From Roseivivax jejudonensis (lineage in GTDB: Bacteria; Pseudomonadota; Alphaproteobacteria; Rhodobacterales; Rhodobacteraceae), in contig NZ_FWFK01000011.1 of NCBI RefSeq assembly GCF_900172265.1, forward strand, positions 1 through 59,323: a stretch of DNA of 59,323 nucleotides, given 5' to 3'. How positions within the stretch are numbered: position 1 is the first letter of the stretch; every line of letters starts with the position of its first letter. Below are positions 1 to 59,323 of the stretch, piece by piece. Both the position numbers and the translations under genes were made by a program. A model generated the notes under the pieces. The model was not told the origin of the DNA. It saw only the letters and a list, made by a program, of their open reading frames with translations, and did not search any database.

Positions 1-124
1 GCCACTTGTAAAACGTCGGCTCGCTCACGCCGTGCTTCCGACAGAGCTCCGCCGCGCTCAGCCCGGCCTGGTGCTCCTTCAGGATGCCAATGATCTGTTC
101 TTCGCTGAACCTGCTGCGCTTCAT
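1..124 (-). CDS. IS3-family transposase OrfA, N-terminal part
   Basis: The 41 visible residues begin MKRSRFSEEQIIGIL and continue with a helix-turn-helix segment ending ELCRKHGVSEPTFYKW. This is the DNA-binding N-terminus of IS3-family OrfA proteins, which bind the element's ends and fuse to OrfB by ribosomal frameshifting. The ATG at 124 has a purine-rich GGAGACGG upstream. The gene is cut by the window start, so its integrity is unknown. Confidence 0.85.
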   Translation of the reverse strand, partial: MKRSRFSEEQIIGILKEHQAGLSAAELCRKHGVSEPTFYKW

Positions 125-189
125 CGTCCGTCTCCTCTGTCGAGGAACAGACTAACCTCAGAGTGGGGAGGTTTCAGGGGAGCAGGTCA
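1..189 (-). mobile_element. IS3-family element, cut by window edge
   Basis: The first 189 bases are the left end of an IS3-family (IS407/IS51-like) element read leftward. It begins with a terminal sequence TGACCTGCTCCCCTGAAAC (reverse strand, from 189) and then the start of orfA. The rest lies outside the window. The family is inferred from the OrfA N-terminus and from the terminal sequence; the other end and any target duplication cannot be seen. Confidence 0.75.
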
Positions 190-405
190 GCCGCCCTCAA
201 GCTCGGACCATCGACCGGAAGCTGACGTCCGTCAGAAGTGCGGCGAACGAGCAGCTTCCCCATTCTGTCGAAAGATCGATGCTACTGGGCGTCACTCGCA
301 CCCACCGCTGTTGACCTTGCCCGTTACCGTATGTTGTTGATCGAGCCTGAATATACTCCGTATAACGTATCGCACGCCGACCGAGCGGTGAGACGGAGGC
401 AAGCC

Positions 406-1652
406 TTGAAGCGCATTGTTATTCTTTGCGACGGAACATGGAACAGGTCCGACAGCAAGACTCCGACAAACGTCGTGCAACTTGGGCAGGCTGTTGCGCC
501 CGTCGCGACAGACGGGACCGTGCATGTTCCGATTTATATCCAGGGCGTCGGCACTGGCGAAGGCGTAACGCGATTGTCGCGCAAACTCGACGCAGTGCTT
601 GGGGGTGCCTTCGGGTGGGGTCTACTGGACAATATCGCTGAGGCTTACCGCCATCTGGTCTTTCTCTACAAGCCAGGTGACGAGATCTACATCTTCGGCT
701 TTTCTCGCGGCGCATACACGGCCCGGTCGCTCACCGGATTCATTCGTTCGACCGGGATCGTCAACCGGGACTCCCTCAACCTCATCCCCGAGGCCATTTC
801 GCGATACAGAACGCTCGATCAGCCGAAGCGCACACATCCAAGCAGCAACGCGAGCCATGATTTCCGAGCGAGACTTTCGCCTCGCGTGGTTACGAGAGAG
901 GTGGAAACCGATTGGAGGAGTGCCAAAGGAATGCCCGATGTTCCGCGCCTCCGGATCAACTTCCTTGGTGTTTGGGATTCCGTCGGAGCACTTGGCGTAC
1001 CTGCCCATATTCCCGTCTTGGGCAATGGGCGAAACGACGCTATCGCTTTCACGACGCGGACCTTTCGAGCATGGTTGTGTCCGCACGCCACGCCGTTGCA
1101 CTCGATGAACGGCGCAAATCATTCGAACCGACACATTGGACGAACATCGCCGAGCTCAATCAAGAGAGCGGGAACCCAGACCCTGAACTCTACCAGGAAC
1201 GATTCTTTGCCGGCGACCATGGCTCGGTTGGGGGCGGCGGCGACATCCGGTCTCTCTCCAGCATTGCGTTGACATGGATGATCGAAGGTGCTCACGCAGC
1301 AGGCTTGCAGTTCAATTCTGAACGGGTTGCACAGATCGAAACCGAACATGATCCGAACGGCCCGCTTCGCAGCACGCGCGAAGCACCGACGGGCATCGTG
1401 AATTGGCTAACTCGTCTCTCGCCAAAGGATCGGGCAGGGCCGGGTGCGATCGACGAGCTGCACTCGGCGGTGCTGGATCGCGTAAGAGTAGATCCGAATA
1501 CGTATCGTCCCGGCAGCTTGGCGAAGCTGCATGAAAAACTCGTCCTCCTGCTTTCGGACGAAAGCTCCAAAAAGGGGTCCTCCCAAACACAACGCCTAAC
1601 CCTGTCCCGAGAGCATCGCGCGGTCATAGGCAGCAGCATGTTATCCGAATAA
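406..1652 (+). pseudogene. DUF2235 (Tle1-like) hydrolase, frameshifted
   Basis: Two overlapping frames together make a protein of about 415 residues of the DUF2235 family, alpha/beta-hydrolase proteins that include type VI secretion phospholipase effectors (Tle1). The first frame has the family start KRIVILCDGTWN, the nucleophile motif GFSRGAYTAR and NFLGVWDSVGALG. The second frame supplies HDADLSSMV, ALDERR and the C-terminus. The switch lies near 1020-1050, where one frame must move by one base. The start is taken as TTG at 406 because GGAGG lies at 395-400; an in-frame GTG lies further upstream. It is a single-gene fragment without VgrG, PAAR or immunity neighbours. A sequencing indel could mimic the frameshift. 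Confidence 0.75.
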
Positions 1653-2375
1653 GCGACAAGGACGCGCTACATCGTCCTCCGTGATCATCTCGGGGTTGTG
1701 GCACTGAGACGCCGGAAACTCCCCCTTGGAAACAAGGCCGATTTCAGGCGTCAGGCAAAAGCGACTTTCCCGTCAGATCGCTAATTTAGATCGCATTTTC
1801 GAAGGAGAAGCTGTCGTTCGCGCTCCTTCCAGCCAAAGTCGGCAGCGAGCCCAAAGTGACCGCGTCGATTTTGGGCGTGTTCGCGATTGCAGCATGGGCG
1901 CGCCCGTCGCGGACGGCCCTCTCCGGCCATTCACGAGACTGGCCATCGCTGCGCCGCAGCTTCCCTGAACTGGCCCTTCGCGGCAACGTGCAGCGTCATC
2001 TTCCTGCCCGACGTCAGCAGTGCGGACCTTCCAGCCGTTCGCCGCTGGTGCGCGATCTCTGCTGCGTCCGCGAAGGCCACAGGTCGGAAGGGCGGGGAGC
2101 GGACCTTCTCTGCATGTGCAAAAGCACCCTTGCCAGGACGTGTAAGCGGACATTCCGCCAAGAGCACGCCGTCGGACCCGGCGTTATCTTCAAAGCGGCC
2201 GAAAAGCGGCATGACAGTCTTGCGGCATAGCAATCGCGGTAATTTTGCGAAAGTGGCCATAGATGCAGTCTGAAACGTCTAGCAACCTACTGCGTGAAGT
2301 GCATAGAACGCCAACCTGACGGCGGTGCGCTGTCCTACTGATGGCGAGGTGGCGCCTGAGGTGTTAAGGAGCGGT
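1653..2375. other. Non-coding stretch with dispersed repeat copy 1
   Basis: No convincing gene is seen in these 720 bases. Open frames on both strands have poor starts and read as low-complexity arginine-rich peptides. The stretch carries the dispersed repeat (core 1846-1920) and continues with related, more diverged sequence to about 2050. The last 40 bases hold the ribosome binding site of the next gene (AGGAG at 2367-2371). Confidence 0.55.
1846..1920 (+). repeat. Dispersed repeat, copy 1 (75-bp identical core)
   Basis: These 75 bases are identical to 7871-7945. Similarity continues rightward in diverged form for about 120 bases in both copies (for example CAGCAGTGCGG near 2018 and near 8039). 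Neither copy is flanked by visible inverted repeats or coding sequence. It looks like a non-coding dispersed family rather than an IS end, because copy 2 lies outside the IS1182 inverted repeat. Confidence 0.85.
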
Positions 2376-2594
2376 ATGGCCAAGGAACTGAAAGAAGCCG
2401 ACGAAGACATAGCTGCGCTCACGGTGCGGGTGCCGCGTGCGCTGGTAAGCAGCATCGATCATGAGCGGAGAGCTCGGGCCGTTCGTGTTCCGCACAACAC
2501 TTGGATTCTGGAGGCTGTTGTCGAGAAGCTAGATCGAGAGAAGCAGGGCCCGCATAACGGTTTGGGCCAGGGAGCAGCCGATGGCGAGGAGTGA
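2376..2594 (+). CDS. Ribbon-helix-helix protein upstream of ietAS
   Basis: This 72-residue protein contains LTVRVPRALVSSIDHE followed by a helix ending NTWILEAVVEKL, the beta-strand plus two-helix plan of MetJ/Arc ribbon-helix-helix DNA-binding proteins. The start is ATG 2376, with AGGAG five bases upstream; an earlier in-frame ATG at 2341 has no such site. Its last 14 bases overlap the ietA start, so the two are translationally coupled. The likely role, by analogy with toxin-antitoxin operons, is autorepression of the ietAS operon. This is inferred from fold and position only. Confidence 0.7.
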   Translation: MAKELKEADEDIAALTVRVPRALVSSIDHERRARAVRVPHNTWILEAVVEKLDREKQGPHNGLGQGAADGEE

Positions 2595-3618
2595 TCTGCT
2601 TATCTCGCTGGTCAAGGCAGGATCAAGCGGTGACTCCCAAAGCGTGCGCGCTGCGGCCGAAGCCATTATTGCCGAAGAAAAGGCCAAAAATCATAATGTT
2701 CTGGCGGATCGCTTGACAAAGGCCTTGCATGTGAACGGCAATGGCAAGGGTCACCAAGCGCCGGCCGTGCTCGGAGTAACCCCCACCCGTCACCGGGAAT
2801 TCCTGCTCGAACTGACGCCTGAAAAACGTATCGAGGATCTGGTGCTGTCGGATCTGAACCGGCGTGCCTGTACGGAACTGATCGAGGAGCAACAGCGCGC
2901 CTCGCTTCTGCGGGCGCATTCGCTTGAACCGCGGCATCGGGTGCTGCTTTCCGGGCCGCCAGGCAATGGTAAAACCTCGCTTGCCGAGGCGATCGCCGAG
3001 GCGTTAGCGCTGCCGTTTTTTCTGGTTCGCTACGAAGCGATGATCGGCAGTTATCTCGGCGAGACAGCGGCCCGGCTGAAACGGGTCTTCGACTATGCCC
3101 GTACCACTCCCTGCGTTCTGTTTTTCGATGAATTCGATGCTGTTGGCAAGGAGCGGGGGGACGAACACGAAACTGGCGAAATCAAGCGCGTCGTGACCTC
3201 GCTGCTGATGCAGATGGACGATCTGCCCAGCTATACGATCACCGTGGCGGCAACTAACCACAGCGAGCTGTTGGATCGGGCGGTCTGGCGCCGGTTCCAG
3301 CTCAGGCTGTCACTTAACGCTCCGACGCGGGCGGAATTGACCACATATTTTCAGAGGTTTGCTGACAGCATGGGTCAACCTATGGGGCGGGCCGCCGGCA
3401 GCATTGCGAAAGCGCTCGGCGCGATCAGCTATGCTGAGGCCGAGGAATTCTGCCTAGATGTACGCCGCCGACATGTTCTGGCCATGGGGGAACTACCACT
3501 GAAAAAAACCGTCGAGGAGCGGCTGAAGATGTGGGCCGCACGAACCTCGCCAATTGCCCGGGAGGATGGCTCGCATGACCGAATACCCACTTCTGCCGGT
3601 CCCGAATCCGAGGCGTGA
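2581..3618 (+). CDS. ietA: IetA-like AAA+ ATPase
   Basis: This is a 345-residue AAA+ ATPase of the FtsH/spastin type. Walker A is GPPGNGKTS (about residues 125-133), Walker B VLFFDEFDA (about 179-187), sensor 1 AATN (about 223) and the arginine-finger region AVWRRF. There is no transmembrane segment or protease domain. An ATPase followed directly by a subtilisin-like protease is the architecture of IetAS, first described as a stability and incompatibility module on an Agrobacterium Ti plasmid, where IetA is the antitoxin, and later listed among defence systems. The gene overlaps its neighbours by 14 and 44 bases. The name is by architecture; homology was not computed. Confidence 0.85.
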   Translation: MARSDLLISLVKAGSSGDSQSVRAAAEAIIAEEKAKNHNVLADRLTKALHVNGNGKGHQAPAVLGVTPTRHREFLLELTPEKRIEDLVLSDLNRRACTELIEEQQRASLLRAHSLEPRHRVLLSGPPGNGKTSLAEAIAEALALPFFLVRYEAMIGSYLGETAARLKRVFDYARTTPCVLFFDEFDAVGKERGDEHETGEIKRVVTSLLMQMDDLPSYTITVAATNHSELLDRAVWRRFQLRLSLNAPTRAELTTYFQRFADSMGQPMGRAAGSIAKALGAISYAEAEEFCLDVRRRHVLAMGELPLKKTVEERLKMWAARTSPIAREDGSHDRIPTSAGPESEA

Positions 3619-6166
3619 CAAGCGGCCGAAGGGTGGCAGCGGCGGTGGCAAGGTGCAGACCCCGTCGCGCGCCAAGCAGCGCGACAGGCTTGGCCCCACC
3701 TTTCAGCGACTCCGCGATGTCTTCGACGGGGATGGAGACCCGCTGAGTCTGCGCGAGGACCCTCTTGGCATCGCGCCGGAGCGGGCGCTGGTGTTCGAGG
3801 TCGCGGGCTCGATCGGCGACTTCAGCGCGGCAGTCGCCCGCATCGGTGGGCTAGATTTTCTTGCCGACGAGGAGATGATCTTCGAACCGGACGAGAACTT
3901 CGGGGTGATCGAGTCCCGCAAGGGGCGCGAGCCGGGTATCCGTGACGATAAGCCGATCGCGGGCCGCCTTTATATGGCCATGCCGGACACACAGGCCCTG
4001 CGCCATCTGTTGTCGCTCTGGCGGCGCTATGAGGCGGGAGAGGCTGCTCCGCGCGGCTTCGCGCCCTGGTTCGAGGTCTTCAAGCATCTGCATACGCTGC
4101 GGGTCTGGGGACCGGCAGATCGGATCCCCAGCGAAACGATCCAATATCTTGAAGAGGAACTGGCCGCGCAAGGCGCGAATGCCATCGTGCGCGTAGAAGT
4201 CGAGCTGTGGTTTGCCGGCACCGCAGCCCGGCGCGCGGCGGCGCAGGCGGGTTTCGCGCGCGCTGTCGCGGCGGCCGAGGGCGTGGTCGTCGATCGGGCG
4301 GAGATCGGTGAGATCGGCTACATGGCCCGCTTGGTGGATCTGCCGGCGGAGGAGGTGCAGCGTCTGATCGCGCGAGAGGAGGTCAGCCTCGCGGTCTGCG
4401 ATGATGTCATGATGGTGCGACCGCAATCAACGGTGGAGTTCCCTGTCGCAGCCGATCCGCTTGACGAAGCGTTGCCTGCGCCGCATGGCCCGGAAGCAGG
4501 GCTTCCGCCAGTGGCCGCCCTGTTCGATGCCATGCCGGTGCAGAACCATGCACTGCTTGCCGGCCGCTTGGTTCTGGACGACCCCGACGATTTCGAGGCA
4601 ATGAGCGCGGTCGCGGAGCGCAAGCATGGGACAGAGATGGCGTCGCTAATCCTCCATGGCGACCGCAATCTGGGAGAGGAGCCGCTGTCCCGGCCAATTT
4701 ATCTCCGTCCGGTGCTTTACGCACCAGGCGGAGGCCGCAGTGAGCAGCCGCTGCGCAACCGACTGTTGCTCGACCTGATCTACCAAGCGGTCCTCCGGAT
4801 GAAAACTGGCGACGCCGAGGGTGAAGCAACAGCGCCGGGCGTCTTCATTGTCAATCTCTCGTTGGGTGATCGAAACCGTCCCTTTGCTGGGCCGATGAGC
4901 CCTTGGGGCCGGCTGCTCGATTATCTTGCAGACAGGTTTGGCATCCTGTTTCTAGTAAGTGCCGGTAATGTCAGCGAACCGCTTGCGGTTCGGGACTTCG
5001 CCGGACTGATCGACTTCGAGAACGCCTCGGTCGAAGACCGCGAAGCGGCGATCCTTCGGGCTCTGGCGGAGCAGCAGGCGGTGCGCACGCTGCTATCGCC
5101 GGCGGAATCGCTAAATTCGGTAACCGTCGGCGCCTGGCACGAGGATGGCGCGCCGCCGATGAATGGCGCAGCGGTGTTCTCGCCCTTTGCTGATGGACCC
5201 GGCCCCAATATATCTTCCGCCCTTGGCCTCGGACACCGGAAGGTGGTCAAGCCGGACATCTTCATGCCGGGAGGCCGTGAACTGGTCCGGGTCGCAGCCA
5301 ACGGCACAGGCGGCGTAAGCCTTCGGTTGGTGCCGCCGGGACGGCTATACGGTTTGCGTTGCGCCATGCCCGATGGGGGGGGCGACTTGACCCGGGAGGG
5401 CTTCAGCTCAGGCACCAGTGCCGCGACGGCGCTGGCAACGCGGGCCGCACATCGGATCTTCGATGCCCTCTCCGATCCAGATAACGGCAATCTTCTCGAA
5501 GGAGTCGATCCGGCTTTCTATGGGGTCATCGTTAAGGCGATGCTGGTGCATCGCGCACAATGGGGCAGCTTAGGCGGGCTGCTCGATCAGACGTGGCAGC
5601 CGCAGGGTAAGGGGAGCCATGTCGTGCGCCGGGACGGTATCGCCCGGCTGCTGGGCTATGGCCGACCGGCGGTTCACGAGTCGATGGAATGCGCCGCAAA
5701 CCGGGCCACGATGATTGGCTTTGGGGAGATTCCAGCCGGCGAGCAGGCGGCCTTGTACCGTATCCCCCTGCCGCAGAGTTTGGAGCGCGTGCGCGAACCG
5801 CGCGCGCTGACGGTGTCGCTGGCGTGGTTCTCGCCGGTGAACATCCGGCATCAGGCCTATCGCCGGGCAAAGCTGGAAGTTGCACCGGACAGTCCGGATA
5901 CCAAATTTGGGGTCGCGCGGGTCGCCGGTCAGCCCTCGGACAAGTCAGCTCCGCGCGGGTCGCTGTTCCATGTTCGCTATGCAGGCGAGCGTGCCGTCGC
6001 ATTCGTCGATGGCAACACGTTAGCGCTCCGGGTCTTCTGCCGAGAGCAAGGCGGCGCGCTTGACCAGTCGATCCGCTACGGCCTGGCCGTCACCATCGAG
6101 GCGGGCGCGGCCATCCAGGTTTATGAAGAGGTGCGCCAAGGGCTAGGTATCCGGCCCCGGCCCTAA
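3575..6166 (+). CDS. ietS: IetS-like subtilisin-family serine protease
   Basis: This is an 863-residue S8-family peptidase. The catalytic triad is visible: Asp in ALFDAMP (about residue 318), His in RKHGTEMAS (about 351) and Ser in GFSSGTSAAT (about 615), with the oxyanion Asn in VSAGN (about 465). About 300 residues precede the protease domain and about 200 follow it. No signal peptide is seen, so a cytoplasmic protease is expected. ATG 3575 was chosen for GGGAGG at 3560-3565; TTG 3554 and ATG 3566 are worse placed. It overlaps ietA by 44 bases. In the Ti-plasmid module the protease is the toxin held in check by IetA; here that is inference from synteny. Confidence 0.85.
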   Translation: MTEYPLLPVPNPRRDKRPKGGSGGGKVQTPSRAKQRDRLGPTFQRLRDVFDGDGDPLSLREDPLGIAPERALVFEVAGSIGDFSAAVARIGGLDFLADEEMIFEPDENFGVIESRKGREPGIRDDKPIAGRLYMAMPDTQALRHLLSLWRRYEAGEAAPRGFAPWFEVFKHLHTLRVWGPADRIPSETIQYLEEELAAQGANAIVRVEVELWFAGTAARRAAAQAGFARAVAAAEGVVVDRAEIGEIGYMARLVDLPAEEVQRLIAREEVSLAVCDDVMMVRPQSTVEFPVAADPLDEALPAPHGPEAGLPPVAALFDAMPVQNHALLAGRLVLDDPDDFEAMSAVAERKHGTEMASLILHGDRNLGEEPLSRPIYLRPVLYAPGGGRSEQPLRNRLLLDLIYQAVLRMKTGDAEGEATAPGVFIVNLSLGDRNRPFAGPMSPWGRLLDYLADRFGILFLVSAGNVSEPLAVRDFAGLIDFENASVEDREAAILRALAEQQAVRTLLSPAESLNSVTVGAWHEDGAPPMNGAAVFSPFADGPGPNISSALGLGHRKVVKPDIFMPGGRELVRVAANGTGGVSLRLVPPGRLYGLRCAMPDGGGDLTREGFSSGTSAATALATRAAHRIFDALSDPDNGNLLEGVDPAFYGVIVKAMLVHRAQWGSLGGLLDQTWQPQGKGSHVVRRDGIARLLGYGRPAVHESMECAANRATMIGFGEIPAGEQAALYRIPLPQSLERVREPRALTVSLAWFSPVNIRHQAYRRAKLEVAPDSPDTKFGVARVAGQPSDKSAPRGSLFHVRYAGERAVAFVDGNTLALRVFCREQGGALDQSIRYGLAVTIEAGAAIQVYEEVRQGLGIRPRP

Positions 6167-6267
6167 CCACTGCGGTCTATCGGAGGAAATGCTGCGCTCG
6201 CTTTCGAACGACTGCTTCCGAGGCAAACGCCTTGCGGCATAGAACTAGGCTGATTGTCAGCTTCGGG

Positions 6268-7806
6268 CCTATTCCGTTGAAAAACTCGTCCTTGATCGGG
6301 GGGCATCTGGCTGATTCAATTCCTGCGAAGGGTGGGAGGATCGGCGATGATGGGACCGCGGCAGGAGGTGCAGCCGGCGTTGTTCTACGAGTTCTCGCTT
6401 GAGGATCACGTCCCGCAAGACCACTTGCTTCGATCCATCGACCGCTTTGTCGACCTGAGCAGCATCCGCGCCCATCTTGCAGATTTCTACAGCCACACTG
6501 GCCGCCCCTCGGTCGATCCCGAGTTGCTGATCCGCATGCTGCTGGTCGGCTATTGCTTCGGCATTCGGTCGGAGCGGCGGCTGTGCGAAGAGGTGCATCT
6601 GAACCTGGCATATCGCTGGTTCTGCCGCCTCGATCTGAGTGACAGGGTCCCGGATCACTCGACGTTTTCGAAGAACCGGCACGGGCGATTCCGCGACAGC
6701 GAATTGCTTCGCCACCTGTTCGAAACGACCGTTGCCCGCTGCATCGACGAAGGCCTCGTCAGCGGCCAGCGCATGGCCGTTGATGCAAGCCTCATCGAGG
6801 CGGATGCGAACAAACAAAACTCGACGCCGAAGGAAGAGTGGGATGCGGGGCAGATTGATCCCGCCGACGCATCGCGGGCCGTTCGCGAGTATCTCGACAC
6901 CCTGGACGAGGTAGCGTTCGGTGCCGCCAGCGAGGTGCAGCCCAAGTTCACGTCGCATTCCGACCCCGCCAGCCAGTGGACGGCAGCCCGCAAGGGCCCG
7001 GCATTCTTCAGCTATTCCGACAATTATCTGATCGACACGGATCATGGCGTGATCGTGGATGTCGAAGCCACCAGGTCCATCCGGCAAGCCGAGGTCGGTT
7101 CGACCAAGACCATGCTGGACCGGGTGAAGGCCAGGTTCGACCTGCATCCTGAACGGCTGATCGCGGACACGGCCTACGGCACTGGGCCCATGCTGGGCTG
7201 GCTGGTCGACCGCAAGATCGCGCCGCATATTCCGGTCTTGGACAAGTCCGAGCGCACCGACGGCACCTGGAGCCGAGCGGACTTCGAGTGGGACGCCGAG
7301 AACGACCGATACACCTGCCCCGAGGGGCAAGAACTGAAGCAGTTCCGAAGGAACTATTCCGACCCGAACCGGGGGCCGACCGGACAGGGTAGAGCGAAGT
7401 ACCGTGCCCTGAAACTGACCTGCCAGGCCTGCCCATCCAAAGCAAAATGCTGCCCGAACGCTGATGCCAGATCCATCACTCGTGAAGAACATGAAGACGC
7501 CCGCCAGGTCGCCCGCGAGATCGCCAAGACCGACCAATATGTGATCTCGATGAAGCTGCGGAAGAAGGTCGAGATGCTGTTTGCCCACCTCAAGCGGATC
7601 CTCGGCCTCAATCGGCTCCGATTACGCGGGCCATACGGCGCAAACGACGAATTCCTCCTCGCCGCAGCCGCCCAGAACCTCCGCAAATTGGCCAAGATCC
7701 TTCCTGCACCGCAGCAACCGCGAAAAGCCTGACACGAAAGGCGCTCGTGCCCCTTCCATGCGTCGATATTCTGCGCCAGCAAACGGGTGTTTTTCCACAG
7801 AATCGG
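6268..7806 (+). mobile_element. IS1182-family insertion sequence
   Basis: The element is bounded by imperfect inverted repeats, CCTATTCCGTTGAAAAACTC at the left (from 6269) and the related CCGATTCTGTGGAAAAACAC read inward from 7806, matching at about 15 of 20 positions. It holds one intact transposase gene. It lies 100 bases after ietS, and the 75-bp dispersed repeat begins 65 bases after its right end. No target duplication was confirmed. The exact outer bases are approximate. Confidence 0.75.
6347..7732 (+). CDS. IS1182-family transposase
   Basis: This is a full-length 461-residue DDE transposase of the IS1182 family. The N-terminal domain has the typical SLEDHVPQDHLLRSIDRFVD and SHTGRPSVDPELLIRMLLVG. 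The acidic residues lie in AVDASLIEADANK, IADTAYGTG and KKVEMLFAHLKR. A cysteine cluster (CQACPSKAKCCPN) sits before the C-terminal helix, as in the family. ATG 6347 follows GGGAGG at 6334-6339. The frame is unbroken, so the copy could be active. Confidence 0.93.
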   Translation: MMGPRQEVQPALFYEFSLEDHVPQDHLLRSIDRFVDLSSIRAHLADFYSHTGRPSVDPELLIRMLLVGYCFGIRSERRLCEEVHLNLAYRWFCRLDLSDRVPDHSTFSKNRHGRFRDSELLRHLFETTVARCIDEGLVSGQRMAVDASLIEADANKQNSTPKEEWDAGQIDPADASRAVREYLDTLDEVAFGAASEVQPKFTSHSDPASQWTAARKGPAFFSYSDNYLIDTDHGVIVDVEATRSIRQAEVGSTKTMLDRVKARFDLHPERLIADTAYGTGPMLGWLVDRKIAPHIPVLDKSERTDGTWSRADFEWDAENDRYTCPEGQELKQFRRNYSDPNRGPTGQGRAKYRALKLTCQACPSKAKCCPNADARSITREEHEDARQVAREIAKTDQYVISMKLRKKVEMLFAHLKRILGLNRLRLRGPYGANDEFLLAAAAQNLRKLAKILPAPQQPRKA

Positions 7807-7870
7807 CCGAGAGCGACAGTCGCCGCTGCCCGCAAGGCGCACGACCCACTGCGCCGCCGCATGTCGGCTC

Positions 7871-7945
7871 CGAGCCCAAAGTGACCGCGTCGATTTTGGG
7901 CGTGTTCGCGATTGCAGCATGGGCGCGCCCGTCGCGGACGGCCCT
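7871..7945 (+). repeat. Dispersed repeat, copy 2
   Basis: Identical over 75 bases to 1846-1920, with diverged similarity running on to about 8060. It lies in the 450-bp stretch 7733-8185, which has no convincing gene and also contains the IS1182 right end and the approach to the IS91-type element. Confidence 0.85.
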
Positions 7946-8185
7946 GACCTGCCGTTCAAGGGGCTGTCCCTCGCTGCGGTGCGGCTCCCCGGAACCGGTT
8001 ATTCATGGCATCGTACAGCATGGTCTCGCAGGCCAAAGTCAGCAGTGCGGGACGGGGACGAAACCGCTCTCGCGGTAGGGGCGCCAGGGGCGAGTGTAGG
8101 GCGCTGATCGGGGCGCCGGGATTCTGTGGATGGGCGCGCCTGTCTGACGATTGGGACCTTCTCAATCCGATGACAGGAGGTTCCG

Positions 8186-9058
8186 ATGACGGACCAGCAT
8201 GTTCCCGCCCTGCGGCGACGGTTTCTCGAGGATATGCAGATCAGAGGGCTGCTGCCGAAGACGCAGACGATGTACCTGCGCGCGATGCGCGAGTTCACGC
8301 GGTTTCTGGAGCACTCACCGGATACGGCGACACCGGAGGAGCTAAGGGCCTTTCAACTCGACATGAAGGAGCGCGGCGTCGGCGCACCGACCTTCAACAA
8401 CCGGCTGACGGTGCTGAGCTTTTTCTTCGCGACGACGTGTCCCCGCCCCGAGATGAAGCGGCACATGCGCTATCAGCGCGCCGCGAAGAAGATCCCGGTC
8501 GTGCTGAGCGCCGAGGAAGTGACGCGCATTCTCGAAGCCGCACCAGGGCCGGGGCTGAAATACCGGGCAGCCTTCAGCGTGGCCTATGGCGGCGGGCTGA
8601 GGGCGAGCGAAGTCACCCATCTGAAGGTCGGCGATATCGACAGCGACCGGATGCTGATCCGCGTCGACCAGGGCAAGGGCCGAAAGGACCGCCACGTGAT
8701 GCTGTCGCCGAGCCTGCTTGAGCTCTTGCGCGACTATTGGCGCGAAGCCCGGCCCGCGGGCTGGCTGTTCCCCGGCCGCAGCCGGATCGATCCGATCTCG
8801 ACGCGGCAGTTCAACCGCGCCTTCGGCGTCGCCTGCGACTTCGCCGAGATCAGGAAGAAGGTGTCGCCTCACACGCTCCGGCACAGCTTTGCAACACATC
8901 TGCTGGAGGGCGGGACCGATATCCGGGTGATCCAGGTGCTGCTCGGTCATGCCAAGCTGGAGACCACGACGATCTACACGAAGGTCGCCACCAAGACGAT
9001 CCGGGACGTGACCAGCCCGCTCGATCTGTTGCTGCGACGGGAGGCTGGTTCCGGCTGA
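8186..9058 (+). CDS. Tyrosine recombinase of the IS91-type element
   Basis: This is a 290-residue XerC/D-like tyrosine recombinase with an N-terminal SAM-like core-binding domain (TMYLRAMREFTRFLE) and a catalytic domain. The catalytic residues are visible: Arg in GGGLRASEVTHL, Lys in QGKGRKDRHVML, HxxR in SPHTLRHSFAT, His in LLGHAKLETT and Tyr in IYTKVATK. Start ATG 8186 follows AGGAGG. It lies 10 bases before the IS91 transposase start. A role in processing the rolling-circle element is inferred from linkage. It is not a phage integrase: it is 11 kb from the phage genes and tied to the IS. Confidence 0.9.
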   Translation: MTDQHVPALRRRFLEDMQIRGLLPKTQTMYLRAMREFTRFLEHSPDTATPEELRAFQLDMKERGVGAPTFNNRLTVLSFFFATTCPRPEMKRHMRYQRAAKKIPVVLSAEEVTRILEAAPGPGLKYRAAFSVAYGGGLRASEVTHLKVGDIDSDRMLIRVDQGKGRKDRHVMLSPSLLELLRDYWREARPAGWLFPGRSRIDPISTRQFNRAFGVACDFAEIRKKVSPHTLRHSFATHLLEGGTDIRVIQVLLGHAKLETTTIYTKVATKTIRDVTSPLDLLLRREAGSG

Positions 9059-9068
9059 TCCCGGTCCC

Positions 9069-9267
9069 GTGCCCCGTCCAAAGCTGGAGCTCGCGGATAT
9101 CTTCCGCGCCCATGGTGCTGCATATCGCCGTGGCCATGACGGGCATCTGAACCTGTCTCAGTTGAAGGTGATGTCCGCCATCAAGACCTGCCGCACCGCC
9201 GCGCTCGGCGGGCATGTCGCGGTCTGCACCAAATGCGGCCACGAGCATGTCGCGTACAACTCGTGCC
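9069..9267 (+). pseudogene. IS91-family transposase, 5' fragment
   Basis: GTG 9069 opens a frame MPRPKLELADIFRAHG..., including the start of the N-terminal zinc-binding domain (CTKCGHEHVAYNSC). After TCGTGCC at 9261-9267 the sequence leaves the family and enters the RIT inverted repeat. The missing continuation (RNRHCPKCQG) is found at 12648. Rejoining the two restores the Cys-rich motif exactly, which proves insertion rather than deletion. Confidence 0.88.
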
Positions 9268-9299
9268 TTATGGGCAGATCCGGTAATGGGGAGCTGGCG
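9268..9299 (+). repeat. RIT left inverted repeat
   Basis: Begins TTATGGGCAGATCCGGTAAT and continues GGGGAGCTGGCG. It matches the reverse complement of 12585-12616 at 31 of 32 positions (T/C at position 20). It directly abuts the broken IS91 transposase. Confidence 0.9.
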
Positions 9300-9412
9300 C
9301 GCCGAGACGGGTATTTTTCGGCGACTTGCGGCGCATTTTTGTCTCCATAACAGAGTGGTCCCGTGTCTCCGTCGACGCGGCCATTGATGGCCGGTCACAA
9401 ACGGGGACGAAC

Positions 9413-10645
9413 ATGCTGGATATCTACTTCTCGGCACCGAAGATGCTGGGGCAGTTGCGGACTGGGCCAAGCGGACCATACCTTGACGGCTTTGGCGCCG
9501 CGCTCGATCGTCAGGGTTACAGCACCTGCACGGCTGTGCGATATCTGCGGGCGGCAGCGCATCTCGGCCATGTCGTGGCGCGGGGTAGAACGATGCCGAG
9601 CGACATTGATCTGGCCGTGTTTGGCGAACATTTGCGCAGTTGCCGATGTCCTCGATCCATGGGAGGGCGGCGCAACCACCACACCATTTTCGGCGCCAGG
9701 CTCTTTCGTCGGCACCTTGTCGAAATCGGCGTTTGCCGGTCCGCTGCTCCCGCATTGCAGCCCGCCGAGCCGTCTCTGGTGACCGACTTCAAGGTGTGGC
9801 TGCACAAGCATCGCGGGGCGTCCGCTCCCACCATCAAGTCCTATGCCCGTGATGCCGCCCACCTGATGGCAGCACTCGGGGATGAGCCTGAGCGGTGGGA
9901 ACCGGCGGCCATTCGCAGTTTCTTTTTGGACCGCGCGAGTCAGTGCGGCAATCGAACCGTCGAGAAGCTGACGACCAGCCTACGCGCGTTCCTGCGATAC
10001 CTTGCTGTCACAGGCCGCTCCCGGGCAGGTCTCGCCGAGGTCGTCCCTAGCCATGCCCGTTGGCGACTTGCCGATCTGCCGCGATATCTGTCGACGGAGC
10101 AGGTGAACCGGCTGATCGCGGCAAGCGATGGCGAAGGCGTTTCGCGTCGACGCGATCGCGCGATCGTGCTTCTCCTGGCGCGCCTCGGGTTGAGGGCTGG
10201 CGACGTGGCACATCTCCGCCTCGACGACATCGAGTGGGAAACGGGGGCGCTGCGGGTCTCGGGCAAGTCGCGCTACGAGGTGCGTTTGCCGCTTCCGCAA
10301 GACGTCGGGGATGCGATCGCCGCCTACCTCGCCTGCCGCCCTTCGACATGCCAGAGCGATCACGTATTCCTACGCAACATCGCGCCGTTCCAACCGTTCC
10401 GGAGCGGTGATGGTGTCTCGTCGGTGGTGAAACGCCTCATGCAGCGGGCCGGCATCGTGGCGCCGGTCAAGGGTGCGCACGTCCTTCGGCACACGGCGGC
10501 GACCGAGATGCTGCGCCATGGCGTTCCACTCGAAAGGATTAGGTTGGTCCTGCGGCACAGAGGCATCGAACCCACGGCCCGCTACGCCAAGGTCGATGTC
10601 ACGCTCCTGAAGCAGATTGCGCAGCCCTGGCCGGAGGTCCTGTGA
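9413..10645 (+). CDS. ritA: RIT tyrosine recombinase A
   Basis: First recombinase of the trio, 410 residues from ATG 9413 (GGGGA six bases upstream; an earlier in-frame ATG at 9326 has no such site). The catalytic domain shows Arg in RLGLRAGDVAHL, Lys in VSGKSRYEVRLPL, HxxR in AHVLRHTAATEML, the second His in VLRHRGI and Tyr in ARYAKVD. The N-terminal part is longer than in XerC/D and contains SAPTIKSYARD. It ends TGATG with ritB. The three recombinases are thought to act together; how is not established. Confidence 0.9.
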   Translation: MLDIYFSAPKMLGQLRTGPSGPYLDGFGAALDRQGYSTCTAVRYLRAAAHLGHVVARGRTMPSDIDLAVFGEHLRSCRCPRSMGGRRNHHTIFGARLFRRHLVEIGVCRSAAPALQPAEPSLVTDFKVWLHKHRGASAPTIKSYARDAAHLMAALGDEPERWEPAAIRSFFLDRASQCGNRTVEKLTTSLRAFLRYLAVTGRSRAGLAEVVPSHARWRLADLPRYLSTEQVNRLIAASDGEGVSRRRDRAIVLLLARLGLRAGDVAHLRLDDIEWETGALRVSGKSRYEVRLPLPQDVGDAIAAYLACRPSTCQSDHVFLRNIAPFQPFRSGDGVSSVVKRLMQRAGIVAPVKGAHVLRHTAATEMLRHGVPLERIRLVLRHRGIEPTARYAKVDVTLLKQIAQPWPEVL

Positions 10646-11550
10646 TGCTGAAGGCCATCGAGGCGTATCTGGCACTCCGTCGTGCCACCGGGTTCGCGAT
10701 GTCGAATGCGGAATACCTGCTCAGAAGCTTTGCCGCCTTCGCTACCCAGCGCGGACAAAGGCATGTCCACACGCAGACCGCAATCGAATGGGCGGCACTG
10801 GGACCGTCTCTGGCGCAACGTGATGTCCGATTGAAAACCGTCTGCCGTTTTGTGCGTCATGTCCGGATTGAAGATGGCCGGCATGAACTGCCGCCGGCAC
10901 ATCACTTCGGCGCCCGCAAGACGCGACGCTTGCCGCATATCTACGCGGCAGCGGATATCGACCGCCTTATCGAGGCCGCCCTCCGGCTTCGACCCAAGGG
11001 CGGCTTGCGCTCCCAGGCCTATGCGACATTGATCGCGCTGCTCTCGGTCACCGGGTTGAGGATCTCCGAAGCTCTGAAGTTGACGATCGCCGACGTGACG
11101 CAGGACGGTCTGCTGATCCGCGAGACCAAGTTCCGGAAGACCCGCCTGGTGCCGCTGCACGACACGACAGTGGCGGGCTTGAATGGTTATCTGACGCTTC
11201 GTCGACCCTGTTCGGGGACCGATCCGCTGATCGTCGATGCGCGTGGGCTGCCGCTGCGCTACATTGCGGTCAAGGAGACCTTCGACAGGCTCGTCGTCCG
11301 GGCTGGCGTTTTGCCGACGTCGAAGCGCCGTCCACGTCTGCACGATTTGCGTCACACGTTTGCGGTTCGCGCGCTGCAAGGCATTCCGCTGGATCGCAGC
11401 CGAAGCGGCGCACATATGGTGGCGCTGGCCACCTACATGGGTCACGTCAACATCCCTGCAACCTACTGGTATCTGGAGGCCACCGCCGACCTGATGCGCG
11501 ATGTCGCCGCGGCCGGTGAAGGGTTCCTCACCGAAGGGGGACAGTCATGA
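10645..11550 (+). CDS. ritB: RIT tyrosine recombinase B
   Basis: A 301-residue tyrosine recombinase. Visible catalytic residues are Arg in VTGLRISEALKL, Lys in TKFRKTRLVPLH, HxxR in LHDLRHTFAVRA, His in YMGHVNIPATYWYL, and a candidate Tyr in the same segment. ATG 10645 shares a base with the ritA stop. It overlaps ritC by four bases (ATGA), so translation of all three is coupled. It is clearly diverged from ritA and ritC, as in other RIT elements. Confidence 0.9.
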   Translation: MLKAIEAYLALRRATGFAMSNAEYLLRSFAAFATQRGQRHVHTQTAIEWAALGPSLAQRDVRLKTVCRFVRHVRIEDGRHELPPAHHFGARKTRRLPHIYAAADIDRLIEAALRLRPKGGLRSQAYATLIALLSVTGLRISEALKLTIADVTQDGLLIRETKFRKTRLVPLHDTTVAGLNGYLTLRRPCSGTDPLIVDARGLPLRYIAVKETFDRLVVRAGVLPTSKRRPRLHDLRHTFAVRALQGIPLDRSRSGAHMVALATYMGHVNIPATYWYLEATADLMRDVAAAGEGFLTEGGQS

Positions 11551-12536
11551 CACCGATTGCACCCCTCATCGAAGCGTTCCTGGATCAGACTCTCGCCCGC
11601 CAGCGGGGCGTCAGTCGGCATACGCGCGACTCCTACGACCTGAGCTTCCAGTTGCTGTTCATCTTCGCGGCAAAGAGGTTGAATGTCGCGCCATCGGCAC
11701 TGACGCTGGAGCAGCTCGACGCCGACCTCATCAGCGCCTTTTTGGAATATCTCGAGGACAAGCGTAAGAACGCGCCGGTGACGCGCAATGTCCGGCTGGC
11801 GGCGATCAAGTCCTTCTTCCGCTTTCTCGAATACAGCCAGCCGGCAGCTCTGGATCGTATCCGGCGCGTTCTGGCGATCCCATTCAAGAAAACGGATCAG
11901 CGTCTGGTCCCCTATCTTCTGCGGGAGGAACTGCAAGCGGTGCTCGACGCTCCGGATCCCGCCACGCGCGATGGCATCCGCGACCGGGCCATGCTGCATC
12001 TGGCGGTTTGTGCAGGTCTGCGCGTGTCCGAGCTGACGGGGTTGAAGCTCGATGACATCGACCTGTCGTCGATGAGCATTCATGTCCTGGGCAAGGGTCG
12101 GCGGGAACGGACGCTCCCCTTGTGGAAGACTACGGCCGCGGCCCTGCGTGCCTGGCTTGCCGTTCGCGGGCGGGTTCCAGCACCCGAGGTGTTCGTCAAC
12201 GCCCGGGGAGAGCCGCTCAGCCGATGGGGCTTCGCCTATCTGCTCAAGCAGCATGCAGCGACTGCCGCCCGAGCACATCCCGGCCTCAACAAGAAACGCA
12301 TCTCGCCTCACGTGCTCCGGCATACATGCGCAATGATCATCCTCCAGGCAACCAAGGACATCCGCAAAGTGTTGCTGTGGTTGGGGCACGCAACTCTAAC
12401 GACCACCGAGATCTACACGCGGGGCGATCCGACAGAGAAGCTCGACGCAATGGAATCGATCGTTCCCCCGCATCTGCGGCGCGGCGCGTTCCAGCCGTCC
12501 GACAGGCTGATCGCGCTCCTCAAACGCCCAACATAA
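11547..12536 (+). CDS. ritC: RIT tyrosine recombinase C
   Basis: A 329-residue tyrosine recombinase with N-terminal binding domain (SRHTRDSYDLSFQLL) and catalytic residues Arg in CAGLRVSELTGL, Lys in GKGRRERTLPL, HxxR in SPHVLRHTCAM, His in WLGHATLTTTE and Tyr in EIYTRGDP. It is the most XerC/D-like of the trio. It ends 48 bases before the right inverted repeat. Confidence 0.9.
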   Translation: MTPIAPLIEAFLDQTLARQRGVSRHTRDSYDLSFQLLFIFAAKRLNVAPSALTLEQLDADLISAFLEYLEDKRKNAPVTRNVRLAAIKSFFRFLEYSQPAALDRIRRVLAIPFKKTDQRLVPYLLREELQAVLDAPDPATRDGIRDRAMLHLAVCAGLRVSELTGLKLDDIDLSSMSIHVLGKGRRERTLPLWKTTAAALRAWLAVRGRVPAPEVFVNARGEPLSRWGFAYLLKQHAATAARAHPGLNKKRISPHVLRHTCAMIILQATKDIRKVLLWLGHATLTTTEIYTRGDPTEKLDAMESIVPPHLRRGAFQPSDRLIALLKRPT

Positions 12537-12584
12537 TGGTGAGCCGGGATGACGGCGGCGGACACAATAACAAGGCGATGCCGC

Positions 12585-12616
12585 CGCCAGCTCCCCGTTA
12601 CCGGATCTGCCCATAA
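12585..12616 (-). repeat. RIT right inverted repeat
   Basis: Partner of 9268-9299, 31 of 32 bases identical after reverse complementing. Beyond it comes the palindrome at 12622-12642. Confidence 0.9.
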
Positions 12617-12621
12617 TGCAG

Positions 12622-12642
12622 GTAATGGGCGGCGCCCATTAC
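12622..12642. repeat. Palindrome at RIT right end
   Basis: GTAATGGGC, spacer GGC, GCCCATTAC: a perfect 9-bp stem with a 3-base loop. Part of it (GTAATGGG) also occurs inside the left terminal repeat, which suggests a related recombinase binding site. It is not part of the IS91 gene, because joining 9267 to 12648 restores the frame. Confidence 0.75.
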
Positions 12643-12647
12643 GTACC

Positions 12648-13652
12648 GCAACCGGCATTGCCCGAAATGCCAAGGGGCCGCATCGCGGGACTGGATGCAG
12701 GCGCGCATCGAGGACCTTCTGCCGGTCGAATACTTCCACGTGGTCTTCACCCTGCCGGCCCGGATCGCCGACATTGCCCTCCAGAACAAGGCGGCGGTCT
12801 ATGGTCTGCTGTTCAGGGCATCCGCGGAGACGCTGCTGACCATCGCCGCCGATCCCAAGCGTCTGGGCGCGCGGATCGGCATGACCAGCGTGCTGCACAC
12901 GTGGGGCTCGGCGATGACCCACCATCCGCACGTCCATGTCATCGTCCCGGGCGGGGGGGCTGTCGCCGGACGGCGCCCGGTGGGTCGCCTGTTGCCCGGG
13001 GTTCTTCCTGCCTGTGAAGGTCCTGTCGCGGCTGTTTCGGCGCCTGTTCCTCGAAGGGCTGGAGGCGCTGCACCGGGCCGGCAAGCTGGCGTTCTTCGGC
13101 GATCTGTCGAAGTTGGCCGACCTCGATGCCTTCAAGGCCCATCTCGCGCCGCTGCGCAAAGCCGACTGGGTCGTCTACGCCAAGCCCCCCTTCGGCGGCC
13201 CGGAGGCGGTCTTGGCCTATCTCAGCCGATACACCCACCGCGTCGCGATCTCGAACCATCGCCTTGTCAGCGCGGACGCCGGCACCGTGGCCTTCCGGTG
13301 GAAAGACTACCGCATCAAGCGCGGCGATCGGATGAAGGTCATGCGTCTGCCCGTGGCCGAGTTCATACGCCGCTTCCTGATCCATGTCCTGCCATCGCGG
13401 TTCCACCGCATCCGCCACGCTGGCTTCCTGGCCAACGGCATCCGGCGTGACAGGATCGAGAAGATCAGGCGTCTGATCGATAAAGCTCCGGAGCCGGATC
13501 GGACGACAGAGGAGGACGGGCGCACCGCCCCGGACGAGCGCAACCTGTGCCGGGCATGCCCCAGATGCGGTGGCGCTATGCGCATCATCGAAACCTTCAC
13601 CCGCGGTGAAACTCCGAAGTCCCGCGCGCCACCATGGGAGGATGCCGCATGA
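12648..13652 (+). pseudogene. IS91-family transposase, 3' fragment with frameshift
   Basis: Continues the zinc-binding motif (NRHCPKCQG) and then the HUH domain: MTHHPHVHVIVPGGG is the two-histidine motif, and Tyr lies in AYLSRYTHRVAISNHRLV, followed by FRWKDYR and a C-terminal CPRCGG cluster. The frame breaks at a run of seven G at 12953-12959 right after PGGG; with six G the frame is continuous (LSPDGARW...). This indel is separate from the RIT insertion. A homopolymer sequencing error is possible. Confidence 0.85.
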
Positions 13653-14035
13653 TCCAACCGTCACACCCGGCCCTGCAATCCAGAGAAGTCGGACCCGTCA
13701 GCGCGGCCAACCGCCCAAAATCTGGGCCACAACATGCACATGACGACCAAGACAGGCATCAATCCCTGGCACCGGCGCACGCAAATCGACGGTCCTACAG
13801 TGCTCAAAGTCATGGGGCCGCAGTTCAGCGCAGCGACGGCCCGAGACCCGAGCCACAATCCCCATAGCACCGAAATCTGCCCGCGCTTTCCTCCTTGTCA
13901 GATTTGTCGCCGCTGAATGGCAAGCATCCAGCAGCCACAAACCTTAGACAAAGCAGTCGCGGGTCCAAATTCATCGTGCTATGGCTTCCCCGTTGCCAAG
14001 CCCTGACGTCAAGACCGCTACACGTCTGGAACCTG
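13653..14035. other. Non-coding stretch after IS91 transposase
   Basis: No gene is supported. It should contain the downstream terminus of the IS91-type element, but no terminal motif could be fixed by eye. Short frames on either strand lack plausible starts. Confidence 0.4.
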
Positions 14036-15109
14036 ATGAGTAAAATCATGAAGAGATCCGCCTCTCGCGCCCGTTCCCTGTCAGTATGGGCAATTTCAAT
14101 GCTGATTGCTCAACAGGGCATTGCCGCTGAATATACCGCGGGCGTTCGGCAGATGGTGGTTCCATCGGACGAGAGGAACACTGATCTTAAGGTGACAATC
14201 TGGTATCCGGCATCGTCAGGCGGCGAAGCTGTCATGCTGGGCGAGAACGTCTTTTTTAATGGGACGCCCGCCATGCAGGATGCACCGTTTATCGACGGAG
14301 AATTCCCTCTCGTTTTGCTGTCACATGGGGCGGGCCTTGCGGGACGCTCCGAGGCGATGAGCTGGATAGCGACCCCACTTGCCGAGAACGGATTCATCGT
14401 CGCCGCGCCCACCCATCCCGGCAATACTGGCCCCGACCGATCGGCGGCAGAAACGATGAAGCTCTGGCTACGACCCGCGGATATCTCGGATACGCTCGAT
14501 GCAATCGAGGCAAGTCCGACCTTCCAACGGCATGTTGCCTCCGATCGTATCGGGGTTCTGGGCTTGTCGATGGGAGGCAATACCGCTCTGTCCCTTGCTG
14601 GCGCAAAACTCGAACCCGAGCTATTGGCGAGCTATTGCGACACCGATGAGCTCAACCCATCCCTGTGCGATTGGGTTCGCATGAGCGGCGTCGATCTCCA
14701 TGCGATGGACAAGACGACCGCCGGTCGAGACAATACTGATCCCCGTGTCCGTTTCGCTATGGCAATCGATCCGGCCCCCGCGGATATATTTTCACCCGAG
14801 TCGCTCCCCGAGATTTCGATCCCTGTTTACGTCGTTAACTTGGGCTCGGCTTCTGAGATTCCAGCAAGCATTTAGGCCTCGGGGGTCGCAGCTGCAATTC
14901 AAGATTCGACCTATCAGGTGATCGAAGATGCAAGTCACTATTCGATCCTTGGAGAATGCAGACCGGGTGCAGCGGAGATAGCCATTGAAGAAGGTATCGA
15001 AGATCCGATCTGTGACGATGGAAAAGGAGTCTCTCGGTCTGCGATCCATGCCCAACTCATCGACGTTACCACGACCGTTTTTCACAGCGCACTCAGTCCA
15101 GAAGATTGA
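14036..15109 (+). pseudogene. Secreted alpha/beta hydrolase broken by an in-frame stop
   Basis: The frame encodes a dienelactone-hydrolase-like protein with an N-terminal Sec signal (hydrophobic SVWAISMLIAQQGIAA), an oxyanion motif LLSHGAG and the nucleophile Ser in GLSMGGNT (about residue 178). A TAG at 14873-14875 stops it after 279 residues. The same frame then runs on for 77 codons and supplies the expected catalytic-His segment EDASHYSILGEC. The full protein would have about 357 residues. One base change in the stop codon would restore it. The truncated product lacks the catalytic His, so it should be inactive. Starts at ATG 14036 or 14048 are both possible. Confidence 0.8.
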
Positions 15110-15501
15110 TGCCTGTGAGATCCATCGGTTCCAACGCTGACCGAGGCGCAATTGCCACTTTCCAACCTGGCTGTGGCGGATCAGAGCCGTCTGAGTAACC
15201 TTGGCGCCGGATTGGTCTGGCAAAACGAATGGCGAGAAAGGGCTCGACCCGGTCATGCGGCGCTTAGGCGGGGCGCGCACGCGTCGCCCAGGTGCGCAGT
15301 CAATCTCGGCCCATACCTGCCTTTGACCGGGCACGTGTTTGCTGCGGCGCAGCTTCCCAAAACAGACATTGGCTCATTCTGGCAAACATGGCTTTGCTGT
15401 TTGATCCGATGCGTCCCGCATCATGCCCAAGCGATCGTCTCGACAAATTTTACTTTCCTTCGGGGCTTACTAGAGACACCTATTCCCGTTAGCGTCGCGG
15501 A
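15110..15501. other. Intergenic, no gene seen
   Basis: Nearly 400 bases without a supported gene between the broken hydrolase and the kinase. Frames on both strands are arginine-rich and lack ribosome binding sites. It should contain the kinase promoter, but no good hexamer pair was found. Confidence 0.4.
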
Positions 15502-16536
15502 ATGACACAATGCCCCAGTTCTCCGATCCGAAACGAACGAGTATCCATCGCCGACGCTGAGATAAGTATCGATGGGTTTACGCTCATGGAAGTGCTCGGT
15601 AGCGGCGCAAACGGTACGGTTTTCAGAGCCAAGGACACCCTACTCAGGCGAGACGTCGCTATTAAGATTTGGAACCTGAATGGCTTGGAGCGCTCAAGGG
15701 ACGAAATCTCAAAAATCGCCCAGTTTCAGCACCCGTTGATAGTTTCAACGTACCTGTTTGATTATGCTGGTGGCGTTCCATATGGAGTGATGGAACTGGT
15801 CGAAGGAATGACCGGCAAGAAATGGCTGGAAAAAGGTCCCGACCTTCGAGCCCGAATGCGTTTTTGGGGTCGTTACTCTGAGGCTCTTGGCATTTTGCAC
15901 CGTTCCGGGACAGTTCATGGCGACCCACACTTGGGAAATGTATTACTGTCAGGCTCAGGCTGCGAGTCGATGCAAACGGGTTCTGGCACAGGCTTTGTTT
16001 TCAAGCTGGCAGATACTGGAACCAGCGTCTTTTGGGGTAACCACGATGACTTCGAGACCCGGGAAGAGAAGTTGATCGTTGAAACGGCCAGAAAGCTATT
16101 CAAACCTTTTGGACTGGGGAAGGTGTTTAAAATCCCAACGAACATTTCATATGCGCTGGCGGTTAGCCTCATCGATCGGTTCGTCGAGTATCTTTGGCGA
16201 GTGTATGAATGTGTTGATTGGGACAGGCGAAGTGAAAATGCAACCTTCATTGCAGAGCATATCATCGCAACACCCTTGTTTGATATCCATGCGGCGGTCA
16301 AACAGGTTGAAAAGTCCGGTGTCACCGACGCTGGGCGACTTTGCCGACGCGTGAACGCAAACCTTGTAAACGGAGGTATTTTGGACTTGGATCAAGATGA
16401 GTTCCGTTCTGACGCTTTGGTGGAATTTGAAGCAAAGAAAGCCGCCCTAATCACATCTTTGAAGGAACGGACACACCCGGGCTTTGGGGTTGAACATCCT
16501 GGAATGTCATCATTTCGCTTCGCTCACTGGTATTAG
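15502..16536 (+). CDS. Hanks-type protein kinase-like protein
   Basis: This 344-residue protein has an N-terminal kinase fold: glycine loop GSGANGTVF (about 33), ATP-binding Lys in VAIKIW (about 55), catalytic loop HGDPHLGNVLL with Asp 141 and Asn 146, and a metal-binding Asp in KLADTGTS (about 171). No transmembrane or sensor domain follows, so it is probably cytosolic. The 150 residues after the kinase lobe are not recognised. Base composition is lower in GC than the neighbouring mobile elements. It stands next to a HEPN-like gene and an AAA ATPase, so a role in a conflict system is possible but not shown. Confidence 0.8.
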   Translation: MTQCPSSPIRNERVSIADAEISIDGFTLMEVLGSGANGTVFRAKDTLLRRDVAIKIWNLNGLERSRDEISKIAQFQHPLIVSTYLFDYAGGVPYGVMELVEGMTGKKWLEKGPDLRARMRFWGRYSEALGILHRSGTVHGDPHLGNVLLSGSGCESMQTGSGTGFVFKLADTGTSVFWGNHDDFETREEKLIVETARKLFKPFGLGKVFKIPTNISYALAVSLIDRFVEYLWRVYECVDWDRRSENATFIAEHIIATPLFDIHAAVKQVEKSGVTDAGRLCRRVNANLVNGGILDLDQDEFRSDALVEFEAKKAALITSLKERTHPGFGVEHPGMSSFRFAHWY

Positions 16537-16703
16537 GATTGCAGCGGCCCAAAGCTGTCTTTGGCGAGCCGATCAGGATGCCGAGGTGCGGCCCGTCGAA
16601 CTAGCCATTCGCTGCGACTGCAAAATCTCAACGCAAGCGAACTCATAGTCTGCGGAATTTGATGACTTTCGCTGCGGTTGCTCCGACTGTCGCTGTCGGC
16701 CTC

Positions 16704-17894
16704 TTACCGCCAATCGACACTCAATTCATCGTCGTATCTGAGGGGCATGACCATCATGACTTCCAGATTGGAGAAAAGGCGGCCCAGACGTTCGCGCGCA
16801 ACGTCATACCCAAAAGTTGATTCTTCCATCATCATCTCGATTTCCGCTCTGGGTTTTTCCTCAATCAGGCCAAGCACATAAATGAAGAAGGCGTGGACAT
16901 CATGGTATCGAGCGAGCACACCGGCAACATCGAATACCGCCTCTCTGTTCTTGAATAATTCGAGGATTGGATCAGCACCTCTTTCGTAGAGCGGCGTAAA
17001 ACGGTCGAAGTAGACTGTTTCGATGGCGTCCTTGCCAGGATCAATGTTTCCATGGAGGTTATGATTCCGGCGATCCATAACCCGTTTGAACGCTTTGTAT
17101 TCATCGCTGTTGGGATCGACCCCTGCTGAGAAGTATTTGCATTTCAAGTGCAGGTCGAAGACCCTCGTATCAATTGGTTGCCGGATATAGTGTTCATACT
17201 GTCTCGGGTTGCTCTTCAGCTCGTCCTTTCGGCTCATGAATATCACGAGATTGATGAATGCCTCAGCTAGTACTGGCGTAATCAAATCGAGTGAGAGCGA
17301 TGCACCAAACACCCTGTCCGCTCGCTTCCCTATCTTCTCAACTTGTTTGGAGTAGCGCTTGATGCCTGCGTCGGACCGACGCTTTCCCGGAGTGAAGTCG
17401 GGAAGGTCTTGCTCATCTGTCAATATTTCGTGGAAACCAGCGCAGGTATCCGCGATCAACGCAAATCGGTTCGAGACAACGCTCCACTTTTCGAGTGTCG
17501 CGCCGACTGCCGCCATTTTGCTACCACAGCGGCGGAAATCGACCTTCAGCGCCTTTGCGAATTTTACCCAGTTCTTGGACGACATCCGCCTGCCAAAAAC
17601 CGCGACATGGACATCGCGGTTCCCTCCCTGCAAGTAAATCCAAGCCTCACCCGCTCTTAACAGGTAGTCCCAATGGAAAAGGTTGTCGCTGTCGTGCGGT
17701 TTCTTTGCCATCGTTTGGAAACCGTAGGGTTGGCCAAAACGGGCAACAAGGTATTTGTAGACAGACAGTGGCGAGAGCTGCTTGCGAAAGACGAGCATGC
17801 TGCCACTAGGTTTCCCAGTCGTCTTTGGGCGATCCATGAAATCAAGCATCTCTCTTGGAGAGGGCTTTTCCCAATGCTCAGGTTCAAAGATCAT
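16704..17894 (-). CDS. Hypothetical protein with HEPN-like motif
   Basis: This is a 396-residue protein of unknown family. About residue 275 it has DRRNHNLHGN, which fits the R-N-x3-H catalytic motif of HEPN ribonucleases (Arg 276, His 281) and sits between predicted helices. The N-terminal half contains FHWDYLLRAGEAWIYLQ and is not recognised. No signal peptide or membrane span is seen. It is convergent with the kinase. HEPN proteins are common RNase toxins, but this assignment depends on one short motif and could be chance. Confidence 0.65.
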   Translation of the reverse strand: MIFEPEHWEKPSPREMLDFMDRPKTTGKPSGSMLVFRKQLSPLSVYKYLVARFGQPYGFQTMAKKPHDSDNLFHWDYLLRAGEAWIYLQGGNRDVHVAVFGRRMSSKNWVKFAKALKVDFRRCGSKMAAVGATLEKWSVVSNRFALIADTCAGFHEILTDEQDLPDFTPGKRRSDAGIKRYSKQVEKIGKRADRVFGASLSLDLITPVLAEAFINLVIFMSRKDELKSNPRQYEHYIRQPIDTRVFDLHLKCKYFSAGVDPNSDEYKAFKRVMDRRNHNLHGNIDPGKDAIETVYFDRFTPLYERGADPILELFKNREAVFDVAGVLARYHDVHAFFIYVLGLIEEKPRAEIEMMMEESTFGYDVARERLGRLFSNLEVMMVMPLRYDDELSVDWR

Positions 17895-18412
17895 CAGTGG
17901 TTATCGCCTCTTCATGCACATTACTCAAAACGATAGCCGACATCTGAACAGGTTGCAGCATGCTTCTATACGGGCACTGCGCAGACTTGCGGTGGCGCAG
18001 CATAGTCCCTGAGAAGCCTGCAGTCTGAATGTCGGCTTCCGTCCTGACGCTCAGATCTGTTCGCTGCCGCAGAGAAAGTCCGCAACCCGCCCTTCCTGCA
18101 AAACGCGTTTGCAGACGCAGCGAAAACTGAGCAGGTGCGGCGAGCGGCGGGAAGGTCCGCGATGCAGGCACTCCCGCGCGCCGCGTTGAAGGTACGTTTT
18201 GGGTCGGAAATACTTAGCAGCTGGGTCAGGATTGGTTGGGATTGACTCCCGAAAGAATGCAGAAATTCAGGGGCTCGAGTCGCTTTCGTGTGGCATTCGA
18301 CAGCCGATCATTACAGCGAGTAAAACGCGCAATGAAAGACACAAGGTGAACGAAACCAAGTCAGTCCTATTATCGGCCCTTTGCGTCACCGACCCGCGCT
18401 CCATGACAATGG
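17895..18412. other. Intergenic, no gene seen
   Basis: About 520 bases without a supported gene. Short frames on both strands are compositionally biased. The region upstream of the HEPN-like gene should hold its promoter, which was not identified. Confidence 0.4.
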
Positions 18413-19510
18413 TCAATGGATCGTAGGCATGCATGCGATCGTCTCCGCGCGTTCAATCATCCGCATGACTGTTCTAAGGCTCGGCAAGCGTGCCCGTGGA
18501 GGAAGCGATGCCAAACTCTCCTCAATCGCAGATATTGCGAGGTCCGGAAGCTTTCTTCGCTCGGCTTCGCGGCGCGCGAAATCCTGCAGGTCCTCTCGCG
18601 ATATATCGGAAAGCTGCAACGGCGGGCACCTGCTGAGGAGTGGTTCGGGCAATCCCTCAATACTGTTTGCTGTGAGAACCCACCCGACCCAAGACATATC
18701 AAACTGGATACGGAAATATGGACAATGCCATGTCGAGGCGGTCGATAACTCAAGCAGCGGCAATAGGGCGTCGGTGATGCTAAACCGGATTCCCTTGCTG
18801 GAATACACGTCGCCCGCCTTCTCGACCTCATCAACCACCACGATCGGACTTGCGTTCTTCTCTCGAAGAATAGTCGTCACGACCTTCCCTGGTTCGCCGT
18901 TCGCCCACCCACGCTGTGATCCGACAATTGAAAAGCTCGCCGGTTCCGATGTCGCCTCGACCATGGAAGTGGGGCGCTCGAGGTACTCTGCGAGCCGACG
19001 CGCCCAGAAGGACTTGCCGATACCGGGCGGCCCGACCAGAAGGAGTGCTGGAAAACGAAAGCCCGGCTCATCGCAACGGACCGACCGCCGCATTGCGTGC
19101 CACACGCATTCAGTGGCCGGGGCCATCCATGGCATCTCTTCGTGAAGACTAGAAGCGACAACGTCCGCCTCGTGCTCGTTCGAAATACCGCTGACTGTCA
19201 GGCCGTGCCTTAGCCCTTCCAATCGAGCTCGATCCTGATCTTTGAGATGGTCCATGCCCGTTGAGGCATGCAGCCGCTCAAGATATGCCATTGCCCGATT
19301 GGCGATGCGGATCTTCTCCCTTCTCGAGACGATCGCATGCGGCGCGAGTTTGTCGTCTTCGGAGATGCGACCAGCCGAGAATTCGGCTTCCTGTCGGGAA
19401 ATACGAAGGTCTTTGAGAAAGCGTTGAAGCCGTTGCTCCACGTCGTCGAGGCGAGGAATATTCTCGTAGAAACGAACGTTGGAAAATGGGATCTTCGTCG
19501 TCTTCGGCAT
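18413..19510 (-). CDS. Lon-like AAA ATPase, no protease domain
   Basis: A 365-residue AAA+ protein with a helical N-terminal third, Walker A in LLVGPPGIGKSFWARRL (about residue 160) and Walker B in PIVVVDEVEKAG (about 222). It resembles the ATPase module of Lon, but ends shortly after the small domain and lacks the Ser-Lys protease domain. The start is ATG 19510, with AAGGA ten bases upstream; the open frame extends further upstream without a plausible site. It is read in the same direction as the HEPN-like gene but 518 bases away. Single Lon-like AAA proteins occur in mobile islands; the function here is unknown. Confidence 0.75.
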   Translation of the reverse strand: MPKTTKIPFSNVRFYENIPRLDDVEQRLQRFLKDLRISRQEAEFSAGRISEDDKLAPHAIVSRREKIRIANRAMAYLERLHASTGMDHLKDQDRARLEGLRHGLTVSGISNEHEADVVASSLHEEMPWMAPATECVWHAMRRSVRCDEPGFRFPALLLVGPPGIGKSFWARRLAEYLERPTSMVEATSEPASFSIVGSQRGWANGEPGKVVTTILREKNASPIVVVDEVEKAGDVYSSKGIRFSITDALLPLLELSTASTWHCPYFRIQFDMSWVGWVLTANSIEGLPEPLLSRCPPLQLSDISREDLQDFARREAERRKLPDLAISAIEESLASLPPRARLPSLRTVMRMIERAETIACMPTIH

Positions 19511-19974
19511 GGAAGTGTCCTTTCGACATACGGCGCCACGCGGTTCGAGCGCGGGCTGACCCCGCCTGTTCAGGCGGTGGACGCGGTTAATGTGAAAGGC
19601 TCCGGAACCTTGGAACAGACGATGAACACCAAGGCTTGAACGAGTCAACTCGGGCGCCGCTGCGAGCAGATCTCAGTGAGTTTGAGCGGGAATTCTCGAC
19701 CAATCAAATTTTCAATATGCTGATTTTAAATGATATTTCATTGAGGAACAAACCTTTGGACTTTTGGCCTTAAGAAAATTCGGCAGGCTGTGTTAGCGCT
19801 AGCGCAGTAAAGCTGACTTTCTTCGCAAAACCGGTGTTTGGATTTCGTTCTCCAACTGCACGATGGCGACCCCGGCAGGAGTGCCAGAAAGCCCGAAAAC
19901 ACACGATAAATCGTTGCCAGCGGAAACAAGGACCGCGACGGCAGAACAGCTACTTACGATGGAGTGGAAAAGCG
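19511..19974. other. AT-rich boundary between island and phage, tRNA-end-like sequence
   Basis: No gene is supported in these 460 bases. The middle (19690-19760) is notably AT-rich. At 19864-19882 the sequence TGGCGACCCCGGCAGGAGT reads, on the reverse strand, like the 3' end of a tRNA gene (GGGGTCGCCA). Phages often recombine at tRNA 3' ends, so this could be an attachment-site remnant at the phage edge. No second copy was found in the window. Confidence 0.35.
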
Positions 19975-20415
19975 ATGACCAGATGCAACGTCAGGATCGA
20001 AGACCAGCACTTTCACGAGATGCACCATGCGCTCGGCAATCCGTGGCCGGATGAGATCGCGGGCGAAACATACCGAAACTACTTCGCCACCGATGCTGAC
20101 AGCGACACAGCTGATCGCATGCGAGCCTCGTCTCACTGGACAAACGGAAGTGCCAAGTTTGGCATGATTTACTTCCACGTCACTGATGAAGGAAGGCGGG
20201 CGTTGCTCAAGTTCATGCGCGATCATGTGGCCATCCCGGCCCGATACATAGTCACCTATCGCCACCACAATGGTAGCAGCGTTGTGGCCGCTAAGAACCG
20301 TTCTGCCGCACGCTACGCAGCTTATCAGCACGCGGATGTAGACTGGCCGTTCATGGAGTTTGCCGCAAACATACGGTCAATCACGCTTTACGCACCGGCA
20401 CTCACCCCCGCCTAG
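19975..20415 (+). CDS. Phage-edge hypothetical protein
   Basis: A 146-residue protein of unknown family, soluble and histidine-rich (EDQHFHEMHHALGNPWPDE), with GMIYFHVTDEGRRALLKFM and a C-terminal RNRSAARYAAYQHADVDWP reading like a small folded domain. ATG 19975 was taken because GGAG lies upstream and the frame before it is not protein-like. It reads rightward with the next gene, convergent with the tailspike, and is probably a moron at the phage end. Confidence 0.65.
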   Translation: MTRCNVRIEDQHFHEMHHALGNPWPDEIAGETYRNYFATDADSDTADRMRASSHWTNGSAKFGMIYFHVTDEGRRALLKFMRDHVAIPARYIVTYRHHNGSSVVAAKNRSAARYAAYQHADVDWPFMEFAANIRSITLYAPALTPA

Positions 20416-20450
20416 GCCGGTGTCCCTGCAAAGGAAGAGAAGGGAAGACG

Positions 20451-20663
20451 ATGACGGATGATCTGGTGAAGCGGCTGCGGGCCGCCTATAGCCGTTGGAG
20501 CAACCCACCATCGCCAGAGCTACCGGACGGCGCTCGCATCGTCCTTGAGGCCGCGGATCGCATCGAGCAGTTGGAGGCAGCACTGCGGGACGTAACCGAG
20601 CGGCATCAAGTGACGCATTGCCACGCCGCCGCCCGCGCCGCTCTCGCCCCACAGCGAGGTTAG
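20451..20663 (+). CDS. Small phage protein, coiled-coil
   Basis: 70 residues with DLVKRLRAAYSR, ARIVLEAADRIEQLEAALRDV and an Ala-rich end. This is the plan of small accessory proteins common in the early regions of proteobacterial phages (Ead/Ea22-like), of unknown role. ATG 20451 follows AAGGGAAG. It ends 26 bases before the tailspike end, tail to tail. Confidence 0.7.
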   Translation: MTDDLVKRLRAAYSRWSNPPSPELPDGARIVLEAADRIEQLEAALRDVTERHQVTHCHAAARAALAPQRG

Positions 20664-20688
20664 AGCGCTTCCCTCACGTTCCGTCTCA

Positions 20689-23600
20689 TCACGCGTACCA
20701 GTCCCAGAGAGCCGGCGCCCTCAGATACTCGCGCCATTCGTCGTAGGTGCGCGGCGGCGTGGGTTTGCGGAACGGAGCGCCATCCAGAATTGCACCGCTG
20801 CGCCAATCGAGATGCTGCCGGGGTCCAGCACGATGCTCGCCGCTGTTGACCGGAGACCCGTCGCCAAACTCCAGGGGCGAGCCGTCTGCCCGCTTAAGAT
20901 CACCAACCCGCAGCCGGTAATCATGTGTCGCCGGATCGCCCGAGAACAGACGGGCGATGTCCGCCTCGGTCAGCCTGATTGAGTTCTGGTCGATTCCGTC
21001 GGACGCCATCGCCGAAAGGTAGGTCTGCCAGTTGGCCTCAGTGTCGATGCGATATTGCGTGCCATCGACCCGGATCGACGGAATACTTGAGCCGGCCAGT
21101 ATATAGACGTTGTAATCCATATCAATCGGCCCGCTGCTCGGCAGGTCTATATTCACAAGATCGCTAATGCCGGTGACCGTTTCGCGTCGATTAATGACGA
21201 TGTTATGCGACCACGTCAGACCCCCACCAACAGCAGAAAACACCGCGGCCCTTACATTATAGTCGTCAAGCCAGTGCAGATTGTTTCGGAACGCGGGCTG
21301 GCACAATGCTGAGAACAAGGCATGAGCTGCCTGCGACCCCGGAGCCAAGTGGAAAACGCAGTCCTCGACCGTATTGATCGGCGGATTTTCGGTGTTCGCT
21401 GAATAGCCTGCTGGAGCGGCAAGATAGAGTCCGTAAATACCGATCCCGAAAAACAGACCTCGTCTGATGTCACCGTAGCGGTCTGGGTTCGCGACCGTGC
21501 TGTGCGGAATTTGGACGAATCCGTCTTGACCGAAAAACTCGGTTTCTTCCCATTCTGGCGTCGCGAGCGCGCCGTTCCAGACATACCCAGTCGCAACGTT
21601 GTTCGCGATCACCACCGCATAGTCGCGATCCGAGCCGGTCACTGCATTCAGAGCGGACACACTCGTGTAAACCTGCACATCGTCGGCCGTCGCGAGGTAA
21701 TCGGACACGTCCAGCTTGCCGCGAATACTAGTGCTGATCTTGCCGCCATTGTGCACAAAGGGTTGGTGCAGGGTGATATTGCGTAGGCCGGTGCCGCCGG
21801 CCGCGCCGCTGTCGTGACAATAGACCGCCTCATTGCCGCCGCGATAGTAATCCGGCCAGATCACGTGCAATCGCGTGGCCTCGGCATCTGCCAGCGGGCC
21901 GGCGTCGCGATAGACTGTGATCGGAATCGGTCCAGCGCGCGGCGTTTGAACAGCAGCGAAAGCACCGGTGTCTTCCATCGTGCCGCACCCGATGATCAGG
22001 TTGTGCTTCGGGCCCCAGGCAGCGCCGCATCGCACAAGACGGGCGTCGTCTCCGCTCACAATCGAGCCGTGCCCGTCCACTTGCCTCTGCGCGATCACAC
22101 CCTCTATCGTCACGCTGTCCATAAGGAAATCGGGCGTGCTGGCGAGCTGGTCGAACGTCCCGATCCCGCCCTTGTATTTCGCGATCCGGATCGTCTTGCC
22201 GCTGAACGTGTCGCCACGCGGGCGGTAGAACAACGTCACCAGTTGATCATTTGCGCCGGCGGCGGTGTCATCGTCGCCCCGCACGCCGACGTGCAGCCTC
22301 CCTGGCTTTGCATTCGCGGCGGTCTTGTCTTCCGCGTATTCCGACGGGAAGACCCGACCCGTGGATGTTTCGACCTCGAACACGGTGAATTCCGGGTCGT
22401 TGATCATACGCACGGCGTCCTCCCATTCCCAGTCGAGTGAGTAGAGATTACCGGTTGCAGCGGACCAAGCGCCGGATGAAACAGCCTCAGAGCACTCAAA
22501 AACCGGAAGCTCGCCTTCGCCTGCACCAACGATTGAGCGCACACCGCCGGGAAACTCCAGCGTGCGGCCCTCGAACGCGCTGCCCGTCTGGATCGCAACG
22601 CCGGAATCCGCGTGCGGGCATAGGTAGGCCAGCCAGGTGTCGGACGACGCGGACAGATCATTGCCAGCGAAGCCCCGCACATACGCAGTCGCGGTATCGC
22701 CGCGCGGGTTCTCCACAAAATAGGCCGCGCCGCTCGCAGCGGCCACATCGGCAATGCTGGTCTTGCGTTCGATCTGGTTCGGACGCCCGATCGGGTCGCT
22801 TGCCGCCACGTAGGCAATTGCCCATTCCGCCTCGGGCGGTGCGGCCGTCGCGCCTCGTGTCAGCGTGATTTCGTAGACCCCTGATTGTCCGCTGACAGCC
22901 GCAAAATCACCGTTGCTCAGCGTCTCCCGCCGGATCAATCCGGCGACGGTCTGCTTTGCCACGGTCGACTTGTGGCCCCGCCCCGCATCGTCTGGGGCGT
23001 TTCCATCGAGCCAGAAACGCGACCCGGTCGCCAGACCTGCCACTCGACCGCGCTTCGTTTCATCCCGGGCACGCCGAGCACCGGAACCCTCATGGTCAAG
23101 CGAGACCCGTTGCCAAGACGTGTCGCCCAGATCGGCGCTGTTTTTCAGCAGAGCTGTCGCGGCCGTGCCGCCGACCGGCAAGTCCGCCTTCTGATGGTCG
23201 GCGGCCAATCCGATCTTGAGATCGATCTGCGTCAGTTCGCGCCCGGAAACCGACGAAAACGACCCGCTCTTTCCGTAGAGGCGCAGGCTGTCGAACCCTT
23301 TTGCCACGCCCAACACGCTCTGAACCGGCAGCGCAAAGGTCCGCGTCGTGCCGCCGCCCCTGAAGTCGAGAAGGATATCCTCAATCTCGGTCCATGCGTC
23401 CTCTTCGAAACGATTCCGCATCTGCACGGCGAACGTCCCGTGATCATTGTTGAACGCACCGGCCACCGTCACGGTGATTTCGGAGGCGATGACGCGGCTC
23501 CCGCGCGGCCATTCAATCGCGTAAATGTGCCGATCCGCCTCCGTGCCCGCGCCGTCGTTCGCGCCGGAAAAGCCGAGAACAGTCGCGTTGCTGCCGTCGA

Positions 23601-24153
23601 TCAGATTGGCGGGTTCTGCGCTGGTCCCTTGCGCGCGCGCCGAGAGGATCTCGCGACGATCGCCTTCACCGCCAAGACCGGAATATGCTGTATCCGGAAA
23701 AATACGCGTGAGGGCGTCCTGAACATCGGATTGCAAGCTGCTCTGATCGCTGAATAGCGTCCAATTGACGTCATCCGTGCCGAGCGTCGTCACGGTGCTG
23801 CGGGCGAAGTAGGTCCGGCCGCCGTTGGTCGTGCCGCCGTCGACGTAGACCAGGGCCGCGCGCACCTCGGCTGCGGCGTTCATGTCGGTGGCGCGCGACC
23901 ATGCACCCGAGGCCGAGACGTAGATCCCGTTCTCGGCTGCGTCGCTCTGATCCTTCACCAGCACCCGCGAGCCGGACGTGGTCACCCCGTCGATCGTCTG
24001 CTCGCCGGACAGGGTGATGTTGCCGGTCGTTGCCGCAGCGACCGGGCCTCCCGGCACAGGCCGCGTTCCGGTCACGGCAAGCTGTTCAACGGAGTTTACG
24101 CGATCTTCAAGTCCCGAAGCCTCGCCGCCGATAAGTGTGTTCAGATCAACCAT
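20689..24153 (-). CDS. Phage tailspike / tail fibre, 1154 residues
   Basis: A very large receptor-binding protein. Residues about 25-140 are a module common in phage fibres (TTGNITLSGEQTIDGV, RVLVKDQSDAAENGIYV, TDDVNWTLFSD). The long centre and C-terminal half have many short Asn/Gly turns and repeated strands (ITLHQPFVHNGG, SHNIVINRRETV), as in right-handed beta-helix spikes. No catalytic motif is evident, so depolymerase activity cannot be claimed. It is the last gene of the leftward late set, three bases after a 41-residue gene. The C-terminal FRKPTPPRTYDEWREYL is a recurring fibre end. Confidence 0.85.
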   Translation of the reverse strand: MVDLNTLIGGEASGLEDRVNSVEQLAVTGTRPVPGGPVAAATTGNITLSGEQTIDGVTTSGSRVLVKDQSDAAENGIYVSASGAWSRATDMNAAAEVRAALVYVDGGTTNGGRTYFARSTVTTLGTDDVNWTLFSDQSSLQSDVQDALTRIFPDTAYSGLGGEGDRREILSARAQGTSAEPANLIDGSNATVLGFSGANDGAGTEADRHIYAIEWPRGSRVIASEITVTVAGAFNNDHGTFAVQMRNRFEEDAWTEIEDILLDFRGGGTTRTFALPVQSVLGVAKGFDSLRLYGKSGSFSSVSGRELTQIDLKIGLAADHQKADLPVGGTAATALLKNSADLGDTSWQRVSLDHEGSGARRARDETKRGRVAGLATGSRFWLDGNAPDDAGRGHKSTVAKQTVAGLIRRETLSNGDFAAVSGQSGVYEITLTRGATAAPPEAEWAIAYVAASDPIGRPNQIERKTSIADVAAASGAAYFVENPRGDTATAYVRGFAGNDLSASSDTWLAYLCPHADSGVAIQTGSAFEGRTLEFPGGVRSIVGAGEGELPVFECSEAVSSGAWSAATGNLYSLDWEWEDAVRMINDPEFTVFEVETSTGRVFPSEYAEDKTAANAKPGRLHVGVRGDDDTAAGANDQLVTLFYRPRGDTFSGKTIRIAKYKGGIGTFDQLASTPDFLMDSVTIEGVIAQRQVDGHGSIVSGDDARLVRCGAAWGPKHNLIIGCGTMEDTGAFAAVQTPRAGPIPITVYRDAGPLADAEATRLHVIWPDYYRGGNEAVYCHDSGAAGGTGLRNITLHQPFVHNGGKISTSIRGKLDVSDYLATADDVQVYTSVSALNAVTGSDRDYAVVIANNVATGYVWNGALATPEWEETEFFGQDGFVQIPHSTVANPDRYGDIRRGLFFGIGIYGLYLAAPAGYSANTENPPINTVEDCVFHLAPGSQAAHALFSALCQPAFRNNLHWLDDYNVRAAVFSAVGGGLTWSHNIVINRRETVTGISDLVNIDLPSSGPIDMDYNVYILAGSSIPSIRVDGTQYRIDTEANWQTYLSAMASDGIDQNSIRLTEADIARLFSGDPATHDYRLRVGDLKRADGSPLEFGDGSPVNSGEHRAGPRQHLDWRSGAILDGAPFRKPTPPRTYDEWREYLRAPALWDWYA

Positions 24154-24156
24154 GTC

Positions 24157-24282
24157 TTACTCCGCCTCGTAGGTGACGTATTCGCCGTCGTAGGTGACGG
24201 GCTCGCCGTTGTAGAAAACTGCGTTTGCAGGAATACCCCCGCCCCGCCGATTGCCCAGCCCGAGATATAGCCCTAGCCTCAT
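24157..24282 (-). CDS. Small phage protein, 41 residues
   Basis: ATG 24282 opens MRLGLYLGLGNRRGGGIP and ends GEYVTYEAE, with two YNGEPVTY/YDGEYVTY-type repeats. It is directly upstream of the tailspike with a three-base gap. A similar Gly-rich start followed by a short beta motif recurs before phage fibre genes, so a small tail-tip or chaperone role is possible. No function is assigned. Confidence 0.55.
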   Translation of the reverse strand: MRLGLYLGLGNRRGGGIPANAVFYNGEPVTYDGEYVTYEAE

Positions 24283-24426
24283 GATGTGCCCCTATTCGAT
24301 ACCTTGACGCTCAGGATCTCGCCTGCCGATTGCTTTATTCGGATTGTAGGATATAATTGACGGGCCGGAAAGGCGTTGCTGCGCCTGACCGACCCTAACC
24401 ACATTGCGATGATTGGAGCATCGAAC

Positions 24427-25005
24427 ATGGCTAAAAAGCCCCTACCCTGCCCGACTGTCCTGCGTCAACTGCTTGACTACAACCCCGAAACCGGAGTCCT
24501 GACTTGGAAGCATCGGCCTACCTGGGTTTACAAGCCCAAGAAGGTCTCTCCGCAAACTCGCGCTAACAGATGGAATGCCACGTGGTCTGGAAAGCCCGCG
24601 CTGAACCTTGTGCGAAGTGGCTACAAAGGTGGATCTATTTTCTCCGTAACCGTCGAGGCACAGCGCGTCGCTTGGGCTATATACTACGGCGAGTGGCCGA
24701 GCGACCGGCACATTGACCACATCAACGGAGATCCGACCGACAACCGGATCTGCAACCTGCGACTTGCTACGCGCTCTCAGAACAACCAGAACGTCCGATC
24801 CGCCAAGGGCTCTTCATCGCGCTACAAGGGCGTGGCGTGGGATAAGTCGCGCGGCAAGTGGACGGCCGGCATCAAGCACAATTACAAGCGTCACAACCTC
24901 GGGCGCTTTGACTGCGAAGAAGAGGCAGCCCGCGCTCACGATGCGGCGGCGCTACGGATCTATGGCGAATACGCCAAACTCAATTTCCCGCCAGCCCCGC
25001 TGTAA
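24427..25005 (+). CDS. HNH homing endonuclease with AP2-like domain
   Basis: A 192-residue free-standing homing nuclease. The N-terminus DYNPETGVLTWKHRP is typical of HNH-3 proteins. The HNH core is DRHIDHINGDPTDNR followed by NLRLATRSQNNQN. The C-terminal YKGVAWDKSRGKWTAGI, then AARAHDAAALRIYG, is an AP2 DNA-binding domain. ATG 24427 follows GGAG; ATG 24409 is also in frame. It is inserted rightward between the lysis and tailspike genes, against the local direction, as expected for a selfish element. Confidence 0.9.
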   Translation: MAKKPLPCPTVLRQLLDYNPETGVLTWKHRPTWVYKPKKVSPQTRANRWNATWSGKPALNLVRSGYKGGSIFSVTVEAQRVAWAIYYGEWPSDRHIDHINGDPTDNRICNLRLATRSQNNQNVRSAKGSSSRYKGVAWDKSRGKWTAGIKHNYKRHNLGRFDCEEEAARAHDAAALRIYGEYAKLNFPPAPL

Positions 25006-25107
25006 ACTTGACGCGAGCGAACACCTCGGCTTCGTCGCGCATGGCTTCGATATCCTCGGATGAGATCATTGCGTTTCCGTGCTGTTGTGTTACGATTTCA
25101 GAGTAAA

Positions 25108-25191
25108 TGCGGCGTGCCCGAGCGGTCTAAGGGTGAGGGACGCCAAAAGCCGGATAGCGCCGGACCGTGGGTTCGAATCCCACCGCCGCAT
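25108..25191 (+). tRNA. tRNA-like sequence, class II, degenerate anticodon arm
   Basis: Acceptor TGCGGCG pairs fully with CGCCGCA. The D arm is CCC, loop GAGCGGTCTAA, GGG. A variable arm CCGG-ATAGCG-CCGG and a perfect T arm (GTGGG TTCGAAT CCCAC) follow. These fit a class II (Leu/Ser) tRNA. The segment between D arm and variable arm (25134-25149) is too short and does not form a five-pair stem with U33, so the anticodon cannot be read. No CCA is encoded. It may be a decayed phage tRNA or an attachment-site remnant. Confidence 0.55.
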
Positions 25192-25395
25192 TTACTTTCC
25201 ACACCCCGCCTCAGTGATAATCACCACGTCCGTTGCGGGCTCTCCTACAGCGTCAGGAGTGGCCTCCAGGTTGCTTTCCAACCCGGCCCGCAATTCCGTG
25301 ACAGGCACTCTCAGCGCCCCGCACATGGCCTCGTCAGTCGCAATCACCGAGCAGCCGGTCGCGCCAGTTAGCGCCAGCACAGCGAGAATTCGCAT
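25192..25395 (-). CDS. Rz1: Rz1-like outer-membrane spanin lipoprotein
   Basis: 67 residues from ATG 25395, with a lipoprotein signal MRILAVLALTGATGC whose lipobox ends in Cys 14. Its first 62 bases overlap the end of the Rz-like gene in another frame, which is the classic Rz/Rz1 arrangement. It should be the outer-membrane partner that fuses with the inner-membrane spanin at lysis. The mature part is not Pro-rich, unlike lambda Rz1. Confidence 0.75.
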   Translation of the reverse strand: MRILAVLALTGATGCSVIATDEAMCGALRVPVTELRAGLESNLEATPDAVGEPATDVVIITEAGCGK

Positions 25396-25528
25396 CGTCA
25401 ATCCTTTCCCGTGTTTCGATGGTATCGCGCGCGCGGTCCAACTCAGCGGCATCGCGGCCGGTGAAATACATCCACGTCAGGGCAGTGACGCAGAACACGA
25501 TGATTGCGCCGGGTATCCAGAGGTTCAT
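25334..25528 (-). CDS. Rz: Rz-like inner-membrane spanin
   Basis: 64 residues: one N-terminal membrane segment (IPGAIIVFCVTALTWMYF) then a charged helix (AAELDRARDTIETRERIDD) and a short Cys-containing tail. This is the layout of i-spanins, though shorter than lambda Rz. It overlaps the upstream gene by four bases (ATGA) and the Rz1-like gene out of frame. The pairing and order after holin-like genes support the role. Confidence 0.72.
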   Translation of the reverse strand: MNLWIPGAIIVFCVTALTWMYFTGRDAAELDRARDTIETRERIDDANSRCAGANWRDRLLGDCD

Positions 25529-25791
25529 CGCGCCACCTTTGTGTTCCGATAGGCAACGTATCCTGTCACAACCGCCATGATCCAAATCCCCGCAGCGCTG
25601 TCGGCATAGACAAACAGCCACGCGGCAACGCCAGCGAGGGCCAGTTTCGCCACCCACCAGAGCCGCCCGAAATACGACATGAAGAAACGCACGACGGGGT
25701 TAGCCTCACGCCCGCCCCGCTCCAGCGCCTCTATCGTGGTGATGATGTCGAACAGCGTAGCAATGCCAAATGCGATGAGAGCGGCGGTCAT
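25525..25791 (-). CDS. Three-span membrane protein, DUF5658-like
   Basis: 88 residues. It begins MTAALIAFGIATLFDIITT, followed by GGREANPVVRFFMSY, a pattern of the DUF5658 membrane family, then two further hydrophobic spans. ATG 25791 overlaps the upstream stop (ATGA) and has GGATGG upstream. Located between the holin-like and spanin genes, it is probably a second holin or an antiholin, by position only. Confidence 0.65.
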   Translation of the reverse strand: MTAALIAFGIATLFDIITTIEALERGGREANPVVRFFMSYFGRLWWVAKLALAGVAAWLFVYADSAAGIWIMAVVTGYVAYRNTKVAR

Positions 25792-25988
25792 GTGGTCCAT
25801 CCGTTCTTCTTCGCAACGGAATACACCGCCTCTGTCACAGCGCCGATCAACGCACCGGCAATGGCGAGGTAATCCGGATCAACGGCAATAGCCTGTCCAG
25901 TTTCTGGGCTGACAACACCGTAGGCGACGAGAGCGCCAGCGAAATACCGCATGGCAATGCGCGCCAGCGGGGCAACGGGAATGGTCAT
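25788..25988 (-). CDS. Putative holin
   Basis: 66 residues with two Ala/Gly-rich hydrophobic segments (ALARIAMRYFAGALVAYGVV and YLAIAGALIGAVTEAVYSVA) and a charged C-terminus KKNGWTT. Size, topology and position after the endolysin fit a class II holin. ATG 25988 has GGAGG six bases upstream; a longer frame to 26066 reads as non-protein. Confidence 0.7.
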   Translation of the reverse strand: MTIPVAPLARIAMRYFAGALVAYGVVSPETGQAIAVDPDYLAIAGALIGAVTEAVYSVAKKNGWTT

Positions 25989-26038
25989 TTGCGACCTCCG
26001 AAGATGCTGAAGGGGCGACCGGAGCCGCCCCGATTGAG

Positions 26039-26227
26039 TCATACAAAGTTGGCTTTGACAGCCCACATTGCCGCTTGCTCATAGTTCGTCAGCGCAATAG
26101 AGCGCTGTCGGTTTTCCGGAACGTTGGTTCGGATATATTCCATAAGCTCCTCCGTCAGCCGCTTGGTTTCGGCCACAACGTCAGAGCCAGAAGGATTGAA
26201 CTCGGGGATCGTAGTTTCGTTGCTCAT
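26039..26227 (-). CDS. Small protein resembling the Acb2/Tad1 hairpin family
   Basis: 62 residues. A disordered start is followed by two helices, the second RQRSIALTNYEQAAMWAVKA (residues 40-59). The pattern Arg-x-x-S/L-A-L-T-x-x-E-x-A-x-MWA-x-x-A is the one I recall for the small phage family related to Acb2, a cyclic-nucleotide sponge that counters CBASS. Acb2 itself is longer and diverged. AGGAG lies upstream of ATG 26227. It lies between endolysin and holin, where small accessory genes often sit. The family link is a visual match only. Confidence 0.55.
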   Translation of the reverse strand: MSNETTIPEFNPSGSDVVAETKRLTEELMEYIRTNVPENRQRSIALTNYEQAAMWAVKANFV

Positions 26228-26287
26228 AGCATTCTCCTAGAGCTATCGCGGTTGACGCTCCGCGCGGCGAAACCCCGTTTTGGGGAA

Positions 26288-26911
26288 TTACTTGCCAAAG
26301 ATGCTGAGAAAGAAGGACACCAGCGCGGCCCAGATGCCCTGAGAAGGCACCTCCTGCGCGGGCTCGGGTGCAGGCGCCTGCTTGGCCTTTCGCACAGCAT
26401 CCATAAAGTCACCGACGCTCACGTGCGCTTTGTTCAGGCTGTCTCCGGCGTAATAGCTTTGCCCTTTACGAACGACGCGAGTGCCGCGACGAACGTCTGT
26501 CACAACGGGCAGGCTGGCCCATTCCTTCGCCAGCGAGTTGCAGAACTTCTCCAGTGACAGCTTGCCTTGCAGATAGTCTTGATATCCGCGCCGAAACAGA
26601 AGGGTGGTGGCGAGCCGATCCTGGCCGCCCTCGTCAAACATATCCGTCACGGACATGCCCGCGTCGCGATAAAGGCCGCGCAGCGTATCTTCGAGGATCT
26701 GGTATTTGCCGGCAGCCTCGCTCATGTAAAGCGGGTCAATGCTGTCCTGCCATGCGAGCACTTCGCCAATGGTCATGGACGTAAGCTGGCGCGGGCGGTG
26801 CTTGGACTTAATCCCGCCCCACACGATATTGTAGTCACCGCCGCTTTCAGGCTGAGCGATGAAGTTTAGCAGCGGTCGCGCTTGGGCAACCACCCGAGGG
26901 GTGATCTGCAT
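26288..26911 (-). CDS. Endolysin (lysozyme-like muramidase) with C-terminal hydrophobic tail
   Basis: 207 residues. The N-terminal domain has FIAQPESGGDYN with the putative catalytic Glu 22, then AAGKYQILEDTLRGLY and GGQDRLATTLLFRRG, a lambda-lysozyme-like (GH104-type) plan. A linker rich in Pro/Ala/Glu follows. The protein ends in a hydrophobic segment (IWAALVSFFLSIFGK). There is no Sec signal, so release would depend on the holin, or the tail may tether the enzyme to the membrane. It is the first gene of the lysis cassette. Confidence 0.8.
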   Translation of the reverse strand: MQITPRVVAQARPLLNFIAQPESGGDYNIVWGGIKSKHRPRQLTSMTIGEVLAWQDSIDPLYMSEAAGKYQILEDTLRGLYRDAGMSVTDMFDEGGQDRLATTLLFRRGYQDYLQGKLSLEKFCNSLAKEWASLPVVTDVRRGTRVVRKGQSYYAGDSLNKAHVSVGDFMDAVRKAKQAPAPEPAQEVPSQGIWAALVSFFLSIFGK

Positions 26912-27059
26912 TGCGTCTGTCCTGTTTTGGGGGTATCGTTGTGCGGTGAGCGCGGCGTGTTTGTTCCGCCTTTTTCGCCGTCAGTGCACGGATTACCGAA
27001 GAAGGGGGCTGCTATCCGCAATGCCGCAGGTCGCCGCGCTTACTCTCTCAGGAGGCGAT

Positions 27060-27239
27060 ATGCAGATTAACCTTGGCTTCGTTTGCTTCAGCTTCAGCCG
27101 CACGACTTGGTGGGTTCGCAGGAAAGGTGGCCGCTGCCACATGCTGAAAATGCCTTGGTGCCCAGCCCTGTTTTCAGAGCGTTACGGGCGCTGGCCGCAC
27201 TATCGCCTTGCTGGATTCCGCTTTGGCTCGCAAGAATAA
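27060..27239 (+). CDS. Small rightward phage protein (moron candidate)
   Basis: 59 residues, MQINLGFVCFSFSRTTWWV then RRKGGRCHMLKMPWCP and a basic end. ATG 27060 has a perfect GGAGG at 27051-27055. It runs against the surrounding leftward genes and its last 146 bases overlap the end of the opposite gene. Unknown function. Aromatic and Cys content suggests a small folded or membrane-associated protein. Confidence 0.5.
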   Translation: MQINLGFVCFSFSRTTWWVRRKGGRCHMLKMPWCPALFSERYGRWPHYRLAGFRFGSQE

Positions 27240-27435
27240 GCCACCGCTCCCAACTCCGCCGACAGTGATTAGCCTCTCCCCTGAGAGCGTATCTCCACAG
27301 CCAATCCACGATCACCACGTAGACAGCCCACACGCGGCATTCAGAGCGCCACGCTGCGTGGGCACAAATGCTCATATCCGGCAAGTCGGGAAACAGGCGA
27401 CGGTGCAGCATCACCGAAGCCCGCTCGATCTTCAT
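27094..27435 (-). CDS. Hypothetical phage protein
   Basis: 113 residues starting MKIERASVMLHRRLFPDL, with Trp/Cys-rich AWRSECRVWAVYVVIVDWLW. ATG 27435 overlaps the upstream stop by four bases, as for its neighbours. The last 45 residues lie opposite the rightward gene 27060-27239 and look less protein-like, so the gene may be real only in its first two thirds. Confidence 0.4.
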   Translation of the reverse strand: MKIERASVMLHRRLFPDLPDMSICAHAAWRSECRVWAVYVVIVDWLWRYALRGEANHCRRSWERWLILASQSGIQQGDSAASARNALKTGLGTKAFSACGSGHLSCEPTKSCG

Positions 27436-27908
27436 CCACCTTCTGGCGTAAATACGACAGGGCCGGGAGGGCGCTCGCCCTCAACCTCCGTCAGATCCAC
27501 GCTGGCTCTAAGAGGAATTACGCCGAACAACATCACGCGGCGCTTCGTCATCAGGTAGAATGGCGGGCCGGCATCAAGGCAGCGCTCTGCCCAGTCGCCA
27601 AGGCGATACGTGACAGTGTTCCCGGCTATCTCCTGGTACGTGGCCTCTTGCCAGTCACCGGAATTGCATTCGTATCCGTCACCGTCGATCAGCGTGATTT
27701 CCGAGCGCCACACCGCGTCTACAGTCCCAAAGGGAAGCTCGCGCACAAAGCGCACGTTATCGCCGGCCACTTGAAGCGAGACAGGGCGGATGAACAAAGA
27801 CGACGGCAGGCAAAGCCAGAGTGCCGTTCCGATGATGCCAAGGATCACCAGAACAGCCCCCAGTTTGTCCGAGAAGGACCACCGCATGTCATAGGCTGGC
27901 CTGTTCAT
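27432..27908 (-). CDS. Phage membrane protein, unknown
   Basis: 158 residues. One N-terminal membrane segment (GAVLVILGIIGTALWLCL) is followed by a 120-residue outer or periplasmic domain containing two Cys (YECNSGDW, AERCLDAG). The start ATG 27908 overlaps the upstream stop (ATGA); the open frame further upstream is a shadow of that gene. It lies between the tail fibre and the lysis cassette; a role in superinfection exclusion or lysis control is possible but unsupported. Confidence 0.65.
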   Translation of the reverse strand: MNRPAYDMRWSFSDKLGAVLVILGIIGTALWLCLPSSLFIRPVSLQVAGDNVRFVRELPFGTVDAVWRSEITLIDGDGYECNSGDWQEATYQEIAGNTVTYRLGDWAERCLDAGPPFYLMTKRRVMLFGVIPLRASVDLTEVEGERPPGPVVFTPEGG

Positions 27909-28144
27909 TTGCCGCCTCTCAGTGCCAATATGGCTGCTAGGGCGCCGGCAATGCCACCGATTGTCAGAAACCCCTTGATGAGCCAACGCGCGGCCCAGTT
28001 GGATCGCTCCACGACAATTACAACGCCGGCCATGCGCTTTATCAGCGGAGGTTCGCCAGCGGGTGTTGGCTCCATGAAGGCCTGATACATTTCGCGGGAC
28101 CACGCGTGGCACTCGTCCAGCTTCCTGCGTTCATCATCAGTCAT
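27905..28144 (-). CDS. Small phage membrane protein
   Basis: 79 residues: a charged helical N-terminus (DDERRKLDECHAWSREMY) and a C-terminal membrane segment (IKGFLTIGGIAGALAAILAL). Tail-anchored layout. It lies 3 bases after the tail fibre gene. It could be a holin-like or chaperone protein; no family is recognised. Confidence 0.65.
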   Translation of the reverse strand: MTDDERRKLDECHAWSREMYQAFMEPTPAGEPPLIKRMAGVVIVVERSNWAARWLIKGFLTIGGIAGALAAILALRGGK

Positions 28145-28147
28145 TGC

Positions 28148-29287
28148 TCAACGCACAACCTGAAAGAAAAAACCGTTGTTCGCCGCGCTACCGCCGCCGT
28201 CCACGATATCAACCTGGAAGTTGCTGTTGGTCTGCGTGACAACTTGCGCCTCAGTTGGCGTCCGAGTTCCACCGGCGCCAAACGTCTGCACGATTACAGA
28301 ATAGTTCGCATCCGGCATCGTCGTGTTGAGGCCGATTTGATACCGCCCCGTGGTGATGCGGGTTGAGGTTACACCGCCGCCTTCGGTCAGCGAGCCGGTA
28401 GCGTTTACCTTGCCCCAGGCGCGAGTGGCAAAGGCCGCAGCCGCAGAGCCATAACCCGCATCTACCGAGAAGTCGCCGTCAAGGATCGTGTCACCATTCA
28501 CCTCCAGCTCTGCTGCGGGCGTAAGCGTGTTGATCCCCACGTGCTGCGTTGAGCCATCGCAGAAAATGGTTGTGCTGTTGCCGGACTGAATGAACACATC
28601 GCCTTGCGTGCGGACGCGGACATATCCGGTCGTTTCGTTGATGATAGTGAAGTCGGAGCTGGAACCGTTATTGAAGCCGACATAAGCCTCGCGCGCACCA
28701 TCGCGGTCAAAACCCATGTAGACGTTGCCAGCCGAAGAATTGACCAGCGTCGCCACTTCTCCGCTGCCGGTGATCGTCGTGGCGCCAGACGCAGAGAGCG
28801 TGGTAAACGCACCAGTTGAGGCGCTGTTTGCCCCGATGGGCGTGCCGTCAATCTCACCACCGCCGATATCGACGTTGCCGGCGCTTTGCGTGGCAATCGT
28901 GCCGAGGCCTAGCGTCGTGCGCGCCGCCCCTGCGTTGGCGTCATCCAGAAGCGTGCCGGCGAATGCCGTAGCCGCGCCAAGGTAGCCCCACTGGCTTGCG
29001 CTGATCGTGGTTGTGCCGATGTTCTGGATCTGCCCCAGCTCGTCATCAGTCAGGGCGTCAATCTCGGCATTGTAGGCCAGAACGTCCGAGCCAATCTCAA
29101 GGCCAAGAGCCGTCCTCGCGGCCGACGGGCTAGTCGAACCCGTCCCGCCCACAGCAATCGGCCGGGCTGCGTTCTGCTCCTGCTCCAGATCCTCCAGCGG
29201 ATCGTTGTGCTGGCTCGCACTGGCCGTCTGGCCGTCTACTGCCAGATATCCGGCTGGAAGGCTGTATGTATCGCCGCTACGGGGCAT
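28148..29287 (-). CDS. Phage tail fibre protein
   Basis: 379 residues. The N-terminus (MPRSGDTYSLPAGYLAV, NDPLEDLEQEQNAARPI) is a known virion-attachment module of short-tailed phages. The centre has repeats of the type ARTALGL/ARTTLGLGTIATQSAG found in fibre shafts, followed by VYMGFDRDGAREAYVGF. The C-terminal domain ends GFFFQVV. Probably a second receptor-binding or collar fibre alongside the 1154-residue spike. Confidence 0.82.
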   Translation of the reverse strand: MPRSGDTYSLPAGYLAVDGQTASASQHNDPLEDLEQEQNAARPIAVGGTGSTSPSAARTALGLEIGSDVLAYNAEIDALTDDELGQIQNIGTTTISASQWGYLGAATAFAGTLLDDANAGAARTTLGLGTIATQSAGNVDIGGGEIDGTPIGANSASTGAFTTLSASGATTITGSGEVATLVNSSAGNVYMGFDRDGAREAYVGFNNGSSSDFTIINETTGYVRVRTQGDVFIQSGNSTTIFCDGSTQHVGINTLTPAAELEVNGDTILDGDFSVDAGYGSAAAAFATRAWGKVNATGSLTEGGGVTSTRITTGRYQIGLNTTMPDANYSVIVQTFGAGGTRTPTEAQVVTQTNSNFQVDIVDGGGSAANNGFFFQVVR

Positions 29288-29335
29288 CGCTGCACCTCAT
29301 TGACAAACGGGCATCGGATGCCGACTTTCATCAGC

Positions 29336-29605
29336 ATGATGCGGATTCTGTTTTCTGTGATTGCTCTCGGCACCATTGCCGGTTGCGATTTGGCCGAACG
29401 AGACACCAGCGCGTGCGAGAGCTACGGCTTTTCGCCTGGGACCGAAGCCTTTGGGAATTGCCTCATGGAGCGGGATCAGACCCGCAAGCAATCAATGGCA
29501 GACGCGCTTCGCTCCAGCGGTGACAACTTCAACTCCACACCAGCGCGCACGTGCTCAACTTACGTTTCGGCGCACGGCTCCACCGTTCAGACGCGGTGTT
29601 ATTGA
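29336..29605 (+). CDS. Small lipoprotein (moron candidate)
   Basis: 89 residues from ATG 29336: RILFSVIALGTIAGC is a lipoprotein signal with lipobox Cys 17. The mature part has ACESYGFSPGTEAFGNCLM, a motif common in small bacterial lipoproteins, and four further Cys. It reads rightward between two leftward late genes and shares TGATG with the next rightward gene. A lysogenic-conversion role at the cell envelope is likely. Confidence 0.7.
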   Translation: MMRILFSVIALGTIAGCDLAERDTSACESYGFSPGTEAFGNCLMERDQTRKQSMADALRSSGDNFNSTPARTCSTYVSAHGSTVQTRCY

Positions 29606-29853
29606 TGGGCTTAGTCGATTTCGCTTGCGCTGTGTTTTTGGGAAACGTGATGACGCTCAGCGTCATTTGGGGTTTTCGGCAATTTGTTAAGCACGACGAG
29701 CAGGCGTCATGGAAGGCATACGGAGCGTTTCTCCTGCCAATGCTAGCGCTTGCCGCGAGCGTTTACGTTATTGAGGGACCGCCACCGCAGTTCGACGCAC
29801 TAAGGCCTCAAGAATCTGCCGCTGCGCCTCAGACCCCTGCATCTGCTCAATAA
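29605..29853 (+). CDS. Two-span membrane protein (moron candidate)
   Basis: 82 residues with two hydrophobic segments (FACAVFLGNVMTLSVIWGF and YGAFLLPMLALAASVYVI) and a Pro/Ala-rich tail. Its start overlaps the lipoprotein stop, so the pair is a two-gene rightward unit. The last 86 bases overlap the end of the opposite ejection-protein gene. Confidence 0.6.
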   Translation: MGLVDFACAVFLGNVMTLSVIWGFRQFVKHDEQASWKAYGAFLLPMLALAASVYVIEGPPPQFDALRPQESAAAPQTPASAQ

Positions 29854-31792
29854 CGGGCTCAAGAGCTTTTGCATCCCCGGACATGAGTGCGCGCGCAATC
29901 AGTTGTCGCGTCGGTTCGTTCATGCCCGTGACGGCGGGTCCGACAGCCGCGCCAAGATTCATCGCGGCACTGCCCATCTGAAGGTTGCCTGCGTCCCGCA
30001 GCGCACGCCCAACGTTGGCAAGAGGCCCAACATCCTTGATATCTTCCAGATTGTCGGCTGTCCGCGACCCACCTAGCGCCCGCTGATAGGTGTCATACAT
30101 CGTGTTTTCACGACCCACCCGCCGGCCTAGCAGGCCCGGATTGCTGGCGATTGCACCGGCTTCCTGCTGACGTTTGGTGCTAGCGAATTCACGAGCGGAG
30201 TTTGGAGCTTGTGCTTTGTTGCGCTCGATGCTCTCTTGGATGGTATCGCCGTAACCAACGCGAGCGGCGCGTTGCTGGTCTGGCGTCATGCTTTGGAATG
30301 TAGGAACGTTGTCAGCCGCGCGGCCGCGCCTCGCCATCTGTGATCCAGAATCGACGGCATCAATGACCCGAGATGCTGAGCGAAACCCGTCATTGGCAGC
30401 GCGATACGCATCGCTGGACTGCTCAAGAGCTTGATCCAAGGCGGTCACCAGATTGCTCAACTCGCGAGCTTCATTGCTCCGCCCTGCGCGCGTTGCAGCG
30501 CTGATCGCGTCCTGCACGTCTTGCTTGACCCCTAGGACGCGATCAAAATCCGACAGTTCGCGGGACACTCCGTCTGGCCCGGGTTGAGCGGCGAGGCGGC
30601 GGCGAAAGCCGGCCATTCGACCATCAATGCTATCTCCAGCAACACCGCTTCCCTGCATGCCACCAATGCGACGATCAATGACGGCAAGTGCATTTCGCAC
30701 GTCCACCGGCCCCGCATTGCGACGCGCTGCATCATACGCTGCATCGGCAGTGGCCTTCCGAGAACTGGATAGCCTGTCAGTAAGAGATGCCGCACTTGTT
30801 TGCGGCCGGTCCAGAACGTCAGATACCGTCTCCTGAAACTGGTAGCCCTCCGGAACAAGGTCTGTCCCAGGCTGACGCGGCTGCCCCCTAAAACCAAAAG
30901 CATCATCGACAAAGCCGCTCATTCGATCAGATTGATTTACTTGGCGCTGTTGCAGAAAGCGTGCAAGCTCATCTGCACCATCCCCGCCGGATCGAACAAC
31001 TCCAGATGCACGACGTTGCCCGGCTTGGCCCAAGGCGTCCATAAGGCGGAATTCGGGCTGACCTTCGGTTGACGCCTCAATCATTTCTGCTGAAACGTCA
31101 TCAGCGCTTTTCCCGGATTTTTGAAGCGCGGAAGCTATTGCACGACGAGCGCGGTTTTCGCTAGCGCGACCGAGGGCGTTATCCACACCGCCACCGATCA
31201 TATCCCTTGCTGCGCCTACACCCGCTCGCCCCGCACCAACAACCGCAGGAGCTGCCCCGCCCGCCATAGCCCCCCACAATGCAGCGTTGCGGCCTTCTGT
31301 AAGTCTGTCAGAAAGCCCCTCACCCTCCATGCCGCCATATGTGGCGCCACCGAGGCCACCGGCGATAGCAGAGCCGGTCATGCGAGCCGGAAGAGATCCG
31401 GCCGCTGCCGCACCACCTGTTGCAACGGCTCCCAACACAGATCCACCGATGTCCGCTCCGAGCGCCAAGCCCGGATTCTCACGCTCCAGCACCTCTTCCT
31501 GCTGACGGTAGTGGTCGCGGCGATCAGCATAGTTGACACCCGGCGCGATGCTTTCGACCGCAGCCGAAGTCTCGTCGCCAATCAGCCCGAAGGTCATGGC
31601 CTCGCCGGCCTTGTTCAGAAACGAGCCAATGCGCTCCCCAGTGTTCTGCGTGGTCGGATCGTCATCGCCAAACACGTTTTCGCGGATGACCTGCCCCATG
31701 CCTTTGGGCTCGGCTCGCTGCCCGCCATCCACGCGCCGCTCGGCCTCGCGAATAGCAGCCCGGCGCAACGCAGCCTTTTGCTCTGGCGTCAT
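29768..31792 (-). CDS. Large internal virion / DNA-ejection protein
   Basis: 674 residues. The centre is a long Gly/Ala-rich stretch (SVLGAVATGGAAAAGSLPA, GGLGGATYGGMEG, AGGAAPAVVGAGRAGVGAA) that could insert into membranes; the flanks are helical and charged. Size, composition and position after another large internal protein fit podovirus ejection proteins (P22 gp16/gp20 or T7 gp15/gp16 by role, not sequence). Start ATG 31792 overlaps the upstream stop. Confidence 0.68.
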   Translation of the reverse strand: MTPEQKAALRRAAIREAERRVDGGQRAEPKGMGQVIRENVFGDDDPTTQNTGERIGSFLNKAGEAMTFGLIGDETSAAVESIAPGVNYADRRDHYRQQEEVLERENPGLALGADIGGSVLGAVATGGAAAAGSLPARMTGSAIAGGLGGATYGGMEGEGLSDRLTEGRNAALWGAMAGGAAPAVVGAGRAGVGAARDMIGGGVDNALGRASENRARRAIASALQKSGKSADDVSAEMIEASTEGQPEFRLMDALGQAGQRRASGVVRSGGDGADELARFLQQRQVNQSDRMSGFVDDAFGFRGQPRQPGTDLVPEGYQFQETVSDVLDRPQTSAASLTDRLSSSRKATADAAYDAARRNAGPVDVRNALAVIDRRIGGMQGSGVAGDSIDGRMAGFRRRLAAQPGPDGVSRELSDFDRVLGVKQDVQDAISAATRAGRSNEARELSNLVTALDQALEQSSDAYRAANDGFRSASRVIDAVDSGSQMARRGRAADNVPTFQSMTPDQQRAARVGYGDTIQESIERNKAQAPNSAREFASTKRQQEAGAIASNPGLLGRRVGRENTMYDTYQRALGGSRTADNLEDIKDVGPLANVGRALRDAGNLQMGSAAMNLGAAVGPAVTGMNEPTRQLIARALMSGDAKALEPVIEQMQGSEAQRQILEALVRRTAVAVPQ

Positions 31793-33747
31793 CGGAACAG
31801 CCTCCTGTCAGCTTCTTCCATCGACTCCCAAAGGCTTTCCCAGCGCTCCTGAGTGTAGCCTTCGGGCGGCGGGGGAATATCGGAGTCGCCTTGTTGCTGA
31901 GGTTCAGACGCAGCCTGCGTAGGCTCTTGGCCCCCAGCGGAAACACTGCCGTCCTCCGCAAGGCTCCACTGACCTTCGCCGTAGGCCAGATCCAGCGCGA
32001 GCTTCCGATACGCCTTTGCCGCCCGAAGGTATTCCTCAGCACTCGTAGAGTTGTTCAGCGCTGTGACAGCGTTACCGATTGCCTGACGCTCGCCGTCCGT
32101 AAGCTGCCCGACTGCGCCGCCCGTCGGGCTGTTGTCGCGCATCCTCTGGATTTCAGAAAACGCCGCGCTGTCGGTAACTTGGTTGGTGCGGTTGCCGAAG
32201 TCCACGGCGGCATTGCCGGTCAGAGCGCGGCCGATGTTTGTTCTCCGAAAATCGCCAAACGCGCCTGTTACGGGGAGACCACCGTTCTCGATCTCATCAA
32301 TGTTCAAGTTGATCGAAGAAAGCGTTGTGCCCAACATCAGCTTTTGCTGCGCCTGTTTGCGCTCCTCAGCCTCCGCATTCTGCTGCCGTTCGATGTCACT
32401 GTCCGTTCCAGCCACCGGCGCAGACATGGGCCGCCCCTGCTCGTCAAGGCGGATATTGCCGTCCTTGTCGTAGAGATACGTCATTCCTTCGCCGAGCTTG
32501 GACAGGCCGGGAACGGGATTCTGGTTACCGGTATTCACGTTGATGGTTTGGCCGCCACCGCCAATCGTCATGATCTTGCCATCGGGGCTGCGCTGGTAGT
32601 TGCCTTCCGGCAGGCCAAGGCTCGCAGCCTCTTCCCGAGACAGCATTTCATATCCTGGATCAGGCGCAGTTTCGTAGCTTTGAATGACTTGCCCGGACTG
32701 CTTGTCGATAAGGCCGACGCCATCGACATACTGCGTCTCACGCTGTGGATTGCGAGCGTTCTGCAATTCAATCTGAGCCTGCTCAAGCTGCATCTGTCGC
32801 AGCGGATCTTCCGCATCCATAGCCCGTTGTAGCGCAAATTTCGCTTGCTGGCGCTGCTGATCGCTGAGGAAGGGATTGGCCAGAACCTGCTGGATCTGCT
32901 GCACGGACGGCCCGTTATAACGCGGCGCGCTGTATTGACCGCCGCCCGACGTGGAAACCGACCCCTGCGAGACACGCGCCGGGCCGCTCCTTCCGGCGTC
33001 AGCATTACCAAACCAATGGTTGCCGATTTGCGTCCAGTCTCCGCCGGCCCGCATGCCCCAGTTGGGATCTGCCACATTGGCGTTGTAATAGTGCGTCGCA
33101 CCGCCCGTTGGGTCTTCATACTGACCGCTGAGAAGCATATCCGCAGCGCGATACGCCTGCTCGGACGGCTGCATGTTTTGCATGTCCAAGCCGCCTTCGC
33201 CGCCCGCGTAGCCAGTAACGCTGTTCCACGCGGAAAACTGGCCGGGCTTCATGATGACGCCGCTCAGACCGTCACCGTACCCGCCGTCCGCAACGCGATT
33301 GTTGATGACAGAGCCAGCTGCAATCATCCCGCCAAGCCCCTCACCGCCAGCCTCAGCTTGCAATGTTCTAGCAAGCAATTCGCGTTCCGACGACAGAGCA
33401 TCGGCCGCCGCGCGCGTAGGCCCGCCATTTGCTGCCATAGCCGCGTTGCGGCGGTCACGCTGGGTCATTGCCGACGACACACGGCCAACGCCACCGCTGG
33501 TGCTTACGGACGGGCGCGGGCTGTTAAAGACGCTATTGAAGATCTCCGTAGCCGCGTCTTGCCCCTCCTGCTCCTTGCGGTTCGCATGCCGCTGCATCAA
33601 GCCGCCAGCGATGCTGTTAGCGGCACTGTAGATGCCTTCCCCCACGTTCTGCGGGGCAGCAGCTTGGCCCATCATCGCCCGAGCAATCTCACGCCGATGC
33701 TTGATTTCTTCGGGGGTGATCCCGGTATTGCCGCCAAAGTTATACAT
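31789..33747 (-). CDS. Internal virion protein with SleB-type cell-wall hydrolase domain
   Basis: 652 residues. Residues about 123-246 are a SleB/hydrolase-2 domain: LLARTLQAEAGGEG carries the expected catalytic Glu, then AAGSVINNRV, GVIMKPGQFSAWN and GATHYYNANVADPNWG. It should cut peptidoglycan during DNA entry. The N-terminal 50 residues and the Gln-rich C-terminal 400 are helical; the end is Pro/Gln-rich (PPPPEGYTQERWESL). The ATG 33747 shares a base with the previous stop (TAATG), so the longer open frame is not used. Confidence 0.85.
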   Translation of the reverse strand: MYNFGGNTGITPEEIKHRREIARAMMGQAAAPQNVGEGIYSAANSIAGGLMQRHANRKEQEGQDAATEIFNSVFNSPRPSVSTSGGVGRVSSAMTQRDRRNAAMAANGGPTRAAADALSSERELLARTLQAEAGGEGLGGMIAAGSVINNRVADGGYGDGLSGVIMKPGQFSAWNSVTGYAGGEGGLDMQNMQPSEQAYRAADMLLSGQYEDPTGGATHYYNANVADPNWGMRAGGDWTQIGNHWFGNADAGRSGPARVSQGSVSTSGGGQYSAPRYNGPSVQQIQQVLANPFLSDQQRQQAKFALQRAMDAEDPLRQMQLEQAQIELQNARNPQRETQYVDGVGLIDKQSGQVIQSYETAPDPGYEMLSREEAASLGLPEGNYQRSPDGKIMTIGGGGQTINVNTGNQNPVPGLSKLGEGMTYLYDKDGNIRLDEQGRPMSAPVAGTDSDIERQQNAEAEERKQAQQKLMLGTTLSSINLNIDEIENGGLPVTGAFGDFRRTNIGRALTGNAAVDFGNRTNQVTDSAAFSEIQRMRDNSPTGGAVGQLTDGERQAIGNAVTALNNSTSAEEYLRAAKAYRKLALDLAYGEGQWSLAEDGSVSAGGQEPTQAASEPQQQGDSDIPPPPEGYTQERWESLWESMEEADRRLFR

Positions 33748-35576
33748 TAGAGCGTCCCGATGTATGCGCCGCCAAGAGAGCCCGCCGCGCCAAGAATGCC
33801 GCCCATGAGCGCCTGACGTCCGGCCTGCTGCTGCTGCCATGCGTTCAGCCGGCCTTGGTAAGCGTCCATCTCAAGCCCTGCCCGATCCACCGTCGGGATT
33901 TGAGACATATTCGGCGTGACGAAGTTCGGCTGCTGCACCTGCCCCGTGCCGAGAAGCGAAGCGATTTCGTTGATCGGCTGATTCCGGAACGCGAACATTT
34001 CCTGCAAGGCCGCGCTGCGCTGGTCATTCCGGCGCTGCTGAAGCGCGTTGTAGGACTGCTCCTGCTGGTTAAGCAGGCCCGCGTTGAGTGTGGACGCGTC
34101 CATTTGCGCCGCGTTGTTCTGCGTGGCCGCTTGGTTGGCCAGTTGCTGCTCTGCCAGACGCTGCTGGAACTGCTGGCCGCGCGCATCGTTCGCAAACGTG
34201 CCGCGTGCAATATCCGACTGCAATTGATCCGCCGTCGCGTCGTTGTAGAACTGCGCCTGCGCCTGGTTCTGGCCGAACTGCTGCTGCTGAGCCGCATTGC
34301 GCCGCGTCATGGCATCCGCGCTCTGCTGATATTGCTGCCCGACAGCCTGATTGCCGAACTGTGCGCCCGCCAGATCGGTCTGGAACTGCTGCCCACGAGC
34401 GTTGTTGGCGAACACGCCGCGCCCCTGCGCCTGCTGGTAGGCCTGGGCCTGTGCCGCATTCTCGAAACCGGCCCGCCGTGCCTCCAGATCCGCCAGCCGC
34501 GACTGCTCCTGCCCGCCGGCAAGGATCGTCTGCATGCGAGCATCATTGGACTGCTCGTTGAAGCGGTTCATCGCCCGGTCATACGCTTCCGAGCCCTCAC
34601 GAATGCCCTGATTGAGAAGGCTTGTCCGCAGCGACTCGCGGTCCCGATCAAGTTGCGGGTTCAGCCGGGAAAACAGTGCCTCTTCCACGCGCCGACGGTC
34701 ATCGGAGAAATCCGTCCCGTAGGAGCGGGTAATATCCCCTGCATCGCCAAATTCGGTCTGGAATTGCTGCTGCGGAACGGTCGTCTGGATGTCACCGGAG
34801 CGGTCGTCCAGGCTCTGCTGCACTCGGCCGCCGGCGCTGAAGCTGTTGCGATACCGCGCGCCGTCCACGCTGGTCTGGAGTTGGTTGTCGGTGTTCTGAA
34901 CGTTGCCGCTTGCCTGCTCCAGCCCGTCAACCATCAGGTTGTTGCGGCGCTGGTTCAGGTTCTGCACATACCCTGCGCCAAGGTCACCGCGATCCGGAAG
35001 CGCGGACGGGTCCATGCTTGTGCCGAGAAGCTGGCCGAGACGGCTTGAGCTGTCGCGCGCAAGCTCCGCAAGGTTGATCTGCGTGTTGACTTGCGCGTCC
35101 TGCAATTGCCGCCCCTCGGGGCTGAGCGTCTGCTCAATCGTCACACGCGGAATGCTGTAGGTGTCGCCGGTGGACGGGTCGGTCCACGTGTAGGTAGAGT
35201 TTGGATCATAGCCCGGCAGCCCGCGCTGATATTCCTGCGCCGCTTCGTAGGTGTCGAACGTCTCACCGCCCACGCGATAGCCGGTGGTGTCCGGAGTGCC
35301 CTGATTGCCGCCACCCAGCATATTGAGACCAAACTGCCGCTGCCCGTTGTCGTTGACCGTCGGGCCGGAAGCAGTGCCGGGCGTGCCCTTGATCGTGTAT
35401 TGCTCGATCTGCGGGACGTTGCTGTCGCCAAAGCTGTAGGTCAGCGAGCCATACGGCGTCGTCTGGTTCGGGTTCATTAGAACCGAGTTTGCAACCGCGG
35501 TGGTGACGTTCGTTCCAGTCTGCGCGCGCTGGACCTCTTCCGGATCAGGCGGCTTGGGTGCGGATGGTGAACACAT
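33747..35576 (-). CDS. Gln-rich internal / tail protein
   Basis: 609 residues. The N-terminus (SPSAPKPPDPEEVQRAQTG) and the segment NPNQTTPYGSLTYSFGD are seen in structural proteins of short-tailed phages. The centre has about six degenerate repeats of the form FxNxARGQQFQxxLA (NNARGQQFQTDLAGAQF, NDARGQQFQQRLAEQQL), giving a long coiled coil. The end is a Gly-rich hydrophobic tail (GGILGAAGSLGGAYIG). Likely an ejection or tail-needle-associated protein. Confidence 0.68.
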   Translation of the reverse strand: MCSPSAPKPPDPEEVQRAQTGTNVTTAVANSVLMNPNQTTPYGSLTYSFGDSNVPQIEQYTIKGTPGTASGPTVNDNGQRQFGLNMLGGGNQGTPDTTGYRVGGETFDTYEAAQEYQRGLPGYDPNSTYTWTDPSTGDTYSIPRVTIEQTLSPEGRQLQDAQVNTQINLAELARDSSSRLGQLLGTSMDPSALPDRGDLGAGYVQNLNQRRNNLMVDGLEQASGNVQNTDNQLQTSVDGARYRNSFSAGGRVQQSLDDRSGDIQTTVPQQQFQTEFGDAGDITRSYGTDFSDDRRRVEEALFSRLNPQLDRDRESLRTSLLNQGIREGSEAYDRAMNRFNEQSNDARMQTILAGGQEQSRLADLEARRAGFENAAQAQAYQQAQGRGVFANNARGQQFQTDLAGAQFGNQAVGQQYQQSADAMTRRNAAQQQQFGQNQAQAQFYNDATADQLQSDIARGTFANDARGQQFQQRLAEQQLANQAATQNNAAQMDASTLNAGLLNQQEQSYNALQQRRNDQRSAALQEMFAFRNQPINEIASLLGTGQVQQPNFVTPNMSQIPTVDRAGLEMDAYQGRLNAWQQQQAGRQALMGGILGAAGSLGGAYIGTL

Positions 35577-35585
35577 GCTAAGCCC

Positions 35586-36047
35586 TCAGAAGCGATAGAC
35601 CATGACGGACGAGACCTCCTGAAAGCCCATGCGCTTCCAAATCTTCGCCACTCGGAGATCAGTTACGGGGTTGATGAGAACGCGCTTGACGCCTCGCGTT
35701 TTCAGATCGGCCAATGCCGCCTGCACCAGTTTTTTGCCCAAACCGTTGCGATGCTCGGGCACGACATACAACACGTCCTCTTGTGCGATGAGATCGCTGT
35801 TGTGCATGTCGTTGGTCAGGTAGACGTTGCAGTGACCAACCGGGCGGCCCTCATGCCGCGCCACGTAGTTAAGCAGGTATCCCGACGAGAACGCCTCGAA
35901 ATACTCTTTCAAGCGCGGATTAAATGGGCTCACCGGCAGCCCGTCGCGGGCAAACCGCTCACAGGTTTCCTCGTAGTGAGCGCGGTAATTCGGCTCAAGT
36001 TCGTGGTAATTCAGATCACCACGCTCCAGCGCAATCTGATAGGTCAA
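35586..36047 (-). CDS. GNAT-family acetyltransferase in the structural operon
   Basis: 153 residues with the GNAT acetyl-CoA loop DVLYVVPEHRNGLGKKLVQ (R/Q-x-x-G-x-G/A type) and NPVTDLRVAKIWKRMGFQ at the end. The N-terminal helix (YRAHYEETCERFARDG) resembles phage-encoded GNATs found beside tail genes. It overlaps the tail protein gene by four bases. The substrate is unknown; virion or host protein acetylation are both possible. Confidence 0.8.
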   Translation of the reverse strand: MTYQIALERGDLNYHELEPNYRAHYEETCERFARDGLPVSPFNPRLKEYFEAFSSGYLLNYVARHEGRPVGHCNVYLTNDMHNSDLIAQEDVLYVVPEHRNGLGKKLVQAALADLKTRGVKRVLINPVTDLRVAKIWKRMGFQEVSSVMVYRF

Positions 36048-37588
36048 GACGCCCGGCCACCCGCTTCCAGAAGGACATCGACGGCAACCAACTCAACCGG
36101 GAGCTTGATCGAGCTACCCGACGAGATCTGCACCACCGGCGCAATTGCGTAGCCCGTCGCCGCCACGCTGCTCCACAGCCCCACAACGCCCCTGCGCGGA
36201 TCACCGACATTCCGCGCCCAGGTGTTCGTGCCCCATACGCCAGTGCCCCAGATCAGATCGCTGGTATTGACCGCGCTGATGTTGGGCGCCGCCGCAAACG
36301 ACACGTTGTAATCAACCGATACTTCGTATTTTGCGAGGAAATCCGCGTCCGCGTAGAAGGCGCCGCGCGCCATCGTGGCCGCTTTGTATTGCGTCGGGTC
36401 GCCCAAGTCCGAGAACGAGTAGCACACCCGCGCCGTGAAGCTGTCCTCAAGGTCAAAGCCGCCTACGTTAATCTGAATGACCTTGCCATCCTCGCGGCCC
36501 ACGTAGGCCTCGTCCTGAAAGATCGTCGCGCACGTGCCGACCCAGCCCGTCTGGAACGCCCAGGCACCAGTCTGGAGATTTGCAGTCAGCATGCGGCTGC
36601 TGGACGGAAACACCGTCAGCATGAGGTTTTCTTTCGTCCACTTGTGCAGCTCAACGTCTTCGTCGCTCTGCCGAACCTCATCGCTCCACGTCGCCTTGAT
36701 CGGACGCGACACAGCAGCCAGAGACAGCGCGGCAGGATCTTTCTGGATCGCCTGACTGATCGGCACGATGCCGTCTACGGTCGCCACGAGAAGATCGCCA
36801 CCGGCCTGCATCGTCGCGCGCTTGCCGATGGGCTTGCCGATGTCGTAGCGCCCCTCCAGCGCCCAGGTCGTCGCGTCGGACGGATCGGACCCGGAATAAA
36901 CCGCAACCTCGCCCTGCGTGCTGATAAACACGCACTTGTCGTCAATGCCGTCGCCGCTATCGAGGCTCCACGTGCTACCCATGAGAAGCGAGCCGCCCCG
37001 ACGGAAGATTCCCGCAAGCGTCGTGTCCGATGCCGTCCCGGCGATTGATCCCGCCGACAGATACCAGACTTTCAGGCTGTCTTTCTCGATGAAGAAAAGC
37101 CGGTTGCGATACAACCAGACATCCGACAGGTCCGACGTCGTGACGCCCGTTACGCTGAGCGAGCTCCACGATGTGCCGTCGTAGATCCGGCCCTCATCTT
37201 CGCCGTTGACGATCACCAGGTAATCGCCGCCAGAAACACCAATCTGCTGCGCGGACCAATCACCGGACGTCAGGCTGGAGACAACTGACGTCTCGGTCGT
37301 GGTGATGTCGTAAACCGTATCTGCCGTGGCTGCGTAGATCTTGTTGAGCGTTCCGCTCTTGAACGTGAACAGCGTCTTGACCGGATCGGTGACGTCCGCA
37401 AACTCCTGCGTGCCGCCCCGAACCTGTAAGCCCCGTTGCGTGGGAAGGAAGTTTTCCATCCATTCGGCCGTGAGCGGACCTTTCGCCGCCGCCGGCTGGC
37501 TTTCTACAATGCCTTGAATGGGTGCGGGCAAGCTGATCCGCTGCGCCTGCGCCCGCTTGATCGGCCGTTTCACGGAGTGATTTTCCAC
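36044..37588 (-). CDS. Tail hub / P22 gp10-like stabilisation protein
   Basis: 514 residues, beta-rich. The N-terminus (SLPAPIQGIVESQPAA, WMENFLPTQRGLQVRGG) and repeated blade-like segments (TLFTFKSGTLNKIYAAT, YLVIVNGEDEGRIYDG, VWLYRNRLFFIEKDS) match the phage stabilisation/hub family that forms the nozzle of short tails. It overlaps the adaptor gene by 19 bases. No long tail tube or sheath genes lie near, supporting a podovirus. Confidence 0.75.
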   Translation of the reverse strand: MENHSVKRPIKRAQAQRISLPAPIQGIVESQPAAAKGPLTAEWMENFLPTQRGLQVRGGTQEFADVTDPVKTLFTFKSGTLNKIYAATADTVYDITTTETSVVSSLTSGDWSAQQIGVSGGDYLVIVNGEDEGRIYDGTSWSSLSVTGVTTSDLSDVWLYRNRLFFIEKDSLKVWYLSAGSIAGTASDTTLAGIFRRGGSLLMGSTWSLDSGDGIDDKCVFISTQGEVAVYSGSDPSDATTWALEGRYDIGKPIGKRATMQAGGDLLVATVDGIVPISQAIQKDPAALSLAAVSRPIKATWSDEVRQSDEDVELHKWTKENLMLTVFPSSSRMLTANLQTGAWAFQTGWVGTCATIFQDEAYVGREDGKVIQINVGGFDLEDSFTARVCYSFSDLGDPTQYKAATMARGAFYADADFLAKYEVSVDYNVSFAAAPNISAVNTSDLIWGTGVWGTNTWARNVGDPRRGVVGLWSSVAATGYAIAPVVQISSGSSIKLPVELVAVDVLLEAGGRAS

Positions 37589-38265
37589 GGATACGCCGTC
37601 TTGGCGCGGTAGTTGGGCCGCGATGCCTGCCCGATGATCCGAGCCCCGCGATCCCGCTCGATATCCCGAGCCAGAGCAATCTCCGCATCACGCATTTCCT
37701 CAGCGTAATCCAGCGACTTCTGCTTGCGCCACTGAGCGACGAGCATCAGCTCTAGAACACGATCATCCAGCCGGAACGTGTCTTCATCCGCCGTGAACGT
37801 GGCCTTGTTGGCTCCTGATGTGGGCGTGATGACCGCGTTGCTGACATACCAGAACTTGGCATCCTCATCCGCATCCAGCGCCGGCTTGTGAACGAAATTG
37901 CCGCCGTAAATCGTCCAAGTGCCATAGACCAGCTCATACTCCCGGATATCAAGGTTGAGCCATTCCTCCGGCGTGATGTGCTCAAGCGGGGTTTCCCACT
38001 TGGTAGACCAGATCTGAGCGTCCTTCGGCATCCGCAGATAGTCGTCCGGTACGGGAAACTCCGTAGTGCTCCCGTCACCGTCGTGCGTCTCCAGCGTCAG
38101 CAGGATCTGCCAGTCATGCGACTGAACGATCTTGTCCGCTGCCTCGACAAGCGCACGGCGCAGCTCGATATGCGTGCGGTCCGAGCCCGTGAACAACGCA
38201 TCAGGCTGCTCAATTCCAAGCTTGGCCGCCGCGTCCTTCGCGATCTGCAACGCCGTGCGAGCCAT
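37570..38265 (-). CDS. Head-tail adaptor (P22 gp4 / tail tubular A-like)
   Basis: 231 residues, helical, beginning MARTALQIAKDAAAKLGI with PDDYLRMPKDAQIW, YGTWTIYGGNFVHKPA and ELMLVAQWRKQKSLDYAEEM. This matches the layout of podovirus adaptor proteins that bind below the portal (T7 gp11 / P22 gp4 class). It lies directly upstream of the hub gene. Confidence 0.72.
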   Translation of the reverse strand: MARTALQIAKDAAAKLGIEQPDALFTGSDRTHIELRRALVEAADKIVQSHDWQILLTLETHDGDGSTTEFPVPDDYLRMPKDAQIWSTKWETPLEHITPEEWLNLDIREYELVYGTWTIYGGNFVHKPALDADEDAKFWYVSNAVITPTSGANKATFTADEDTFRLDDRVLELMLVAQWRKQKSLDYAEEMRDAEIALARDIERDRGARIIGQASRPNYRAKTAYPWKITP

Positions 38266-38928
38266 TTAGGCGGCGTCCTCTTTGGCCTTCGCCAGCGTCT
38301 CGATTTCCTCGATCAGCCGCTTACGGCCCCAGCGCCGATCAGCTTGCACACCAGCGTCACCGAGCATGTTCCGCAGGTCGTCGTCGGTCATGCCGTCAAA
38401 CTGATCCACAGCGGGCGCTACGGGCGCCTGTGCGCTTTCCAATTCGGCAATGCGGGCCTTGAGCGCGGCAACTTCGGACGTGCCCTCAGCGCGCTTCAGA
38501 TACGCCTGTGCGGCCTCCACGAGATCTCTCGAGCCCATGCCCAGCTTTCGCATGGACGAGTCCGGCAGCCCTGCTAGTTGCTCGACGGTGCGAACGTTCT
38601 GCGCGCGAAGCTCTGCCCGCTTTGCCTCGGTGAGAGACGTCATTTCAGCAAGCGGCGTGCCCGTGACAAGCTCTGCCTCAGCGTCTTTCTTGAATGCCTC
38701 GTATGCCGCCGGGAAACGCTCCGCGTAGGTCATCTGCGCCTTCGCGTGAGTTACGTAGTGAACCTCGTGCGCCGGGGCGACCAGTTCGCGCTTGTTGTCG
38801 GCCGGAAAGCGGATGCGAACGTATTCGCGATCCTCGAAAATCGGGCGGCCGGCGTCTTTGCTTTGGCGCATGTTTTGAACGGCCTTGCCGAAGAACTCCA
38901 CGCCCAGTGCCATATCGGGATTGTCCAT
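38266..38928 (-). CDS. Phage structural-region protein with HhH-like segment
   Basis: 220 residues. The first third (FEDREYVRIRFPADNKRELV, APAHEVHYVTHA) occurs in virion-region proteins of similar phages. The middle has LRAQNVRTVEQLAGLPDSSM with GMGSRDLVEAAQAYL, a helix-hairpin-helix-like motif. The end is a coiled coil with a short SAP-like tail (DDDLRNMLGDAGVQADRRWG). Possibly a minor capsid or DNA-contacting protein; not assigned. Confidence 0.6.
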   Translation of the reverse strand: MDNPDMALGVEFFGKAVQNMRQSKDAGRPIFEDREYVRIRFPADNKRELVAPAHEVHYVTHAKAQMTYAERFPAAYEAFKKDAEAELVTGTPLAEMTSLTEAKRAELRAQNVRTVEQLAGLPDSSMRKLGMGSRDLVEAAQAYLKRAEGTSEVAALKARIAELESAQAPVAPAVDQFDGMTDDDLRNMLGDAGVQADRRWGRKRLIEEIETLAKAKEDAA

Positions 38929-38990
38929 GTCTCTTGTCCTGTCTGAGAGGAATGCGAATAGGGCGGGCCGTTAAGCCCGCCCCGATTGTG

Positions 38991-39287
38991 TTAGTCAATG
39001 ATGAACCAAGCGTAGTCGCCCGAAGACAGCTCTACGCCGGAAGCATTGTCCGCCGACCCGCCGGAAGCAGCCGCAACATACTCGCCGTTGGAAACGGTGA
39101 TGTTTGCTGCGGTATTGCTGGCGCCAATCGTCGCGTTGGCTTTCACGTACTGATACGTTTTGCCATCATCGCCGAATACGGTTTGCCCGGTTTTGAAGGG
39201 GCGCGGCTTGATGCCGGACGCTGCCTCAGCAGCAGTGTAAACGTCGGTGAAGTCCACACCGACCGTGTTGCCGGAGATGTTCGCCAT
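38991..39287 (-). CDS. Putative head decoration protein
   Basis: 98 residues, beta-rich and acidic, for example KPRPFKTGQTVFGDDGKTYQ and ASGVELSSGDYAWFIID. Small beta proteins of this type directly follow the major capsid gene in many phages and trim or cement the capsid. It is 13 bases downstream of the capsid gene. Confidence 0.6.
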   Translation of the reverse strand: MANISGNTVGVDFTDVYTAAEAASGIKPRPFKTGQTVFGDDGKTYQYVKANATIGASNTAANITVSNGEYVAAASGGSADNASGVELSSGDYAWFIID

Positions 39288-39300
39288 TTTTGAGCCCTCC

Positions 39301-40323
39301 TTACGAGCCGTTGAACAGCTTGGCCATGTGGATCGGGTTGCGGAGGGTCAGTTCACCGTAGAAACCGATGTGCTGAACAACCGCGTCCTGGTTCACAGGC
39401 GTCTGCTTGCCACCGAACTTCGAGAAGTTGCGGTCCTTGTGGTAACGGAAGCAGATGTGATCCGTGGCGATGAAGTAGGAGATGTTCGCCGGCATTGCCG
39501 AACCGATCCCGCCTTCGAGCACGATATCCATCGACTTACCGCCGCCGTAGAATTTGAGCGCCGGGAAGCCGAGCTGCGCCGCTTTCGACGTGCCGCCGTC
39601 CGTGATCCGCTGAATGCTCTCAGTCGCACCCTCGTAGGCGAGGTAATGCTCCTGCGAAGCAAGGATCAGGTCCGGGCCGGTCTTGGCACGGCTGCGCTCG
39701 ATGACGATCTGGTTGTAGATCGGCTTGATCGACGTGGACGACACCGAAGTCGCCGTAGTCTGATCCCACGAGTAGGACGACACGTCGTATGCCGACGTCC
39801 GCCAGATGGCGTTGTTTGCACGGCTGATGCCGCCATACGTGCCAGTGGTCGGATCGGTCGGGAGCGCGAGTTGCAGACCACCAATCTGGCGACCGGCGTC
39901 TGCGGTGCCGTCAGAGTGAAGATCCTCGACAAAGCGGTCCTCGAGTTCCGTTTCGGCCGCTTCAAGGTGCAGGTCCATGATGTTCATGAGCTGCGCCGTG
40001 GAGCCGCTGTTCTGGAGAATGTCCTCCATCGACAGCACGACCGAGACCGCCGCCATTTTCGGCGTGAACTCAGCATCGTTGACGAGTTCTGCGGGCTTCG
40101 GGTTCAGGAACTGGTAACCCGAATAACGGGTGTAGGTTCCGCTTTCGTTGTAGAGAAGGCGCTCGCGGATGGTCGGACCTTCAAAGGTCTTCCAGCATCC
40201 CTTGTCCTTCATGACAGCCAGGAGGACGTTCGAGTTCGACACAAGGTCTTGATAGCCCGTCGAACGATCCTCGATGGCCAGCGACAGCGCCTCTTGGAGG
40301 CGTTCGTTGGTGTTCAGAGCCAT
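39301..40323 (-). CDS. Major capsid protein
   Basis: 340 residues with the start MALNTNERLQEALSLAIEDR, a coat motif GGKSMDIVLEGGIGSAMPA and a C-terminal HIGFYGELTLRNPIHMAKLF. Length, lack of signal or membrane segments and position between scaffold and decoration genes fit an HK97-fold coat protein of short-tailed phages. AAGGA-like sequence precedes the start. Confidence 0.82.
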   Translation of the reverse strand: MALNTNERLQEALSLAIEDRSTGYQDLVSNSNVLLAVMKDKGCWKTFEGPTIRERLLYNESGTYTRYSGYQFLNPKPAELVNDAEFTPKMAAVSVVLSMEDILQNSGSTAQLMNIMDLHLEAAETELEDRFVEDLHSDGTADAGRQIGGLQLALPTDPTTGTYGGISRANNAIWRTSAYDVSSYSWDQTTATSVSSTSIKPIYNQIVIERSRAKTGPDLILASQEHYLAYEGATESIQRITDGGTSKAAQLGFPALKFYGGGKSMDIVLEGGIGSAMPANISYFIATDHICFRYHKDRNFSKFGGKQTPVNQDAVVQHIGFYGELTLRNPIHMAKLFNGS

Positions 40324-40347
40324 TAGCTCACTCCATCAGGTTTTGAA

Positions 40348-41433
40348 CTAGAAGCCTGCCGAGCGCATTGCGCGCGCGATGGCCTCTTCACGGTTCGCGG
40401 ACGGCTTCCTTTGTGCCGGGTTTGAGCCAGCCGTCGGTGCACCAGTCACGGATTTGACCTCGCGGGTTTGAGCCGGGGTCTCGGGGGCAGCCTGTGGCTG
40501 CGGAGCCGGGGGATTCATCCGCTCGGCTTTCTCGTAGGCCTCCTGCAAGTCCTTGGCGTAACCGGTGGACAGCATGGTGGCGATTTCTCCAGAGAGTTCT
40601 TCAAAGCGCGGGTTCTGCGCTGCGAAGTCCTCGATCTGCTTGTGAACAGCTTGCTCCTGCTGCTGCTGCATCGTCTGCTGCACGCCGCCGAAGCCCTGCC
40701 GAAGCTCTTTGACTTGCTGGCGAAGCTGCTGAATCTCCTTGTCGCGCGGATCGCTCTGTCCCGGCTGCTGGCCGGTGAGCATCTGGCCGATCTGCTGCGG
40801 GCTCATGCCCATGTTGCGCGCGATCTCGGAGAAGCCCGCCACCGGATCACGGCTCAGCATGTTTTCCAGGTTGATATACCGCCCGAGTGCATCCTCCAGC
40901 TTTACTCCCTGCTGCTCGGCCATCTTGTAGAACGGCTCCAGCGGCTCGATGCGCTGCCTATACTGCTCGATGCCCTGCTCCATCTCGCGGACGGCGCGGT
41001 GAGCCTCGGCCTTGATGGCTTGCGGTGCGTTGGCCCATTCAGCCTTGGCATCTGCGGAGAAGCGGGACGGCGCCTCGTTGAAGCTGTCCGCCGCCTTGGG
41101 CTCGGCTTTTGCTTCCGGCTTGTCGTCCTTCGCAACAAACTTGCCATCAGGGCCGCGCTGCTGCTCGGTCTTGGCCTCGGCAGGCTTCTGCTCGGCCTCT
41201 TTCTTGGACTCGTATTTCTTTACGTCCGGCTTCTTGGCCTTTTCGCCTTCCGCTTCTTCGTCCAGATCGCTGAAAGCCTTTTCCAGCGCCTCACGACGGC
41301 TGCGCTTGGGCTTTTCTTGCGGCTCCTGCTGCTCATCGGCCTCCTGCGGGGCTTCTTGCTGCGGCGCCTCCTGCACTGCTTCGGGTGCAGGGGATTGTTC
41401 CGCCAGGGCGGGTGTGAGTGCTTCTTCTGACAT
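40348..41433 (-). CDS. Scaffolding protein
   Basis: 361 residues, almost entirely helical and highly charged: Glu/Gln/Pro-rich N-terminus (EAPQQEAPQEADEQQEPQEK), Lys/Glu-rich centre, and a C-terminal basic patch (SNPAQRKPSANREEAIARAM). This composition and its position just upstream of the capsid gene are typical of podovirus scaffolds. No protease domain is seen. Confidence 0.8.
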   Translation of the reverse strand: MSEEALTPALAEQSPAPEAVQEAPQQEAPQEADEQQEPQEKPKRSRREALEKAFSDLDEEAEGEKAKKPDVKKYESKKEAEQKPAEAKTEQQRGPDGKFVAKDDKPEAKAEPKAADSFNEAPSRFSADAKAEWANAPQAIKAEAHRAVREMEQGIEQYRQRIEPLEPFYKMAEQQGVKLEDALGRYINLENMLSRDPVAGFSEIARNMGMSPQQIGQMLTGQQPGQSDPRDKEIQQLRQQVKELRQGFGGVQQTMQQQQEQAVHKQIEDFAAQNPRFEELSGEIATMLSTGYAKDLQEAYEKAERMNPPAPQPQAAPETPAQTREVKSVTGAPTAGSNPAQRKPSANREEAIARAMRSAGF

Positions 41434-41457
41434 GGTGTCTCCGTCTGAGGGAGTTGC

Positions 41458-41787
41458 TTACGGCGCGCCGAAGCCCGCCTGGGACAGCGCCTTGGCCGCA
41501 GATGCACGGCGCTCGCGCTTCTTGCGCTCTTTCTCCGCAATAGACGGCTGCGCGCGCTTGTGCGGAACGTCATTGCCCACCTCGACAACGCCGGCCCGCT
41601 TGTATTCCTTCCGCATTTCCGACTTGCTGTCGTAATACTTGCCGTTGGTCATGCTTTGCAGATGCGGCTGGCTGTCGCCGACCGTAAACGGCGCCTGCGG
41701 CTCCATTGCCCGCTGCCCCTGGTGCAGCATCGGCATGCCGTCATCCCCGACCATACGGCCGTCGATATAGCGGTAACGCTCACGCAT
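41458..41787 (-). CDS. Phage protein, portal-scaffold interval
   Basis: 109 residues, basic and hydrophilic (MRERYRYIDGRMVGDDG, TNGKYYDSKSEMRKEYKRAG), ending in a Lys/Arg helix. The segment SMTNGKYYDSKSEMRKEYK recurs in phage proteins of this position and in zinc-ribbon-type proteins, but no Cys is present here. Overlaps the upstream gene by eight bases. Unknown function. Confidence 0.6.
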   Translation of the reverse strand: MRERYRYIDGRMVGDDGMPMLHQGQRAMEPQAPFTVGDSQPHLQSMTNGKYYDSKSEMRKEYKRAGVVEVGNDVPHKRAQPSIAEKERKKRERRASAAKALSQAGFGAP

Positions 41788-41962
41788 TCTTCGGATTGTC
41801 TCTGATATAACGCTCAGCTACCAAGAGCATCATTTCAGCATGCTTGATGCTTTGGGGAACAGGAATGGTTTCAGGAAATTCCTGAATGGGAGTCATCGGC
41901 CAGCAGTTGCACGGACGCCCGTAACCGCCGCCCCCGCATGTTGTGCATGGAACGAAGCTCAT
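41780..41962 (-). CDS. Small Cys-rich phage protein
   Basis: 60 residues: CTTCGGGGYGRPCNCWP gives a four-Cys DnaJ-like zinc motif (CxxC...CxC), followed by an acidic helix. Such tiny zinc proteins are frequent in phages. Function unknown. Confidence 0.55.
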   Translation of the reverse strand: MSFVPCTTCGGGGYGRPCNCWPMTPIQEFPETIPVPQSIKHAEMMLLVAERYIRDNPKNA

Positions 41963-41963
41963 T

Positions 41964-42206
41964 TCACCGCACCAGCATCGCGTAGATGCCCGTTGCCGTA
42001 GTGCCGGTTGCCTGAAAGCTGTCTACCTGCGCCGGGAAGTAGCCCGCCTCGACAGTCGGCGTAATCGCCGTGCCGTTCGTCGTGAAGCCGATATCCCCGC
42101 CAACCTCGACAAAGAAGCCGATGCACCGCCAGTTGTCCGGAATGCTGTAATTGCCGTCACCCGTCGCAACCCAGACTGGGGCGACACCGTTTTCCGCAGA
42201 ACTCAT
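41964..42206 (-). CDS. Small phage structural-type protein
   Basis: 80 residues, beta-rich (VWVATGDGNYSIPDNWRCIG, TTATGIYAMLVR). It overlaps the portal gene by four bases. Probably a head-associated or decoration-like protein; no family recognised. Confidence 0.55.
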   Translation of the reverse strand: MSSAENGVAPVWVATGDGNYSIPDNWRCIGFFVEVGGDIGFTTNGTAITPTVEAGYFPAQVDSFQATGTTATGIYAMLVR

Positions 42207-44239
42207 GTCGTGTCTCCTAGTGCCACCGCGCGCTTTTGCTCTTTCTCAAGCTCAAGCTCTTCCATATCCAACAGCGCCTGAATCTCTGCCTTCTCGCGCT
42301 CAAGCTGCTGCTGATCGACCTTGAGGCCCATTTCCTGCATTTTCAGCGAAAGCTCGTAGCGCTTCACCGCCGCGTTGACCTGAGCATCATATTGCCGCGT
42401 CTGCGCTACCTGCTGCGCCTCTGCGCGCTTGGACTGCATTTCCTGCGCCCGCAGCTGCAGTTCCTTCTCCTTGAGCGCCAGCTCCTGGCTCTTGATCTGG
42501 TTGTCTGCCTGGGCTTTCTGCGCCTCGATCTGCATTTTCTGCATTTCCGCCTGAGCCTCGGGGCTCGGCTGATCCTGCCCCTGCCCGGCCTGCTCCAGCT
42601 TCTTCACGAAGTCATCGACCGCAGCGCCCATGTCACGGCCAGCCCGGAACGCGCCCACACCAAACCGCAGCAGCTCGCCCATGAACTGAGCCGCCTCGGG
42701 CCGCGCCTCGATCACCGGCCCCGCCTGCTGGATGAACCCGCCAACCGCCGTCAGGAACTCGATACGGCTTTCCTTCTCCGCTTCCTCGTTCGGGGCAATC
42801 GTGCTGTCCGTCTCAACCTCCAGCGCAAACGGACGCAGCCGCTGATTAACCAGAAGCTGCTGCACCATTTCCACAGTCACAATCTGCGGCGGCGGCTGCT
42901 GCTGCGCTTGGGCCTGCGCCACGATCTGTTGAGCCTGCTGCTGAGTGGGCATCTGCATGCCCGACATCGCCAGCAATTCCCCGATTTGGTATTTCTCAGC
43001 GTAGATCTCGGCCTTGATCCGCAGAACGTCCAAAGCCAGCCGAACCATCTCGGACTGCTTCTCACGCACCCGGACAGAGCCGTACTGCGCCTTGAGGTTC
43101 TGAGCCCCCAGCGTCTCCTGCGCCTCCGTAACCCCCCGCATGATGTCGGAGAGGCCGGTGATTTCGTAAACATCCTCAATGAGCTGCTTGCGAAGCTCGA
43201 TGCACGACTGAATGACCTGGGCGACTTCCGTCACTGGCAGCCAGACGATGCTGTCCTTGAGCGACTGACCGCCCATCGCCGCGAAGTTGGACACCGGCAC
43301 CAGAATGGCCTTGTTGTCCGTCTGCCTCATCGCCGCTTCAATCGCCTCACCGATCTCAGACGTGCCGGCGGCATAGAAGCCCTTGAGGCGCAGGCTCTCG
43401 GCCAGATCACTGATCCGGGCCGTCAGCTCGTTGATCTCGTCAACCTGATCCTTGTAGTAAACAAAGTCTGGAACCGGCTTGAGCGTGCCCGGCTCCAGCG
43501 TGGCGTATGCCGGCTTGGGGCACGGGAAAAAGCTCTTTACATCAAACAGCGGCTCCTGCTCGTCCAGAACCTCATCGACGCCCTCGGTGACCCACACGAC
43601 CTTGCCTTCGGTTCGGGACCAGATCTCCCAGGCCTCGGCCTTCTTCTCCGACGACTTGTAATCGTCCTCGCGCTTGTTCCCGACTTCCTCGCGCTTCGAC
43701 CGGCGAAACTCATCACCGAACCGCTTCGTGCCTTGCTCCAGCGTCAGGTATGCCCGACGCGCCACCCACCCGACCTCGGACCACTTGCGCCCAGGCTCGT
43801 GCACGAAGTCATGCCGATCAACGTGGATCGCGTGGCCATCATCCAGAACCCACACGACACCGCGTGCAGCGAGGCACATATCATCGCGAGCCGAAAGCAG
43901 CGTTTCGTGCAGATCGTCCGCCTCGACGTCGTATTCAAGCACACGCTCAAGCAACTCGGCAGCTTTGCGCGGCACCTCGCCAGTGTCCGTATGGCGCGGC
44001 ATCACGACGGGCGAAGGCGCACGCTGATAGACGCTCGGGCGCAGGATCTCCATGTTTGCCCAGAAAATCTTGAACTCGCGGTCGCCCTTGAAGTCCGCCA
44101 TATCCGTCAGGGCGGCGTAGAGCTTCGCGATGTTGTCGCTTTTCTCCTGCCAGACGTTGAAAGCCTTCTCCGCTTCGGAGATAGCCTCAAGCCACGGCCG
44201 GGATGCTTTCGGCGCGTCTGTCTGCTCGTCGTCTTGCAT
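42203..44239 (-). CDS. Portal protein
   Basis: 678 residues from ATG 44239, which shares a base with the terminase stop. The N-terminal 470 residues hold the portal clip-stem-wing region (FWANMEILRPSVYQRAPSP, RLKGFYAAGTSEIGEAI, YEITGLSDIMRGVTEAQ, AQYGSVRVREKQSEMVRL). The C-terminal 200 are Gln/Glu/Ala-rich coiled coil (barrel). This layout is that of portals of BPP-1/BcepC6B-type podoviruses, which also have adjacent P22-like adaptors. Confidence 0.85.
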   Translation of the reverse strand: MQDDEQTDAPKASRPWLEAISEAEKAFNVWQEKSDNIAKLYAALTDMADFKGDREFKIFWANMEILRPSVYQRAPSPVVMPRHTDTGEVPRKAAELLERVLEYDVEADDLHETLLSARDDMCLAARGVVWVLDDGHAIHVDRHDFVHEPGRKWSEVGWVARRAYLTLEQGTKRFGDEFRRSKREEVGNKREDDYKSSEKKAEAWEIWSRTEGKVVWVTEGVDEVLDEQEPLFDVKSFFPCPKPAYATLEPGTLKPVPDFVYYKDQVDEINELTARISDLAESLRLKGFYAAGTSEIGEAIEAAMRQTDNKAILVPVSNFAAMGGQSLKDSIVWLPVTEVAQVIQSCIELRKQLIEDVYEITGLSDIMRGVTEAQETLGAQNLKAQYGSVRVREKQSEMVRLALDVLRIKAEIYAEKYQIGELLAMSGMQMPTQQQAQQIVAQAQAQQQPPPQIVTVEMVQQLLVNQRLRPFALEVETDSTIAPNEEAEKESRIEFLTAVGGFIQQAGPVIEARPEAAQFMGELLRFGVGAFRAGRDMGAAVDDFVKKLEQAGQGQDQPSPEAQAEMQKMQIEAQKAQADNQIKSQELALKEKELQLRAQEMQSKRAEAQQVAQTRQYDAQVNAAVKRYELSLKMQEMGLKVDQQQLEREKAEIQALLDMEELELEKEQKRAVALGDTT

Positions 44240-45549
44240 CAGATGCGCGTCCTCTTGCTGCCGGTCTCTATCTCGGGCGGCGCGATAAGCACCTGACCCG
44301 GCTTCGGCTTCGCAACCGTCTTGATCTTCTTCACCGCGAGATCGCGATAACCCTGAGCCGCGTATCGCATTGCGTCTGCGCAATGGCTGGACCAGTCGTG
44401 CAGGGGCCTCGGCTTGAACACCTTGGCTTTCTCGTCAAACTCTGTCCGGTAGTGCCGTAGCGCCTCAAGCCCATCCCGGCAGCGCATGGCATCGAACCAC
44501 ATGCGCGGAAGAAGCTGGCGAACACCGTTGATCCCGTCTTCCTGATTGGCCGGCGGCAGCAGGAACGGCTTGCGACCAAGCCCCGCCAGCGTCTCAAGCC
44601 TGCTGCGACCCGTATCGAGACTGCGAACCTTTGCATCGTGAGGCACGTAGTCAGTGCCACCCGTCCAGCCGCGCGCCTCAAGCTCCGCGACGTAATGAGG
44701 CAGCGGCTTGCCGTGATCCTCCAGGTAATCAATCAGCCGCATTCCGTCAGGCGCGGCCTGGAAAACCCAGATTGCCATGCTGTCGCCAATGCCAAGATCC
44801 CACGCCGTATGGATTGGCAACGCGGGCTCCGGCTTGACCTCGGTTATACGTCCCTCGGCCTGAGCGTCAGCCACCAGCGAAGCGTAGTAGGCTCCGAGAA
44901 TGGCAGCATCAAAGCTGCACTCGTATTCCTGCTCGTATTGCTCGGGCGTCATCGTCAGCCGCGCATCGGCCAGCTCCGCCCCATCAATCAGCCCGCTCTC
45001 GGATGCCTTGAGCACCAGAGAAAACCAGTCGTCGCTGCTCTCTGCCAGCTTGTGAACGTCAAAGAAGGCGTTGCGGCCCTTTGGCGTCCCGATGAACGTC
45101 GCCCACCCCTTGCGGTCACTCAAAGCAGGGCGAATGACCTCGGCCCATGCGCGCGGGTCCATGTCGCCGTTTTCGTCCAGAATGCAGCCATCCAGATAGA
45201 TGCCGCGCATCCGGTCGTAGTTGTCTGCACCGTAGAGCCGTATCCGAGCGCCGTTGTGGCCGAACGTGACGTGCAGCTCGCTTTCGTTGGGTGTCGTCCC
45301 CGGAATGCCGCTCGTGTATTGCTTGAGATACTGCCAGGCGACGTCCTTGGCTTGGGTGTAGAACGGCGCGATGTAGGCCAGCCGAGCATTTGGCCTGTCA
45401 GTCTCGATTGCTGCCTTGATTAGCTTCTGAATGCAGGCGACCGTCTTGCCTGCCCGCCGGTGCGCCACGATGCACGACCAGCGCTGTGTGCTTGTGAGAA
45501 AATCCCGGAACGGCTTGCGGGGGATGATCTCGACATTGACGGTTGTCAT
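44239..45549 (-). CDS. terL: Terminase large subunit
   Basis: 436 residues. The ATPase has a Walker A variant AHRRAGKT (about 29-36), Walker B in LDGCILDENG (about 119-128) and motif III TFIGTPKGR. The nuclease domain has its first Asp in AWDLGIGDSMAIW (about 251) and a C-terminal acidic cluster. ATG 45549 overlaps the small-subunit gene by four bases. It packages DNA into the prohead with the portal. Confidence 0.93.
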   Translation of the reverse strand: MTTVNVEIIPRKPFRDFLTSTQRWSCIVAHRRAGKTVACIQKLIKAAIETDRPNARLAYIAPFYTQAKDVAWQYLKQYTSGIPGTTPNESELHVTFGHNGARIRLYGADNYDRMRGIYLDGCILDENGDMDPRAWAEVIRPALSDRKGWATFIGTPKGRNAFFDVHKLAESSDDWFSLVLKASESGLIDGAELADARLTMTPEQYEQEYECSFDAAILGAYYASLVADAQAEGRITEVKPEPALPIHTAWDLGIGDSMAIWVFQAAPDGMRLIDYLEDHGKPLPHYVAELEARGWTGGTDYVPHDAKVRSLDTGRSRLETLAGLGRKPFLLPPANQEDGINGVRQLLPRMWFDAMRCRDGLEALRHYRTEFDEKAKVFKPRPLHDWSSHCADAMRYAAQGYRDLAVKKIKTVAKPKPGQVLIAPPEIETGSKRTRI

Positions 45550-45821
45550 TCCCCGCCGATTTGAACCTTGAGAACAACGCGATCTGTTGCATCGCCAGTG
45601 TCATCAACAGATTTCAGCTTTGGCATCACCCGATCCAAAAGCGACAGGCCCGCGTTAACCTCCGAGGCCGTCATTTCCGGCTCGTTGCCCTCGGCGTGGT
45701 CAATTAACCGCTTGAGAATTTTGGAGTTCGCGATTTTAGTTCGATGCTCAGCCCCCATTTGAAAGCCGGGCTGCCTGCCTCGTGCCGCCATGCTGCTGTC
45801 TGCGCCGGTTTGAGCGGTCAC
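45546..45821 (-). CDS. Putative terminase small subunit
   Basis: 91 residues: basic start (ARGRQPGFQMGAEHRTKI), helical centre (KILKRLIDHAEGNEP, VNAGLSLLDRVMPKLKS) and a short C-terminal strand. It lies directly upstream of terL with a four-base overlap, the standard place for the DNA-recognition subunit. ATG 45791 is an alternative start. The assignment is mainly positional. Confidence 0.65.
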   Translation of the reverse strand: MTAQTGADSSMAARGRQPGFQMGAEHRTKIANSKILKRLIDHAEGNEPEMTASEVNAGLSLLDRVMPKLKSVDDTGDATDRVVLKVQIGGE

Positions 45822-45845
45822 AGCCTCTTTTTCTGGTTTGAAGTT

Positions 45846-46391
45846 TTAAGCGTCGGGGTCGTTGTAGATGCGCCAGATAATTTCTTCTGCTGCGCCTTCA
45901 GAAACGCCAGCTCCGATCATATGACGAACGATCTTGGCACACCTGTTGTGTTCGCGCTCCATTGGGCTGACCTGCGGGGGCAGAGGCTCCGTCGCATCGC
46001 GCCCGGGGCGCAGCGGCTCTTTGCAACAGACCTTAAGCCAAGCGTTGATTTGCTTGATACTCTTTTGCCCGCACCCCGGGGCGCGCAGCATAGTTGCTTC
46101 TTTTACAGCCGAAACTGCGTCTGGCGTGATCTCGTCTTCCTCGCAGCCCAAAACGTGACACATCGCCCGGATCGCTCGACTGCTGCATATCTCCCTCATC
46201 ATGGGAGATACATGATTCAAGAAGACTTCGCTCAGTTCATTTGCGGGCTTTACGCTAGAATATTCTGATTTTGATAGTGCCCGAAGATGGTTTCGGTCCG
46301 TAGATTTCATGAAGTTCAAAAACGAACTTTCATCGTAAACACCGTTGATCGCCAAGAGATCGCGAGCTTTTCGGCTGATGTCGTCAATCAT
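45846..46391 (-). CDS. Phage protein with RNA polymerase alpha-CTD-like HhH motif
   Basis: 181 residues, helical. At about residue 105 it contains ATMLRAPGCGQKSIKQINAW, which resembles the helix-hairpin-helix of the RNA polymerase alpha C-terminal domain (LLxxPxxGxKSxxEI). The rest is not recognised. It is the second gene after the late promoter and overlaps the first by eight bases. It could bind DNA near packaging genes or act on transcription. Confidence 0.6.
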   Translation of the reverse strand: MIDDISRKARDLLAINGVYDESSFLNFMKSTDRNHLRALSKSEYSSVKPANELSEVFLNHVSPMMREICSSRAIRAMCHVLGCEEDEITPDAVSAVKEATMLRAPGCGQKSIKQINAWLKVCCKEPLRPGRDATEPLPPQVSPMEREHNRCAKIVRHMIGAGVSEGAAEEIIWRIYNDPDA

Positions 46392-46635
46392 TTGAGATGC
46401 ACCGCTGCGGGTTTGAGCCGTCAGCGCCCCTCGTTAGTGAACCTGCGGGCCGACGTCGCCAAGGGCCGACGTCGCCAATGGCAGCCGCCAGCAATACCGC
46501 TTCCATGTCTTCGTTATCCAGGTCAGTGCAGATCCGGACAGTGCCGTCTGTGTAGACTTCCAGCAGGACGTGTCCCGCCATCTCGGCAATCTCTGCCGCG
46601 TCGTCGTCCATCAGTGAATCAACGAGATCCGACAT
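46384..46635 (-). CDS. Small acidic phage protein, first late gene, altered C-terminus
   Basis: 83 residues with an acidic start (MSDLVDSLMDDDAAEIAEM) and LEVYTDGTVRICTDLDN. A 16-base tandem duplication (46447-46478 region, unit GGCCGACGTCGCCAA) shifts the frame near its end; without it the protein would stop after AAAIGDVGPQVH. The present last 26 residues are therefore probably new sequence. It follows a 177-base leader. Confidence 0.6.
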   Translation of the reverse strand: MSDLVDSLMDDDAAEIAEMAGHVLLEVYTDGTVRICTDLDNEDMEAVLLAAAIGDVGPWRRRPAGSLTRGADGSNPQRCISND

Positions 46636-46692
46636 TCCGTCGTGCCCATGCTGGCACCTCGCTGTGAGTGGATGGCTGGAATTGCAGTAGCA

Positions 46693-46742
46693 CCAGCCCC
46701 GATCCCGCGTAGGGAGCCCCTCAAATTGCGAGGGTGGGCTGG
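46693..46742 (-). ncRNA. Three-way-junction RNA in late leader
   Basis: In the leader of the late transcript CCAGCCC pairs with GGGCTGG (7 bp) and encloses two perfect hairpins, CCCTC-GCAATTT-GAGGG and TCCC-TACGC-GGGA. The outer stem and both arms are uninterrupted. A further hairpin CCCGC/GCGGG lies just upstream (about 46748-46765). It is placed between the late promoter and the first late gene. It may be a terminator-antiterminator, a protein-binding site for the NusG-like protein, or a put-like element. No U-run follows. Confidence 0.6.
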
Positions 46743-46818
46743 CTTCTCCCGCTTATGCCGGCGGGCGGACGCCGAAACCGCTGCTCGCAGGTAACGACGT
46801 CACTTCGGCCTTGTTCGC

Positions 46819-46847
46819 AATATAGCGCATATGCGGTGGCGGTGCAA
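46819..46847 (-). promoter_or_regulatory. Predicted late promoter
   Basis: Read leftward: -35 TTGCAC (46842-46847), 17-base spacer, -10 TATATT (46819-46824). Transcription should begin near 46812, giving about 177 bases of leader before the first late gene. It lies 12 bases after the end of gene 46859-47062, in the only large gap of the leftward set. Confidence 0.7.
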
Positions 46848-46858
46848 TAGTGGTGGTG

Positions 46859-47062
46859 TCAAGCCTTATTCTCTGTCGCCTTTCTGCACGCCCGTCTATA
46901 GCCCTGATGATCAAAACCCCAATTTGGAACAATTCGCAGCGGCCCTAAATACCACCTGCCCTGCATGTCCTTTGTTGCTTTCTCAGCATCGCGCATGCGC
47001 CGGTAGCTCCCGATACGGTGCTCGTAACTGCCCGTTTGATGAATTATGGCCAGCGGCTTCAT
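46859..47062 (-). CDS. Small phage protein after the NusG-like gene
   Basis: 67 residues, basic (MKPLAIIHQTGSYEHRIGSY, CRKATENKA). It overlaps the NusG-like gene by four bases, so the two are cotranslated. No family recognised; a partner of the antiterminator is possible from position. Confidence 0.6.
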   Translation of the reverse strand: MKPLAIIHQTGSYEHRIGSYRRMRDAEKATKDMQGRWYLGPLRIVPNWGFDHQGYRRACRKATENKA

Positions 47063-47628
47063 GCCCGCCTCTTCGCGTCAATCGGATCAAGCTGCCCCGG
47101 CACCCACCCGCCGAACGCCTCGATCTCCACCTCCAGCGACGGGTGCATGTCGTGGGCGTGGTGAACCATCTTCCTAAACCGCGCAAGACGGCCAGCCAGC
47201 GGCCCTGTAAGCACCTCCAGAAGCTCTCCAGGCTCATACTGGCACATGGCCGCCCTGTCGTTCGCTTCAATGATCCTGTAAGCCTCTGCGGCTTTCTCTG
47301 CGGCTTTTGCGATGAAGGGCTGAACGTGCCGGCGCGCCTCTGCTTCGCTGATCCGCATCGTGGTGGACGAAAGCCCCCGGCAGCGCATGGCCTGAAAGAA
47401 CTTGTCGTCCGGGATGTCCGCGAACACGTAGTTGGGGCACAGCACCTCCACGATGGGATCGGGGTGTCTGCGCTTGCCCTGCCGCTTGAACGTGATCTTG
47501 CGGGGAGCGTGGGCCTCGATGCCGAGGGCGCCAAGCTGACGCTCTACGGCAAACTCGCCCCGCTCTTTCTCAGCCCCCGGCCATGCGGGGATCTGCCTGC
47601 TCGTGGTGATTAGTGCGTAGTATGCCAT
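47059..47628 (-). CDS. NusG/RfaH-like transcription factor
   Basis: 189 residues. The N-terminal NGN-like domain runs from AYYALITTSRQIPAW to NYVFADIP (residues 66-73) and includes the ERQLGALGIEAHAP turn. The C-terminal KOW domain contains EPGELLEVLTGPLAGRLARF (about 132-151) and ends in LEVEIEAFGGW, the strand pattern of NusG. A basic loop (TFKRQGKRRHPDP) is inserted in the NGN. ATG 47628 starts the recognisable domain; upstream frame is a shadow. It occupies the place of lambda Q, directly before the late promoter and leader, so it is a candidate late antiterminator. Confidence 0.85.
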   Translation of the reverse strand: MAYYALITTSRQIPAWPGAEKERGEFAVERQLGALGIEAHAPRKITFKRQGKRRHPDPIVEVLCPNYVFADIPDDKFFQAMRCRGLSSTTMRISEAEARRHVQPFIAKAAEKAAEAYRIIEANDRAAMCQYEPGELLEVLTGPLAGRLARFRKMVHHAHDMHPSLEVEIEAFGGWVPGQLDPIDAKRRA

Positions 47629-47648
47629 CTGCTCGGCCCCTGTGTGGG

Positions 47649-47828
47649 TTATCGGTTGGGTTGAACTCTTTTGTTCCAAGCGCTCTTGGGGCCAGATACG
47701 TCGTGGTGGTGGCCAAAATCTACGGTGGCACCGCACGACAACTGATCTTCGCAGCCAACCATGTTCGGCCCAAAAACCATTGCTGGCTTCCCGCAAAATG
47801 GGCATGGCTTTAGATCAGCCTCACTCAT
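47649..47828 (-). CDS. Lar-like zinc-ribbon protein
   Basis: 59 residues: LKPCPFCGKPAMV with a second Cys pair (GCEDQLSCGA) and the end SGPKSAWNKRV, the standard Lar/restriction-alleviation-like zinc ribbon. Lar proteins modulate type I restriction in some phages; many homologues are untested. ATG 47828 overlaps the upstream stop (ATGA). Confidence 0.8.
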   Translation of the reverse strand: MSEADLKPCPFCGKPAMVFGPNMVGCEDQLSCGATVDFGHHHDVSGPKSAWNKRVQPNR

Positions 47829-48052
47829 CGCCCCTGCTCCCTGTCCCACCGCTCAAACGGAACCCAATATGAGCCCTTAGGGCCGAAAACCATCGTGCCG
47901 CTGATAGTGCGAACAGCGAAGAACCCATCAGGCATAATGGGCGACACAACAACGTCCATCCCGCCAATCTCGCCATGCGTCGGTTTGCTTGTGGTGCGAG
48001 CCTCGCCGACTGTTTCAAAGCCGGCTTCACGTGCTATGCGCTCAATCGTCAA
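47825..48052 (-). CDS. Small phage protein, TTG start
   Basis: 75 residues starting LTIERIAREAGFETVGEAR, then GGMDVVVSPIMPDGFFAVR and ending ERWDREQGR. TTG 48052 is chosen because GGGAG lies eight bases upstream; GTG 48073 would be in frame but lies within that site. It ends in the same ERWDRE segment as the upstream gene (see repeat finding). Function unknown. Confidence 0.55.
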   Translation of the reverse strand: MTIERIAREAGFETVGEARTTSKPTHGEIGGMDVVVSPIMPDGFFAVRTISGTMVFGPKGSYWVPFERWDREQGR

Positions 48053-48150
48053 TTTTTTTTCTCCCTGTCCCACCGCTCCTGCACGACGGCAAAGGCGGCC
48101 TGCACTGCATCGCGGATCTCGCGGTCTGGCATGGTGTCGGTGTCAGTCAT
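48049..48150 (-). CDS. Small phage protein, 33 residues
   Basis: MTDTDTMPDREIRDAVQAAF followed by AVVQERWDREKKN. It overlaps the genes on both sides (8 bases upstream, 4 downstream), as expected in this compact set. A short amphipathic helix. Function unknown. Confidence 0.5.
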   Translation of the reverse strand: MTDTDTMPDREIRDAVQAAFAVVQERWDREKKN

Positions 48151-48403
48151 TGGTGGCCTCCTGCTCAATCTCATCCAGCCGCTTTCGGGCCTCAGAAATC
48201 GTGTGAACGTTCTTTGACGTGATGACGCTGGCCTTAATCAGGAAAAACAGAATCGCGATGAGGAAGCCGGCCCACTCCATTGCGCTGCTGTCTGTCCAGA
48301 CGCCCAAGCCAACCAGGCCAGCGAAAAGAGCAAATGTGCTTGCGTCTCGCATCCATGATTGCAGCGGGGTTTCCGAAACAATGATAACTTCTCTTTCAGC
48401 CAT
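48143..48403 (-). CDS. Two-span phage membrane protein
   Basis: 86 residues with two hydrophobic spans (TFALFAGLVGLGVW and WAGFLIAILFFLIKASVI) and a C-terminal helix (SEARKRLDEIEQEA). Topology is holin-like but it lies among regulators, far from the lysis genes, so a role in early membrane takeover or exclusion is as likely. Confidence 0.65.
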   Translation of the reverse strand: MAEREVIIVSETPLQSWMRDASTFALFAGLVGLGVWTDSSAMEWAGFLIAILFFLIKASVITSKNVHTISEARKRLDEIEQEATND

Positions 48404-48729
48404 CAGCCCTGCTCCTTCCGATAAATCGTGATGCTCGAATTGCCCTGAACGTTGATCCTGTCACGCACCAGGAGCCCCGCGTCGGCCAACTCGGAAAGCC
48501 GACGACGAACAGCCTCGCGCGAGCCCTTAACCCGCGTCATCACGTCGTCTATCGTGCGCTCCCGGCCGTCCTTCATCACCGCCAGGATCTCCACCTGCAT
48601 TTTTGGCAGAGAAAGCGCAGGCGTCAGCTCTGCCTTGCGGTGCTGTGCCCATGTGGCGGCTGTGCGCGGCTTGGGGCGCTCTGGAATGTGGCTGGGGAGA
48701 GGGCGGGCTGTGTAGACGGTGTAGGTCAT
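48403..48729 (-). CDS. Winged-helix DNA-binding protein
   Basis: 108 residues. The C-terminal half is a winged helix (VEILAVMKDGRERTI, DDVMTRVKGSREAVRRRLSE, then SSITIYRKEQG as wing). The N-terminus is Pro-rich. Probably a phage transcriptional regulator within the leftward early set. Overlaps both neighbours. Confidence 0.7.
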   Translation of the reverse strand: MTYTVYTARPLPSHIPERPKPRTAATWAQHRKAELTPALSLPKMQVEILAVMKDGRERTIDDVMTRVKGSREAVRRRLSELADAGLLVRDRINVQGNSSITIYRKEQG

Positions 48730-49040
48730 AGAGCGTCTCCGTCCTGATCAGACAGCCAAACCAGAGCACCTCGCATCCATGCGGATCCGTAGGCATCCAA
48801 GGGATGGCTGGCGACGGTTGCGTCGTAGGCGTGAGCGTTCAGAAGCACTCTGGCCGCCTGCGCAACTCTGTCGGTTGACGGGTGGTCATGCTCTGTTGGC
48901 TGGACCTCCGCCAGCTTGTACCGCCTTTGGCTGCTATGCTTTTGCCAGCGTCCGAAAGACACATGGGTTTCTCCAGCCTCGTCTTCGCCGTACCAAAGCC
49001 AAACCGGTGCGGCTGCCGTTCGTTCACGCATCGTCATCAC
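48726..49040 (-). CDS. Hypothetical phage protein
   Basis: 104 residues, with WLWYGEDEAGETHVSFGRW and HAYDATVASHPLDAYGSAWM. Soluble, no motif known. ATG 49040 shares the TGATG junction with the upstream gene; it overlaps the winged-helix gene by four bases. Confidence 0.55.
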   Translation of the reverse strand: MMTMRERTAAAPVWLWYGEDEAGETHVSFGRWQKHSSQRRYKLAEVQPTEHDHPSTDRVAQAARVLLNAHAYDATVASHPLDAYGSAWMRGALVWLSDQDGDAL

Positions 49041-49255
49041 TCGGTCTCCGTGTTAAGCGAGGCGGCCCCGGCTTCTTTTTCCCTAACGATAACCTCGTGC
49101 GTCTTTGCGCAACTCGGGCACAGCGCCTTGATAGCGATAGGATCGCAGCCCTCTGTCGGATCGTAAGTCGCGACATAGCGTGAGTCATAAATGTTGGCGT
49201 CGTAAAACGCCTTCCCACCGCACACGTCACATTGGTAGTAATCATTCAGCGCCAT
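49037..49255 (-). CDS. Zinc-ribbon phage protein
   Basis: 72 residues: YYQCDVCGGKAFYDANIYD and ALCPSCAKTHEVIV give two CxxC pairs of a zinc ribbon. ATG 49255 is preferred because the frame upstream is covered by the small gene 49242-49382. Unknown function, possibly protein or nucleic acid binding. Confidence 0.65.
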   Translation of the reverse strand: MALNDYYQCDVCGGKAFYDANIYDSRYVATYDPTEGCDPIAIKALCPSCAKTHEVIVREKEAGAASLNTETE

Positions 49256-49382
49256 CGTCGTTCTCCATTCCGGGTGCGTCAGTTCGGCCAAGATCCACCT
49301 TCTCAGCAAATGTCCCGACGTTCGGGCTGGCTGAGGTGTGCGAATTTTCTGAGAAAGGGTTGTGCTGGGTGGCGTCCGTCAT
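49242..49382 (-). CDS. Small acidic phage protein, 46 residues
   Basis: MTDATQHNPFSENSHTSA, then FAEKVDLGRTDAPGMENDDG. ATG 49382 overlaps the stop of the replication gene (ATGA) and its end overlaps the next start by 14 bases. Likely disordered. Supported mainly by its place in a gap-free set. Confidence 0.5.
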   Translation of the reverse strand: MTDATQHNPFSENSHTSASPNVGTFAEKVDLGRTDAPGMENDDGAE

Positions 49383-49780
49383 TCTTCGCTCCCGTCGTCG
49401 ATCAGAAGGGCAAGATCATCAAACGCTGACGGAGCGGTGTTCTCTTTCATGTTGGAGTGACAAATAGCCCCCCTACCATGTGCCAAATAACCACTCCCGA
49501 GCAGCTTGTAGCGGTTGTTCATATTGCGCTTGCCGCGCCCGGTTCTGTAGGTGCGCTTCATCGTGGATAGGCGCCCCACTTTCTCGATTTGCGAGATAGC
49601 CCGGATCACCGTTCGGCGGCTGAGGTTGGTCTTCTCAGCAATGCGGTTCATGGACGGGTCGCAGCGCCCCGTCTCCTGATTGTGCGCGTGCCCAAGGTAG
49701 CAGGCCACCAAAGCGGCCGCCTGCCCGAGCTTGTGATGCTGGATCGTGTCAAACGCCCACTGGATGCCACGGAAGCTCAT
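49379..49780 (-). CDS. Helix-turn-helix replication initiator-like protein
   Basis: 133 residues. MSFRGIQWAFDTIQHHKL, AAALVACYLGHAHNQETG and the winged helix NRIAEKTNLSRRTVIRAI match the N-terminal DNA-binding domain of phage replication (O-type) or replisome-organiser proteins. The C-terminal acidic tail (FDDLALLIDDGSEE) is unusual. There is no helicase-loader domain, so it may depend on host DnaA/DnaB. ATG 49780 overlaps the upstream stop. Confidence 0.7.
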   Translation of the reverse strand: MSFRGIQWAFDTIQHHKLGQAAALVACYLGHAHNQETGRCDPSMNRIAEKTNLSRRTVIRAISQIEKVGRLSTMKRTYRTGRGKRNMNNRYKLLGSGYLAHGRGAICHSNMKENTAPSAFDDLALLIDDGSEE

Positions 49781-50265
49781 TGCCCGCCCTCCAGTGCGCT
49801 CAGGATGCGGCGGCGGTAATCTTCCTCTGCGGCTTGCTCCGCCCCCCTCAGAGAGTGTTCGTCGCCAATCCAGCCACCTTCGTAAACGTCGAGAGCGTAT
49901 CTCCCGCACCCCAAGAGACGAATGCAGTAGAAGGCGGGCACGCCGAACGCGTCCGCTTCAAACATACATCCTTCGTCATCGCTGTGCTCCAGTAGGTCTA
50001 CCCACTCCAGCGGCTTGATCGCTACAGGGGCGCTGAGAACGTCGCGGGCTTCATAAACTGCCTCAAGATCATAAAGCGTGATCTGGCAAAGCGTGGCCCG
50101 CGCCGCCGCCTCAATGGTTTGGCCGTTCACGCTGCCGGCAATGCGCTTGGGCCCGCGCTCGGCGCGCTGCAAGGCGTCGTCCAGCCTAGCCACCAAGTCA
50201 GTGTTAGCGGATTGTTCACGATTGTCTTTTGCGGTATCATCCCGCAAATCATGCTCACATGGCAT
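49777..50265 (-). CDS. Hypothetical phage protein
   Basis: 162 residues. The C-terminal half (PLEWVDLLEHSDDEGCMFEA, YCIRLLGCGRYALDVYEGGW, EDYRRRILSALE) is a family common in alphaproteobacterial phages, usually near replication genes. An N-terminal helix carries LVARLDDALQRAERG. Preceded by a predicted promoter and hairpin. Function unknown. Confidence 0.65.
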   Translation of the reverse strand: MPCEHDLRDDTAKDNREQSANTDLVARLDDALQRAERGPKRIAGSVNGQTIEAAARATLCQITLYDLEAVYEARDVLSAPVAIKPLEWVDLLEHSDDEGCMFEADAFGVPAFYCIRLLGCGRYALDVYEGGWIGDEHSLRGAEQAAEEDYRRRILSALEGGQ

Positions 50266-50305
50266 GTGCCGAACTCCTTTTCAGTTTGGCTATGTCTAGG
50301 GCTGA

Positions 50306-50326
50306 GCCGGTGCTACCAACACCGGC
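50306..50326 (-). promoter_or_regulatory. Leader hairpin upstream of 49777-50265
   Basis: GCCGGTG, loop TTGGTAG, CACCGGC: a perfect 7-bp stem in the leader between a predicted promoter and the gene start. No U-run follows, so it is more likely an mRNA structure or protein site than a terminator. Confidence 0.45.
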
Positions 50327-50339
50327 CAGTCCGCCTCTA

Positions 50340-50368
50340 ATTCTACAGCAATTCGGACGTTTAGCCAA
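50340..50368 (-). promoter_or_regulatory. Predicted internal promoter
   Basis: Read leftward: -35 TTGGCT (50363-50368), 17-base spacer, -10 TAGAAT (50340-50345). It serves the replication-associated genes from 50265 leftward and lies in one of the few gaps of the leftward set. Confidence 0.55.
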
Positions 50369-50370
50369 CA

Positions 50371-50793
50371 CTATTCGTCCTCCATTAGCGGCCCATCCGC
50401 ATTGCGCGTCGCTCGCCAATCGGAAAAATACCGCTTCACAATTGCCTGCACGTTCGGGCTTGGCGTCTTGCCGGTTCGGATACACTTCTTGAAGTTAATA
50501 TCGACGCCCTTTAGCGCTTTATCATCGCTCGGGATGCTGGCGGATACCCTTTTCCACCAGTGCGCGATATACTCCAGGTCGGGATCGTTGATATCGAGGA
50601 ACACGCGAGGGAGAGCGTCAGGCTCCGGTTCTTCATTGCTCCACACTTCGACAAACCGTTTCTGCCAGCGCTCGTCCATGAGCCGCATCATGCGGTGTAT
50701 GGCTTTCCCGAGGTGCTGGCGCTGGGTGTGCTTGTCCTGAGAGGAAAACGCAGTGTATACGTCATCAAAGATCACGTCGCGAATGTCAGCCAT
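50371..50793 (-). CDS. Hypothetical phage protein
   Basis: 140 residues: IRDVIFDDVYTAFSSQDKH, LDINDPDLEYIAHWWKRVS and a C-terminal KRYFSDWRATRN. It contains a helical pattern without a known motif. ATG 50793 shares a base with the upstream stop (TGATG). Confidence 0.6.
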   Translation of the reverse strand: MADIRDVIFDDVYTAFSSQDKHTQRQHLGKAIHRMMRLMDERWQKRFVEVWSNEEPEPDALPRVFLDINDPDLEYIAHWWKRVSASIPSDDKALKGVDINFKKCIRTGKTPSPNVQAIVKRYFSDWRATRNADGPLMEDE

Positions 50794-51185
50794 CACAGCT
50801 CCCCCACATACTGCTTGAACCGCGCCAGACGCTCGCCCTCCAGCGACTCACAGCACGCACGCAACATCGCGCCGATCTCGTGCTTATTCGCCCAGAAGGC
50901 CCATTCACGCGCTTGCGGAAGCAAGTCCTCTTGCGGCAGGGGATCGGGCCACCCATATGCTTTGAACACCGCCTGAACACGGCCCTCGGCGATATCGGCC
51001 GGGAAGGTGCGGAGAATAACCCCGAGGGCTGTATACCGCTCTTCGTCCGTAAGCCGCGTGAGAGCCACCCTGGAGGCTTCCGCGAGATTTTCCGGTGTGG
51101 GATTGCTGATTGCGTCCAGCAGCATTCTCAGCGCCCACGAACGCCTCTCTGCGGCTGTCGGGTATATCGGTGACTGTTCTGTCAT
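50793..51185 (-). CDS. Hypothetical phage protein
   Basis: 130 residues, all helical, beginning MTEQSPIYPTAAERRSWALR and containing AREWAFWANKHEIGAML. GGAGG is upstream of ATG 51185. No family recognised; position suggests a replication accessory role. Confidence 0.55.
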   Translation of the reverse strand: MTEQSPIYPTAAERRSWALRMLLDAISNPTPENLAEASRVALTRLTDEERYTALGVILRTFPADIAEGRVQAVFKAYGWPDPLPQEDLLPQAREWAFWANKHEIGAMLRACCESLEGERLARFKQYVGEL

Positions 51186-51520
51186 ACGCCCCCTCCACTC
51201 CATTCCTCTACCTGCGCGTTGTAGTCCCGCGCCGTGTCCTCTTGCATGATCGCCAGCGCTTCCTCGGCGCTGTGGATCACATCAACCTGCCCGTTCCACT
51301 CGACGTGCCAAAGGCTTTCCATATCGGTCAGCCGGCGTGCTGATGGCGGTTTGTTACCGTCCTTGATTTCAAAGAAAAAATTGCGCGATTTGTAGCCGCA
51401 GGCTATGTCAGGGCAGCCCATTCCGACGCGGTGCAGATAAAGAACCGTCACACCGCGAGCGCGAAGCTCGGCAACGATTTCGCCCTGGTTTGCGTCTGCT
51501 TTTGCGGCCCAACGTGGCAT
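51182..51520 (-). CDS. VRR-NUC-like PD-(D/E)xK nuclease
   Basis: 112 residues. GMGCPDIACGYKSRNFFFEI followed by KDG is the PD...ExK core with PD and ExK visible. KADANQGEIVAELRARGVTV matches the start of VRR-NUC-type nucleases, used by phages as junction resolvases. Missing long N-terminal domains, so a stand-alone small enzyme. Next to SSB-like and other DNA genes. Confidence 0.75.
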   Translation of the reverse strand: MPRWAAKADANQGEIVAELRARGVTVLYLHRVGMGCPDIACGYKSRNFFFEIKDGNKPPSARRLTDMESLWHVEWNGQVDVIHSAEEALAIMQEDTARDYNAQVEEWSGGGV

Positions 51521-51521
51521 C

Positions 51522-51830
51522 TCACATCCCGCTATATTGCCGAATGAATATCGCCCGCGTATCGCCTTCCTCCACCTCGATAGCGTGAGGCATGGCAACG
51601 TAGCCCTCGGGCAGATCCACGACTTCCAGAGTGTCAGGGCAGCAGCCGCCCAATGCGTTCGGGCTGGTGATATGCCGCACCGTGACATCGCCAATGGGCA
51701 TGGTGAAAACCATCACCTCGTCCGTGGGCGCCTCCTGCTGGTTATGCAGAATGATTGCGTCGTCCGTTGCCGTGACGCTCTGTGCGGCGGCTGGAAAAGC
51801 TATGAGGGATAGGAGGGCGGCGCGGATCAT
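51522..51830 (-). CDS. Secreted small phage protein
   Basis: 102 residues with signal peptide (MIRAALLSLIAFPAAAQ) followed by a beta-rich domain (IGDVTVRHI, ALGGCCPDTLEVVDLPEG). ATG 51830 has GAGGG seven bases upstream. A periplasmic protein in an early set is unusual and suggests superinfection exclusion or envelope modification. Confidence 0.65.
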   Translation of the reverse strand: MIRAALLSLIAFPAAAQSVTATDDAIILHNQQEAPTDEVMVFTMPIGDVTVRHITSPNALGGCCPDTLEVVDLPEGYVAMPHAIEVEEGDTRAIFIRQYSGM

Positions 51831-51840
51831 GATGCGGCCC

Positions 51841-51945
51841 TCAATCATTCCAAGGCCAAATGCGAAGGTGCATGAGGGCCCTGATTGCAAACTCGGCAAT
51901 AACTATTCCAACCATTGCTCCGGCGATCATTTCAATAAACTCCAT
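51841..51945 (-). CDS. Tiny membrane protein, 34 residues
   Basis: MEFIEMIAGAMVGIVIAEFA, then IRALMHLRIWPWND: one membrane span with a basic/Trp end. GGGAG lies seven bases upstream of ATG 51945. It sits between the SSB-like gene and the secreted protein gene in a set of close-spaced leftward genes. Function unknown. Confidence 0.55.
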   Translation of the reverse strand: MEFIEMIAGAMVGIVIAEFAIRALMHLRIWPWND

Positions 51946-51960
51946 TGACTGCTCCCAAGA

Positions 51961-52257
51961 TCAGAACGGTATCGAATCTGTGTCGATATCATTACTCGCC
52001 GGATGGCTTCCCGACTGCTGCCCGTTATTCTGTCCCTGCTGCTGGCCTTTCGGCTCGAAACAGGATACAATTACGTTGCTGCGGTTGTCGGGATTGGGCA
52101 GGCCGGCGGGGTTGAACCAGCGATCTAGCAGCAGAAATTGCTTGCCGTCATCGCCGCTCATTACGGCGCCGATATTCTGCCAGCGGGCTTTCTCATTGCC
52201 CTGGTTATCGCGGTAAGTGTCCGTCTTGACGGCGAGGTCATACAGTTTGCGAGCCAT
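51961..52257 (-). CDS. SSB-like single-stranded DNA-binding protein
   Basis: 98 residues. ARKLYDLAVKTDTYRDN and NIGAVMSGDDGKQFLLLDR resemble small phage/plasmid OB-fold proteins. The tail is Gln/Ser-rich and ends DTDSIPF, which copies the acidic DxIPF tip of SSB that recruits partner proteins. ATG 52257 has GGAGG seven bases upstream. Located between nuclease and regulator genes, it should protect phage ssDNA. Confidence 0.72.
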   Translation of the reverse strand: MARKLYDLAVKTDTYRDNQGNEKARWQNIGAVMSGDDGKQFLLLDRWFNPAGLPNPDNRSNVIVSCFEPKGQQQGQNNGQQSGSHPASNDIDTDSIPF

Positions 52258-52307
52258 TACGCGGCCTCCAGTGTAGGGAAAGGGGCGGGAGCCGTAGCCC
52301 CCGCCAG

Positions 52308-52415
52308 TTACGCAGGCAGTTTGGGAGGAACGACCAGGGAGGTTGCCTGCGGGGAAAAGTGCGGAGGGGACAAAGTGCCCGCCTCCGCGACCCGGCGGGG
52401 GGATGTCGGGGTCAT
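52308..52415 (-). CDS. Possible small Pro-rich protein, 35 residues
   Basis: MTPTSPRRVAEAGTLSPPHF to PPKLPA, with ATG 52415 overlapping the upstream stop (ATGA) and 50 bases left before the SSB-like start. It is compositionally biased, and its ribosome site is not clear, so this is weak. Confidence 0.3.
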   Translation of the reverse strand: MTPTSPRRVAEAGTLSPPHFSPQATSLVVPPKLPA

Positions 52416-52663
52416 TGGGTTTCCTCTTTGGACTCGCGGAACTTCTCAGCCGTGAAAGCACCAGCCGCGTATTGATCCGCAATGAAGTCGGGGCACATGC
52501 CAGCCAGAGCGCACGCACGGCGATAGTCCTTGCCGCGCTGGGTGATCCAACGCTCCGCAATAGGCCGCTCTCTGCGCGCCTCTGCGCTATTCTCGCAGCC
52601 AACGGCGTCCTTGATCGCGCGGACGACAACGGCCTGCCACAGCTCCTGCATGCCGGCGCTCAT
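52412..52663 (-). CDS. Hypothetical phage protein
   Basis: 83 residues with ELWQAVVVRAIKDAVGCE, then ERWITQRGKDYRRACALAGM, a helical phage protein of unknown role found near early genes in related phages. Four-base overlap with the upstream gene. Confidence 0.6.
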   Translation of the reverse strand: MSAGMQELWQAVVVRAIKDAVGCENSAEARRERPIAERWITQRGKDYRRACALAGMCPDFIADQYAAGAFTAEKFRESKEETQ

Positions 52664-53115
52664 TGGGGAGCCTCGTGCGGCTCGAAAGTCAGCGGGTTCT
52701 TGAAGTATCTCGTGCCCGAGCGCGCTTCCTCGGAGCGCTCGTCCGCCTTCAGAAGCTCTTTTTCCAAAGACGCCAAAGAGAACGGCCCGCTACGCCCACG
52801 AAGGCGCTCGCTGTTGAACGGTTCAAAATCGTCGGTAACGTCCACGGCTGGGGCGACGACTGAGAAAGCATCGCGGATTGCCTCCAGATCGCTGACCCAC
52901 TCGCCATGCGTGACCCAAGGCAGCAGCCACGAAAGCACGTGACCCTCGAATGCCTTTGCGCGCCAGAAGCAGCCGCAATCCAGAACAATGCGCGGGTGCA
53001 TTGTGTGCGGCGTCTGACCGGCCAGCTGTTGCAGCCGCTGCGGGACGCTGACTGTGTGCCCGACTTTATACATCGGCATGTCATCAGGCTGGAACGCGTA
53101 GAGGTATCCCGTCAT
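52660..53115 (-). CDS. T5orf172 / GIY-YIG-superfamily protein
   Basis: 151 residues. GYLYAFQPDDMPMYKVGHT with QRLQQLAGQTP is the GIY-YIG-like core of the T5orf172 family; a Glu in AKFEGH-type position (AKAFEGHVLSWL) is the metal-binding residue. The family includes nucleases and domains attached to phage regulators. Reads directly after the cro-like genes. Function in this phage is unknown; DNA cleavage is plausible. Confidence 0.75.
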   Translation of the reverse strand: MTGYLYAFQPDDMPMYKVGHTVSVPQRLQQLAGQTPHTMHPRIVLDCGCFWRAKAFEGHVLSWLLPWVTHGEWVSDLEAIRDAFSVVAPAVDVTDDFEPFNSERLRGRSGPFSLASLEKELLKADERSEEARSGTRYFKNPLTFEPHEAPQ

Positions 53116-53207
53116 TGCGCGCCCCCAGCCACAAAAAATGCGTCTGCATACTTGAAGGCGGAGCCGATTGTTTCCACTTCATCGGACAGGCAAGAAACGT
53201 CGTGCAT
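53112..53207 (-). CDS. Small protein, 31 residues
   Basis: MHDVSCLSDEVETIGSAF and KYADAFFVAGGAQ. ATG 53207 shares a base with the cro-like stop (TGATG) and its stop overlaps the next ATG. The double coupling supports a real gene. Function unknown. Confidence 0.5.
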   Translation of the reverse strand: MHDVSCLSDEVETIGSAFKYADAFFVAGGAQ

Positions 53208-53443
53208 CAGCTAGCCTCCTCAGAAGGGGCAGCATCGGACGAACGGATGGATGCATGTGCGAAGATATTGTCGGGGCATCTGTAGCCCCGATCCTGTGCC
53301 GCGTCTCGCAACGCCGGATACCAAGACCACGGAAGCCCGCCACGAGCCTTTGCGTTCGTGACAGCCTGCGGCGTCCTGCCAACAATGTCGGCGACAGATT
53401 TGGCGCCGCCCATATTCTGTATGAAGTCGTTCAGCCTGCTCAT
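53207..53443 (-). CDS. Cro-like regulator
   Basis: 78 residues: LNDFIQNMGGAKSVADIVGR followed by TPQAVTNAKARGGLPWSWYP is a Cro/YdaS-like helix-turn-helix. It opens the leftward early set and is divergent from the CI-like gene across 88 bases, the lambda switch layout. It should repress the CI-like gene. Confidence 0.8.
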   Translation of the reverse strand: MSRLNDFIQNMGGAKSVADIVGRTPQAVTNAKARGGLPWSWYPALRDAAQDRGYRCPDNIFAHASIRSSDAAPSEEAS

Positions 53444-53451
53444 GGCCCTGC

Positions 53452-53479
53452 ATAATACACACTATCTGTGCAACAGCAA
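53452..53479 (-). promoter_or_regulatory. Predicted leftward early promoter (pR analogue)
   Basis: Read leftward: -35 TTGCTG (53474-53479), 16-base spacer, -10 TATTAT (53452-53457). The start point would be within about two bases of the cro-like ATG at 53443, so the message may be nearly leaderless. ACTATCTGTGCA and TAACTGTGCG in the same gap share CTGTGC and may be operator half-sites. Confidence 0.55.
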
Positions 53480-53531
53480 GTCCAAGTTTTCGCGATGGGG
53501 GCTACAGCCTAACTGTGCGACAACGCCGGAC

Positions 53532-53831
53532 ATGAACGCACCGGCCAAACAGCCCCACCCCTTTGCAGACGTAGGCGCGCGGCTGCGGTGGCACCGCGAG
53601 GAAGTCGCGGGCCTGACTCAGCGCGAGTATGCAAAGCGCGCCGGGCTGAACCCGACGCAGTATGCTAACTGGGAAACTGGGTTATCTCACCCGTCGATGA
53701 ACGGTGCGAAGGCGCTGCGGCGCACGTTCGGGTTGTCGATTGACTTCATCGTAGAGGGCAACCCCTCAGCATTGTCGGCCAGCTTGTATAGCGCCTGGAT
53801 AGCGAGCCCCTCGCACAACTCCGACCAGTAA
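53532..53831 (+). CDS. CI-like XRE-family repressor, short
   Basis: 99 residues with a helix-turn-helix RLRWHREEVAGLTQREYAK and NPTQYANWETGLSHPSMNG, typical of XRE regulators (N-terminal CI type). It lacks the C-terminal peptidase/oligomerisation domain of lambda CI, so SOS cleavage is not expected. ATG 53532 was chosen for the protein-like start; no clear site is upstream. It faces the cro-like gene. Confidence 0.8.
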   Translation: MNAPAKQPHPFADVGARLRWHREEVAGLTQREYAKRAGLNPTQYANWETGLSHPSMNGAKALRRTFGLSIDFIVEGNPSALSASLYSAWIASPSHNSDQ

Positions 53832-53926
53832 TCTGTCGTCAGTCCAGTTGCGTTGGCGATGCGGCGAACCAGCTGCAAATCGTTCATAGTCTATCCCGTA
53901 CTCATGTGCCTGTAGCCTTGTAAGGG

Positions 53927-54157
53927 TTACAGCACGCAACGTGCGCGGGAAAGGTCCGTTTTGGACCGCTTCCAAGCCCTGTCAATATGACGGCGCACAA
54001 CACCTCGTGACAGCCCTGTGTCCCTGCTGATCCGGCGAATGCTGGTGAAGCCGTGCGCGCGTATGTGCATCTCGACAAGCGAGCTGTTCAGGTCGCCAGC
54101 CACCCGGCGGCACCCCACAAGTATGGTGTATACCTCGTTCGCGTTCAGCTTCTGCAT
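53927..54157 (-). CDS. Small HTH regulator divergent from the recombination operon
   Basis: 76 residues. ISRDTGLSRGVVRRHIDRAW is a helix-turn-helix in a basic protein that starts MQKLNANEVYTILVGCRR. It is divergent from the rightward operon at 54309 across 151 bases and convergent with the CI-like gene. Likely controls one or both, which would be a second layer of the switch. Confidence 0.65.
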   Translation of the reverse strand: MQKLNANEVYTILVGCRRVAGDLNSSLVEMHIRAHGFTSIRRISRDTGLSRGVVRRHIDRAWKRSKTDLSRARCVL

Positions 54158-54308
54158 GCGCCGAATCTGGTAAGCAATCTTGCAGATTCCATGGCACCAG
54201 AATCGGGCGCCTGTGCGGGCTGTACTAATAAACTGTAATACACCCCTTGTGTGCTAACTTTATCTGTAGTACGTTCCTCCTACACCAAACGCACAGGAGG
54301 ACACCAAA
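54158..54308. promoter_or_regulatory. Divergent control region of early right operon
   Basis: No gene. It holds near-palindromic GTACTAATAAACTGTAATAC (about 54217-54236), a related half-site CTGTAGTACG (about 54264) and, at the end, AGGAGG at 54295-54300 for the next gene. The sites could be operators of the HTH protein on its left. Promoter hexamers are not clear enough to place. Confidence 0.45.
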
Positions 54309-54692
54309 GTGAGCAAGACCGCTGAATGGGGCACCGCCCGCAAAGTCCGGCATGATGCCGAGAAATACATCGAACTGATCGGCAAGACGACGGACAGAAC
54401 CACCGCTGCATCGCGAGAGGGGTCACATGCCACCGCTGGCAAGCTGTCGAAGCTAGTCGTTTCGACGGAGATCAATTTCCAGCCTTACGACGGCGCCACA
54501 AATTACCACCGCGACAACGGCTTTGACGCCGCCTTGTCCGAGGTCGTTCGCAAGCACTGGAGCAACCTTTGCCGTGAGGCGCTTGACCTTCTGCGCGAGC
54601 GCGAGCGTGAAGCCGCAATTGCCGCAAAAGCAGAAGTTGCGGCTCAGCTTCGTGCAATCGAGGAAGCCGAATTCGAGCGGGGTGCAGCATAA
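54309..54692 (+). CDS. First gene of early right operon, hypothetical
   Basis: 127 residues from GTG 54309, with AGGAGG nine bases upstream. KVRHDAEKYIELIGKTTDR is followed by an Ala/Glu coiled coil (REREREAAIAAKAEVAAQL). Function unknown. Its end touches the next ATG. Confidence 0.65.
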   Translation: MSKTAEWGTARKVRHDAEKYIELIGKTTDRTTAASREGSHATAGKLSKLVVSTEINFQPYDGATNYHRDNGFDAALSEVVRKHWSNLCREALDLLREREREAAIAAKAEVAAQLRAIEEAEFERGAA

Positions 54693-54856
54693 TGGACCCC
54701 CGCAGCATATCCGAGCGCATCCGTGACAGCCTGAACGCTGGCTTGCCGGATGACTACATGGCCGATTGCGCCGAGTTGTTTGTCGCCTACCAGATCCACC
54801 GTCACGCGCGTTCTGTGGCTGTGTCTCTGCCGGCTCCTATTGGGGGGCGGGAGTGA
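54692..54856 (+). CDS. Small phage protein, 54 residues
   Basis: MDPRSISERIRDSLNAGLP, then CAELFVAYQIHRHARSV. Stop and next start overlap (TGATG). A short helical protein without known relatives to me. Confidence 0.55.
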   Translation: MDPRSISERIRDSLNAGLPDDYMADCAELFVAYQIHRHARSVAVSLPAPIGGRE

Positions 54857-55260
54857 TGGGAACCCGAGCACTCATCCACGTTCAGGAGCGGGGCGAAACG
54901 CTCGTTACCTGCTACGCTCAATACGATGGATACCCTGACGGCGTTGGCGCAGCTATTTACCGCAGCCTTGGCCGCCTAAAGCTAGTCAACGGCCTTCGCG
55001 GCGAGCCTGACGTCATGAACGGCGTCAAATGTGCGGCGGCGATTCTTATTCGAGACATGAAAGAGCGCCCCGGCGGGTTCTACATCTACCCGCCCAACGC
55101 TTCTGACGTGTGGGAAGAGTTCGTCTACACGATTGACGGCGACACCCATGAACCCGGCAACGGCCTTCACATGAAGGTTGTTGGTTACGGCGATACGCTT
55201 TTCGACGGCCCGCTTTCTGAGTTTACACCAGAGTCGTGCGACGAAGGCGGCGACGCATGA
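54856..55260 (+). CDS. Conserved phage protein of the 'MGTRA...QYDGYPxG' type
   Basis: 134 residues starting MGTRALIHVQERGETLVTCY, with AQYDGYPDGVGAAIYRSL and GFYIYPPNASDVWEEFVYTI. This opening (a strand, then a QYDGYP-type turn) is widespread in phages and bacteria but has no established function. It overlaps the next gene by four bases. Confidence 0.75.
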   Translation: MGTRALIHVQERGETLVTCYAQYDGYPDGVGAAIYRSLGRLKLVNGLRGEPDVMNGVKCAAAILIRDMKERPGGFYIYPPNASDVWEEFVYTIDGDTHEPGNGLHMKVVGYGDTLFDGPLSEFTPESCDEGGDA

Positions 55261-55634
55261 CCGCCCTCGCCCCCATCTACAAGTACCAGGCCATGCTCTC
55301 GGCAATCCGGGCCGGCCGTGCTCCGCTGAACTCAGAGCGCCCGCTGTATATCAAGCACGCAGACAGCGAATGCAGCGCAGACGGTGTGTTTTCCGTCGAG
55401 GCGTGGGGCGATGCGTCTGTCACGGCGTATTTCGATCACGAGCGGGACGAGCAGCCAGTCGGCAATAACCCCGGCAACATGGCGTGGTTCAAGGTGCCTA
55501 CGCTTGTTGCCGTGGAACTGGACGACGGCGAAAGCGCGCGGATGTTCATTCACCGAAGCGAGTTGGAAAGCATCGTGAGCCCCGAGGATATCGCGCGGCT
55601 TGAGGATGCACATAGCGAGGAGATCAACGGATGA
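55257..55634 (+). CDS. Hypothetical phage protein
   Basis: 125 residues, beta-rich with acidic end (FSVEAWGDASVTAYFDHER, TLVAVELDDGESARMFIHR, SPEDIARLEDAHSEE). Overlaps both neighbours by four bases. Unknown role. Confidence 0.6.
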   Translation: MTALAPIYKYQAMLSAIRAGRAPLNSERPLYIKHADSECSADGVFSVEAWGDASVTAYFDHERDEQPVGNNPGNMAWFKVPTLVAVELDDGESARMFIHRSELESIVSPEDIARLEDAHSEEING

Positions 55635-55960
55635 GCCTGATTGATGACATTCGCAAAGACCGTGAGGCGGGAACGCCGGGCCCTTGGTCTGCCTTCACAG
55701 ACGACAACAAGCCGCACACAAACATCGTATCCCCAACGCCAGTTACTCAGTGCGTATTTTCGCTAAATGGCCGACACAAGCGCGAAACCGATATTCGGCG
55801 TATCGCCCGCGTCCCCGACATGGAAGCCGCGCTGTTGGCTGCGGAGGGATTGGCCTCGTGCGTCGAGTCTTTGGACGACCCAAGGAACGAAGAAGAGGCC
55901 AACGAGATTTACGGCGCCATGCTGGCTGCGCTTCGCCGCTATCGCGAGGCCGCAGCATGA
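55631..55960 (+). CDS. Hypothetical phage protein
   Basis: 109 residues. The N-terminus (SLIDDIRKDREAGTPGPW, then TDIRRIARVPDMEAALL) is a recurrent small-protein pattern in early phage operons: a short helix, a Gly-Pro-Trp turn, then ARVPDMExAL. Unknown function. Confidence 0.7.
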   Translation: MSLIDDIRKDREAGTPGPWSAFTDDNKPHTNIVSPTPVTQCVFSLNGRHKRETDIRRIARVPDMEAALLAAEGLASCVESLDDPRNEEEANEIYGAMLAALRRYREAAA

Positions 55961-56055
55961 CCCTTCCCGCCTCTCTCATAGCATATCTGGATCACCTGGA
56001 TATCTGCACCACCAACACAGCGGATAAGCCGCGCCCGTTCAACGGAGATTTTTGA
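55957..56055 (+). CDS. Small phage protein, 32 residues
   Basis: MTLPASLIAYLDHLDICTT and ADKPRPFNGDF. Linked to both neighbours by stop-start overlaps (ATGA and TGATG). Unknown. Confidence 0.45.
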   Translation: MTLPASLIAYLDHLDICTTNTADKPRPFNGDF

Positions 56056-56246
56056 TGACCTGCACCCACGGTATTCGCCTGAAAAATCCGTGTGCACTTT
56101 GCGATGCGCTTGATTGGACCGAGCGCATGCTCACCCGCGCGCTAGACAAGCCGGACTCCGATCTTCGCAAAGAGATCACCCGCGTTCGTGACCTGTCCAC
56201 TATGCGCAAAACCCAGCGAGACAACGACCCTACGGAGTGCTTCTGA
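56055..56246 (+). CDS. Small zinc-motif phage protein
   Basis: 63 residues from ATG 56055: CTHGIRLKNPCALCD provides a C-x-H...CxxC cluster, followed by a charged helix. Translationally coupled to both neighbours. Function unknown. Confidence 0.6.
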   Translation: MTCTHGIRLKNPCALCDALDWTERMLTRALDKPDSDLRKEITRVRDLSTMRKTQRDNDPTECF

Positions 56247-56698
56247 TGACTTCGGTTTACACCAGCAACTTCATTGGCGACGATCTTGTCGCGTCTGTCA
56301 CGGAAGCAAAAACGGGCCTCACGTTTGGCCCGAAGGACGACACCGTGCTTCACATCGCCGGGCTTCCCGAGCACGTCGTCAAGGCCACCGCGGAAGCATT
56401 CAATCGCGCAATGCGGGCAGAGAAAAAGCCGGACGGCAGCTTTGTCTATCATACGGACGCCGGCAACTTCCTGATTTCCGATAACGATTTCGCCCCAGGC
56501 TGGATGTGGCAGCACGAAGATGCCGAGCGCGTGCCTGACGGTCATGGCGGAATGGAGAACGCCGGACACTACGGTAACGCCCGCACTTTCGAGGAAGCAA
56601 TGGCGGAAGTGGACGATTGCGTTGCGGAGATTCTGGACGACAGCAATTGGCGGATCGTCGGTGACGTTCTGCGCACCATGCAGGAGGACGTGGCATGA
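56246..56698 (+). CDS. Hypothetical phage protein
   Basis: 150 residues: TEAKTGLTFGPKDDTVLHIA, then AGNFLISDNDFAPGWMWQHE and a C-terminal acidic helix. Directly upstream of the Erf gene with four-base overlap. Unknown function. Confidence 0.6.
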   Translation: MTSVYTSNFIGDDLVASVTEAKTGLTFGPKDDTVLHIAGLPEHVVKATAEAFNRAMRAEKKPDGSFVYHTDAGNFLISDNDFAPGWMWQHEDAERVPDGHGGMENAGHYGNARTFEEAMAEVDDCVAEILDDSNWRIVGDVLRTMQEDVA

Positions 56699-57372
56699 CC
56701 GAACAGAAGCAACACACGAACATCTATAGCGCGCTTGCAGCGGCTCAGATGGAAATGGAGCCAGCCCGCAAGACAGCGGATAATCCGCATTTCAAGAGCA
56801 AATACGCTGATCTCTCTGCAGTTGTGGATGCTGTCCGGCCTGCTCTGAACAAGCACGGCATAGCCTTCTTCCACACGGCGCTGCAAAGCGAGTTCGGCCA
56901 CACGATGCGGACCGTCCTGCACCACGGCGAAAGCGATACCAGCATCCACTGCGACGTGCCGCTTATCATCGGGCGCCAGGATATGCCTGGCTACAAGTCG
57001 GCCACCACCTACGCCAAGCGGATTGGCCTCGAAAGCGTGACTGGTGTTGCGCCGGAGGACGACGACGGCAACGCGGCTGCGGAAAGCACGCGCAGAGCAC
57101 CGGCCGATGATCGGCAAATGTCATGGGCTGAAACCATCATCGCAGAGTTGCCCGAGACGGCGACCGAGCACGACAAGGCCGACGCCATCACGAAGGCGAT
57201 CAACGCGCAGTGGAAGCGCAAGAAAACCGCCGGCGAGTTGTCCAACGAATGGGACCGCCGGGCAAAACTGATCGCCAATCTCAGGGACCGTTTCCCCGAT
57301 ATGCACGCCAGCATCGTGGACGGCTACGAGAACCGCATGAATGACCTGACAGCGGATGTGGCTGCGCAATGA
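56695..57372 (+). CDS. erf: Erf-family single-strand annealing recombinase
   Basis: 225 residues. NPHFKSKYADLSAVVDAVR, then PALNKHGIAFFHTALQ, DMPGYKSATTYAKRIGLES and VTGVAPEDDDGN are the signature of ERF proteins, which anneal single strands and circularise or recombine phage DNA. The C-terminal third is helical and carries a WKRKKTAGELSNEWDRR linker to a short domain. Central gene of the early right operon, as the recombination genes of lambda. Confidence 0.9.
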   Translation: MTEQKQHTNIYSALAAAQMEMEPARKTADNPHFKSKYADLSAVVDAVRPALNKHGIAFFHTALQSEFGHTMRTVLHHGESDTSIHCDVPLIIGRQDMPGYKSATTYAKRIGLESVTGVAPEDDDGNAAAESTRRAPADDRQMSWAETIIAELPETATEHDKADAITKAINAQWKRKKTAGELSNEWDRRAKLIANLRDRFPDMHASIVDGYENRMNDLTADVAAQ

Positions 57373-57719
57373 ATGACCGCACCGACCAGCAACGCGCAGC
57401 GGACGCCACGCAATACCTGATCGACAGCGCCTACAAGCTGGGCGCCGCCAAGGGCGAAATGATCCGCGCAGAGCATATGGTCGGTGTGGCCCGGCGGCAG
57501 GTGGTTTTGCACTCCGATGCCAAGACAATCGCGGAGAAAGAAGCGGAGGCTTACGCATCGCCGGAATACCGCGAGGCTGTTTCTGCATACGCGGAGGCTG
57601 CGACGGAATACGAAAAGCTGCGGGCGTCTCGTGACGCAGCGCAGGCGCAGATTTCTTACTGGCAAACCGTGAGCGCTAATCAGCGGGGCGCGGAGAAAGG
57701 CTATGGGAGCGCAGGATGA
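57369..57719 (+). CDS. Coiled-coil phage protein downstream of erf
   Basis: 116 residues, helical and charged (ADATQYLIDSAYKLGAAK, EAEAYASPEYREAVSAYAE). Overlaps the Erf gene by four bases and the HNH gene by four. A partner of Erf is suggested by position; no motif. Confidence 0.65.
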   Translation: MNDRTDQQRAADATQYLIDSAYKLGAAKGEMIRAEHMVGVARRQVVLHSDAKTIAEKEAEAYASPEYREAVSAYAEAATEYEKLRASRDAAQAQISYWQTVSANQRGAEKGYGSAG

Positions 57720-58123
57720 CCCTAACTCGCCGGAAGCCACTGGCCCGCACAGGCCGCCTAAAGCCCGTCAGCGACAAGCGCCGGGCCTACTGGAATAGCC
57801 CGGAGGGGAAAGCCGGCCTGGAGCATATGCGGCGCGTGCGTGAGTTGCCGTGCGTGATCTGCCAGCGGTGGGGCTTTGTGCAGACATCGCCTAGTGAAGC
57901 CCACCACGCGATCCACGGACGCTACAGCGCCCGCAAAGCGCCGGACACTGCCACCCTGCCGCTGTGCTGTGAGCATCACCGAGAAAGCAACGACCCCGCC
58001 AAGATAGCCCTGCACGCCAACCCGTCGCGGTGGAAGCGGGAATACGGAATGGACACGGATTTCCTGCCGATTGTTGCTGATCTTTTGGCGGGACAGATGA
58101 CGCCGATTAAGGAGGGCGAGTGA
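57716..58123 (+). CDS. HNH nuclease of the Ref/DUF968 recombination type
   Basis: 135 residues. LPCVICQRWG, EAHHAIHGRYS and LPLCCEHHRESNDP supply the Cys and His pairs of a zinc-bound HNH nuclease like Ref and its DUF968 relatives, which cut DNA at recombination structures. It sits behind Erf, the usual pairing. Confidence 0.85.
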   Translation: MTLTRRKPLARTGRLKPVSDKRRAYWNSPEGKAGLEHMRRVRELPCVICQRWGFVQTSPSEAHHAIHGRYSARKAPDTATLPLCCEHHRESNDPAKIALHANPSRWKREYGMDTDFLPIVADLLAGQMTPIKEGE

Positions 58124-58392
58124 TGAGCCAATACAGACACCCGATGCGAGATGCACCGCTGCACGTATGGGAGCGTATTGATACCAACGATGGCGGGCCG
58201 CACTTCTGCGCAAACTTTGCCCCGCAAGAAGATTACCCAATCGTTTTCACTGGCAAGACGGTTCAAGAGGTTGTGGACAAGGCCCTCACCTTTCAAGCCC
58301 ACACCGTGGAAAAGAACGAAGCTGCGTATATCGCCAAGCGCGAGAATGCAGCAAAGGCACGCGCGGCCAGAAAGTCAAAGGCAAGCTCGTGA
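58123..58392 (+). CDS. Hypothetical phage protein
   Basis: 89 residues: DAPLHVWERIDTNDGGPHFC, then VVDKALTFQAHTVEKNEAAY and a Lys/Ala-rich tail. ATG 58123 shares a base with the upstream stop. Unknown function. Confidence 0.6.
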   Translation: MSQYRHPMRDAPLHVWERIDTNDGGPHFCANFAPQEDYPIVFTGKTVQEVVDKALTFQAHTVEKNEAAYIAKRENAAKARAARKSKASS

Positions 58393-58598
58393 AACCGATG
58401 ACCGAATGGACCTCCACCGAGATCGCAGAGCACATCCGAACCCCGGAGGCGCTGCCCGGACTGGAGCCGCAGGAGTATGAGTTCAGCAAGGAAGGGCGCG
58501 CGGGAGTGCCTGGGTCCGGGGTAATCAAGGCGCTCTTTGTCACCGTGCTTTTCTGGTGCGTTGTTGGGGCGACGCTGTTTGTCGTGGTGGTGCTGTGA
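58389..58598 (+). CDS. Small phage membrane protein
   Basis: 69 residues, GTG 58389 or ATG 58398. The C-terminal part is a membrane span (IKALFVTVLFWCVVGATLF). A tail-anchored early protein of unknown function, overlapping the upstream gene by four bases. Confidence 0.55.
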   Translation: MKPMTEWTSTEIAEHIRTPEALPGLEPQEYEFSKEGRAGVPGSGVIKALFVTVLFWCVVGATLFVVVVL

Positions 58599-58747
58599 TG
58601 GGTAAGGCTTTGGAGCGGATCTGGTCAATCGCGTGCTTAACGATGGGAGTCGCGTTGGCGGCGATGATGCTAATTCTCCTGCTGAATACGCTGGTCGTCT
58701 TTGGGCGCATGTCTGAGATTATTTTGACCGCCATAGGCGTTTATTGA
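58598..58747 (+). CDS. Small phage membrane protein
   Basis: 49 residues with one long span (CLTMGVALAAMMLILLLNTL). TGATG joins it to both neighbours. Paired with the preceding membrane gene, so possibly a two-component membrane device. Confidence 0.55.
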   Translation: MGKALERIWSIACLTMGVALAAMMLILLLNTLVVFGRMSEIILTAIGVY

Positions 58748-59323
58748 TGGAGCGGGTGATGGGTGACGAGATGAAAGCGCCGGAGCGTATTTGGGCCGAA
58801 AGTGATTACGATCACGGCTGGTATTACCCGCGCGGCGAATGGTTTGCCGAATATGCGCGGATCAAAGACAATGATGCCGTCGAATACGTTCACGCTGACT
58901 TGTATGCGCAGGAGCGGCACGCAAAAGACTTCGTGAAGTCCGAGAACGAAATCTTGCGCCGCGAGCTTGCCGAAGCCGAGTCCCGCGAGCGCGCCGCCAG
59001 AGCAGATGCGTATGCGGAGGCGCTGAGGGATGCGGCGCAACACGCTGGGATGTGGGGATCGGAGGAATACGAAACTCACGGAATCAAAGACGGCTCAGCA
59101 GAAGATGAAACTTACGGGTTGGCGAGAATTGACGCTGTTCAAGCCATCCGCGCCCTCCCTACCCCCCCCCCCCCCCCCCACCCCCCCCCCCCCCCCCCCC
59201 GCCACGCGACACCCCCACACCGCCCCCGCCCACCCAACCGCGACAGGTCGCGAACGCGGGTCGAGCGGCCTGAGGACCAGCTGGCCGGCAAGCACGTGAC
59301 ACGTACGGACGCGCAGGCTCTAG
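58747..59323 (+). CDS. Phage coiled-coil protein, runs into poly-C tract
   Basis: From ATG 58747 the first 138 residues are protein-like: ERIWAESDYDHGWYYPRGEW, EYVHADLYAQERHAKDF, a coiled coil (ENEILRRELAEAESRERAA) and DETYGLARIDAVQAIRALP. The ERIW...YVxADL pattern is a common small phage protein. Beyond 59160 the frame enters the poly-C tract and stays open to the window end, giving Pro/Arg-rich sequence unlikely to be real. The true C-terminus is unknown. Confidence 0.65.
   Translation, partial: MERVMGDEMKAPERIWAESDYDHGWYYPRGEWFAEYARIKDNDAVEYVHADLYAQERHAKDFVKSENEILRRELAEAESRERAARADAYAEALRDAAQHAGMWGSEEYETHGIKDGSAEDETYGLARIDAVQAIRALPTPPPPPHPPPPPPRHATPPHRPRPPNRDRSRTRVERPEDQLAGKHVTRTDAQAL
59162..59200. 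repeat. Poly-C tract, 18 C + A + 20 C
   Basis: Two C runs separated by one A, then 120 bases of C-rich low-complexity sequence to the end. Nothing in the phage resembles it. An assembly or library artefact at a contig end is the simplest reading. Confidence 0.85.

Follow-up and report, generated by a model that had tools for sequence, protein, structure and literature searches.

RfaH is a specialised NusG paralogue that loads at the leader DNA element ops and makes RNA polymerase processive. Lambdoid phages keep separate switches through N/nut and Q/qut.

Several described systems resemble the locus presented here in one respect or another. The NusG paralogue LoaP of Bacillus velezensis needs a small RNA hairpin (dfn) in the 5'-leader for antitermination (PMC12691694). 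For lambda Q, a DNA element mediates loading at a paused complex (PMC7171158). The put RNA of phage HK022 is about 70 nt long and consists of two stem-loops, which hold the polymerase in an active state and work without a protein; putL is found just downstream of its promoter (PMC9378689). Finally, GafZ of the Caulobacter gene transfer agent is an antiterminator that carries a sigma-like helix-turn-helix and probably acts together with the NusG of the host (PMC11150451).

For phage proteins similar to NusG or RfaH there are labels only, namely those of phiGT1 gene 67, PHROG 6386 and entries of BFVD. GenBank labels phiGT1 gene 67 (type III, see below) as an RfaH/NusG antitermination protein on HHpred evidence, and phrog_6386, which also matches host NusG, is named transcription antiterminator. 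The terms NusG, RfaH and antitermination do not occur in the phiGT1 papers (PMC10386132, PMC7427195), and neither these nor antiterminator occur in a review of alphaproteobacterial phages (PMC10783043). No phage late switch is described in the available parts of two NusG reviews (PMC7819879, PMC6391919). The protein class is thus already labelled in databases; no description of the leader, the cassette or the H1 types reported below was found in the open-licence PMC papers searched.

Several phages and prophages of Roseobacter-group bacteria appear, from comparison of their sequences, to turn on their late genes by means of their own copy of NusG, a universal transcription factor, and a matching RNA hairpin where the late message begins. 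The conserved unit consists of a nusG-like gene, a putative promoter, two predicted hairpins (H1 and H2) and a tail, GUGCUACUGCAUUUC. The example studied lies in a window of 59,323 nucleotides, which is the whole contig. Its genes in this region are all on the minus strand, and the features are as follows.

49379-49780, minus strand: replication-initiation-like ORF upstream of the nusG-like gene
47649-47819, minus strand: Lar-like ORF upstream of the nusG-like gene, with a match just under the Pfam cut-off
47059-47628, minus strand: type I NusG paralogue of 189 aa, NGN and KOW domains (phrog_23142, 2.5e-14; phrog_6386, 3.8e-4; also by profile, AlphaFold, Foldseek and tree)
46859-47062, minus strand: 67-aa ORF between nusG and the promoter, overlapping the nusG-like gene; not conserved, probably an insert
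46842-46847, minus strand: -35 element TTGCAC, 3 of 6 positions as in TTGACA
46819-46824, minus strand: -10 element TATATT after a spacer of 17
46768-46801, minus strand: H1-like hairpin by RNA fold, with an ACC-U-GC...GC-GGU core and an internal loop UU/UU, diverged from H1-I
46748-46765, minus strand: middle hairpin CCCGC...GCGGG by fold, resembling by reading one in L064 and L007
46692-46743, minus strand: H2, stem GCCAGCC/GGCUGGU directly before the tail, by fold and stem test
46679-46693, minus strand: tail GTGCTACTGCAATTC, one mismatch to the consensus of three other loci
46384-46635, minus strand: 83-aa ORF, the first after the leader, from the ORF map, without Pfam or PHROG assignment
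45846-46391, minus strand: 181-aa ORF from the ORF map, without family match
45546-45821, minus strand: 91-aa ORF directly before TerL, likely in the small-terminase position, without family match
44239-45549, minus strand: terminase large subunit (TerL; phrog_2, 9.1e-40)

The identities of these ORFs give the order early or replication genes, NusG-like gene, promoter, leader, late genes. Counterparts of the 91-aa ORF precede TerL in loci L070 (63% identical) and L055 (42%). The 67-aa ORF had been called a cotranscribed partner gene in the sequence-only reading, which was an overstatement. It has no PHROG or Pfam match, and tblastn finds it in none of the compared loci except L061, which has the same sequence. 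In L063, L212, L216 and phiGT1, the interval between nusG and promoter holds other ORFs or longer gaps. To judge from these comparisons, the ORF probably is an insert outside the conserved unit.

For the 189-aa protein, a single-sequence Pfam search gives no NusG match (PF02357 is absent), and those relatives that match PF02357 at all score under the Pfam cut-off, which may explain their labels as “hypothetical protein”. This Pfam-negative result is misleading, as profile and fold searches succeed. With a four-member profile, 21 PDB matches are obtained at E<=1, and 21 of 21 are named NusG or Spt5; the best is 2lq8 (2.3e-6, positions 22-180). The KOW domain aligns on NusG over profile positions 113-185, and the AlphaFold model (mean pLDDT 89.2) shows a C-terminal domain made of strands, at 136-187. 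Foldseek returns 23 PDB matches at E<=0.001, most with titles that name NusG, RfaH or Spt4/5, the remainder being transcription complexes in which the matched chain is not named in the title. RfaH bound to a paused complex is among them, as are a NusG-RNA complex and the NusG of two antitermination complexes, lambda N and rrn. Over the whole chain, TM-scores reach no more than 0.24-0.49 (by query), since the arrangement of the two domains differs, and single domains fit better (TMt 0.62 for RfaH in 8pen, 0.75 for the NusG C-terminal domain in 2jvv). Of the viral models in BFVD, 7 match at E<=0.001, and two of these carry the name RfaH or NusG.

The genome that contains the window also encodes a housekeeping NusG, on contig C16, and the 189-aa protein is therefore a specialised paralogue. 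Two matches to phrog_6386 are counted in this genome; among the matches listed, the only one is the host NusG on C16. Structure prediction had been proposed as a check, and the predicted fold is NGN plus KOW by profile, AlphaFold and Foldseek alike. With TerL downstream, this bears out the earlier description of a 189-aa NGN+KOW protein just before the late genes.

The promoter-like site TTGCAC-17-TATATT starts 11 bases after the 67-aa ORF. When 300 random 70-nt stretches were drawn from the window, just 1.3% equalled its score. The earlier reading of a “strong promoter” stands as far as a promoter-like site; “strong” says too much for a -35 element with half of its positions matching and for a site that is not listed in the tool's promoter scan of the window. 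In 21 loci, the 70 bases preceding H1 were scanned for their best promoter-like site, which scores above the 95% quantile of the background in 14. For 12 of the 21, the site ends 7-9 bases ahead of H1, so that the transcript would begin with H1; two of these 12, L118 and L216, have sites that 39% and 12% of random stretches equal. The site of the window (rank 1.3%) ends 17 bases ahead of H1. The promoter script found nothing above 10% in L071, L072 and phiGT1.

If transcription is assumed to start at 46812, the leader of the window extends to 46636 and has 177 bases, the length given in the sequence-only reading. Its tail GTGCTACTGCAATTC is the sole exact match in the window, and 0 of 200 shuffles reach its match to the consensus. 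The predicted H1 has, by reading, the loop GAGCA. It is missed by the H1 model R2, as the whole leader is by the leader model R1, and since this H1 is diverged, its pairing partner was deduced from where the hairpin lies and from the conserved tail. Folded alone, the leader is only mildly unusual (z -1.65, 14/200 shuffles). Between H1 and H2, the middle hairpin (46748-46765), which resembles one in L064 and L007, has an CGGCAUAA loop. The NusG closest to that of the window in the tree is from L064 (support 95/96), and by reading the elements of the L064 leader come in the same order. Rfam gives no match at gathering in the window; at E<=1 there is one weak eukaryotic match each for the leaders of L055 and the window, nothing beyond chance.

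In total, 27 distinct loci including the window (26 others) were compared. Type I comprises 19: the window, L062, L063, L055, L066, L067, L208, L064, L059, L057, L058, L007, L049, L069, L070, L118, L054, L056 and L060. Type II has four (L212, L211, L216, L221), as does type III (L071, L072, phiGT1, L073). L071 is the same as Sulfitobacter phages pCB2047-A/C and NYA-2014a, and L055 is a prophage of Leisingera SS27. L118 was assigned to type I by its H1; in the NusG tree it groups with type III and has a long branch. Among the named genomes, those of Leisingera, Alloyangia, Salipiger and Sulfitobacter encode a related protein. Carriers number 3 of 295 family genomes by protein search and 4 of 341 order genomes by profile, the window's own genome included, and the system is therefore uncommon. 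Neither the L005 protein nor the L055 leader DNA has a match in the phage collection.

TerL is found downstream in 20 of the 27 loci and is of unrelated types, with terminase families that include phrog_2 branches, 979/38, 9 and 3717. Tblastn with the collected terminases gave no match in L054, L056, L059 (contig end) and L215 (the same as L211); this search covered the loci other than L060, L216 and L221. In L054 and L056, which have the nusG-like gene, neither a leader nor a terminase was found. In most related loci, the nusG-like gene occurs with a promoter-like site and a leader, so that the linkage in related phages that had been suggested as a check is indeed seen.

Some further observations concern annotation. 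In Sulfitobacter phage pCB2047-A (L006, 7717-8522), the GenBank start of the NusG-like gene is at 7995, and an in-frame ATG at 7902 restores the usual N-terminus. In the same phage, the ORF just before this gene is called “putative integrase”, and the one between it and the terminase “putative GTPase Era”. Twelve family genomes carry 3-5 NusG-family matches each; 18 loci with extra paralogues (L190-L207) were mapped for ORFs only.

The DNA just after nusG is more conserved than the gene itself. In all-against-all blastn comparisons, the block after nusG is 89.5% identical over 105 bp between L062 and L063, versus 76.9% for the gene, and 95.9% over 122 bp between L055 and L063, versus 86.6%. 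The block stops exactly at the end of the tail when L062 is paired with L063, L055 or L067. Other pairs extend it or add short blocks: L066/L067 continue to 60 bases past the tail, and L055/L063 and L049/L069 share an extra 43-base block after a gap. In five loci the leaders are 80-95% identical. Identity at third codon positions is 46-57% for 8 of their 10 pairs and 68% and 86% for the remaining two. Among the 15 closest of 105 pairs, leader similarity is greater than that of the gene in 11, and in all 15 it also exceeds that of both flanks, the one upstream and the one after it, each taken as 120 bases.

DNA alignments of nine or ten whole leaders proved too gappy for use. Model R1 was built on six leaders of the main type, which have two hairpins in about 86 nt. 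It also finds the leaders of L069, L007 and L049 (E 0.0036-0.008) and L118 (2.8e-6), and misses those of the window, L064, L057, L058, L070, L071, L072 and phiGT1.

H1 of type I (H1-I) is a bulged hairpin with a stem, a bulged C, ACC/GGU, a bulged A or U, three pairs and a tetraloop ending in C. By reading, the tetraloops are UCGC, CAGC, UUGC, UAUC, CGGC, CAUC, UAAC and CCUC. In an alignment of 12 sequences (11 distinct), 91.7% of cells are paired and 12 cells are doubly changed, neither value nor the covariation score being reached in 500 shuffles (0/500 each). Both sides change in 5 of 11 pairs (2/500 shuffles). Controls in which the pairing is slid drop to 22-50% paired, and further pair types are not above shuffles (324/500). 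An earlier, less well aligned set of 10, including the window and L070, gave 80.0% paired (10/500), double changes in 6 of 11 pairs (0/500) and a covariation of 0.248 (7/500). The window and L070 are unaligned in the H1 alignment and were therefore left out of the H1 model.

H1-I is present in 14 of the 19 type I loci. Across all 27 loci, a recognised H1 is absent in six (window, L070, L073, L054, L056, L060). Minimum-energy folds of L059, L007, L118 and L057 are without H1; the centroid of L118 shows it. In the L007 leader (1200-1325, minus strand), the 5' bases can pair with the tail and replace H1 in the minimum-energy fold. If real, this alternative pairing would amount to a switch.

The stem H2 borders directly on the tail GUGCUACUGCAUUUC. 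The tail consensus was defined on L062, L055 and L063 and searched in 18 other loci, where it is found above chance in seven: with one mismatch in the window (0/200 shuffles) and in L007 (0/200, in 8 kb), two in L064 (0/200) and L067 (1/200), and three in L066 (0/200), L071 and L118 (1/200 each). It was not found in the other 11 (L059, L057, L058, L049, L069, L070, L072, L073, phiGT1, L054, L056). By reading, the tail is one base shorter in L059, phiGT1 and L212. A seven-pair stem abuts the tail in 13 of 15 loci with a tail by reading, versus 6-11% at random positions. Twelve of these stems are flush with the tail and that of L118 is four bases away; the misses are phiGT1 and L212. The 13 stems have nine different sequences, so it is the stem that is kept and not its letters. 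Shortly after the tail, a further hairpin-like stretch (GCCGCTTTT.TGTGG and variants) recurs, at about 7725 in L071, 2478 in L072, 4926 in L076, 7790 in L055 and 7890 in L063.

The hairpin H1 occurs in three types. L211, L212 and L216 served to define the H1-II pattern, GGAUC.CC.GAUUUCGGAUC.GGG, with UUCG at its tip, and a search with this pattern led to L221, the fourth type II locus. The apex of H1-III, GCAGGGRWUACCC, is present in three of the four type III loci and absent in L073. On the NusG tree (25 rows), the three types need 2 changes, which is the minimum possible and is reached in 0 of 200 shuffles. Types II and III each form one side of a well-supported branch (100/100 and 100/99), and the unlabelled L073 falls on the side of type III. 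Taken by itself, type I needs 2 changes, since the other types sit in the middle of the tree. L118, L059, L211 and the host row have long branches, and their places are unsure.

The second hairpin is distributed differently. A search with the type I H2 pattern found five viral contigs, three with a type I NusG and two with type II. In the type II locus L221, H2 is almost that of type I, apart from a paired change in its stem, and the tail reads GUGCUACCGCAAUUC; L216 combines the type I H2 with a diverged tail; L212 has the tail and a different H2. H1 types follow the NusG tree, and H2 is common to types I and II. This would be expected if the NusG paralogue reads H1, and something common, for example RNA polymerase, reads H2 and the tail.

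Gene and leader are also inherited together. In Mantel tests on 15 loci, NusG and leader similarity are correlated (rho 0.63, 0/2000 permutations), with values of -0.13 for NusG and TerL (1678/2000) and 0.03 for leader and TerL (748/2000). Adjacent DNA is co-inherited anyway, which weakens this test by itself, and further facts therefore matter. An example for exchange is given by the two prophages of genome G498. Over the 2654 bp that end at the first nusG bases, their identity is 94.5%. From there across nusG, promoter and leader, blastn detects no similarity, and past this stretch the two are again 94% identical, over 373 bp. The cassette was thus exchanged whole. The terminases of the two prophages differ, that of L214 being like L062 (95%) and that of L213 like L067 (100%).

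The leader can also be found apart from the gene. In L007 (genome G086), it lies about 6.8 kb downstream of nusG, still directly before the terminase genes, and in L057 and L058 it is about 1 kb from nusG. The L007 nusG copy (8083-8643, minus strand) has an in-frame stop; the L007 leader is at 1226-1322 (minus strand).

Searches with H1 lead back to NusG. When viral contigs were scanned for the H1-I pattern, 75 stretches came up; seven have a NusG match in the DNA examined and 68 none. The same seven are those with a promoter-like and tail-like context by eye; six are on known contigs and one is new (L118). The H1-II pattern gave seven stretches on six viral contigs. Three have a type II NusG, two known and the new L221, and four (on three contigs) have no NusG match. 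Two new viral NusG contigs, L118 and L221, were thus found through H1 alone. In 394 family genomes, R2 has only two matches above 35 bits, in G086 and G088, which are the two other genomes found by protein search to carry this NusG; it gives no match in the window's own genome, which is also among the 394. Matches of R2 at 32 bits or less were rejected: of 30 loci taken from the 394-genome scan, a phage NusG is present in L153 alone (the one of G086 falls outside the short locus L152), and 17 of the others were judged from their context by eye to be chance. A looser H1-I pattern, run over the collected loci, occurs only at phage nusG loci, with the single exception of L027. In L093 (6736-6883), tandem 42-base repeats happen to contain the H1-I pattern, with no NusG nearby.

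The model proposed for this system, which is fairly likely to be right, is that a phage-owned NusG paralogue does the job of lambda Q and is loaded on RNA polymerase through H1, making it processive. RNA polymerase would start at the promoter just after the nusG-like gene and soon make H1. The cognate paralogue would bind H1, as LoaP does its hairpin, and then be handed to the polymerase, with H2 and the tail as a common element for loading, pausing or polymerase contact, for which the HK022 put RNA sets a precedent. Once loaded, the paralogue would occupy the NusG site on the polymerase and resist Rho and pausing, and the polymerase would run on through the late operon. Timing, RNA binding, loading and antitermination in this scheme are our inference from the data above. 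No intrinsic terminators are listed in the leaders of L055, L066 and L064, and the L062 leader has two on the sense strand and one on the other, versus 2.4 expected. With no clear intrinsic terminator in these four leaders, Rho or pausing are the likelier targets.

The sequence-only reading had proposed a late antiterminator that recognises the leader or promoter-proximal DNA. The evidence favours a hairpin in the leader RNA over promoter-proximal DNA. An element structured over about 30 bases, with compensatory pairing, points to RNA. By analogy, reading of H1 by the NusG paralogue in the manner of LoaP is the best reading. Both cases combine a specialised NusG paralogue with a leader RNA hairpin. 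Here, however, the target is a phage late operon in alphaproteobacteria, a second hairpin is common to types, and there are three cassette types. LoaP has a UNCG loop; by reading, H1-I, H1-III and the H1 of the window lack UNCG, and only type II has such a tip.

RfaH is likewise a specialised NusG paralogue, and the predicted fold matches RfaH on RNA polymerase (8phk, 1e-6). The conserved element here is a structured stretch of about 30 nt instead of ops. The window has 6 matches to ops versus 8.5 expected, and none is in the leader at up to two mismatches. The autoinhibited C-terminal domain of RfaH is all-helical, whereas strands are predicted here, a prediction that leaves room for a second fold. 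The likeness to lambda Q and pR' is one of position: regulator gene, late promoter, leader, late genes. The lambda Q element is DNA, whereas the element here looks like RNA, and the Q-protein family is not among the Pfam or PHROG matches of the 189-aa protein at E<=1. GafZ is similar as an alphaproteobacterial antiterminator of a phage-like late cluster, and differs from a NusG paralogue as a sigma-like helix-turn-helix protein.

Since NusG-family KOW domains can bind S10, the protein might instead be a translation or coupling factor, which loads on the leader like RfaH and mainly recruits ribosomes or protects late mRNA, with little effect on termination. The absence of a convincing intrinsic terminator in the four leaders scanned would suit such a factor, which is nonetheless improbable. 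Alternatively, the leader may be a put-like RNA that modifies RNA polymerase alone, with the NusG-like protein helping or doing something else. The main type I leader, with its two hairpins, is close to put in size and form, and putL, too, lies just downstream of a phage promoter. Here, however, the RNA is linked to a NusG paralogue. The H1 type changes with the NusG tree and gene and leader are exchanged together, which a protein-independent RNA would not need, and this explanation is unlikely.

The protein could also delay the late genes, if binding to the leader paused or terminated the transcript until the protein was diluted or removed. A hairpin closely before the conserved tail could be a pause or termination signal, but by reading no U run directly follows H2 except in L216 (GUGUUUUUGCAU), and known specialised paralogues such as RfaH and LoaP are antiterminators; such a role is very doubtful. 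Because the block is close to terS/terL in many loci, it could finally be taken for a DNA packaging site (cos/pac). This is the least credible proposal and was rejected: leader similarity is unrelated to TerL similarity in the Mantel test, L066 and L067 are alike in NusG (0.97) and leader (0.87) with unrelated TerLs (0.01), the 95% identical TerL of L062 and L214 goes with different cassettes, and compensatory base changes point to RNA.

There is also a broader picture, for which the chances seem about even. NusG paralogues may have interchangeable RNA specificities, each reading its own hairpin (H1-I, H1-II or H1-III) near the late 5' end, with H2 and the tail serving several of them. Prophages in one cell would in this way have separate late switches, much as lambdoid phages do, and this would be a class of late control in phages that has not been described before.

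If the model is true, it describes a new way for a phage to do the task of lambda Q, in which NusG and hairpin are inherited and swapped together. Three natural protein-hairpin pairs with a partly common second element would be a test system for how NusG paralogues choose their targets. With the cassette one could also ask if it is RNA or DNA that is read, and by what route such specificities come about. The late switch of these Roseobacter-group phages, which most annotations give as hypothetical proteins, would then become recognisable from sequence.
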